The notes under the pieces: model-generated | Databases searched by the model: none | Seen by the model: the letters and a program-made list of their open reading frames with translations, nothing else | Told to the model about the DNA's origin: nothing | Translations under genes and position numbers: made by a program | Part shown: positions 1-33,654 of the stretch, in pieces | Layout of the letters: each line of letters opens with the position of its first letter | Position numbering within the stretch: the stretch's first letter is position 1 | Source of the DNA: a virus | Direction: 5' to 3' (one strand) | IMG/VR virus record: IMGVR_UViG_3300020463_000067 | Span: 1 to 33,654 of that record | DNA: 33,654 nucleotides

Positions 1-2454
1 CCTAACCCCTGCCCCTGCCAATACCAATGGAGCACCCGCCGCTTGTCCTAACGCACTAGAACCGCCAAGGTTTGCACCACCTATTCTAACTAAAAGATCA
101 AAGAATATATCTTCTTTACCTAATAGATTTTCAAACTGATCTGTGTTTGCCAATGCGCTTTCAAACTCTTTTGTCTTGGCTATTAACCGATCAACGTTTT
201 TCATTTGCTGTGAGTTAAACAAGCCGTTTACCATCAAGCTCTGCCTCACAGTCTGATTGCCTGTTTTAGCGTTTAATATTTGCTCAAGCCTGTTGCCGGA
301 TATCATTCCTGATCCAGTAGAGGCGCTGTCTAACAGTGTCTCGTACACACCATATCGTAGGCCGTCCATGACGCTTGGATCTTTAGATCTTTTGGCAAGC
401 CTCGCTACATCCCTGATGCCCCCTGCAACGTCATTTGATTTTAAAACGTTCAAAACAAACTCATTTACGTTGTTTGTGCCTAGCACCTTGGCTGTAGTAG
501 ACTTTGTTCTTGCAAACTTAGTCCCATCTTGGGCTTGCTTGGTTACTCTTTCAGCTAATCGTGCGGCCGTTTCAGTGCTTCTAAAAGAGTCGGTCAAACC
601 TAAGTCTTGTATTGTTTGAGCGTTGGATCTAATAAAGTTATCAAGTTTTTGCGGATTTACAGATCCATCATAATTTGTAGCGTCATTTGCAAAAGATTGT
701 AAAAATCTTTGCTGCAACTGCATCATATTACCAGATTGAACTCCAACCTGATCTGGGACACTGGCATTTCGTAATGCTTGCAAATTTAGTAATGTTTGCT
801 GATCTTGCCCACTTCTTGCAACGTCTAGCGTTCTAGTAGGATCAACAGTTATACCCCCATCAAGATCAAAACCTAGTGTTTTTCCTACAAAACCCTGAGT
901 AAACTTCTTATTAAGTTCTCGTGAAAACTCTCTTGCTGTTTTAGCTATATCACCAGCAACAGGATCTAAGTCGTTAAGTATAGCATCAGAAATTTCACGA
1001 TACATTCTTGCATCACCGAATTTCTTTTGTGCTCTAGCTTCTCTTCCAAGCTCTAGGTAACGACTTCTTGTCCGTAACAGATTGCCAGTTGTAGTTTCAC
1101 CCTTACCAAGTTTTTTCTTTTTCTGAACTTTCTTTATGTCTTTTATAACCGATTGAAGTGGGTTTGGTAATTCTTCACCAGAGGCAAGAGACGCTTTAAC
1201 TTTATCAAATGTCTTCAGCGTATTTTTAGCTTGCACTGTAAGATCGCGCTTAACACCTGACCAAAGTTGATTTTCCGTTTTTCTTGCTGTTTTAAGAGCC
1301 GTTTCTACAATATCTCTTGCCTGTGAGTTTACTTGAGCACGATCAACATTAGGCATATTGGTTGCCTGTAAATCTTGCGCCCTTTTTGCAGCGGTTTTTA
1401 CACGTTCGTCCAAGGATTGTACTAGGTAATCTTGTCTAGCTTGTGCCGCTAGTCTTACCAATTCAGGATCACCACTTGTTATTGCAGAACGGTAAGCATC
1501 ATTAAATTCATTAATAGCTTTCTGCGTTTGCTTGGCTATATCCTCACTAATTTGACCACTAGACCTAACAAGCTCATTCTCAATTGCTAAAAAGCCTTGG
1601 TTTCCTGTGACCTGTCCGGCTGTGCCACCGCCTTTGGCCTGTCTTAACTTTTTAGCTTCAGCGGTAAGATCTGCACCACGTTTTAACTGATCTGTCTGTA
1701 CTAAATTAGCCGCCTCTCTTTGCCTACCGCTTGGCGTCAACGTGCCTAATGCTCTTGTAAGGTTAGCAGTTAGAGTTGGCAAAACAGTTGATAAAACAAC
1801 AGGAGAAAATGCCCCTGCTAATTCTCCATACATTCTAGTTGTCGGATCACCTGGATTAACTTGCTCTGCAACACCCGCACCAAGAGAAGGCCCAAGGGCT
1901 AGTCCTGTTTCTACCGCCGCTGTAGTTCCTGGGTTTGCCGCCGTAGTCTTTATTATATCGTCAACAGTTTGTAATACTATATTTGATTTTGGTGCAGCTT
2001 TAGCTGTCGCGTCTAATGCTGATACTTTTTTTGCCGCGCCAAAAACAGGAAGTATCGTTCCGACTGTTTGACCAAAAACCTCACCGCCTTGAGCAAATGG
2101 TCTTTGATCTTTTGGTAAGTCCTCAATGTCTTTGTAACCTAAATCTAGTAAGCCTGACATTGTGTTTCTTATAGATTGAGAACCGCCTATCGGGTTCTCA
2201 GTAATAGGTCCAAAACCTTGTTCACCAGGAAGTAAGTTTAATAACTTTGGTAACTGATTTATTGCGTCAACAGGAGCACCAAGAACATCAGCCAATAACC
2301 CCGAGTTAATTCCTCTTCCTGTCGCTTCAACTCTTTCCCCGAGCGACGATTTATACACCTCAAGAAAAGCGTCTTTAACAGTTTCAAAATCAGGTGTTCC
2401 CTTCTTGTCTTGGTTATTGCCAAGCCATCGAGCTAATTCATCAGCGGTAGACAT
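1..2454 (-). CDS. Large internal virion / DNA-ejection protein, N-terminal 818 residues (gene continues across the contig join)
   Basis: The ATG is at 2454, 2 nt after the TGA of the preceding gene, and the frame stays open to position 1. Its last codon here (Arg, 3-1) is the same codon as 33639-33637, where the frame continues to a stop at 33427, giving about 887 residues in all. It starts MSTADELARWLGNNQ, has a Gly/Ala-rich hydrophobic stretch near residues 140-190, and then a long helical, Lys/Gln-rich body with coiled-coil character. I see no transglycosylase motif. Size, composition and place after two other late structural genes fit the large internal protein that podoviruses eject with their DNA (P22 gp16 type). 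The function is inferred from position; I recognise no named domain. Confidence 0.7.
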   Translation of the reverse strand, partial: MSTADELARWLGNNQDKKGTPDFETVKDAFLEVYKSSLGERVEATGRGINSGLLADVLGAPVDAINQLPKLLNLLPGEQGFGPITENPIGGSQSIRNTMSGLLDLGYKDIEDLPKDQRPFAQGGEVFGQTVGTILPVFGAAKKVSALDATAKAAPKSNIVLQTVDDIIKTTAANPGTTAAVETGLALGPSLGAGVAEQVNPGDPTTRMYGELAGAFSPVVLSTVLPTLTANLTRALGTLTPSGRQREAANLVQTDQLKRGADLTAEAKKLRQAKGGGTAGQVTGNQGFLAIENELVRSSGQISEDIAKQTQKAINEFNDAYRSAITSGDPELVRLAAQARQDYLVQSLDERVKTAAKRAQDLQATNMPNVDRAQVNSQARDIVETALKTARKTENQLWSGVKRDLTVQAKNTLKTFDKVKASLASGEELPNPLQSVIKDIKKVQKKKKLGKGETTTGNLLRTRSRYLELGREARAQKKFGDARMYREISDAILNDLDPVAGDIAKTAREFSRELNKKFTQGFVGKTLGFDLDGGITVDPTRTLDVARSGQDQQTLLNLQALRNASVPDQVGVQSGNMMQLQQRFLQSFANDATNYDGSVNPQKLDNFIRSNAQTIQDLGLTDSFRSTETAARLAERVTKQAQDGTKFARTKSTTAKVLGTNNVNEFVLNVLKSNDVAGGIRDVARLAKRSKDPSVMDGLRYGVYETLLDSASTGSGMISGNRLEQILNAKTGNQTVRQSLMVNGLFNSQQMKNVDRLIAKTKEFESALANTDQFENLLGKEDIFFDLLVRIGGANLGGSSALGQAAGAPLVLAGAGVR

Positions 2455-2456
2455 TA

Positions 2457-4109
2457 TCACCCACCCCTTCTTATAATTTCTAAAGCTTTATCAACATTAG
2501 AGGATTTGGTACCGTAATCTCTTTCAAACTCAATTAAAGACTCTCTTAGACTTGCGATTAAGTTTGGAAATGTGTTGATAACATTTAGAGATAATGTTCT
2601 TTGAGTAGCCGTTAATCCCTCTGACTTTTGCGCTGATACTGCTTCTCTGAGTTTTTGTTCTAAAATCGGCACTAATCTCTCAATCTTTGATTTCATTACA
2701 GAGTCATTGTCATTGTCTTTCGGCAAAATACGTTTTACGTCTTGTTGCGTTCTTACTGACCCCTGCGAACTTATTTGCTTAACTAAATTAGGCATAACAA
2801 GGCTTTCTAAAGCCGCTAGATTAGTTTTCTCATCTGTCCTATCTGGAAAAGCTGTGGCAGTTACAAAGCCCAATCCCTTGTTTAAAATATCCCTAAACAC
2901 CCCAGGAACATCACCCCCCGCCGCTAATGGAATATTTATAGATGATATTGGAGATTGGCTAGCGTCACCAACTGGTATTTCAAGCCCATCACCACTTAGA
3001 TTGTTTGTTTGCTCAATTTTTGTTGGGGCTTTTATTGCACCTTGACTAGTAGCACTATCAATAAGGTCTTGTTGAGTAGCTTCATCTAGAGCGAAAACCG
3101 TTCCGGCAGGGATTGTTCTACCATTTATAGTAACATCTTTTGTAGATGAAAGATTTACTAAACTTGTTGACTTAGGATCTTTTGGCGTGATGCCATAAAG
3201 TGCTTTATTCCACTCTGTTGATCCCTGTGTAATTCCATCCTCAAGTAAAGACTCACGTTTTTCTTTAAATACGCTTGGCTCAGTGTCTTTAATGCCAAAC
3301 AATGCTTGATTATACTCATCTGTTCCTTCATTAAACCCACTTGAAATTAGAGCTTGTCGTTTTTCTGCAAAAGCAGATTCCCTTTCAGGAGTAATGTTAA
3401 ATAACGCTTGTAGATAATCTGCACTTCCTTCTTCTACTCCCGCATCAATCAATGCTTTTTTCTTTTCTACAAAAGACGAATCTTTGTCTGGGGTAATATT
3501 AAACATAGATTTGTTGTATTTAAGAGTACCAGGAAGTATACCCGCACCTTTTAAAAGGTTACTTTTCTCTTGTAGGGTAGATAAGGTTTCTGTTTTTACT
3601 GCATTAGGGAAAACTCTTTCCCCTTGGTTTGGACCGTCTGTGTAACGCAAGAACCCATCAACCCCTTTAGCTGTTCCTGGCTTTGCCTTTGCTGTGGGAT
3701 TAGCAAGAACATTAACTTGACCAGTTGTGTCATTAATCTGTGCCACCGTTCCATCTGAAAAGCCTCTAGTCTTTATTTCTTCAGCATTAAGATTTCTAAA
3801 CTTATTTGTTGGTTTACGCTTTTCCGCTTCTATGTTTGCAATCAGTCTTACCGCATCTTCAGGGCTAGCGTTTATCAGTTGCTGCATTCTTGGATCATCA
3901 CCGTATTGTTCTGCTAGTTGCAGTAGAGCCGCCTTACGCCGTTTGTCCTCTTCCATCTCCTGAAAGCTACCATATGTGCCTATTCCGGCTTGTATGGCTT
4001 GCAAAGGGTTTTGCCCATCTAATAGCCCAACACCAGTAGTAAGCAGCCCAAGATTTGCGGGCATACCAAGTTGACCAAATCTGTTATTAAAGTTGTCAAA
4101 AATGCCCAT
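2457..4109 (-). CDS. Internal virion / ejection protein with four 34-residue repeats
   Basis: A 550-residue late protein. The start MGIFDNFNNRFGQLG is followed by a Gly/Leu-rich segment (about 15-48), a charged helical stretch (50-115) and then four tandem 34-residue repeats at residues 179-314. The repeats follow the pattern EKxxxLxxxGxxxGxxxYxxALFxITP. The C-terminal third is helical and basic. The ATG overlaps the end of the preceding gene by one base (TAATG), so the two are translationally coupled. Composition and neighbours suggest one of the proteins ejected with the genome. I do not recognise a catalytic domain and the exact role is not shown by sequence. Confidence 0.65.
   Translation of the reverse strand: MGIFDNFNNRFGQLGMPANLGLLTTGVGLLDGQNPLQAIQAGIGTYGSFQEMEEDKRRKAALLQLAEQYGDDPRMQQLINASPEDAVRLIANIEAEKRKPTNKFRNLNAEEIKTRGFSDGTVAQINDTTGQVNVLANPTAKAKPGTAKGVDGFLRYTDGPNQGERVFPNAVKTETLSTLQEKSNLLKGAGILPGTLKYNKSMFNITPDKDSSFVEKKKALIDAGVEEGSADYLQALFNITPERESAFAEKRQALISSGFNEGTDEYNQALFGIKDTEPSVFKEKRESLLEDGITQGSTEWNKALYGITPKDPKSTSLVNLSSTKDVTINGRTIPAGTVFALDEATQQDLIDSATSQGAIKAPTKIEQTNNLSGDGLEIPVGDASQSPISSINIPLAAGGDVPGVFRDILNKGLGFVTATAFPDRTDEKTNLAALESLVMPNLVKQISSQGSVRTQQDVKRILPKDNDNDSVMKSKIERLVPILEQKLREAVSAQKSEGLTATQRTLSLNVINTFPNLIASLRESLIEFERDYGTKSSNVDKALEIIRRGG
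3168..3575 (-). repeat. Four tandem 102-bp coding repeats (34 aa each)
   Basis: Inside the 550-residue protein, residues 179-212, 213-246, 247-280 and 281-314 align end to end without gaps. Conserved positions are EK at 3-4, L at 7, G at 12, G at 16, Y or W at 20, and the motif A/M-L/F-F/Y-x-I near 24-27. The units are diverged at DNA level, so this is an old protein repeat and not a recent duplication. Confidence 0.85.
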
Positions 4110-5317
4110 TATATCGCCCCCATCACTTCATTACTCAACGCTGCATAATCAAGCATCAAAAAGCCTGTTGGGTGTCTATAAACATGTTCAGGATAAAGTT
4201 TTCGTGCCTCTTGAGCCATGAAACCTTCCGTTGGGTAAATTTCAAAATGGTGTCTTTTAGCTGTTTTGTTCCATTTCCAACGGTAGACATTCAATCCGTT
4301 AGGATGCTTACCAAGCAACTCAACGTCTTCTTTCAGCCTATTATCGGAAAACAGCGCAAGAATCGTACCCATCGTGGTTCCCATAGCAGGGGTTAATGCA
4401 GGGATTGAACTAGCTAAAGTTGCCCCTGTTAAAGCCCCACCCGCTGCTTTAGCTAAAGTTGATGGCCCACCGCCTGTCTGTGTGCTCGTCGTGCCAAACA
4501 TGCCTTGACCCATACCAGACGCACCAAGAAGCGCATTAATACGGTTTTGATCAAGAACGTTTTGCTCTGCAACCCTAGCTCTTTCTCCATCAATAGCCGC
4601 TTGTGCAGGGGCTTGCTGCATTGCGCCAAGATCTTGTAACGTGCCAATTCTACTTTGATCAGCCGCAAGTAATCCTGGTAGTGCTTGTGCCGCTTGCAGA
4701 CGTAAGTTTCCAATGTTTAATCCAGTGGTTGCATCTCTTGATAAATCATCACCCGAAATCCTGCCTAACGCTTGCGCCGCTGATAATTGATTAGCTCTAT
4801 CTTGCTGTAAGTTTCGTGCAAGTATCGGTGCAGCCGCACTTGTAATCCCTGCGCCAAGAGCACCGCCAAATGAATCTGACCCTAACCTACCGCCCAAGGC
4901 ATATTGAGAAGTTGCTTTATCAACCGCACCAGAAACGGCATTGGCTAATTGTTGCTCCAAATATGGGTTTGTGGTTTCAGTTGAAGCAAGTTGCCCAAGT
5001 AATCCAGTTGCAAGATTTTGCGTTCCAACGTCCACACCTACATTTCCCGACGCTAAATCACCAAACGTGTTCTGGGCTTGGTTTATGTAATCTGGACGTG
5101 ATATTAAACCACCCGCGTTTGTTAAAGCAGCCGTTTGCAAAGGTGAAAAGTCTGCCATTGCAGGACCACTGTAGGCCATTGGATTAAAGCTATCTGTGGC
5201 CTCAAATGCAGACTGAAATGGGTTAAAATCTGTATACGCTGCCTCTAATGCCGCCTCTACTGCAGGGGGTAGAGCCTGAACATTTGTTACAGTTTGGTTT
5301 CCACTTCCTTTACCCAT
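4109..5317 (-). CDS. DNA-transfer/ejection-like virion protein with C-terminal S74-type chaperone domain
   Basis: About 402 residues. The first 320 are Ala/Gly/Gln-rich and helical, like P22-type DNA transfer proteins, with a hydrophobic stretch around residues 292-325. The last 75 resemble the intramolecular chaperone (peptidase S74) of phage fibres: SDNRLKEDV, then NGLNVYRWKW, then GFMAQE and GFLMLDYAALSNEV. The Ser-Asp-Arg-Lys entry motif of S74 is present as SDNRLK. I chose the ATG at 5317, with AAGGAA about 8 nt upstream; a GTG one codon earlier is possible. It overlaps the preceding gene by 8 nt. S74 is usually on fibres or spikes, so its presence on an internal-type protein is unusual. 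Confidence 0.65.
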   Translation of the reverse strand: MGKGSGNQTVTNVQALPPAVEAALEAAYTDFNPFQSAFEATDSFNPMAYSGPAMADFSPLQTAALTNAGGLISRPDYINQAQNTFGDLASGNVGVDVGTQNLATGLLGQLASTETTNPYLEQQLANAVSGAVDKATSQYALGGRLGSDSFGGALGAGITSAAAPILARNLQQDRANQLSAAQALGRISGDDLSRDATTGLNIGNLRLQAAQALPGLLAADQSRIGTLQDLGAMQQAPAQAAIDGERARVAEQNVLDQNRINALLGASGMGQGMFGTTSTQTGGGPSTLAKAAGGALTGATLASSIPALTPAMGTTMGTILALFSDNRLKEDVELLGKHPNGLNVYRWKWNKTAKRHHFEIYPTEGFMAQEARKLYPEHVYRHPTGFLMLDYAALSNEVMGAI

Positions 5318-5735
5318 CACTCAATTCCTTCTTAAATGTAATATAAGATTGTTCCCATCCATGCGGTTCTAAAAACTTTGACCATGCTCTACGCCCATAG
5401 CCCTCAAGATGAGAGCAATCATTTCGTCTTGCATGTTCCTCAATTGCCTCTTGTGCCATTCCTAACCATTCCTTCATTCTTGAACCGCCAATAAAATCCA
5501 TTGCGAGAGCTTTCCTTCGCGGATAATCAATTATTCTTGTAGTAATTACGCCGACAAACTCACCACTGTCCTCATCAAGCGCGACCCAAACGACATAAGC
5601 GCCCTTCAAAGACGCTTCATAAACATCGTTTATTCGTATTAATTCTGGGGAAAGACGTACTGCCTTATTCAACAACGGCGCTACATGCTGCCACACTTGA
5701 GGCAGTAACGGAGCACCAATTGGTACTATTTTCAT
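5310..5735 (-). CDS. Putative GNAT-like acetyltransferase-fold protein of the virion gene block
   Basis: 141 residues, predicted soluble. The layout resembles a GNAT fold: an N-terminal helix, strands VVWVALDEDSGEFVGVITTRII (about 49-69), an acceptor-like segment (DFIGGSRMKEW), a helix and a C-terminal strand ending in GWEQSYITFKKEL. The canonical acetyl-CoA loop (R/QxxGxG/A) is not clear; only GGSRM sits near its expected place. Similar small proteins occur in the tail and ejection block of marine podoviruses. It sits between two structural genes and overlaps the next by 8 nt, so a virion role is plausible. Enzymatic activity is unproven. Confidence 0.45.
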   Translation of the reverse strand: MKIVPIGAPLLPQVWQHVAPLLNKAVRLSPELIRINDVYEASLKGAYVVWVALDEDSGEFVGVITTRIIDYPRRKALAMDFIGGSRMKEWLGMAQEAIEEHARRNDCSHLEGYGRRAWSKFLEPHGWEQSYITFKKELSDG

Positions 5736-5737
5736 TT

Positions 5738-6061
5738 TTATCCAATGACTATGTATATAAACGTTCTGTCCGTCTGAGAGTTATTAGCGTGAGTTATTGT
5801 AAAACTCTGCTTTGCTCTCGCTGATAGGAACATCGTGCCGCCGCCTTGTTCAGCCGCTGCATTTGCTGTTGTCGGGGTGAAAACAATAACGCTCTCACTA
5901 CCCACTCTATAATCTGTAAACGTTGTGCTTGCTGCACTCGCACCGAGCGTGACTGAACCCGCTGCATTTATCTTGCCGTCCACCAAGAGATTAACAACAT
6001 TTGCCGTTTCTCTAGGTGAGCCACCGCTTGCCGGAAGCTTTACATAATTTATCTCTGTCAT
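5738..6061 (-). CDS. Small structural protein, hypothetical
   Basis: 107 residues, Ala/Thr/Ser-rich and probably all-beta. It starts MTEINYVKLPASGG and ends in a strand pattern (SFTITHANNSQTDRTFIYIVIG). Its ATG overlaps the end of the tail-hub gene (4 nt), indicating translational coupling. The small beta-rich form suggests a tail accessory or fibre-adaptor protein, but I recognise no family. Confidence 0.6.
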   Translation of the reverse strand: MTEINYVKLPASGGSPRETANVVNLLVDGKINAAGSVTLGASAASTTFTDYRVGSESVIVFTPTTANAAAEQGGGTMFLSARAKQSFTITHANNSQTDRTFIYIVIG

Positions 6062-7518
6062 CGTCTGCCAAGCGTCACCGCGTCCACGTCAACACCAAGC
6101 GCATATCTCCAAGTGCCACTCGCATTTACTCTGACCCTGTGATAGCGCCCATGTGTTCTAACAGGACAAACATTATCATTACTCAATGTAACTGCACTTC
6201 CGAACACTGGTGAGTCCACTTGTCGGGATCTCGAACCAACTTGAACACTAACAGTTGGGACCGTATCATTTGCTGTTACATAAGGGGTTACGCTTCTCAA
6301 CATTGATTGACGCATTGGAGCCGTTTCAAACTCGCTCGTTTCAATCACTGCATCTAACTGAGAGCCTGTTAAGGTTTGTAACTTTTTATCCTTACTTGCC
6401 GATAACTGAAAAAAACCACCCGCATAAAAGCGAGAGTCCAAGGAAGTCGTAAGAGCATCTATCGAACTACTTAAACTGTCTAAACCCTCTAAGGTTAAGT
6501 TTGGCGTTAATGAAGATCCCAGAAATTCGTGGTCTATATGTATAATTGACCATTTCTGTACAGCATAGTTATAAACCAAAATTCTATTTGGTTCACCTGT
6601 GCTTTCTCTATCTGCATAAGACCACATAACAGTTTGTGTTTCTGGATCTACAACGGAGCTTAATCTTTCTATGTATTGAAAATTCACATCATTAAAAAAG
6701 AAATTATCAACTTTATCCGCGCCAATAGGAACTGACTGATTGCCGTTGAAAAAGAAGAACCCATCGTCTGCAAGGTAGAACACCTGTGTTGGACCAAGTG
6801 CAGCAACAGAATTTGGGTAGTTACAACCATGCGCCGTTTCTACTTTCTCAAAAGTAAAAATCAAAGGAGAACCGACATATTGCATCCTGGCAATAGCCTT
6901 TTCTAATAACACAACGCCAAATTCGCCGCCCACCAAACCAGTAATATGACCCGCATCGGCAATATCTTGAAAGTCAGCTTGTGCAGCCCCAAGCGTCCAA
7001 GAATTAGAGTCATTGATCTGTGACCACCTCACTCTAGAGGTGTAAACATTACTACTATACGACACGTTTGCCGTAACGACAAAATCTCTAACTACTGCTA
7101 AATGCTTTGCAGCGGGTGAACCTGTGATATCAGCAAATGTAGAACTAGTACCGATTGTAAACTTTTGCAAAATATCGCTATCACTGCCACAAGCAATAAC
7201 ATCGTTACCAAAACGTACAAATCTCCATTGCTCATCACCAGACAAACTGTAGCTACCATTACTCACATCAGCCAACGCAAATGTGCCGTTGTTCATCTTG
7301 TAAAGTTTGCCTTGATCACCAACAAAAATAGAAACGGTATTACTGTTATCCTTTGTGGCGTAAATTCCACGAATACGATTATCAGCCGCCGAACTTACTT
7401 CAGACAATCCAAAAAACGGCCTATAACCTCTTGCCGCCGGGATAACATTTTTTGCAACTGTTACACCTGAATTTTTGAAATCTGACTGATCTGGCAACCA
7501 TTCACCAAAAGGTATCAT
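6058..7518 (-). CDS. P22 gp10-like tail hub / DNA-stabilisation protein (beta-propeller type)
   Basis: 486 residues, starting MIPFGEWLPDQSDFKNSG, then AKNVIPAARGYRPFFGL. This opening is typical of podovirus proteins that close the portal channel (P22 gp10 or analogous nozzle proteins). It is followed by repeated beta-strand blades, such as GIYATKDNSNTVSIFVGDQ, LYKMNNGTF, WRFVRFGNDVIAC and FYLADDGFFFFNG. Glycine turns and aromatic strand ends recur through about residue 380. It lies after the adaptor and fibre genes and before the ejection genes, the expected place. The assignment rests on the N-terminal pattern and fold-like repeats. Confidence 0.65.
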   Translation of the reverse strand: MIPFGEWLPDQSDFKNSGVTVAKNVIPAARGYRPFFGLSEVSSAADNRIRGIYATKDNSNTVSIFVGDQGKLYKMNNGTFALADVSNGSYSLSGDEQWRFVRFGNDVIACGSDSDILQKFTIGTSSTFADITGSPAAKHLAVVRDFVVTANVSYSSNVYTSRVRWSQINDSNSWTLGAAQADFQDIADAGHITGLVGGEFGVVLLEKAIARMQYVGSPLIFTFEKVETAHGCNYPNSVAALGPTQVFYLADDGFFFFNGNQSVPIGADKVDNFFFNDVNFQYIERLSSVVDPETQTVMWSYADRESTGEPNRILVYNYAVQKWSIIHIDHEFLGSSLTPNLTLEGLDSLSSSIDALTTSLDSRFYAGGFFQLSASKDKKLQTLTGSQLDAVIETSEFETAPMRQSMLRSVTPYVTANDTVPTVSVQVGSRSRQVDSPVFGSAVTLSNDNVCPVRTHGRYHRVRVNASGTWRYALGVDVDAVTLGRR

Positions 7519-7530
7519 ACTCTTATTCTC

Positions 7531-8634
7531 CTATGCCGCATCAGACCAAGTTCCAGAAGCATCTGAAATATCCGACCAACTTGGCGTATCATTTGATATG
7601 TCACCCCATGAGCCGGACGCTAAAGACTCATCTGACCAAGAAATACCCCCAAGAGTCTTATCGGACCAATTCCCCGCCGCCAACTCCTGATCATCCCAAA
7701 TGAATCTTGCAGGGAGAGTTGGCGCTCCTGTTATAATGTCCAAAGGCGTAAAATTGTGGCCCTGAGTGAACGGCAAGGTGTCAACAACTGGCGTAGCTGT
7801 TACATCTAACGGCACAAAGTTTGATATTACCGATACTGTCGCATTATCAACCACTGGTCTTAGCGAAACGGCGCTAGTAGAAACACTTATCGTGTTCCCC
7901 ATACCGTTGCCGTGAACGGTACAATAATATCTTAAGCTACTTGGTGCATCATAGGCAACGAGAATTGTTACTGTAGCACCCGACTGCCCTGTTACCCCTG
8001 ATACCGTTACGCCAGTTGAATAGCTGTTTCCAGAACCATCCTTAAACCGTAAAGGGTGTCCATCGAGAGTTGCGTCGCTAACGTCAAAAACATATTTTTG
8101 GCCCCTGACTAACGAAAGAGTTGGGTTACTTACTCCATCTATGTAAAACTTATTGCCGCCATTGTCAGCAACAGTAACGGTAAAAGTTGTAATCTCTGGG
8201 CCAAGTGAAGTTGCGGTTAATACGCTCGTAACGGCTACCGTTGCGCTATCAACAACAGGAGCTGCAGTTGTGATCTCGTTTGCCGTAAAAGCATGAACTA
8301 CTGCTACATCAACTTGATCAATAACTGGTGAGCTTGATGTAATATCATTCGCGGCAAAGTTAGATGTAACAGATACATCTAAATTATCTACAATTGGTGC
8401 TCCACAAACAATCTCTTGGGCAGGGATTGTCTCGCCCTCAAATACTGAAGCATTATCAACGACTGGCGTTGTTGTAATATCTTGAGGAACAAAATTACTG
8501 ACTACTGATACAGATACCGCATCAACAGTAGGCGTGGCAGTCGTAATATCATTAGCGGTAAGTGCGTAAACTACACTTTCATCTGCACCACTGTCAGCTA
8601 ATGGTGCACTGGCGAGTGGTGAAAAACCTAACAT
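7531..8634 (-). CDS. Repeat-rich virion protein with an embedded cupredoxin-like domain and C-terminal W-S-D repeats
   Basis: 367 residues in three parts. Residues about 25-145 and 255-305 carry degenerate repeats of roughly 23 residues (pattern ANDITTxxPxVDxxxVxVxxxF). Residues about 149-252 form a cupredoxin-like beta domain with LSLVRGQKYVFDVSD, DGHPLRF and RYYCTVHGNGMG. Candidate type 1 copper ligands are His193, Cys238, His241 and Met245. The last 55 residues have six Trp-centred units about 10 residues apart (IWDD, NWSD, SWSD, SWGD, SWSD, TWSD). No signal peptide is seen. It lies among tail genes and is probably an exposed fibre or decoration protein. Whether copper is bound is inference. 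Confidence 0.6.
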   Translation of the reverse strand: MLGFSPLASAPLADSGADESVVYALTANDITTATPTVDAVSVSVVSNFVPQDITTTPVVDNASVFEGETIPAQEIVCGAPIVDNLDVSVTSNFAANDITSSSPVIDQVDVAVVHAFTANEITTAAPVVDSATVAVTSVLTATSLGPEITTFTVTVADNGGNKFYIDGVSNPTLSLVRGQKYVFDVSDATLDGHPLRFKDGSGNSYSTGVTVSGVTGQSGATVTILVAYDAPSSLRYYCTVHGNGMGNTISVSTSAVSLRPVVDNATVSVISNFVPLDVTATPVVDTLPFTQGHNFTPLDIITGAPTLPARFIWDDQELAAGNWSDKTLGGISWSDESLASGSWGDISNDTPSWSDISDASGTWSDAA

Positions 8635-8637
8635 TTA

Positions 8638-8880
8638 TTATGATTTCCAGTAAGTACGGCCTGTGGCAATAACAGAATTTATGCGAGTCATATCCTTGCT
8701 TGCCTCTGACCACTTGCTATCTAAGACTTCGTTCTCAAGCATCATAACCTGATTACCTACTTGTTTCTTTTTTTCAGCATCTGTTTCGTGGTTCATTTTC
8801 AACCCACCAATGATGTTTTCAATATTGTCACAAGTGTGCAACAACGTCAGATAATCACGGTCTATTTCATTTACAGCCAT
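8638..8880 (-). CDS. Small hypothetical protein between fibre genes
   Basis: 80 residues, highly charged and alpha-helical (MAVNEIDRDYLTLLHTCDNIEN...). No membrane segment or known motif is visible. It is 2 nt downstream of the fibre gene and 3 nt upstream of the repeat protein, so it is part of the same late transcript. It could be a fibre chaperone or a minor virion protein. Confidence 0.6.
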   Translation of the reverse strand: MAVNEIDRDYLTLLHTCDNIENIIGGLKMNHETDAEKKKQVGNQVMMLENEVLDSKWSEASKDMTRINSVIATGRTYWKS

Positions 8881-8882
8881 TT

Positions 8883-10478
8883 TTATGCTCCTTCTAACTC
8901 AACTATTCGCGCTGTTAACGCATCTACTTTATCGGACAATTCTTGAACGGCCTTAACGAGTATTGGATAAGTTGCCATTGGTCTCGCTTCTAGTTTTTCT
9001 GGATTTTCCCAACTGACCAAACGAGTTAATGTTGTGGATGAGTGATCTAGTTCAACATCATAAAGCTCTTGAGCAATAAACCCTATTTCTGGTCTATCAC
9101 CCATTGATCCATCACGCCTGTTCCAAGTAAACTTTACTGGGCGTATATCGTTGATAAAATCCAAACCATACGGCAAATCTTCAATGGCTGTCTTATCGCG
9201 TTCATCTGAAAGAGAAGAAATACTCGTGTCGTTACAGCGTAAACTGGTAATACTTGAGTTGCCCAATGTAACTTCATTTGATGCGCTTGAACCTGATGCA
9301 GAAGATAGACTTCCCAAGACCGTGCAATTGGATAAATAATATTGATTGTGACTTGAACTACTAGCCAAATAGCCGACTATCGTGTTGTTATCCCCCGAAT
9401 AAATACTGTTTCCTGCTTGGTAGCCAATTGCCGTATTGTAATATGGACTGGCGGTGAAGCTCATAGCTAACGCATTACTTCCGATTGCCGTAGATAAATA
9501 ATGATCTCCGTCTGACATTGCGCCATATCCGACTGCTGTACTGTAATCACCGTAAGCATCATTCCCTGCATACGAACCGACGTAAGTAAGGCCAGTTTTT
9601 GAAGAGGTGTCAAAATTACCTGAAAGGTAGCCGATACATACGTTGTATTCGTTAGTTGTTTGATTATTTCCAGCATTTGAACCTATTGATACTTCTCTTT
9701 GCCCTCCAACACTTGCTGCATAACCTATCGCAATACTATTTTCCGACGAACCTGTGCCAGTGCTATTCGTGCCAATATAAATGCCATAATTAGACGTTGC
9801 TAACTGTCCTGAGTTGTATCCCACGCCAATATTATAACCACCAGTAACATTGTTATATAAAGCTCGTCTGCCCAATGCTGTATTTAAATTTGCCCCCTCT
9901 GCCACTATCATCGCCTCATGGCCTAAGACTGTGTTACTGCTACCTGTGGAGATTTTGGCGGCATCAACCCCAATAACTGTATTCTGTGAACCATTGTTTA
10001 ATTTTAAAGCTTCTTTGCCTATAGCAATATTATTAATTCCTGTACTTAAAGTAGTAAGTGAGTCCTTTCCAAAGCCAATATTGTGATCCGCACCAGAAGC
10101 AATACTAGATAAAGCCCCTGTTCCAATTGGATAATTGTCGTACCCAGACTGATTTGGATCATCGGGCCAAGCACTTTGCCAAGTCATAACGTCATTTGAA
10201 GCAGCCGTAATAAACACAACCGCGCTGCCAGATAAATTAAGTAGTGAGCCTGTAGAACTTTCTGTCAGCGTTCTAGATAACGTAGTACCACTAGCGGTAT
10301 ATGTGCCAGTGCCAATTTCAAACGCATCGCCATCCTCAATCGTGTAGCGCACAACATCCGCATCAGCTATCCCACCATCAGCAAAGGTTTGATAACCAGT
10401 TTCGGCGCTACCTAAAGTAACCGTACCTGTGCCAGTAGTGGATGTGGCAACTTTGACTCTGTTGGCTAATGTGACCAT
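8883..10478 (-). CDS. Tail fibre/spike with YadA-like head repeats and C-terminal S74 chaperone
   Basis: 531 residues. An N-terminal virion-binding part (residues 1-110, starting [15 protein letters not shown]) is followed at about 125-410 by left-handed beta-roll repeats like trimeric autotransporter heads. These are [54 protein letters not shown] and STAVGYGAM. The last 110 residues are an S74 intramolecular chaperone: [15 protein letters not shown] with the Ser-Asp cleavage entry, then [10 protein letters not shown], ending in a coiled coil ([22 protein letters not shown]). S74 domains drive trimer folding and then cut themselves off. The protein is very probably trimeric and receptor-binding, though the receptor is unknown. 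Confidence 0.8.
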
Positions 10479-10487
10479 GTTTTACAC

Positions 10488-10859
10488 CTATGCAGGATCA
10501 GGAATTTCAACATCAAAAGCGGCAACGGTAAATGTATTACCAGACACAACAGCTTGAGAGGTTGTAAGTGAGCCAGTAGCTAGTAAACGAGTTTCAGATA
10601 CGTCTACGATTGCGTAATGAGTTGCAGTGCCAGTGCCAGTAACCGAACCATCCGAAATAGCCGCGCATCTTGTTTTTCTGCCTGACGTATCTCCATTTTC
10701 TGGCGCACCGAAACTTACAGACGTAGAGTTTCCTAAAGTATGCGTACTTGTAGCCTCTGCATAAGTAGTTGCCTCTTGCGAGGTTATATCTATTCTATCA
10801 GCCTCAGTGTCTAACTTACTCAGTGCAGCGTCTAAAACGTAATCTGCTAAACTTGCCAT
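10488..10859 (-). CDS. Small beta-rich structural protein, hypothetical
   Basis: 123 residues, Thr/Ser/Ala-rich with beta-strand periodicity, starting MASLADYVLDAALSKLDTEA and ending FDVEIPDPA. The first 20 residues form an amphipathic helix; the rest looks like a small beta sandwich. It lies between the adaptor and the fibre gene. Position suggests a head-completion, decoration or fibre-anchor protein. I recognise no named domain. Confidence 0.6.
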   Translation of the reverse strand: MASLADYVLDAALSKLDTEADRIDITSQEATTYAEATSTHTLGNSTSVSFGAPENGDTSGRKTRCAAISDGSVTGTGTATHYAIVDVSETRLLATGSLTTSQAVVSGNTFTVAAFDVEIPDPA

Positions 10860-10874
10860 TATAAATCTCCTAAC

Positions 10875-11495
10875 TTAACCTGAATAATTAGATTTCATTG
10901 ATAGTGTGCCTGAATAAAACGCTCTATCATTACTGTCATTGATTTCTTGAATTGCGCGAGAAAATAAAGTGTCATATTGCGCTGCCCTAGCCTCTTCCAT
11001 TAGATAGATATATGAGGCCGACAGTGAGCCGTACAAATAGGCATCTGGGTGTCTTGTTAAAATTGTATTAGTTGTATTCGCATCAGATAATCCGGCGATT
11101 TCCTCACCGTAAATTAGCTCAACTGTGTAAACGCTATCAGGAATAGGACGCAAAACAATCTCCGCGCCTAAAACTGTATAATACTTAGGTCTACCACCCC
11201 CAGAACTGGGATAAGTTGTATAAAAGTCTGTCGGTGAAGCATAATCTAAAACAGAAATTGGATCAGTATTAAGCTTAACTAAACGTATTTTCCTCAAATC
11301 GGTTGGCAGTGAAATAAACTCATCACCAGAAATAGTATTAGCAGTTGATCTTTTTTCCTGAGAACGTGTCTCTAGCTCTCTACTCATTCGAGCTTCAGCA
11401 AGAGCAATAAATTCAGGAATACGATCAGTTAAATCGGAACGTGCTAAAAAGTTAGCAATCGCTGTCTTTAACTCTGCAAATGTTGTAATTGCCAT
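10875..11495 (-). CDS. Head-to-tail adaptor protein
   Basis: 206 residues beginning MAITTFAELKTAIANFLARSDLTDRIPEFIALAEARMSREL. This start is characteristic of phage adaptors that dock under the portal (SU10- and P22 gp4-like): a helical N-terminus of the form FxxLxxAVANWLxR...D.IP.fI.lAE.r. A beta domain follows (RKIRLVKLN, YYTVLGAEIVLRPIPDSVYTVELIYGE), then a helix with DAYLYGSLSASYIYLMEE. The ATG overlaps the preceding stop (TAATG). Its position after the capsid gene fits head completion. Confidence 0.7.
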   Translation of the reverse strand: MAITTFAELKTAIANFLARSDLTDRIPEFIALAEARMSRELETRSQEKRSTANTISGDEFISLPTDLRKIRLVKLNTDPISVLDYASPTDFYTTYPSSGGGRPKYYTVLGAEIVLRPIPDSVYTVELIYGEEIAGLSDANTTNTILTRHPDAYLYGSLSASYIYLMEEARAAQYDTLFSRAIQEINDSNDRAFYSGTLSMKSNYSG

Positions 11496-11812
11496 TAGAT
11501 TAGCCTACCGCCTGTTGCCTTGAAACCTTTGTTTTCTTCAAGCCACTGCATCCAAGCTTTTGGGTTGTCCTTTGGTTGCCCAAACCTTTCCACCAAATGA
11601 TGATAAAGTAAGGCAGGGATTTCACCAACTTTGTGTTTATGCTTTTGAGTATTCCCAATCATATCACCATAGCGATAGTTATTGGCACTCTCTTTCGCTA
11701 AATCCTTCACCGGATCAACATTAACAGTAGTTGTAACCCTGTGACCATCAGCACCACTTTCAAAGATTGTGCGCTTGCCAGTTATCGGATCTGCATTTAG
11801 TAGCTTTTTCAT
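11495..11812 (-). CDS. Small head-region protein, hypothetical
   Basis: 105 residues if it starts at MKKLLNADPITGKRTIFES (11812), which has GAGGT about 7 nt upstream. An earlier in-frame start at 11884 would run through the capsid-gene terminator and is unlikely. The protein is charged, with a C-terminal helix (AWMQWLEENKGFKATGGRLI). It is the first gene after the terminator that follows the capsid gene. Function unknown; I recognise it only as a type often found between capsid and adaptor genes in marine phages. Confidence 0.6.
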   Translation of the reverse strand: MKKLLNADPITGKRTIFESGADGHRVTTTVNVDPVKDLAKESANNYRYGDMIGNTQKHKHKVGEIPALLYHHLVERFGQPKDNPKAWMQWLEENKGFKATGGRLI

Positions 11813-11825
11813 TAAAACCTCAAAT

Positions 11826-11851
11826 AAAAAAAGGGGCGAACTAGCCGCCCC
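11826..11851 (-). terminator. Rho-independent terminator after the major capsid gene
   Basis: Reading the minus strand, stem GGGGCG and CGCCCC (6 bp, 7-nt loop GCTAGTT) is followed directly by seven T. It starts about 22 nt after the capsid stop codon. Late genes continue downstream with no obvious new promoter, so it probably acts as a partial terminator that sets high capsid versus lower tail-gene expression. Confidence 0.85.
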
Positions 11852-11873
11852 CAAGTTGTGAATGGAGAAAAAA

Positions 11874-13039
11874 TTAACTTCCACTTAAACCAATAACCGC
11901 CGCATGCGCCTTGGGCGCTTTGACGATTAAAGTATATTCGCTTACTAAAGCGAATTTTGTGGCGTCACCAGTGGCGGCAACATCACTTACGCTAAACATA
12001 CGACCTGGGAGTGAGCCTATGCAAACGTAATCCGTATCAATCAGATATATTTCTGAATTGTTAGCTTGACGGTCAATCGTTACAGCTAACTCACCAAAAT
12101 CACTCAAATAAAGTGACACTGAGCCAACTATCGCAATATCGCGTGGTGCAGAATAATTTAACTGCGCTGTAGCAACAGAACCAGACGATAGATCAGAAAA
12201 GTTCTGCTTATTTGTTGGTGACATCAACAACATATTCGGGCTTCCACCGTCAGTGTATGCCGCCAACATCGCAGCATCTATTTGACTGAGCGTTAAAGCT
12301 CGGGCAGTCCCCGTCAAATCGGCGACATCACTCCCATCACCAGTAGCAAATGCCATATCACTAGGCGCATCACCATTGGTAATCCAAGTAATAAGCTTCG
12401 CGCATTTACGCGGATCTGAGCCTGAACGAGCTTCATTGGCGAATAAGGATTTCTCTATATCGCGCCGTTGCTCAATTCCCTTGAGCACCTTAACGTACGC
12501 AGTTTCCTTATCACGCCCTGCTTTGTCTACAACATCCAGAGTGTTGGATACTGAAGCCGCTTGGACCGCAATTTGGTGATGGTTGCCAAGTCGTGTTGTT
12601 ACAGCGGGATTGACGTATGAATAATCAGCGCCTTCGTTGGCGTGATTGTTCGCTGCCGCCGCTGCAAGCTCTTGGACTTGCCATTCGTGAAAGATACCCT
12701 TTGTGGTTTCTTTCTGTGAGTTTGAAACTACTGGAGTTTCATCGGGATCGCATTCCCTCTCACCTTTCGATGAGGATTGGACTATATCATAACCATAACG
12801 CAAATGTAGCTATAGTTCTGGGCGCTCTAGCCTGTTATTAAGAGGTCTAACCTCTCAGGTAGTCTCTGAACCTTCTACCGCTGTGTAGGTAGCTTGGATG
12901 CTGATTGCCATATCATTTCTGACTTAGGGTTCCAGCAGTTCACCCAGTTTATACCGCACCGATCTTAGTTAATGCGGTAGACCACATCGCTGAGATCTTC
13001 CCTTTCTCCAATAGCTGTTGAGCTAGTATATGTAGCCAT
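11874..13039 (-). CDS. Major capsid protein (DUF5309 / SU10-type HK97 fold), split gene: exons 13039-12972 and 12750-11874
   Basis: Exon 1 starts at ATG 13039, with AGGAGG 6 nt upstream. It encodes MATYTSSTAIGEREDLSDVV, then YR and two bases of an Ile codon. Exon 2 resumes at 12750 with the last base of that codon, then DPDETPVVSNSQKETTKG, and ends at 11874. Joined length is 945 nt, or 314 residues, exactly in frame. The joined N-terminus matches the usual opening of this capsid family (GEREDLSDVxYRIxPxETPxxSN), followed by FHEWQ and AKLITWITNG. Without splicing, translation stops after 23 residues at TAA (12968-12966). Gene order (portal, scaffold, capsid, adaptor) supports the call. Expression of this essential protein depends on removal of the intron. 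Confidence 0.92.
12751..12971 (-). ncRNA. Group I self-splicing intron in the major capsid gene (221 nt, no homing endonuclease gene)
   Basis: Numbering is from the first intron base (12971). P1: exon UACCGCAU with intron 13-20 GUGCGGUA, giving a U-G wobble at the 5' splice site. P10: intron 8-12 GAUCG with 3' exon CGAUC. P3: 25-31 CUGGGUG with 148-154 CGCCCAG. P4: 35-39 with 69-73. P5: 49-52 with 57-60 (GAAA loop). P6: 80-84 with 93-97. P7: 108-112 GACUA with 188-192 UAGUC, in the typical contexts UUCAGAGACUA and GAUAUAGUCC. P7.1: 113-116 with 138-141. P7.2: 117-122 with 126-131. P8: 155-163 with 173-181. P9: 198-203 with 208-213 (GAAA loop). The intron ends in G221. The P7.1/P7.2 insertion suggests an IA-like subgroup. 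It is too small to carry an endonuclease gene. Confidence 0.95.
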
Positions 13040-13056
13040 AATTGGCCTCCTTTAGA

Positions 13057-14007
13057 TTAACGAGTTAAAAGATATTGAACAGCCGCATCACGGCTATTTG
13101 TTTTCTTCAGGTTTTCAAAAGCCTTACGCTTCCGATCACTTGCAGAGTCAGCCTTAGATTTTGGTTGACCACTCTTAACCATCTTAGGTGCGGCCTTGAC
13201 TTTCTTCTTTGCAATGGGCTTGCCCGACTGCAAATTGTCAAAAAGGTACGCTTTGCGCATTAACTCAATGTAGCGACTATCAACTGTGCTTGCTAGCTCT
13301 TGATCTGTCCAACCACGCTCTTTTGCGTAGCTCACCAAAGCAGATTTTTCCTTGGCTTCCACCTCAGAATCTTTCCACTCCGGTATCATTTCAAGTAATT
13401 TAGCTTGCTCGCGTTGAAGGTTCTCTTGCTGTAAACGCAACTGTTCTGCCTGAACAGCTTGCATCTTAGCTTGATTGTCGCGCTCAGTATCGCGCTGCCT
13501 AACGTACTCGAGTGGATCAGCCTCATACAGACTATCCCAATACGCCTGATCCTTTGGTTGATTAGACGTTTGCAATTGTTTCTGCATAAGACCTAAAGCC
13601 TGTTCATACTGTGTACGAACTTGCTCAGTTTGTGCTTTTTCAGAGTCTAACGCTTTACGCTCTTCAGACGCTTTCATAAGCCTTTTTTGAGCAGTTTGCT
13701 CAAGCTGATAGTTTTTGATCAACTCATCTTGAGTTACATCATATTCATCACCATCAACCTTCACGCGATAAGTGTCTACGAGTTCTTCGTATTCCTCATC
13801 ACTTTCCTCAGTTTCTACCTCTTCTGCTTCAGCTTGGCTTTCTTCAGCGGCATCAGCTTCGACGGTTTCCTCTTCGGTTGCCTCTACTTCAGTTTCGGCA
13901 CTAGGCTCTTGAACTTCCTCGCTTGCCTCTTCAGGGGCTTGGGTGTCCAAAAGTAAACTTACAGCATCATGCTGTGAAAGACTGGATTCAGATTGAGTAC
14001 CAGACAT
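13057..14007 (-). CDS. Scaffolding protein
   Basis: 316 residues between portal and capsid genes. Residues about 20-80 are extremely acidic (Glu runs such as ATEEETVEADAAEE). A long Gln/Glu/Lys-rich coiled coil follows (about 105-205), then a basic C-terminal tail rich in Lys (IAKKKVKAAPKMVKSGQPKS, about 259-278). This acidic-N, helical-middle, basic-C plan is the usual one for podovirus scaffolds, whose basic tail binds capsid subunits during procapsid assembly. It ends 17 nt before the capsid start. Confidence 0.8.
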   Translation of the reverse strand: MSGTQSESSLSQHDAVSLLLDTQAPEEASEEVQEPSAETEVEATEEETVEADAAEESQAEAEEVETEESDEEYEELVDTYRVKVDGDEYDVTQDELIKNYQLEQTAQKRLMKASEERKALDSEKAQTEQVRTQYEQALGLMQKQLQTSNQPKDQAYWDSLYEADPLEYVRQRDTERDNQAKMQAVQAEQLRLQQENLQREQAKLLEMIPEWKDSEVEAKEKSALVSYAKERGWTDQELASTVDSRYIELMRKAYLFDNLQSGKPIAKKKVKAAPKMVKSGQPKSKADSASDRKRKAFENLKKTNSRDAAVQYLLTR

Positions 14008-14030
14008 ATAAAAATCTCCAAATTGTTAAG

Positions 14031-14288
14031 TTATCTTCGCAATTCTTCCATTTGTTGAGAGGCCATTTTGCCAGTTGTGACAACGTTCTCAAAATGACCC
14101 TCGAAAGCTTCCAACGCTTTCAGCAAATGGAAACATTGCTCACGAAAATCGGTGTCTTGAGGATCACTTCCTGACCAACCCAAAACATACGTTTTTCGTA
14201 ATTCTTCAAATGCTTCTAAAATTAATGGATTTCGCAAAATCTCAGCGGCCTTTGCGCCCCTGTCTTGCTCACTAATAAAATCTGTCAT
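14031..14288 (-). CDS. Small helical protein between portal and scaffold, hypothetical
   Basis: 85 residues, alpha-helical (MTDFISEQDRGAKAAEILRN...), with a central Trp-containing segment and a C-terminal amphipathic helix (LLKALEAFEGHFENVVTTGK). The ATG overlaps the stop of the upstream gene (TAATG). Proteins with this layout are common in the same slot of marine podovirus genomes. No function is assigned. Confidence 0.6.
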   Translation of the reverse strand: MTDFISEQDRGAKAAEILRNPLILEAFEELRKTYVLGWSGSDPQDTDFREQCFHLLKALEAFEGHFENVVTTGKMASQQMEELRR

Positions 14289-14500
14289 TATGACTCTAAC
14301 TCCAAAACAGCTTCCAATTTTTGCTTGGAAATACGCTTGCTATTCAAAAACCAATCACACTTGTATCCAGTTTTTGTTTCTGCCGGAATTAAACTCAAAT
14401 GAATGCACATACCTGAATGAGAAAAATGACTGAAGGTTGTGTCTAAATGATGCCCATCCCAATCCCGCACTGCACTTTTTAATAAATCATCAGTCCTCAT
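14288..14500 (-). CDS. Small hypothetical protein after the portal gene
   Basis: 70 residues from ATG 14500 (MRTDDLLKSAVRDWDGHHLD...). A longer open frame back to 14626 lies inside the portal gene and is less likely. The chosen start is 8 nt after the portal stop. It has a beta-rich middle (HSGMCIHLSLIPAETKTGYK) and a charged C-terminus. No recognisable domain. The Shine-Dalgarno is weak, so it may be translated by coupling. Confidence 0.5.
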   Translation of the reverse strand: MRTDDLLKSAVRDWDGHHLDTTFSHFSHSGMCIHLSLIPAETKTGYKCDWFLNSKRISKQKLEAVLELES

Positions 14501-14507
14501 GGATCTG

Positions 14508-16502
14508 TCATGCTCTTGGTAAATTATCCGATACTTGACCACCAAAGGCCAATTTCTGTTGACGTAACTGAAGTTCAGCCTGAAGCTCTTGCCGTCGTAG
14601 CTCAATCTCAGCTTGCATTTTCTCACGCTCTAGCTGTAACTCAGCTTGCATTTTCTCACGCTTCAACTCCAACTCAGCTTCAAGTCTAGCCTGTTCTGGG
14701 CTTGGACCTTCTTGTTGACCCATCTGAGCAACCGCCTGATCAACCTGTTCACCAGAGCTAAAGAACTGTTCTGTGTCCTTAAAACCCGCCATTTCTGCGA
14801 TTTTCTTCAAAGTATTGATGTACTGGCTAGGCTTCACAACAGGGTTATTCGGACCTAATTGCTGCAATAACTGTTCTTGCTTACCTAAAATCTGTGTAAG
14901 CATACCCATTTTTTCATCTTCACGCCCATTACCAAGGCCAACTTCAATGGATAAATCAAAATTATTCTGCCAAGCGCGGGGATCTATTGCCACAAACTCA
15001 CCACGAATACGAATGGTGCGCTCCTTATCTTGGTGCTTCTGCAATAACGCCAAAACACCTTTAGCCAAATCAACACATCCGGTTTCAGCAAACACACGAG
15101 CAATCATCTCTATCTTTAGCTGTGCGCCCTGTATAGTAGCGTTTACCGCGCTTGCAGTGGTAGACTGCAAAGTGGATGGATCAAGCCCCATAGACGCTTT
15201 AGAGAAGCCTGTGCGCTGATCTCTGACTTGATCGACGTACTCAAGCATGGAGAAAGCCGTAGAACCAATTTGGGGAACCGCCAACGGCTGTACCATTCCT
15301 GGCGCACGAGTACGCACAATCCCACCAGGACGGGATGATAAAAGGTCAGACATATTCACTTGACCCTCAACAGCGGCTACCCTGCTATTATTGGTCAAAT
15401 ACAAGTTATCTAACATCTGGCGCATAATAGATGATTTAATCATCTGTAAATCCATCACCATTTCAGCAACGGACCTACCAACCATTCTATGCGGCATTAA
15501 AATCGGTGATAATAACGCAAACGGCACATGATCAAACGGTTCATTCTCAAGGATCTCTACACCGTCACCAAGAGAAACAACACGCCGTAACTCCGGCACA
15601 TTATCGCCATCAAAATCTGCGCGAATATATGCCTCTGTGACCAAAACCTCACGCATAGTCGGATCATGGCTTTCAAAGTTAGATCCACTTTCAATCTCTT
15701 CAAAACGTGCCTGACGCTCCGCTTCATCGTCTAAATCATCATGTCCGGCATAATTAAGCACCGTATTCTCATCATACCCTTGCTCAATCAAATCACCCGC
15801 CCGAACCTGAGTACGGTGGGCTATAAATGCACAATCATCTAAAGAAGTGGCCCTACGAGAAAATATCAGTTCTTCAGGAGGCACATTGTCTATCTTAACC
15901 TTGCCCGACTTCTTACGGACATTTACCTCAACGTTGTAACTTATGTCTGTCGGAACTTCCTGACCTGTGGCCTCGTCAACCGTACCAACTTCCACAACGT
16001 CTTGAGAAATAACCTCAACAGCCGGATCATTAACCAAAAGCGTAACTTCATCTTCGGTTAAACCCTCGTAAACCTCATTGGCAACATCTTCTGTCTCTTG
16101 CCAGTAAAACTTAACTGCACCCTGCTTAAACAACAGAGCATCTTTGAACCAATTGTGTAAAATCGTAAAACCACGATTGTCTTGATTGATAGCAAAGTTA
16201 ACTAAATCAGTGGCTTGCTCTGCGGCCTTAACGTCCTCCGGACCTCTTGGATGAAAGCGGGAGAACTCAGGAGAGGATGCAAACATCTTCATCAAAGATG
16301 GCATAATATATTCAATCGTGTCGGAAACCTCAGTTGCGATTACCTGAGAACGGTTTTCAACCTCATTACCTAAAGGCTCACCGAGGTAATATCCCAAAAT
16401 GTCTGCACGTTCCTGTGAAAACTCACTGTCATAATAGTTTACAGCACTTTGTATTTCATGCTGCAAAATACCACGAAAACGCTCTTCGTCCATTTTAGCC
16501 AT
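14508..16502 (-). CDS. Portal protein
   Basis: 664 residues. It opens MAKMDEERFRGILQHEIQSA, followed by YLGEPLGNEVENRSQVIATEVSDTIEYIMPSLMKMF (about residues 52-87). This is typical of large portals of P22/SU10-like phages: RSxxVxTxVxDTVExxMPSLM. The wing and stem regions include LSPILMPHRMVGRSVAEMVMDLQ and the DNA-facing segment near TTASAVNATIQGAQ. Residues about 590-655 are a Glu/Gln/Lys coiled coil (barrel-like extension). It forms the dodecameric vertex through which DNA is packaged and released. The ATG shares one base with the stop of the tiny upstream frame (TAATG). Confidence 0.9.
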   Translation of the reverse strand: MAKMDEERFRGILQHEIQSAVNYYDSEFSQERADILGYYLGEPLGNEVENRSQVIATEVSDTIEYIMPSLMKMFASSPEFSRFHPRGPEDVKAAEQATDLVNFAINQDNRGFTILHNWFKDALLFKQGAVKFYWQETEDVANEVYEGLTEDEVTLLVNDPAVEVISQDVVEVGTVDEATGQEVPTDISYNVEVNVRKKSGKVKIDNVPPEELIFSRRATSLDDCAFIAHRTQVRAGDLIEQGYDENTVLNYAGHDDLDDEAERQARFEEIESGSNFESHDPTMREVLVTEAYIRADFDGDNVPELRRVVSLGDGVEILENEPFDHVPFALLSPILMPHRMVGRSVAEMVMDLQMIKSSIMRQMLDNLYLTNNSRVAAVEGQVNMSDLLSSRPGGIVRTRAPGMVQPLAVPQIGSTAFSMLEYVDQVRDQRTGFSKASMGLDPSTLQSTTASAVNATIQGAQLKIEMIARVFAETGCVDLAKGVLALLQKHQDKERTIRIRGEFVAIDPRAWQNNFDLSIEVGLGNGREDEKMGMLTQILGKQEQLLQQLGPNNPVVKPSQYINTLKKIAEMAGFKDTEQFFSSGEQVDQAVAQMGQQEGPSPEQARLEAELELKREKMQAELQLEREKMQAEIELRRQELQAELQLRQQKLAFGGQVSDNLPRA

Positions 16503-16549
16503 TACTTCTTCTTGCCGCCTTTTTTCTTGCCCTTATGATATCCTGGCAT
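16502..16549 (-). CDS. 15-residue Lys/Gly-rich micro-protein upstream of portal
   Basis: The frame encodes MPGYHKGKKKGGKKK, with AAAGGAAG about 5 nt upstream of its ATG. Its TAA overlaps the portal ATG (TAATG). Because of the good ribosome site and exact coupling, it probably serves at least to load ribosomes on the portal gene. The strongly basic product could also bind nucleic acid. Short MPG-start basic peptides at this place occur in other marine phages to my knowledge. No function is proven. Confidence 0.5.
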   Translation of the reverse strand: MPGYHKGKKKGGKKK

Positions 16550-16561
16550 CACGCTTCCTTT

Positions 16562-16768
16562 CTAAACATCCCAACTAATTCTGGTTGAACTTGTCTTACG
16601 TTTTGCAGCCTTTTTAGCCTTGGCTGTCCTTGCTTTACTCGCGGGTCTACACGCCGGATAAGGACGCCCCTTATCCTTCTTACCGCTGCGCCCACACGGC
16701 TTACCTGTTTTTACATCACGCCAATCTTCCGCAAACCATTTGGTTAAACCGCCGCGATACTTAGCCAT
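16562..16768 (-). CDS. Small basic protein, DUF5872-like
   Basis: 68 residues. It contains KWFAEDWRDVKTGKPCGRSG, then RPYPACRP, then a Lys/Ala-rich tail. The arrangement WFxExWxDVKTGKPCGR...YPACRP is the hallmark of a small family (DUF5872) seen in marine phages and some giant-virus genomes. The two Cys are spaced as in a small fold or metal site. It overlaps the upstream gene by one base. The molecular role is unknown; the basic tail suggests binding to DNA or RNA. Confidence 0.6.
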   Translation of the reverse strand: MAKYRGGLTKWFAEDWRDVKTGKPCGRSGKKDKGRPYPACRPASKARTAKAKKAAKRKTSSTRISWDV

Positions 16769-16935
16769 TAAGCGTATGTGCCCCCACGCTTCTTATACTC
16801 ACGCACCAACCACGCATTTGCATAAGCACTAGGGTATACATCAAATTTTCTCTTAGCCGCCGCCTTAACACGAGCGTACAAAGCCTTGTTCTTTGGAACA
16901 GGGGCTTTCTTGCGAACAGGTGCTTTCTTAGGCAT
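16768..16935 (-). CDS. Small basic protein of the DUF5872-associated type
   Basis: 55 residues from ATG 16935: a basic Lys/Pro tail (MPKKAPVRKKAPVPK), then ALYARVKAAAKRKFDVYPSA and YANAWLVREYKKRGGTY. The second part (LYxxVKxxAKxKFdvYPSAYANaWlVxeYKkRGG) is a recurring motif of small phage proteins. An upstream in-frame start at 17043 would overlap the preceding gene by far more and is rejected. The start overlaps the previous gene by 8 nt. Function unknown. Confidence 0.65.
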   Translation of the reverse strand: MPKKAPVRKKAPVPKNKALYARVKAAAKRKFDVYPSAYANAWLVREYKKRGGTYA

Positions 16936-17107
16936 CAGACGAATACTTTCCGGTTTGCGTTCCCGCCATACGAGCCTTATACGAAGGTCTGCGCTTCTTA
17001 GTTGACTTTGTAGCGGTCTTAACTTCATCCACCATAGCGTCAACTGCGTCTGCTACTTCCTTCATTTTATTAACTTTTGGCCTACTATACATCTTCATAT
17101 ATTGCAT
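16928..17107 (-). CDS. 59-residue basic hypothetical protein
   Basis: Encodes MQYMKMYSRPKVNKMKEVAD and continues to KYSSDA. GAGGTG lies 5 nt upstream of ATG 17107. It sits between the TerL-proximal gene and the DUF5872-like pair, with an 8-nt overlap onto the latter. It has a helical N-terminal half with alternating charges and a Lys/Arg-rich middle (TKSTKKRRPSYKAR). Function unknown. Confidence 0.6.
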   Translation of the reverse strand: MQYMKMYSRPKVNKMKEVADAVDAMVDEVKTATKSTKKRRPSYKARMAGTQTGKYSSDA

Positions 17108-17116
17108 GTTTTCACC

Positions 17117-17410
17117 TCAACAATCCCACATTCTGCGTGACCAATAATTTGCAGAAAACTTGTCATTTTTACCTTTAATCCCACCAGAACGAGCACAATA
17201 ACTCGCCTTGTTAGATTTGTTCCCCTTTTTAATGCTCATCGAAGAATCACCAAAAGTAACCTTTTTAACGTTTGGCCCCTTCTTGGCTAATACCTTGAAC
17301 TTCTTAGATCCTCCTGGGGTACGCTGAACCTTGTTAAACCCAGGAAATGTCTCGCCGTTGTACTGCACACGCCCACTTGGGAGCCGCTTAACCCTACTTG
17401 CTAATGCCAT
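17117..17410 (-). CDS. Small basic protein downstream of TerL (DUF6321-like)
   Basis: 97 residues from ATG 17410, which shares a base with the terminase stop (TAATG). It reads MALASRVKRLPSGRVQYNGE, then FPGFNKVQRTPGGSKKFKVL, then VTFGDSSMSIKKGN and YWSRRMWDC. The pattern KKFxVLaKkGxxVKxVxFGDxxMxIKK...YW is familiar from small marine phage proteins. It has no membrane segment. Coupling to terminase suggests a packaging or head role, but this is inference. Confidence 0.6.
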   Translation of the reverse strand: MALASRVKRLPSGRVQYNGETFPGFNKVQRTPGGSKKFKVLAKKGPNVKKVTFGDSSMSIKKGNKSNKASYCARSGGIKGKNDKFSANYWSRRMWDC

Positions 17411-18813
17411 TACACAATCCAATTACTGTTGCCGTAGTCCAAATCACCAGAAAAACTATAATGATCTACCGAACCCGCCGCCTTCATCGCTTGGCTTGCA
17501 AACGTCAATATAAACGCATCAGCTAAATCAGGAGAACGCAAACCGCGCCTCTTCATCTCATCCTTACCTTCAGCCTTAAACTTACCAGAGGACAAAATCT
17601 TAAAGCGTAACGCAGTCAATTCATTAACCAACTCTTCCTGATCCGGCATCGAACAATCTCGCGCCTCAAACCACTCACGACACTTAAACCATAACTCATC
17701 ACGCAAACGCTGATACCGTGCTCCCAAACTAGGACTCTCAGCAACGTTAATCGCCCTTGCGGGTAATCCAAGCTCCTGAAGCCTAGAACATACCCCCGCT
17801 CCGATCCCTATGCTGTCTACACAGATCTCAACCGGACGCTCCATAAAGCTCGTGGCCTCATACTCCGTCAGAACGAAGCCCACAGTCTCCATAAGGTCTT
17901 TACCCTGCCAAGACTTAACAGGCTCCATAAGGACGTTTCCCTGCCTCTTAGCAAGCCCACAACGGTCATTCCCATACTGAGCTACATCCAAACCCCAAAT
18001 GGGCGAGATATTCATAGGGTCAACCTCACGCGAAATCGCAGACTCCACAATGTGCCTACCAATCAACGTGTCGTTACTGTCCTCACCAAACTCACCAAGA
18101 GCACGTATGCGGAAAATGTTGCTATCCTCACCGTATTGAGCTTTCATTTCCTCAATAAAATCATCGCTCACATACGGACTGTCATAACAACTCACCGTCA
18201 TCTTATTCCAACGATGCGCGTTTTTATGAAAAGCATCATAAAAATAACCAGTATTACGCGTGGGATTGCCCACCATAAGAATCTTGGAACCTTCCGTAGA
18301 TAACGCACCCTGCGCTACCTCAAAAATAATATCATCCACACCAGAACATTCATCGATACAGAACAAAATCCTCTCATGGTGGAATCCTTGCAGCGCCTCC
18401 GGATTCTCTTTTCTTGAAACTCTCGCGTGACAACTTGAGTCCACACCTTTGACCGTGATCTTATCACTGGTTATCTCAAGTTGGCTCTGTAAACCCTTGG
18501 GCATCTTTCTGGCCCACTTCTGGATCTCAGCCCATAACACCTGATTTAACTGATTAGCAGAGTTGGCAGTACACACAATCCGGCAAGAACGTGTGATCAT
18601 ATACCACAATATAACCCAACTCAGCAAAGCAGACTTACCAACGCCGTGTGAGGACTTCACAGCAACGCGAGGATCATCCCTGACAGCGTTTAAGGCTTGC
18701 TTCTGCCACTCTTGTGGCTCCGCGCCAAGACAAGACTGCACAAAGAGCACAGGATCGCCATGAAGCTGAAGCAAAATGTCGGCAGTGGATTTAGCAGAAT
18801 TTTTTTGGTGCAT
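17410..18813 (-). CDS. terL: Terminase large subunit (packaging ATPase and nuclease)
   Basis: 467 residues from ATG 18813. The ATPase domain has Walker A SSHGVGKS (about 54-61) and Walker B ILFCIDE (about 149-155, with D154 and catalytic E155). VGNPTRNTGYFYD follows as the coupling motif. The RNase H-like nuclease has acidic residues in WGLDVAQYGNDR (D276), ICVDSIGIGAG (D333) and SPDLADAFIL. It pumps genome DNA through the portal and cuts it. A start 58 codons upstream (18987) is open but gives a non-terminase-like N-terminus and no ribosome site. The chosen start also lacks a strong Shine-Dalgarno. Confidence 0.88.
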   Translation of the reverse strand: MHQKNSAKSTADILLQLHGDPVLFVQSCLGAEPQEWQKQALNAVRDDPRVAVKSSHGVGKSALLSWVILWYMITRSCRIVCTANSANQLNQVLWAEIQKWARKMPKGLQSQLEITSDKITVKGVDSSCHARVSRKENPEALQGFHHERILFCIDECSGVDDIIFEVAQGALSTEGSKILMVGNPTRNTGYFYDAFHKNAHRWNKMTVSCYDSPYVSDDFIEEMKAQYGEDSNIFRIRALGEFGEDSNDTLIGRHIVESAISREVDPMNISPIWGLDVAQYGNDRCGLAKRQGNVLMEPVKSWQGKDLMETVGFVLTEYEATSFMERPVEICVDSIGIGAGVCSRLQELGLPARAINVAESPSLGARYQRLRDELWFKCREWFEARDCSMPDQEELVNELTALRFKILSSGKFKAEGKDEMKRRGLRSPDLADAFILTFASQAMKAAGSVDHYSFSGDLDYGNSNWIV

Positions 18814-18970
18814 ACGGTACTTTACATTGTGTTCGCCACCAAGGGGGGGGTGGTAGAAAAAGAAACCCCTGCGAAACAGACAGTGTGGATCTATCTCAAC
18901 AGGGGCCACGAGCAGTACCAGGTTTTCGTCAAAATAGGAAAGGTACAAACACGAGAGGTATCTATGACTT

Positions 18971-18988
18971 AATGGGTAATAACCCATT
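18971..18988. repeat. Inverted repeat in the terL leader
   Basis: AATGGGT and ACCCATT are perfect 7-bp arms with a 4-nt loop. The hairpin lies just downstream of a possible promoter, at about the predicted transcript start. It could stabilise the 5' end or bind a protein. There is no T-run, so it is not a terminator. Confidence 0.5.
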
Positions 18989-18995
18989 GTATATT

Positions 18996-19024
18996 CATCT
19001 AGCAGTTATGAAGGCTTCTGTCAA
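18996..19024 (-). promoter_or_regulatory. Possible promoter for terL and the late genes
   Basis: On the minus strand a perfect -35 TTGACA (19024-19019) is followed after 17 nt by TAGATG (19001-18996), a poor -10. It sits in the 296-nt gap between the two terminase genes. If active, it would start transcripts about 175 nt before TerL. Confidence 0.35.
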
Positions 19025-19052
19025 TATGCCTTTGTGAATATATTAGTCGGGA

Positions 19053-19109
19053 GTATGTGTGGGGGTATATACATATATACACGCCCCCATGATTTTTTTG
19101 CGGGGGGGG
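19053..19109. other. Inverted-repeat and homopolymer segment in the terS-terL gap
   Basis: The 18814-19109 gap has no convincing gene. This part holds GGGGG and CCCCC arms flanking TATATA-CA-TATATA, followed on the plus strand by ATGATTTTTTT, and then a run of eight G ending at the terS stop. A second run of eight G is at 18843-18850. The hairpin plus T-run could be a plus-strand terminator. The position between terminase genes also makes it a candidate packaging-initiation (pac or cos) region. Neither is proven. Confidence 0.4.
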
Positions 19110-19565
19110 TCAACGCGATTTTGACAAGAATTTCGGTGGCCTACCTGATTTTTTCTTAGGTTTTGGGACATTTTCTTCTATTGGTTCCGAAGTAAAATCA
19201 AAATGCTCAATAATATCAGCATCTTGTATGCTTTCGCCTTTACCCTGCTCAGGTAAATGTATGTCTTTAGCATCTAATATTCGGTTGGCCTCAGTTATTC
19301 TTGAGGCCACATCTTGTAACGCTAATGCGAACTCAGACCCTGCACCAGTGACGTTTACATCTTGCGGTAAAAGCTTTGATAGCTTGGATATTGTACCGCT
19401 AGCGTCCTTTTCCAATTGATCAGCAATGAGTATATCAACAGGTTTACCGCGTTTTTCTGTAATATGTAGCGCGGAATAGATCTCTTTTCGCAATCTTGCG
19501 GTTATTTGTTGACCTGTTCCGCTACCTTTTGGACGTCCAGAACTATTCTTAATTTCATTAACCAA
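19110..19565 (-). CDS. Probable terminase small subunit
   Basis: 151 residues. The N-terminal part carries NSSGRPKGSGTGQQITARLR (about 7-26), a helical DNA-binding-like segment, and ISKLSKLLPQDVNV (about 59-72). The pattern GRPKGS ... LxKLLPxxV is common in small terminases, where helices bind the packaging site and the LP segment precedes the oligomerisation part. The C-terminus is acidic and then basic, ending KKSGRPPKFLSKS. It lies directly before terL. A role in recognising the packaging site is inferred. Its promoter would lie in the divergent region upstream of 19565. Confidence 0.65.
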   Translation of the reverse strand: MVNEIKNSSGRPKGSGTGQQITARLRKEIYSALHITEKRGKPVDILIADQLEKDASGTISKLSKLLPQDVNVTGAGSEFALALQDVASRITEANRILDAKDIHLPEQGKGESIQDADIIEHFDFTSEPIEENVPKPKKKSGRPPKFLSKSR

Positions 19566-19588
19566 CTGTTTTTCCTAACAATTTATTT

Positions 19589-19611
19589 TTTATTCTCTTT
19601 ATTTATAGTTA
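19589..19611 (-). promoter_or_regulatory. Possible promoter for terS and the late operon
   Basis: The minus strand upstream of terS has TTGAAT (a weak -35 at about 19629-19624) followed after about 16 nt by TATAAA. An inverted pair TGAATA-AAA-TATTCA (19614-19628) overlaps it. The whole 19566-19690 gap is very AT-rich, so -10-like matches arise easily. This is a weak call. Confidence 0.3.
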
Positions 19612-19637
19612 AATGAATAAAATATTCAATTAGTATA

Positions 19638-19684
19638 TTGACTTAATATTCATTATCCCTATTATATTATTCATATCTGAATAA
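19638..19684 (+). promoter_or_regulatory. Promoter with CI-type operator for the plus-strand accessory cassette
   Basis: TTGACT (19638-19643) and TATATT (19663-19668, 19-nt spacing) make a plausible promoter. Overlapping its -10 end is a perfect palindrome TTATTCATATCTGAATAA (19667-19684; 7-bp arms, 4-nt centre). This is the best copy of the operator motif found at the repressor and integrase promoters. The cassette is therefore probably repressed by the phage repressor or Cro. Confidence 0.6.
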
Positions 19685-19705
19685 ATTAGTGTGGAAGGAA
19701 AACAG

Positions 19706-20326
19706 ATGTCAACACGTGCAACATATGAAATCGAAGGTCGTACATTTTATATACACCATGACGGCTACCCAGAAGGAGCCGCTTCATATATTTATAATAT
19801 GGTTAAAGCTTTAACGGCTGTAAATCCTAAAGGTGAAAGCTTTGACATATTCAATCACAGAATGTGTCGCGGTGGTTTAGAGTTTGCTTTTATTCGCGGC
19901 AACGGAAATGCAGAACCAACAGAAAGTCATAATGCTCATGGTGATACTGAATACAGATATACTGTATCAACGGTTAACGGCTTGCCAATTTTACTTGCAG
20001 AAAAACGTTGCGGCGATTGGTCTAACCCTTCATGGCAAGTATTTTTTCATGGTCCGCTTACTGAATTTGTAAACGAATTTATTGAAAACGGTTTGTTCCA
20101 GAATATGACCAATCAAGGACAAGGCATTGTTTATGCAATTCTCGATATGACATATCCAGATAAAATATTGTGTACAGTTGAAGAAGCTAAAAACGCAATT
20201 GAAGCGTTTAACAATTACGCCGAAAAATTTGATAAGGGCAACCCAAACCGCCAAAGCAACTTCAATAAAGCCAGAGATATGCAAGAGGCTGTAAAAGCTT
20301 TTACTCAAGGCGTTGAGGCCGCTTAA
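19706..20326 (+). CDS. Accessory-cassette protein, hypothetical (MSTRATY family)
   Basis: 206 residues from ATG 19706, with GGAAGGA about 6 nt upstream. An in-frame GTG 15 nt earlier contains this ribosome site and is rejected. The protein begins MSTRATYEIEGRTFYIHHDG YPEGAA. I recall relatives with this start on plasmids, integrative elements and phages. It has acidic/aromatic beta-rich segments and a helical C-terminus (ARDMQEAVKAFTQGVEAA). It is first in the operator-controlled plus-strand operon. No function is known; a role in host takeover or defence evasion is possible but not shown. Confidence 0.6.
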   Translation: MSTRATYEIEGRTFYIHHDGYPEGAASYIYNMVKALTAVNPKGESFDIFNHRMCRGGLEFAFIRGNGNAEPTESHNAHGDTEYRYTVSTVNGLPILLAEKRCGDWSNPSWQVFFHGPLTEFVNEFIENGLFQNMTNQGQGIVYAILDMTYPDKILCTVEEAKNAIEAFNNYAEKFDKGNPNRQSNFNKARDMQEAVKAFTQGVEAA

Positions 20327-20437
20327 ATGCCTTTTTCTGAACTCATAAGCATAATCAAACAAACTGCGCCTACTGATTGGGTGGGCGCAATCATAATCTT
20401 TGCAGCGTTCTTTGTTGCAATCTCAATTTTTACATAG
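20327..20437 (+). CDS. 36-residue single-pass membrane protein
   Basis: The ATG directly follows the TAA of the preceding gene. The protein starts MPFSELISIIKQTAPTDW and has one hydrophobic span (residues about 19-36, VGAIIIFAAFFVAISIFT) at its C-terminal end. The stop is followed at once by the ribosome site of the next gene. Small tail-anchored proteins like this are easy to miss. Function unknown. Confidence 0.5.
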   Translation: MPFSELISIIKQTAPTDWVGAIIIFAAFFVAISIFT

Positions 20438-20445
20438 GTGATAAG

Positions 20446-20754
20446 ATGAAGTTTTATAATAAAGAATTTCCGTTTGAAGAAATCAGAGATGATGTTTGCG
20501 GTGGTCATGGCGATTACTTTGACAGCTTAGACCACGCCGTACAATCAACTAGACTGCCTCAAGATCATATATGGTCTGTTGTTTGTGTCGGTGATGAAGA
20601 TGAAAAAGGGGTTGAGTTTGACGCTTTTTGTTATGGGCCACCACATCATTACATCAACTTAATTGGATTTATTGCCACGAATGAAAAGCACGACAATGAA
20701 ACGTATTATGAAGAACGCATCTACTTAGATAATGATTTGGAGAATTTAAAATGA
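20446..20754 (+). CDS. Accessory-cassette acidic protein, hypothetical
   Basis: 102 residues from ATG 20446, with AGGTGAT just upstream. It is acidic and beta-rich: DDVCGGHGDYFDSLDHAV, GVEFDAFCYGPPHHYINLIG, then FIATNEKHDNETYYEER. The segment PPHHYxNLIGFIATxExHdxeTYYEE looks familiar from plasmid and mobile-element hypothetical proteins. It overlaps the next gene by 4 nt (ATGA). Its negative surface could mimic DNA, as anti-restriction proteins do, but that is speculation. Confidence 0.6.
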   Translation: MKFYNKEFPFEEIRDDVCGGHGDYFDSLDHAVQSTRLPQDHIWSVVCVGDEDEKGVEFDAFCYGPPHHYINLIGFIATNEKHDNETYYEERIYLDNDLENLK

Positions 20755-20969
20755 CAGACAAACCGTACATGGTAAAAATTCTTTGGGGCCAAGATAAACA
20801 CCAAGACAATCTAGAAAAGTATGAATTTGCTACTCAACAAGAATTAGACGCTTTTTGCCTTGGCGTTTATGAATCTAATGGTTGGATGGATTACGAATTT
20901 CTCGCCGCAAAAGATGATTTAAACGACTTTGACAATACTGAAAATTTTTTTGGTGAAGAGGTGGCTTAA
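20751..20969 (+). CDS. Accessory-cassette acidic protein, hypothetical
   Basis: 72 residues (MTDKPYMVKILWGQDKHQDN...), with YEFATQQELDAFCLGVYESN and GWMDYEF. The pattern YEFaTqaELdAFllGvxEanGWxDYE is a known-looking small family that travels with the preceding gene in mobile elements. The C-terminus is very acidic. It is coupled to its neighbours by a 4-nt overlap upstream and a 2-nt gap downstream. Function unknown. Confidence 0.6.
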   Translation: MTDKPYMVKILWGQDKHQDNLEKYEFATQQELDAFCLGVYESNGWMDYEFLAAKDDLNDFDNTENFFGEEVA

Positions 20970-20971
20970 CA

Positions 20972-21190
20972 ATGATCCACTTTCGTAGACCCAAAGCGTT
21001 AGATGTAAGGCCACACACTGCACCGATAATAATGTTAGAACGTGCAGCAAGAGCCTTACCTAGTTCGATGGTGTGCAAGATCTTGTATAGCGTCTTAGCT
21101 GATAATGACCGCATCCTGGCTAGTGATCTGGATAAGTTAGCCAATCAGCTAGGACGTGTAGCACATGAGAGGCAAAGACAATGCAAGTAA
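20972..21190 (+). CDS. Small basic helical protein, hypothetical
   Basis: 72 residues (MIHFRRPKALDVRPHTAPII...), with a basic N-terminus and predicted helices (MVCKILYSVLADNDRILASD, LDKLANQLGRVAHERQRQCK). No known motif. It overlaps the next gene by 10 nt. Function unknown; the size and charge would fit a small regulator. Confidence 0.55.
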   Translation: MIHFRRPKALDVRPHTAPIIMLERAARALPSSMVCKILYSVLADNDRILASDLDKLANQLGRVAHERQRQCK

Positions 21191-21393
21191 GCATCAACAG
21201 ACTGAAAGACTTTGCCTTGGACCTTGAGCAAGAACTACCAAAGTTGTCACGCGATATAATGGACGCGGCAACAAGAATTGAAAAATTAACGTTTCAAGTT
21301 GCAGCGTTAAAAACTGAAGTGACTATTTTACAAAAGCAAAAACAATCAGAGTCACCCTCTAGGCATCCCGAACACATCCCCAAGTGCATCTAA
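21181..21393 (+). CDS. Small coiled-coil protein, hypothetical
   Basis: 70 residues. Residues about 5-55 form a continuous heptad-like helix (LKDFALDLEQELPKLSRDIM, IEKLTFQVAALKTEVTILQK), followed by a short polar tail. Its 3' end overlaps the 3' end of the minus-strand gene by 42 bp in a tail-to-tail arrangement. Probably oligomeric. Function unknown. Confidence 0.55.
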   Translation: MQVSINRLKDFALDLEQELPKLSRDIMDAATRIEKLTFQVAALKTEVTILQKQKQSESPSRHPEHIPKCI

Positions 21394-21855
21394 GCACAAA
21401 CGCAAGGCCACTATTCCCCCCTTTGGATCGTGGCCTTGTTCTTTTGCCCATTCGTTTGCACTAGCACCCTCTACAACCACCCATTGCGCCACGTCTGATA
21501 GATCTTTGCCTATGGTCCTAAGTGCAGCAAGATAATCAGAAAACGCATCATGTCCTTGATCATCGTTTCCGCGTGTCCCATCAACAATGTTTGCATCATA
21601 ACTCGCTGTTAGCTTTTGCGCTCTCCCTGCCCTACGCCACAATGCATACAACTTCATTCCGGCTTCAAACTGACGTCTGTTGATCTGTTCACGCGAGTAA
21701 TACCTATCTAACGGCGTCTGAACCGTCACACGCATCCTCTTAGGGCTTCCCAGACGCTTGTCTACGTTTTCGTAGGCAATCCCTTCCGTATGCTGCAAAC
21801 GCTCTCGTGTGCCGAAATCAGACGGTGTGTGGATCGGTTTCTTGCTCTTCGACAT
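21352..21855 (-). CDS. DUF6456-like protein, candidate late-gene regulator
   Basis: 167 residues. The second half (RQFEAGMKLYALWRRAGRAQ, then VAQWVVVEGASANEWAKEQG and GGIVALRLCLDALGDVFG) resembles the DUF6456 pattern: a Leu/Tyr/Trp helix followed by a helix-turn-helix-like C-terminal segment with LRLxLDxLxxxFG. It is the last gene of the early operon, the place where many temperate phages encode a late activator or antiterminator. It overlaps the upstream gene by 38 nt. The regulatory role is inferred from position and fold-like pattern. Confidence 0.5.
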   Translation of the reverse strand: MSKSKKPIHTPSDFGTRERLQHTEGIAYENVDKRLGSPKRMRVTVQTPLDRYYSREQINRRQFEAGMKLYALWRRAGRAQKLTASYDANIVDGTRGNDDQGHDAFSDYLAALRTIGKDLSDVAQWVVVEGASANEWAKEQGHDPKGGIVALRLCLDALGDVFGMPRG

Positions 21856-22117
21856 TCTCTGTCCTCAAACTTAATGCTAATGCTAAATAATTGATCGCAT
21901 CTATAATATTGTCTTCTCGCCAGTTAAGATCGTTTCGCCCTAGCTTAAACTCCACCATGTCCATTGCGACGTCACTTGCTGTTACTCTTTCACCACGCCT
22001 GATAGATGATCGTATTGCTAACTGCTTAAACAATTCATCAGCGTGACCATGTTCCCCACCGCGTTGAATTAATATATCTTTGCATTTCTCCAAAACCTGA
22101 ATTGCTTCATCACTCAT
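21818..22117 (-). CDS. DUF6378-like protein
   Basis: 99 residues. It has the features of DUF6378: CKDILIQRGGEHGHADELF near the N-terminus, then VTASDVAMDMVEFKLGR, WREDNIIDAINYLALAL. The pattern RGxxHG ... xtaxDVaxxMvxxKlxR ... DxixDaxxYlaLA is reminiscent of MazG-like all-alpha folds. A nucleotide-pool or housekeeping role is possible. It sits between the gene with the iteron cluster and the putative late regulator, overlapping both. Confidence 0.6.
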   Translation of the reverse strand: MSDEAIQVLEKCKDILIQRGGEHGHADELFKQLAIRSSIRRGERVTASDVAMDMVEFKLGRNDLNWREDNIIDAINYLALALSLRTENVEEQETDPHTV

Positions 22118-22544
22118 TTTCTAATTCCCATTTTCTCCGTTTAATCATTTCTATTTGCCATGCCTTATATTTCGCCAGATTAGGTGCGTTTAAAATCTTT
22201 CTCCGATTAGCTATTCCCTCCAACATTCCAAGACATTGAATCTCACTCACCACAGCTAAAAAATCCTTTTCTTTTAAATCAGCAAAATCAGACTTATTTC
22301 GGGTCAAGGTTCTGGGACAGGACAGCCCAATATAAAGATATTGGGCGTCTGTCCTGAGTGTCCCAAAAATAACCTCATTTTGTCCTAGCCGTGTCCTAGC
22401 CTTGTCCCCAATCAGGCTAAGTATATTGTTTTTATTGACTTTTTTCAGGACACCATCTGGGACATCAGGACACAACCACTTTAGCTTTAAAATTCTCGTG
22501 TCCTGAGCGTGTCCCAGCCCAATTTCGAACGGATATTCACCCAT
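22110..22544 (-). CDS. Replication-region protein carrying the iteron cluster, hypothetical
   Basis: 144 residues from ATG 22544, which shares a base with the primase-helicase stop (TGATG). It reads MGEYPFEIGLGHAQDTRILK...; the C-terminal part is basic and helical (IANRRKILNAPNLAKYKAWQ, EMIKRRKWELEN). I recognise no domain. The DNA of its N-terminal two-thirds holds 12 copies of a 5-bp core and a strong inverted repeat, as in phages whose origin lies inside a replication gene. It may be an origin-binding or helicase-partner protein, by context only. Confidence 0.5.
   Translation of the reverse strand: MGEYPFEIGLGHAQDTRILKLKWLCPDVPDGVLKKVNKNNILSLIGDKARTRLGQNEVIFGTLRTDAQYLYIGLSCPRTLTRNKSDFADLKEKDFLAVVSEIQCLGMLEGIANRRKILNAPNLAKYKAWQIEMIKRRKWELENE
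22315..22514. repeat. Iteron-like cluster with hairpin, candidate replication origin
   Basis: The core TGTCC (or GGACA) occurs at 22315, 22320, 22350, 22359, 22381, 22392, 22403, 22448, 22460, 22468, 22499 and 22510: 12 copies in 200 bp, often 9-12 bp apart. Longer matches include GTGTCCTGA and TGTCCC. At 22325-22346 lies a perfect hairpin, GCCCAATAT and ATATTGGGC with a 4-nt loop, flanked by more inverted cores. An AT-rich stretch (22416-22446) separates two groups and could be the melting region. Confidence 0.6.
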
Positions 22545-24310
22545 CACCCAAATGCCTCCAAAATGACCCCTTTTTCGAGCTTTAGAACACCCTGATCTAT
22601 CATCCTTTTTATGTGTCTATTTGCTGTTCTTTGAGAACATTCTAGCTCCAATGCAACCGCTTCCTTGAGGTCAGATCTGCTTACCTCGCCAAAGTCGTTC
22701 ATTCTATTGAATTGCTCTTTAACTACCTGTTCGCCGTAGTCTGATGATTTTTTATCTAGTGGTTTATCTGGCGTCATTTCGAGCACCAATGAATTTGTGT
22801 CTTGACCATCTGCGTCCACCAAAGACACTGACAACTTCATAAACGCCAGTGGTTGGCTTCTCTCTTCATCTTTCATTTTGGTGGGCGTCAGTAATATTTT
22901 AAAATCACCCCACTGTTCCACCCGATATTCCGAGTCTAGAGAGCCATGCAAAGCGTAGCCGCCACGTCCTCTATCTTTATTCTGGTGTCCTATGTGATGA
23001 ACGATCATAACAGTGCATTGGTAGCGGTCCTTGAGCCTGTCACAGACTTGAACATAGGCCATCATATTTTGGTTATTTTCCTCTCCATCCATTGTTCTAC
23101 TGAGTGTGTCGAGCACAATAAGGTTGAGCTTGCCTATTTGCTCTTGAAGTGCGTCTAGCTCAGTACACAAATGTAGTTCACTATCTGGATCGTTTAGGAT
23201 TACGCTACGGTTGCTTTTGGCGAATGGTACGCCTGTTAGGTCTTGTTTAAAGTTCTTGCACCAAGCTGCGACACGTTTAGCGAACCCTGCATGCCCTTCT
23301 CCTGCGATATAGGCAACGCTCCCTTGCTGCACCTTTAATTCGTGGTAGGGTTTGCCTGTGGCGATACACAGTGCCATATCAAGGGCTAGGAATGTTTTTC
23401 CTGACCCTGCCGAACCAAATATCATGGTAAGTGAGTTATCTTCTATGACGTCTTTGATCATCCACTTGGTTGCGGTCATGCGTAGATCGCTCACCATCGT
23501 GAAGAGTGTGTCGGGTTTTTTAACTGAGGTTAGGCTTTTGTAGACTGCTTTTAGTCCTAACTGTTGGTGTAGATCGTTAAAGTCTTGTCCTTGTAGTGGT
23601 GGAACAACATATGGTAGCTTTGTTTTCTTTGCTGCTTCTATACCTTTTTCATCGTTATCAGCCGCTACAATGAGTTCAAACTGAGGAAACGCCGTTTGTA
23701 ATTTGCTGCAGACGAGTGGTAGGTTTCCGGCGTCCAACGCGAATATACAGGCACACCCAGGTTGGGACATGGCTATTGAGCTAGAAGTTGCCCATCCCTC
23801 TGCTACATAGGTGCGTCCTTTGGTAAGCTTTCCACACACACCGAAAACACCTTCGCTCTTATCTAGGCCAGTGCTAAATAGTTTCTTTCCATCTGGTGAG
23901 ATGGTTTGTTCGCCCACACGTTTTCTATGTATGTTAAAGAGTGGAATGACTACGTTGTTACCTTCAAGCTTTGCACCTAGCAGATCGACGCCTTTTTTCT
24001 CATTATATGGCCTAGTATCTTCCACGTTAAATTCTTCTTTGGGTTGGAATGTTAAAACGTTGTCCTGTATTGGATCGAGTGAGCACCACAAACCGCGTTT
24101 GGCTAGTTCGCTTTGAATTGCTTTAAAATCCCTACATTGTCTGCAATGGGTCTTGATTATGCCTTGGTGGTTGGTGATCCAGAACCTGTCTGTCCCACCA
24201 CAGTTTACACAACACCCATGCCATTCGCCTTTTGCGGTTTGCTTGAGGTCTAAACCATCTATTATGCGTTGGGCGTACTCACTCCAATAAGGTTGTTCAT
24301 AGTCAGGCAT
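22544..24310 (-). CDS. Primase-helicase (zinc-ribbon, TOPRIM, RepA-like RecA-fold ATPase, wHTH)
   Basis: 588 residues. The N-terminal zinc ribbon has Cys34/Cys37 and Cys56/Cys59 (CVNCGGTDRFW ... HCRQC). The TOPRIM-like domain has YVAEGWATSSSIA (E171) and VAADNDEKG (D218, D220). The ATPase domain carries Walker A GSAGSGKT (299-306), then VAYIAGEGHAGFAKR, a Walker B-like LIVLDTLSR, and VHHIGHQ. The C-terminal 50 residues form a winged helix (SRSDLKEAVALELECSQRTA). It would prime and unwind phage DNA, loading at a nearby origin. The length fits phage primase-helicase fusions. It is 3 nt from the ssDNA-binding gene. Confidence 0.85.
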   Translation of the reverse strand: MPDYEQPYWSEYAQRIIDGLDLKQTAKGEWHGCCVNCGGTDRFWITNHQGIIKTHCRQCRDFKAIQSELAKRGLWCSLDPIQDNVLTFQPKEEFNVEDTRPYNEKKGVDLLGAKLEGNNVVIPLFNIHRKRVGEQTISPDGKKLFSTGLDKSEGVFGVCGKLTKGRTYVAEGWATSSSIAMSQPGCACIFALDAGNLPLVCSKLQTAFPQFELIVAADNDEKGIEAAKKTKLPYVVPPLQGQDFNDLHQQLGLKAVYKSLTSVKKPDTLFTMVSDLRMTATKWMIKDVIEDNSLTMIFGSAGSGKTFLALDMALCIATGKPYHELKVQQGSVAYIAGEGHAGFAKRVAAWCKNFKQDLTGVPFAKSNRSVILNDPDSELHLCTELDALQEQIGKLNLIVLDTLSRTMDGEENNQNMMAYVQVCDRLKDRYQCTVMIVHHIGHQNKDRGRGGYALHGSLDSEYRVEQWGDFKILLTPTKMKDEERSQPLAFMKLSVSLVDADGQDTNSLVLEMTPDKPLDKKSSDYGEQVVKEQFNRMNDFGEVSRSDLKEAVALELECSQRTANRHIKRMIDQGVLKLEKGVILEAFG

Positions 24311-24313
24311 TGG

Positions 24314-24982
24314 TTAAAATGGGATTTCATCGTCCATATCATTAGACGTTGCCGCCTGTTCCTGACCTTCTATTTCCAACTCTAGATCGGGTTGCTGATC
24401 GCTTTTCTCGTCCACTGGAATACCAAATGGGTCCACCTCTTCAACGCCAGTATCCACCGAGTCAAAATCGTCTGATTGATCGGCATACTTAGCGTCTATG
24501 ACTTGCACTGCGCTCAGTAATAGCTTAATACCCCATTGTTCTTTCTTTGGGTTGAAGGTGGGCAACATGGATACTTTAAGGTTTCCTGTTGAGCCACTCC
24601 ATATAGATAGATCAGCAAGTGGTTGCTTTGACCCGTCGATAACTTTGACAGCTTGTGATGGAGTGCCTTTTTTAGTTATACAGCTTTTTCTTGCTGTGAA
24701 TTGCACAGTACCATCGTCTAGTTTCTTCATGGCGTGGATTGTGCCAAACTTACCTAATTTACTGTTGATTTTCTTACACTCGTTAAAGTGTGCAATGGCT
24801 TGCTTCCATATATCTTGGCCCTCTTCATGTGATACTATGAAAGATATTGACCATTCCGCACCTGGAGTGCTTGTCGTAACCTTTTCTGATTTATTTTCGG
24901 TGCTATTAAATACATAGCCACTATCTAATCTGGGCCATTGGAATATAACATTGCGTATTAACACGTCTTTAAACTCTGACAT
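24314..24982 (-). CDS. Single-stranded DNA-binding protein
   Basis: 222 residues. An N-terminal OB-like beta domain (DVLIRNVIFQWPRLDSGYVF, then WSISFIVSHEEGQDIWKQAI) is followed by LSAVQVIDAKYA and a long acidic tail ending DMDDEIPF. That tip closely mimics the bacterial SSB C-terminus (DDDIPF), which recruits replication and repair proteins. The arrangement resembles phage SSBs of the DUF2815 group. It lies between primase-helicase and the exonuclease, so it probably serves both replication and recombination. Confidence 0.7.
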   Translation of the reverse strand: MSEFKDVLIRNVIFQWPRLDSGYVFNSTENKSEKVTTSTPGAEWSISFIVSHEEGQDIWKQAIAHFNECKKINSKLGKFGTIHAMKKLDDGTVQFTARKSCITKKGTPSQAVKVIDGSKQPLADLSIWSGSTGNLKVSMLPTFNPKKEQWGIKLLLSAVQVIDAKYADQSDDFDSVDTGVEEVDPFGIPVDEKSDQQPDLELEIEGQEQAATSNDMDDEIPF

Positions 24983-24994
24983 TATTTTTCTCCA

Positions 24995-25834
24995 TTATAG
25001 TTGAGTGTCCATCCATTCGGCGGGATGAAGCATTGTAAAAGAGGGCCAACCAGTGCTGTAATCGCCTGTTTTTTCAGCCTCTTTTATTTCTTCCAACACA
25101 TCGTCAAGGCGTTCTGAGTAGATACGCATTAGCTCTTGCGACATGAGGAATAAATTGACGCTATGTGGGGCTTTCTTTTCCACCACAGCGAAAGCAAAAT
25201 ATATACATTGGATACCTTCTTGCTCACATACTTTTTTATAAAAAGCCGCTTGGTAGCCGTATGCAAGATCAATAAACTGTCTAAAGAAGTTTCTTTCTGT
25301 TGGGATTTTACCAAAGGTTTTGACATCCATTATGATGCCTTTGTCTGTGGTGTATAAATCCGGACGTGCTTTGAGTAACAACCCTGTCTTTTCATCTATC
25401 GTATAGACACTGGCTTCTTTTACGGCGGTTTTGTTTCTTGCAATCTTGCGAATATCTTTATGCTTCCACAAAGCTTTGGTCATTTGCAGTGCTTTGGCGT
25501 ATTCCCCTTCCGGTAATAATATTACACCATCTTCTTTAGCTTGCTGATAATCTTCAGCCCATTGCTTCCCTGCCCTTGTTTTGTGTTTGCCAATCACTGA
25601 TTGTTTTCGGTTTTTGCCTTCGAACATGGCGTGCACACCAGAGCCAATATCCACCACGCTTGGGCTTAGATCGTCACTAGGTTGGCTTGCATGATATGGC
25701 GTAGTGGTTAGCCATTTTTTAACAAAGCTTGAGGATATTCCTTCGCTATCGTGATATTCATTGTTGGTGAGATTGTGAAATATGCCTGTCTTTTGCTTAT
25801 ATTCTCGTAGCCATTTATCTTTAGTTTCGTGCAT
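24995..25834 (-). CDS. RecE-like exonuclease (PDDEXK, exodeoxyribonuclease VIII type)
   Basis: 279 residues. The nuclease core motifs are present: GSGVHAMFE (conserved His), LLLKARPDL (Asp), GIIMDVKT (Asp-x-Lys) and FIDLAYGYQAAFYKK (Gln-xxx-Tyr). The N-terminal FHNLTNNEYHDSEGISSSFV, with YHxxxGISxSxLK-like spacing, is typical of PF12684 enzymes. It would degrade one strand from double-stranded ends to make 3' tails for annealing. No RecT-like annealing protein is visible; the adjacent ssDNA-binding protein may be its partner. It overlaps the upstream nuclease gene by one base. Confidence 0.8.
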   Translation of the reverse strand: MHETKDKWLREYKQKTGIFHNLTNNEYHDSEGISSSFVKKWLTTTPYHASQPSDDLSPSVVDIGSGVHAMFEGKNRKQSVIGKHKTRAGKQWAEDYQQAKEDGVILLPEGEYAKALQMTKALWKHKDIRKIARNKTAVKEASVYTIDEKTGLLLKARPDLYTTDKGIIMDVKTFGKIPTERNFFRQFIDLAYGYQAAFYKKVCEQEGIQCIYFAFAVVEKKAPHSVNLFLMSQELMRIYSERLDDVLEEIKEAEKTGDYSTGWPSFTMLHPAEWMDTQL

Positions 25835-26433
25835 TATTCATCCTCATCTTCAGGATAAATTTTGCCGAATCCGTCACAAATATCGCAGACTATTTCACCA
25901 CTTTTGTCACCATTTGGAAAAATGTCGAGATATTCAGTAGAGGGGTGGCGTTTAACTACACCAAAACCATTACACTCTTTACAATCTATTGGTTTAACTT
26001 GCACGACAGGCGTTGTGTTTCTTAGTGGTGTGATTGCCATAAGTTCACGCGCCAATGAACAAAACGCGTCAACAGTCATACTTACGAGATCTGTGTTTTC
26101 ATCCCAAGATCCACCCACCGCCTTGGCAAACGCATTTATTCTTATCACTGCGATACTTGGTTGGCGGTCAAAACGATATATTACACAGGGAAATTTTCCT
26201 ACTCTATCTGCCGCACGTTGGGCTTGTTCTATCCAGGTTTGACTAAAACTACCCGCAATACGCCGCTTACATTCTATGACAAATGGAAAGTTTTCTTCTT
26301 CACAGATTAGATCGCCATGGTCCGCTTCTCTGTACTGGTTAAGCTCACGTTTAAAAACAATGCCAAGATTATCGAATAAAACCTTCTTTATTTCTGATTC
26401 GTAGCTTGCACCCTTTTTGCGACTATTCACCAT
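25834..26433 (-). CDS. PDDEXK resolvase-like nuclease with C-terminal DnaJ-type zinc knuckles
   Basis: 199 residues from ATG 26433, with GAGGTGG upstream; it overlaps cro by 11 nt. The N-terminal MVNSRKKGASYESEIKKVLF, then DHGDLICEEENFPFVIECKR matches Holliday-junction-resolvase-like PDDEXK enzymes (RxKGxxxE, D-x11-13-E-C-K), with a following basic helix (TWIEQAQRAADRVGKFP). The C-terminus holds two CxxCxGxG motifs (CKECNGFG, CDICDGFG) as in DnaJ zinc fingers. A role in recombination or processing of branched DNA is inferred. An earlier start at 26469 would overlap cro further and is not preferred. Confidence 0.65.
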   Translation of the reverse strand: MVNSRKKGASYESEIKKVLFDNLGIVFKRELNQYREADHGDLICEEENFPFVIECKRRIAGSFSQTWIEQAQRAADRVGKFPCVIYRFDRQPSIAVIRINAFAKAVGGSWDENTDLVSMTVDAFCSLARELMAITPLRNTTPVVQVKPIDCKECNGFGVVKRHPSTEYLDIFPNGDKSGEIVCDICDGFGKIYPEDEDE

Positions 26434-26683
26434 CGTAGACCACCTCACCTCGTTGGGCAGCTTGAACAAGTCTTATGGCGTCTTGAATGTCATCTTTGAT
26501 CGTGAGCCATGCTTCGACTGGGACGTCACCTTGCGTGACCTTTTGAATTTCCAAGGCAGTCACAACATTTGGTAGAACGTCACCGCTGATATAACGAGAT
26601 AAGGTGGGTTGGGATACGCCGATTCTCTTGGCGAGTGAGGCTTGCGATACCTCTTTGGTGATCATATACTCAAATAACTGCAA
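26423..26683 (-). CDS. Cro-like regulator (HTH XRE family)
   Basis: 86 residues from a TTG at 26683 (MQLFEYMITKEVSQASLAKR). An ATG at 26665 is an alternative but would remove the first helix. The HTH is clear: SQASLAKRIGVSQPTLSRYI, followed by SGDVLPNVVTALEIQKVTQG as in Cro/YdaS-like proteins. It is the first gene of the leftward early operon and faces the repressor gene across a promoter region with three operator-like sites. It would act as the lytic-side repressor of CI synthesis. Confidence 0.75.
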   Translation of the reverse strand: MQLFEYMITKEVSQASLAKRIGVSQPTLSRYISGDVLPNVVTALEIQKVTQGDVPVEAWLTIKDDIQDAIRLVQAAQRGEVVYDGE

Positions 26684-26714
26684 GATTTTAGCCTAAATTT
26701 TGTCGATTTGTTTA

Positions 26715-26745
26715 ATTCATATTCAAATAAAATGCACTATGTCAA
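26715..26745 (-). promoter_or_regulatory. Leftward early promoter with operator
   Basis: On the minus strand a perfect -35 TTGACA (26745-26740) is followed after 18 nt by TATGAA as -10. The operator-like sequence ATTCATATTCAAAT (26715-26728, plus-strand reading) covers the -10. The transcript would start near 26709, about 25 nt before cro. Confidence 0.6.
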
Positions 26746-26762
26746 CTATTATATAGGTAAAA

Positions 26763-26778
26763 TATTCATATCTAAGTA
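26763..26778. promoter_or_regulatory. Operator-like site between the divergent promoters
   Basis: TATTCATATCTAAGTA keeps one perfect half-site (TATTCA) and centre (TATC) of the operator, with a degenerate second half. It lies upstream of the leftward -35 box. Weak on its own, but its company makes it plausible as a third operator. Confidence 0.4.
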
Positions 26779-26869
26779 TCATAATGAAACTAAAACATTG
26801 TTTTTATGTTATTTTATTAGCTTATGGAATATTATAAAATAATCATTTTTATTATTTTGTATTTTTTTA

Positions 26870-26899
26870 TTGACACATTAATTCATATGTGAATAAAAT
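26870..26899 (+). promoter_or_regulatory. Repressor-side promoter with operator in the spacer
   Basis: TTGACA (26870-26875), an 18-nt spacer and TAAAAT (26894-26899). The palindrome ATTCATATGTGAAT (26881-26894; perfect 5-bp arms) fills the spacer from the fifth base onward. This would drive the unknown gene and CI, with autorepression by CI or repression by Cro. Confidence 0.7.
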
Positions 26900-26929
26900 A
26901 CTTTAGTGACTATCGAATGGAAAGTGAAT

Positions 26930-27262
26930 ATGGATTACATAAATAACAAGTTTAGAGGTAAGAAGTCAGGCAGTTACACTGGTGGGTATTTGTCAAAAAA
27001 TATTGGCAAACATCATAGGGCGTTAACCAGATTTATTTTTCAATCGGCAAGTAAAAAAACACACAGCAATATTGTCAATCAAATTGCGGGTATATCTTGG
27101 GCTAGTCAGTTTAAGTATATGTACTCACCGATAGCCCCACCGTTAAAACGATTCTTTGAAAGAGTTCGTGATGCTCGTCTTGGCCTTAACATAGGTGCAG
27201 ACCAGTATTTCGGTTTAAAGACAGATAAATATTGGTGGGCTATTATTTACCCACCGCCATAG
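26930..27262 (+). CDS. Basic protein co-transcribed with the repressor, hypothetical
   Basis: 110 residues from ATG 26930 (GGAAAG 5 nt upstream); an in-frame GTG at 26906 is less well placed. The protein is strongly basic (MDYINNKFRGKKSGSYTGGY..., then HHRALTRFIFQSASKKTHSN) and ends in an aromatic stretch (TDKYWWAIIYPPP). No known domain. It lies 21 nt before CI on the same transcript, so it is expressed in the lysogen. A superinfection-exclusion or regulatory role is possible from position only. Confidence 0.55.
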   Translation: MDYINNKFRGKKSGSYTGGYLSKNIGKHHRALTRFIFQSASKKTHSNIVNQIAGISWASQFKYMYSPIAPPLKRFFERVRDARLGLNIGADQYFGLKTDKYWWAIIYPPP

Positions 27263-27283
27263 AAAAGAAAGGTGGGGGACATT

Positions 27284-27934
27284 GTGTTCACAAGAATATA
27301 CGATGTTAGAACTAAGTTAAAAGTTAAACAGGACGAATTAGCAAAATTGTCCGGTGTGAGTCAAAGCCAGATAAGCAAATATGAGAAAGGTGAAGTAACC
27401 AATCCAAGTTTTGATAAACTCGTTAGAATAGCAGAAGCACTTGGAGTTACCGTAGACGATCTTAAAACTAAGACCGATGATCAAGATTTTTCGCCAGTAA
27501 GACAAACCACATCAGCCGTGTTCGTTCCTCTATATCAGGGGAAAACAAAAGTGAGAGAATTAGATAATGCCTTTGCATCCCGATTGGGTTTCAATAGGTT
27601 AGCTCACCAACAAATACGAAAACCAAGTTTCTTGGAGTATTCTGATACTGCATATGCAATGACTGTGTATGGGGACCATATGAAGCCGCGTTATCGTGAA
27701 GGTGATATAATCTATGCAGATCCACAGTTAACACCACAAGACGAAGACGATGTTGTAATATCGTTTAAGGTGGATGGATCTTTTGTTGGTGTGGTGAGAG
27801 AGTTAGTAAGTATGAACGCCAATAATATAACGTTTAAAGACCTACAAACAGGAGAAACCAAGATGTTTTCTCTTAATGATCTATACGCTGTTCATGTGGT
27901 GGTTGGATCACAAAAATATAGACCAAATCAATAA
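27284..27934 (+). CDS. CI-type repressor with an S24-fold domain lacking the catalytic Ser
   Basis: 216 residues from GTG 27284, with GGTGGGGG 5 nt upstream; a GTG at 27272 is possible. The N-terminal HTH (about 6-60) has KVKQDELAKLSGVSQSQISK. The C-terminal S24/LexA-like domain has MTVYGDHMKPRYREGDIIYA. The family motif is GDSM, and here His132 replaces the nucleophilic Ser. The segment that should carry the Lys reads FVGVVRELV, without Lys. No Ala-Gly or Cys-Gly cleavage site is evident in the linker. It should bind the ATTCATATNTGAAT-type operators as a dimer, but self-cleavage is unlikely. Confidence 0.8.
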   Translation: MFTRIYDVRTKLKVKQDELAKLSGVSQSQISKYEKGEVTNPSFDKLVRIAEALGVTVDDLKTKTDDQDFSPVRQTTSAVFVPLYQGKTKVRELDNAFASRLGFNRLAHQQIRKPSFLEYSDTAYAMTVYGDHMKPRYREGDIIYADPQLTPQDEDDVVISFKVDGSFVGVVRELVSMNANNITFKDLQTGETKMFSLNDLYAVHVVVGSQKYRPNQ

Positions 27935-27946
27935 AATCAAATTGTA

Positions 27947-27986
27947 AAACTGGCCTGGAAATGGTAATGTTTTCTGAGGCCAGTTT
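27947..27986 (-). terminator. Terminator between convergent cI and integrase-operon genes
   Basis: Perfect 10-bp arms AAACTGGCCT (27947-27956) and AGGCCAGTTT (27977-27986) with a 20-nt loop. On the minus strand the stem is followed by TTTACAATTTGATTTTATT, a broken T-rich tract. On the plus strand there is no T-run. It most likely ends the leftward int transcript and may slow cI read-through. Confidence 0.55.
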
Positions 27987-28011
27987 ACACAAACTAGCCT
28001 CACGAAAACCT

Positions 28012-28176
28012 CTAAACGTTAAAGGGACTTTTTTCGTATGCTATGTAATCGTGAAATACTGAAATTCTACGAGAGCCTTTCTTATAACGAGCTACTTCAT
28101 CGGAATATTTTGGCTCATAACAATAAACATATTTATCATCTTCAGCTTGGCGTATTAATTCTTCATTATTAGTCAT
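28012..28176 (-). CDS. 54-residue protein directly after integrase, hypothetical
   Basis: ATG 28176, with AAGGAG 8 nt upstream; it starts 17 nt after the integrase stop. It reads MTNNEELIRQAEDDKYVYCY, then KYSDEVARYKKGSRRISVFH, and ends EKSPFNV. No winged-helix excisionase pattern is obvious. Position beside integrase makes a directionality factor conceivable, but sequence does not show it. Confidence 0.55.
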   Translation of the reverse strand: MTNNEELIRQAEDDKYVYCYEPKYSDEVARYKKGSRRISVFHDYIAYEKSPFNV

Positions 28177-28193
28177 AGCTTATTCTCCTTCTT

Positions 28194-29306
28194 TTAGTGT
28201 AATGTTATGATGTATTCGTCACCATACGTCTCTTCGGGGCGTATCTGGCGGTAATGCTTGTCAGTCACATCACTACCAACTTTATGCCCGACAAGCACCT
28301 GTACATGATCCTTGCTTTTACCTTCATTCAATTGCTTGTTTATGTAAAACCTACGCAAACCATGAAAACCAAATTTCTGCACATTTGCACTAACGCAACC
28401 TCTGTATAAAACGGACCTCACCACATCAGTTGCCGCGAATAGATTGCCCTTTGTATTGGTGAACAGCCATTCACCTTCGCTTACCGCTTTAAGCTGTGCC
28501 AAATCATCTTTAAGCTCTTCACTTATTCTAACTGTGCGATTGCTTCCGGCGGTCTTAGTATCGCCTAGTTCGCCCCTGTCATTACTTAATCTAATGTGGA
28601 TCTTATCACCGTTAATAGCGTCCCAACGTAAAGCAAGGATTTCGCTGATCCTCATTCCATTTGCAGCGGCAAGTTTAATCATAACTTTCTTCCAGTGAAC
28701 CGTAGTGGCTTGCAAGATAGCTAACACCTCGCTTTCAGTTGGTGTGTAACGCTCTTCTGAAGCTCGTGTTTCCAAAGGATCAAGTTGCACACAAGGATTG
28801 TATTGCACCAAGTTTTCCTGAATAAAAAATTTGAATATTCTACGCAAAGTTCCAAGAATTGTGTTTGCGTACTGAGGTGACATTCGCTTCTCTAGTTCTT
28901 TTTGAAACTTCATTACGTTTTGTGTGGTAATGTCCTCTAACTCCATCTTGCCGAAAAAAGGTACAATATGTTTATTAATGTGCACCAAAAGAGTTGTACG
29001 TCTTTTTGGCCTTAGTCTACGCCCATATTTTGAGTTGGTTTTATAATTATTAACTCGCTCGTCTATCTCAGCTTTATAAAGATATATTAAGTCTCCCAAC
29101 AGCGTTGATTTTTTTGGTGTTAAAGTACCATTGTGCCGCAACTTTAAGTCTTGCTTCATAGCCCACGTCAAAGGGTCTATATCGTCACGGCAAATTTTTT
29201 TCTTTTCTTTGCCAGTTTCTTGATCATCCCACCGAATAAAAAAGTGGGACTTATCTCGCCTCTTGCCATGATATAATTTGACTATTTCACCTTCCCATAA
29301 AAGCAT
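28194..29306 (-). CDS. int: Tyrosine-family site-specific integrase
   Basis: 370 residues from ATG 29306, preceded by GGAG at 6 nt; an ATG 12 nt upstream (29318) contains the ribosome site. The N-terminal arm-binding and SAM-like core-binding parts (about 60-180) precede the catalytic domain with Arg219 (NGMRISEILALRW), Lys251, His315 and Arg318 (FHGLRRFY), His341 (LVGHK) and Tyr352 (DKHYRQI). All catalytic residues are present. It should recombine the nearby tRNA-Gly-derived attP with the host tRNA gene. Its promoter carries the phage operator. Confidence 0.92.
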   Translation of the reverse strand: MLLWEGEIVKLYHGKRRDKSHFFIRWDDQETGKEKKKICRDDIDPLTWAMKQDLKLRHNGTLTPKKSTLLGDLIYLYKAEIDERVNNYKTNSKYGRRLRPKRRTTLLVHINKHIVPFFGKMELEDITTQNVMKFQKELEKRMSPQYANTILGTLRRIFKFFIQENLVQYNPCVQLDPLETRASEERYTPTESEVLAILQATTVHWKKVMIKLAAANGMRISEILALRWDAINGDKIHIRLSNDRGELGDTKTAGSNRTVRISEELKDDLAQLKAVSEGEWLFTNTKGNLFAATDVVRSVLYRGCVSANVQKFGFHGLRRFYINKQLNEGKSKDHVQVLVGHKVGSDVTDKHYRQIRPEETYGDEYIITLH

Positions 29307-29364
29307 ATTTTTCTCCATTCATATTTGTATTGGGTAAAGGATAATTTACCCTTATTATTTTCCC

Positions 29365-29394
29365 ATTTTATTCGTATATGAATGGTAATGTCCA
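29365..29394 (-). promoter_or_regulatory. Integrase promoter with operator in the spacer
   Basis: On the minus strand: TGGACA (29394-29389), 5 nt, the operator ATTCATATACGAAT (29383-29370), then AAAAT completing the -10 TAAAAT (29370-29365). The spacing is identical to the repressor-side promoter at 26870. Another operator-like copy, ATTCATATTTGTAT (29317-29330), lies in the leader near the start codon. Confidence 0.7.
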
Positions 29395-29395
29395 T

Positions 29396-29427
29396 AAAAA
29401 AAGAGATGCGACCCCATTAGCCACATC
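29396..29427 (-). terminator. Rho-independent terminator at the end of the late/lysis operon
   Basis: On the minus strand GATGTGGC pairs with GGTCGCATC (8 bp including U-G pairs, 7-nt loop), followed by TC and seven T. It lies between the endolysin gene and the integrase promoter and would shield int from late transcription. Confidence 0.85.
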
Positions 29428-29487
29428 TAACATATTGTTTTTATTATAAACTATTTTTATTCATTGCGTATTCATTTAGCGGTCCAC

Positions 29488-29537
29488 TTACTTTGCCAAG
29501 GTAAATGTCGTGAGTTCGAATCTCATCGCCCGCTCCA
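29488..29537 (+). other. attP: attP core: 3' half of a tRNA-Gly(GCC) gene
   Basis: Readable tRNA parts are the anticodon stem TTACT/GGTAA with loop TTGCCAA (anticodon GCC), a 5-nt variable loop, the T arm GTGAG-TTCGAAT-CTCAT, the acceptor 3' strand CGCCCGC, discriminator T and encoded CCA. The matching 5' half (GCGGGCG) is absent, so this is not a working tRNA gene. It is the phage copy of the host target, which on integration restores the tRNA 3' end. Its position next to int supports this. Confidence 0.85.
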
Positions 29538-29609
29538 TCATTTTACCATTAAAAACAATGACTTACGTGTAGTCAAATCAGCATATTACGGAGGTGAGAT
29601 ATTCATTTT

Positions 29610-29659
29610 CGGAACCAAACCCAAAATGGTTCCGGCGGGTAAGTGTCATTTCGGAACCA
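29610..29659. repeat. CGGAACCA repeats beside attP
   Basis: CGGAACCA at 29610-29617, its inverse TGGTTCCG at 29627-29634 (8-bp arms, 9-nt loop), and a direct copy CGGAACCA at 29652-29659, touching the endolysin stop. No T-run follows on either strand. Candidate arm-type binding sites for integrase or its accessory factor, or an RNA processing hairpin. The rest of 29538-29609 holds nothing recognisable. Confidence 0.5.
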
Positions 29660-30298
29660 CTACTTTAACCAATCGTAGATTCGGAAGGTTTGGTGGGTAC
29701 GCTCGTCTAAGTGATTATAACCGCCATTTACCTTTTTGGTGACACGTTTGCACGTATCATTGCTCACACCTTCATCGCATATTTTCCAAAGCCCTCGCCG
29801 CTTGTTGAAGTACCATAAGGCGCTCTCCATGGGATAGTGTGACGAGATCAAGGTCGGCTCATCCATTACGTCCGGCAAGCGCATATCTGACGCAAACTTA
29901 CGTGTATTTGCACGTCCGGTAATTTGTAAAAATCCGCGCCCTCGAAAAATCCATCCATCATTGTCAGAAATATTACCTAATTTAGATTTCTCGCTACGAT
30001 TTTTGTCCATATACACATAGTTAGCTAGTGCTTTTGGATTTTTCGAATATGGCTTTGCATCAGCCGGAGTTTTAAAATATCTGCCAAAAACTTTCATCAA
30101 AGCATCGACTGAATAGTTTAAATTTTCCTCAACAGCTTGAAAGTTCATGCTCTCAATACACACCTGTCCTAAAAAATGTGCAGCCCTTTCTGGTGACATT
30201 TCATAATGCTTCATAATTGCTTTTGCTGTGTTTGGCCCAAATTGACCATCTGGCGTACACCCACACTTTTGTTGTAGGTTTCTAAATCCTTCACTCAT
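29660..30298 (-). CDS. Endolysin: GH19 (chitinase/muramidase-like) with N-terminal binding module
   Basis: 212 residues from ATG 30298 (GGAG 7 nt upstream). Residues about 1-34 resemble a peptidoglycan-binding helix bundle (FRNLQQKCGCTPDGQFGPNT). The GH19 domain follows: AAHFLGQVCIES with catalytic Glu49, AVEENLNYS with the second acidic position, and FRGRGFLQITGRANTRKF. This fold cleaves cell-wall glycan during lysis. There is no signal peptide, so it needs the holin to reach the wall. A longer frame (to 30388) would overlap the previous gene by about 100 nt and is rejected. Confidence 0.85.
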   Translation of the reverse strand: MSEGFRNLQQKCGCTPDGQFGPNTAKAIMKHYEMSPERAAHFLGQVCIESMNFQAVEENLNYSVDALMKVFGRYFKTPADAKPYSKNPKALANYVYMDKNRSEKSKLGNISDNDGWIFRGRGFLQITGRANTRKFASDMRLPDVMDEPTLISSHYPMESALWYFNKRRGLWKICDEGVSNDTCKRVTKKVNGGYNHLDERTHQTFRIYDWLK

Positions 30299-30563
30299 TG
30301 TCTCTCTCCACTGGCGTACGGCCCCATTGCCGCGTGTAACCAAATTCTTCATAACTTTCTGCCCAACGGTTTTCGGTAAAGGTTGCAAACCGAATTAGCA
30401 TTTCATTCTCTGTGTAAAGTTGGTCAATCCACTCAGAATTTTCCTGAACTTGGGTTTCTAAATGTTCTATTCGGTGAGCCTGTTTACTTACCCACCAGAC
30501 GCCACCAACCAACTGCACTAACATGGCAAGCACAAGGCCAAGAGGAAGCTTTAAATCGCTCAC
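30291..30563 (-). CDS. Membrane-anchored lysis-cassette protein (possible Rz-like or holin accessory)
   Basis: 90 residues from GTG 30563, overlapping the preceding stop (GTGA). One N-terminal membrane span (LGLVLAMLVQLVGGVWWVS, about 8-26) precedes a coiled coil (HRIEHLETQVQENSEWIDQL). The rest is charged and soluble. One span plus a periplasm-facing coiled coil is the architecture of inner-membrane spanins (Rz), and it overlaps the endolysin gene by 8 nt. No outer-membrane partner with a lipobox was found, so the spanin call is tentative. Confidence 0.55.
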   Translation of the reverse strand: MSDLKLPLGLVLAMLVQLVGGVWWVSKQAHRIEHLETQVQENSEWIDQLYTENEMLIRFATFTENRWAESYEEFGYTRQWGRTPVERDNE

Positions 30564-30652
30564 CTTTTGCTTTCCAAATATAATCTAAAACAATTTACTA
30601 AAGTATTTAGTGACACTGCCGAAAACAACATAATCCATTGCCACATTTCCAT
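30560..30652 (-). CDS. 30-residue hydrophobic lysis-region protein
   Basis: The ATG at 30652 overlaps the preceding holin stop (TAATG), with GGGAGA about 5 nt upstream. The TGA overlaps the GTG of the next gene. The product (MEMWQWIMLFSAVSLNTLVN, then CFRLYLESKR) is one hydrophobic helix with a basic tail. It exactly fills the gap between two lysis genes with overlaps at both ends, which supports it. Function unknown; perhaps a holin modulator. Confidence 0.5.
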   Translation of the reverse strand: MEMWQWIMLFSAVSLNTLVNCFRLYLESKR

Positions 30653-31038
30653 TATTTTCTCCCGAAAAATTTAGTTGCTGAACGTACCGCAAAACTCGCG
30701 CTTACAATGACACCCAAGGTGTATTGATAGTAGCTTGGCATTTGTTCCAAAGCTGTAAATCCTTCAGCTACAACACCTCGCCCCCACTCACCGCAAAACG
30801 CTAAAATAAGTGGAATTGAAAACAAAATTGTTAGCCACTCGTCTTTCCAAGAAGACTGAGTACCTTGCGCCATAATCTTTTCCCAATCGGCAATTGAGGT
30901 TTCTTTTGAGATAAGGATTTTTGCTTTGGCTTCGGCTTCGGTGAGCTTGAGCTTTGCGTTTGCTTGTTGTGCTTGCGTTTTGGCATTTAACCAACCTCCT
31001 GCTAATTCAGTAATCGGCCCGATTATTGCTTGGAGCAT
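30652..31038 (-). CDS. Holin of the 3TM / gene-transfer-agent type
   Basis: 128 residues. The pattern PITELAGGWLNAKTQAQQAN, a charged amphipathic helix, then SSWKDEWLTILFSIPLILAF and YYQYTLGVIVSASFAVRSAT is characteristic of GTA_holin_3TM proteins. Two strong membrane spans (about 69-87 and 103-121) follow a weaker N-terminal helix. It would form holes or trigger lysis, releasing the GH19 endolysin. It overlaps the upstream membrane protein gene by 32 nt. Confidence 0.75.
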   Translation of the reverse strand: MLQAIIGPITELAGGWLNAKTQAQQANAKLKLTEAEAKAKILISKETSIADWEKIMAQGTQSSWKDEWLTILFSIPLILAFCGEWGRGVVAEGFTALEQMPSYYQYTLGVIVSASFAVRSATKFFGRK

Positions 31039-31264
31039 GTGCGCTCACCCCTCTGTCTGTTTTTGCTTCCTTACTCAACCACACCGCAAAACAAGCTGAG
31101 AAACAGCCAAATATCACGCTGCAAAATCCTGATTGATTTAGGGTTGGATCTTCTAAACTGATCATCCAGTTTGTGACTTGGAAGCACATGATTGTAATGG
31201 CTAACATCATTAGCCTGGGTAGTATTTTAAGCTCGTCTATTACGCTTGCTGTAAGCTTTACCAT
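31007..31264 (-). CDS. Two-span membrane protein of the lysis cassette
   Basis: 85 residues (MVKLTASVIDELKILPRLMM...), with GGAAAG just upstream. There are two hydrophobic spans (about 16-35, RLMMLAITIMCFQVTNWMIS, and 45-63, GFCSVIFGCFSACFAVWLS) and a polar C-terminus. This small protein type, with MVKLTASxxDxxKxLPRLMM at its start, occurs in marine phages beside holins. It may be a second holin or antiholin. The role is inferred from neighbours. Confidence 0.6.
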   Translation of the reverse strand: MVKLTASVIDELKILPRLMMLAITIMCFQVTNWMISLEDPTLNQSGFCSVIFGCFSACFAVWLSKEAKTDRGVSAHAPSNNRADY

Positions 31265-31373
31265 TGGCTTTCCTTGCTAAATTAATCGCAATCTTGCGCT
31301 CACGAGTGATAACCACCACTCGACCTTTGCTGTCATAAACAACAAACTTTTTCTTAATTTCTCTTATTTTCAA
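31227..31373 (-). CDS. 48-residue basic protein with TTG start, hypothetical
   Basis: The frame begins TTG at 31373, overlapping the previous TGA (TTGA), and reads LKIREIKKKFVVYDSKGRVV, then VITRERKIAINLARKANGKA. It is very basic with a beta-hairpin-like centre. It fills an otherwise empty 105-nt gap but overlaps the next gene by 38 nt, and TTG is a rare start. Plausible but not secure. Confidence 0.4.
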   Translation of the reverse strand: MKIREIKKKFVVYDSKGRVVVITRERKIAINLARKANGKAYSKRNRRA

Positions 31374-31531
31374 AGCTCTAGTTTAATACACACAACTTTT
31401 GCTTTATCGCTTGTCACAAGAACGCTTGCGTCTTCTTTGGCTATCTCGCAAACCTCTTGCTTCGTGTAGCTTCCGATATGGTAATGCTCAAACCCAGACG
31501 TTGATAACTGAACCCACAACAAAACCCACAT
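31370..31531 (-). CDS. 53-residue small protein, hypothetical
   Basis: ATG 31531 directly follows the TAA of the preceding gene. It reads MWVLLWVQLSTSGFEHYHIG, then SYTKQEVCEIAKEDASVLVT and ends VVCIKLEL. The layout (short hydrophobic strand, GxYxxxExC, VLVT...VVCI) is familiar from very small proteins of marine phages. It may be a secreted or periplasmic mini-protein, since the start is hydrophobic. Two Cys could form a disulphide. Function unknown. Confidence 0.55.
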   Translation of the reverse strand: MWVLLWVQLSTSGFEHYHIGSYTKQEVCEIAKEDASVLVTSDKAKVVCIKLEL

Positions 31532-32008
31532 TTACCAACGCCCTTGCCATTTACCTAAGAAGTAAAACAAAACAAACAAAACACCGCCACTAATTAAAAA
31601 AATAAAAGCACCAATAGCAAAGTTAATAGCCGCATCAACTTGCTCTTGCTTGCGATAAAGCTCATCCTTGCGTTGCTTACGCATTTTAGCCTCAATCGCC
31701 AAAACCTCACGCCATGCTGAAGGCCCATAAACGAACGAAATTTCATCCTTGATGGTTTGGCGCATTTCCTCAAATTTACGCTTATTATTCCATATCAAAA
31801 TCGCGCTTTCCTCGTCAGAACCCCGAAATGTTTTTTTCCAAAAAGGTGGATTTTTTTCACGCTCTTCAAGTTGTGTAAAATCCGAAAAAGCTTTACCCCA
31901 TTGCGCTAATTGACCCGACATTTCTTGTAGATCTTTACCCGCACCAATAGCCGCTTTAATCGCTTTAAAGCTACCTGTTGCTAGGGCAACGCAACTTATT
32001 GGGTCCAT
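31532..32008 (-). CDS. Membrane protein with C-terminal span, hypothetical
   Basis: 158 residues (MDPISCVALATGSFKAIKAA...). An N-terminal helix with KAIKAAIGAGKDLQEM is followed by a long charged coiled coil (about 40-125, including WNNKRKFEEMRQTIKDEISF). One strong membrane span lies at about 129-151 (AINFAIGAFIFLISGGVLFV). The type is common in marine podovirus late regions. A lysis or envelope role fits its place upstream of the holin genes. Confidence 0.55.
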   Translation of the reverse strand: MDPISCVALATGSFKAIKAAIGAGKDLQEMSGQLAQWGKAFSDFTQLEEREKNPPFWKKTFRGSDEESAILIWNNKRKFEEMRQTIKDEISFVYGPSAWREVLAIEAKMRKQRKDELYRKQEQVDAAINFAIGAFIFLISGGVLFVLFYFLGKWQGRW

Positions 32009-32009
32009 T

Positions 32010-32201
32010 TTAGCCCATAAATGTCATATTCAATAACAGCAATAAACTTGCACCAGTAATCGCAATCATAACAGACTGTAACTGACGTATTTTATTGTAA
32101 AGATCTTTAAACTGAATTTTCATTTCAGTTTTGATTTCTGCAACTTGAATTTGAATTTCATCTATGCGCTCGTGCGCTGATGCTACCGTTCTTTTATCCA
32201 T
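32010..32201 (-). CDS. Coiled-coil protein with C-terminal membrane anchor
   Basis: 63 residues: a coiled coil (RIDEIQIQVAEIKTEMKIQF) followed by one membrane span (about 42-62, QSVMIAITGASLLLLLNMTF). The design resembles XhlA-like lysis proteins, which pair with a holin. It lies 1 nt before the next gene and 15 nt after the tail-fibre-associated gene. The relationship is by architecture only. Confidence 0.55.
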   Translation of the reverse strand: MDKRTVASAHERIDEIQIQVAEIKTEMKIQFKDLYNKIRQLQSVMIAITGASLLLLLNMTFMG

Positions 32202-32216
32202 TTTAGATTGCCTCTA

Positions 32217-32531
32217 TTAAACGTTAGGGTAACGTGTTTTGATTTCTGCACGTTTATCTAGCCATTGCTGTTCTGTGCTTACCCCTGCTTTCCATTTAAA
32301 ATATAAAGGATCACTTTCATTCTGATATGCAGCTAATCTTTTTGCATCAATTTCAGCTTGTGGCTTACCCAAAACAATAGCGTCATATTCAGCTTGGATT
32401 TCTGTTTGGCTTGGCTTAACTCCTGAGTGATCATCAGCCCAAGTTATCGTCGATAAATCCGCACCAACCATCGTAAACTTTGCATTTTCATTTAAGTTAT
32501 AAATAGCTTTAAAAAGCGTCATAATATCCAT
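32217..32531 (-). CDS. Small tail-associated protein (fibre chaperone-like)
   Basis: 104 residues. It begins MDIMTLFKAIYNLNENAKFT, then ITWADDHSGVKPSQTEIQAE, and ends WLDKRAEIKTRYPN. The central part ITWxDxxxxxPtxxEIqAexD is common to small phage proteins coded next to fibre genes, some annotated XkdW-like or fibre assembly. The ATG overlaps the fibre gene stop (TAATG), which supports a joint role. Confidence 0.6.
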   Translation of the reverse strand: MDIMTLFKAIYNLNENAKFTMVGADLSTITWADDHSGVKPSQTEIQAEYDAIVLGKPQAEIDAKRLAAYQNESDPLYFKWKAGVSTEQQWLDKRAEIKTRYPNV

Positions 32532-33427
32532 TATACAGTCACCTCTTCAAACATAAAAAACCCATTTAGAAATGCAGAGCCACCGCTTTGAGTGGCGGAG
32601 GATAATGACATAAACGCACCAGAGCCAAGTGTTGCAAACGTGTCAAAATATGTTCTAGTCGTTATTCTGCGAACAACTTGAATGTGTATGCTATCTCTAT
32701 TAAAATCTGCACCGCTTGCACTACTTTGGTGGTTATATGCGGTATCATATTCCTTAGTTGTAATTGAACTTCGGTTGCTGCTAGTCGTGGCAGTGCTTGT
32801 AGTAGACCTTAATTCTAAATTAAAACCACCACTTGTTCCGCTAAATTTTCCATAAAGAGCTTGAGGCACAACGTAAGTTATTAATGTGTAATTATTAGAG
32901 TCGTTTTGCAAAAAATTAGGAGTTATATCTGTGTTAGAACCTGATGCCGTAAGCTCGTTCCAATATGTGTGTGTGAATGAGCTACTTGAAGCACTTACCC
33001 CTGCACCAGTAAAAATCTTTAAATTGCTTATTGGTGAACTCCCACCGCTACTTGCCGTTGCGAAAGATAAAGTTCCACTCCCATCGGTTTGCAAAACTTG
33101 GTTTGCAGTACCATCTGAGGACGGTAGCGTAAAAGTTCCCGAAAAATTACTTAACTCTAACATTCTTGCGGCGGTCATTCCCGAACTTGCTAACGAATTT
33201 ATCTCTGCGCCAGTTGAGGTAATCGTTGTCCCACCAACCTTAAATGCTGTAAAATCCGGTGAGGTTAATGCACTCGTTCCAACATCCATATCTTTGAGAT
33301 GCCCCATGATAGCTCTCATAGCGTTATTGACGTTGCTAGGAGCCATGCCCTCATCTATGTCAATGTTGGCTACATCCGTGTTAGATGAAGCCGTAGCACT
33401 ATATTGCGCTATAGTGTTCTTAGCCAT
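32531..33427 (-). CDS. Tail fibre protein
   Basis: 298 residues. The N-terminal MAKNTIAQYSATASSNTDVA, then DIDEGMAPSNVNNAMRAIMG is a classic virion-attachment segment of marine phage fibres (EGxxPSxVNxAxRxxMa). Next comes a repeat-like beta part (FKVGGTTITSTGAEINSLAS, NQVLQTDGSGTLSF) and a C-terminal domain of about 150 residues (about 145-298) rich in Ser/Thr, probably the receptor-binding tip. It is separate from the S74 fibre gene, so the virion may have two fibre types. Confidence 0.75.
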   Translation of the reverse strand: MAKNTIAQYSATASSNTDVANIDIDEGMAPSNVNNAMRAIMGHLKDMDVGTSALTSPDFTAFKVGGTTITSTGAEINSLASSGMTAARMLELSNFSGTFTLPSSDGTANQVLQTDGSGTLSFATASSGGSSPISNLKIFTGAGVSASSSSFTHTYWNELTASGSNTDITPNFLQNDSNNYTLITYVVPQALYGKFSGTSGGFNLELRSTTSTATTSSNRSSITTKEYDTAYNHQSSASGADFNRDSIHIQVVRRITTRTYFDTFATLGSGAFMSLSSATQSGGSAFLNGFFMFEEVTV

Positions 33428-33654
33428 TATTCAAATTCCTCTTCTAGTAATTCTGAACCATCAAATATTCCCGCTTGCACCAAAACAGCGTTTAGCCTTT
33501 TATTTCGTGCAGCTTTCAGTTTCGCAGTAGTGGGTCTTTCCAATAAATCAGCCATTAACTTTGGATCTTTTATTGCTTCAACAAGAATGGTCTTAACTCT
33601 GAGCTTTGGCATCTTGTCGAAAACCTTTTGTGCGGCCCTAACCCCTGCCCCTCC
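33427..33654 (-). CDS. C-terminal end of the large ejection protein (continues from position 1)
   Basis: In frame from 33639 downward, this segment encodes RAAQKVFDKMPKLRVKTILV, continues through KDPKLMADLLERPTTAKLKA and ends EEEFE at 33427. The Met at 33612 has no ribosome site and is internal. Joined through the duplicated 16 bp it completes the gene at 1-2454. Positions 33637-33654 duplicate 1-18 except base 33653 (C instead of G), probably an end-of-contig error. Its stop overlaps the fibre gene start (TAATG). Confidence 0.85.
   Translation of the reverse strand, partial: GGAGVRAAQKVFDKMPKLRVKTILVEAIKDPKLMADLLERPTTAKLKAARNKRLNAVLVQAGIFDGSELLEEEFE

Follow-up and report, generated by a model that had tools for sequence, protein, structure and literature searches.

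Comparable introns have previously been described in phage capsid genes. The major capsid gene of mycobacteriophage LittleE harbours an intron that is most likely of group I, its splicing was demonstrated by RT-PCR, and intron-free relatives exist (PMC3706429). The LittleE intron comprises 819 bp, encodes an endonuclease and is inserted at about nucleotide 496 (PMC11855218). Compact introns of 265 bp without an endonuclease gene are found in a different structural gene, coding for a tail protein, of the phages BAKA and Optimus (PMC3706429). Finally, T4-like phages employ free-standing endonucleases, which act in trans and move group I introns devoid of an open reading frame (ORF), a process termed collaborative homing (PMC3984707).

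Here, we describe an intron in the major capsid gene of an uncultured tailed phage, located on a metagenomic contig of 33,654 nucleotides (the whole stretch analysed, termed “the window”). As in LittleE, the intron interrupts a phage major capsid gene with intron-free relatives; in contrast to the LittleE intron, it spans 221 nt, lacks an ORF and lies after nucleotide 68 of an SU10-type capsid gene. It resembles the BAKA and Optimus introns in being compact, endonuclease-free and part of a structural gene, but differs from them in target gene and insertion site. Collaborative homing in T4-like phages serves as a model for the movement proposed below; unlike in T4-like phages, none of five tested families of free-standing endonucleases was found in the phage group of the window. 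A literature search, the scope of which excluded most subscription journals, yielded no report of the nucleotide 68 insertion site, nor of any intron in the SU10/DUF5309 capsid family. Judged from its sequence, the element is very probably a compact, endonuclease-free, self-splicing intron of the IA type, with a U ahead of the 5' splice site and a G at its end, which interrupts the SU10-type capsid gene of a tailed phage.

The interrupted capsid gene

The capsid gene is located on the minus strand, to which all coordinates of the gene and its intron refer. A GGAGG ribosome-binding motif (13050-13046) precedes the ATG at 13039, where exon 1 begins (13039-12972; 68 nt, ending in ...CGCAU). The 5' splice site follows U12972, and the intron (12971-12751; 221 nt, final nucleotide G12751) is delimited by shared boundaries, covariation and an Rfam match. 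Exon 2 (12750-11874) comprises 877 nt including the stop codon. Read without splicing, the frame from the ATG codes for MATYTSSTAIGEREDLSDVVYRIN and ends at a TAA at 12967-12965, while the rest of the protein resumes in a different frame past 12751. A preliminary description of the locus had this TAA after 23 codons; the correct count is 24, made up of 22 whole exon codons, one split codon and one intron codon. The same description held that joining the exons restores the frame. Indeed, without 12971-12751 the sequence CUACCGCAU abuts CGAUCCCGAU, and a stop-free frame of 314 amino acids is formed.

The joined product matches the profile PF17236 (SU10_MCP) with 234.6 bits (E 2.2e-69) over its full length (residues 5-311 of the protein, positions 3-291 of 292 of the profile). 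By this match it is identified as an SU10-type (SU10/DUF5309-type) major capsid protein, the target named in the preliminary description. The gene neighbours, a scaffold protein upstream, an SU10-type portal and a terminase, are consistent with a capsid gene. Just past the gene, a G+C-rich hairpin followed by a run of T (11832-11852) likely acts as a terminator. The window also contains integrase and repressor-like genes (28194-29318 and 27272-27934), on account of which the phage is probably temperate. No tRNA was found in the 33,654 nt, and when bacterial and archaeal genomes were scanned twice with the capsid, no relative emerged.

Predicted fold and covariation of the intron RNA

The Rfam group I intron model RF00028 matches positions 12993-12758 with 78.5 bits (E 1.5e-18; curated cut-off 50 bits) and is covered completely (model positions 1-253 of 253). 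The match occurs once and is the sole Rfam match in the window. With this covariance-model check, which had been put forward in the preliminary description, 12971-12751 is confirmed at the sequence level as a complete group I intron.

Moreover, every helix named beforehand could be placed. P1 (12979-12952) pairs the exon end 12979-12972 (UACCGCAU) with the guide 12959-12952 (GUGCGGUA), forms a U.G pair at the splice site and carries an in-frame UAA in its loop (12967-12965; intron nucleotides 5-7). The 5' strand of P10, GAUCG (12964-12960), is complementary to CGAUC in exon 2 (12750-12746). In the core, the strands of P3 (12947-12941 and 12824-12818) and of P7 (GACUA, 12864-12860, and UAGUC, 12784-12780) pair with each other. 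The P4-P5-P6/P6a domain extends over 12937-12871, with P4 at 12937-12932/12904-12899 and P6 at 12897-12896/12872-12871. P7.1/P7.2 (12859-12831), the P8 hairpin (12817-12791) and a P9 hairpin with a GAAA loop (12774-12759) precede the final G. P7.1 and P7.2, which lie between P7 and P3 and are a feature of group IA, both fold in 29 of 29 sequences, and by this predicted architecture the intron belongs to subgroup IA.

The covariation set consists of 29 distinct introns with their exon ends, onto which a structure of 69 pairs, written on the window sequence, was projected. Across these introns 96.6% of the pair cells are formed, and as a control the structure slid by one to three columns pairs in 32-40% only. 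Both sides changed in 27 of the 69 pairs (157 cells), a value reached by none of 500 shuffles, although common descent inflates such counts. Double changes affect three of seven pairs in P3, which is always paired, eight of nine in P8 and four of six in P9; they are also present in P4, P5 and P6a, and the entire P4-P6 domain is paired in all sequences. P7.1/P7.2 is likewise fully paired and contains one compensatory pair. P6 and P7 are invariant and 100% paired, the U.G pair at the 5' splice site is kept in 29 of 29 introns, and the terminal G in 35 of 35 loci. One P6a pair occurs as three pair types and one P8 pair as five, a diversity difficult to account for other than by selected pairing. 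Folding energy alone (z -2.7, with one of 200 shuffles equally good) constitutes modest evidence, and the comparative evidence is decisive.

Covariation extends across the exon-intron boundary. One exon-intron pair of P1 occurs as C-G, A-U or U-A, and P10 shows a double change from A-U to G-C in 10 of the 29 introns; thus, the capsid coding sequence itself is held to the ribozyme. Accordingly biased are codons 22-23 (R22 I23), which read CGC ATC in all 32 carriers compared, against CGC in 10 and ATC in 22 of 58 non-carriers. The codon choice of the carriers matches what the predicted P1 pairing requires.

Distribution and proposed movement in the capsid family

A capsid search in viral contigs, carried out irrespective of introns, retained 80 loci. 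Most of these are uninterrupted genes of 942 nt (the best with 98% amino acid identity to the window), and seven contain the same insert. Two DNA-pattern scans (an intron 19-mer and a 21-mer) added further carriers, and the carrier set, being enriched in this way, gives no estimate of prevalence. Altogether, 35 loci including the window bear the intron exactly at nucleotide 68 (site 1, codon phase 2). Each has a T before the intron, a G at its end and a restored frame, which upholds the boundaries 12971-12751 given in the preliminary description, and capsid identity to the window decreases to about 48%. Over 120 viral contig stretches contain the 21-mer AAGGTTCAGAGACTACCTGAG of the P6-P7 region, indicating that the intron core is widespread in phages. 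The site-1 intron was not found in isolate phages, and resemblance to introns of marine and other phages is restricted to the core (at most 55% of the intron length). The 56 contigs that contain the joined junction motif were considered as spliced copies; none is like a carrier gene, and the best identity of 84% marks them as other intron-free alleles.

The capsid family harbours introns at three additional sites, and up to two per gene (two in 11 of the 90 genes of the capsid tree set). One of these sites, after nucleotide 322, is occupied in nine genes of the tree set as well as in phage C72C1; the other two follow residue 76 (locus L097) and residue 233 (L153). With strong support (100/100), the introns of these three sites cluster together and separately from those of site 1, and hence two intron lineages are distinguished; an AU test on whether the site-1 introns form a single clade gave p 0.31. 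C72C1 (OQ984150) possesses a capsid of the same family as the window and a group I intron of 81.8 bits, which differs from that of the window in insertion site and lineage. The GenBank record (OQ984150 8530-9731; locus L082) presents the capsid as two “major head protein” fragments, with three small reverse-strand ORFs annotated between them, where the intron lies. This annotation probably needs correcting. Farther afield, a PhotoRC-II RNA, known as the leader of psbA in cyanophages, precedes a run of eight matches to group I introns within 5 kb of contig L156 (6507-11183), and several such matches in L159, L107 and L168. The arrangement has the appearance of a cyanophage gene interrupted by numerous introns.

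The presence of the introns is patchy. On the capsid tree, at least 15 changes are needed to account for site-1 presence and eight for site 2, and identical capsid proteins are encoded without introns in L016 and with two introns in L099 and L100. Introns exceed their exons in identity (92% versus 72%, and 79% versus 55%), to which RNA constraint contributes. Pairs of carriers and non-carriers, which are not independent of one another, share 83-89% identity within 40 nt of site 1 and 91-98% elsewhere, and 10 of 10 chosen near pairs agree with a local drop; in pairs alike in intron state identity does not drop near site 1. Between L016 and L099, which are the most similar pair, there are 18 differences; five of these fall at nucleotides 63-78 and seven at 294-336, surrounding the intron sites at 68 and 322. 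Similarly, the differences between L098 and L009 are found at nucleotides 6-69 and 315-336. Patchy presence and flanking exon divergence suggest transfer at the DNA level with co-conversion, and part of the local divergence may instead stem from selection for P1/P10 pairing. The intron would thus move between related phages as DNA and co-convert the flanking exon, with either a trans-acting endonuclease or recombination during mixed infection as the driving force.

Known cases of homing require an endonuclease. The 221-nt intron contains no endonuclease ORF, just as the preliminary description stated, and the families HNH_3, HNH, GIY-YIG, LAGLIDADG_3 and T5orf172 have no match in the window, nor in as many as 36 related records, several of which exceed 30 kb. 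Of the attributes of a homing intron, patchy presence is observed and flanking co-conversion is suggested by the non-independent pairs, and a homing endonuclease encoded by or serving the intron was not detected among the five families in 35-36 records. This result is compatible with both a trans-acting enzyme that belongs to a different family or resides in a different phage, as in collaborative homing, and plain recombination. We tentatively, and with somewhat less than even confidence, view the SU10-type capsid gene as an intron hotspot (four sites, two lineages, at most two introns per gene), where endonuclease-free introns recurrently home by means of a trans-acting enzyme or a route without a classical endonuclease.

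A doubtful but serious competitor is mosaicism, i.e., ordinary homologous recombination of capsid alleles during mixed infections without any homing endonuclease. The unmatched endonuclease families agree with it, as do the genes for a single-strand annealing-type protein, an exonuclease and a RusA-like resolvase in the phage. Yet, mosaicism does not readily explain why exon divergence is confined to intron-centred tracts in the otherwise almost identical genes of L016 and L099, or why insertion always occurs at the same nucleotide in capsids as distant as about 48% identity. Reverse splicing into RNA, with subsequent reverse transcription and recombination, would also account for movement without an endonuclease, the target being read by few base pairs. 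This route predicts no co-conversion beyond the guide-paired bases, but the differences between L098 and L009 reach well outside P1 and P10, and we consider it very improbable.

Proposed splicing in the infected cell and implications

Given the structure and its conservation, the intron RNA very probably cuts itself out of the capsid message. Ribosomes would translate the short exon 1 and halt at the UAA in the P1 loop, and consequently would not enter the ribozyme core. The RNA would then fold, and a guanosine would attack after U12972. Subsequently, the freed exon U would attack after G12751, with exon 2 aligned by P10, and the message for the 314-amino acid capsid protein would be restored. 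Guanosine-dependent splicing in the infected cell is inferred from the intron family. An early in-frame stop, described for most group I introns, prevents ribosomes from entering the structured RNA (PMC3073962). At site 1, where seven distinct 5' variants occur, an in-frame stop (TAA, TAG or TGA) is always present at intron nucleotide 5 or 8; in introns of the other sites it lies at nucleotides 12-16, and a comparably early stop arises in about 15% of letter-shuffled introns. By analogy, the stop may shield the intron from ribosomes in the window phage, too.

Very improbably, the intron is an inactive relic, with the capsid protein made by downstream reinitiation, frameshifting or from a second gene. 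Splicing is predicted here from the sequence, and exon 2 lies within an ORF that could start with TTG at 12803; however, compensatory changes throughout, boundaries kept in 35 loci and exon-end codons held to P1 pairing point to continuing selection for splicing, and the N-terminal motif that a relic would forfeit is conserved in the capsid family. An assembly artefact or chimera might be suspected in a metagenomic contig such as the window, and the preliminary description proposed to assess this in relatives; it is practically excluded by the same-site intron in 35 loci on contigs from many different metagenomes, by many natural empty sites and by the related intron in the same gene of the GenBank phage C72C1.

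Taken together, these genes provide a natural allele series with no, one or two introns in one essential phage structural gene, sometimes encoding identical proteins, so that what group I introns cost, how efficiently they splice and how they move can be tested directly. As C72C1 illustrates, annotation can split intron-bearing capsid genes, and therefore capsid-based phage surveys can miss or truncate them. An intron that appears mobile although no endonuclease was detected is informative on the spread of ORF-less introns, and the unusual distribution of the capsid intron makes it worth following.
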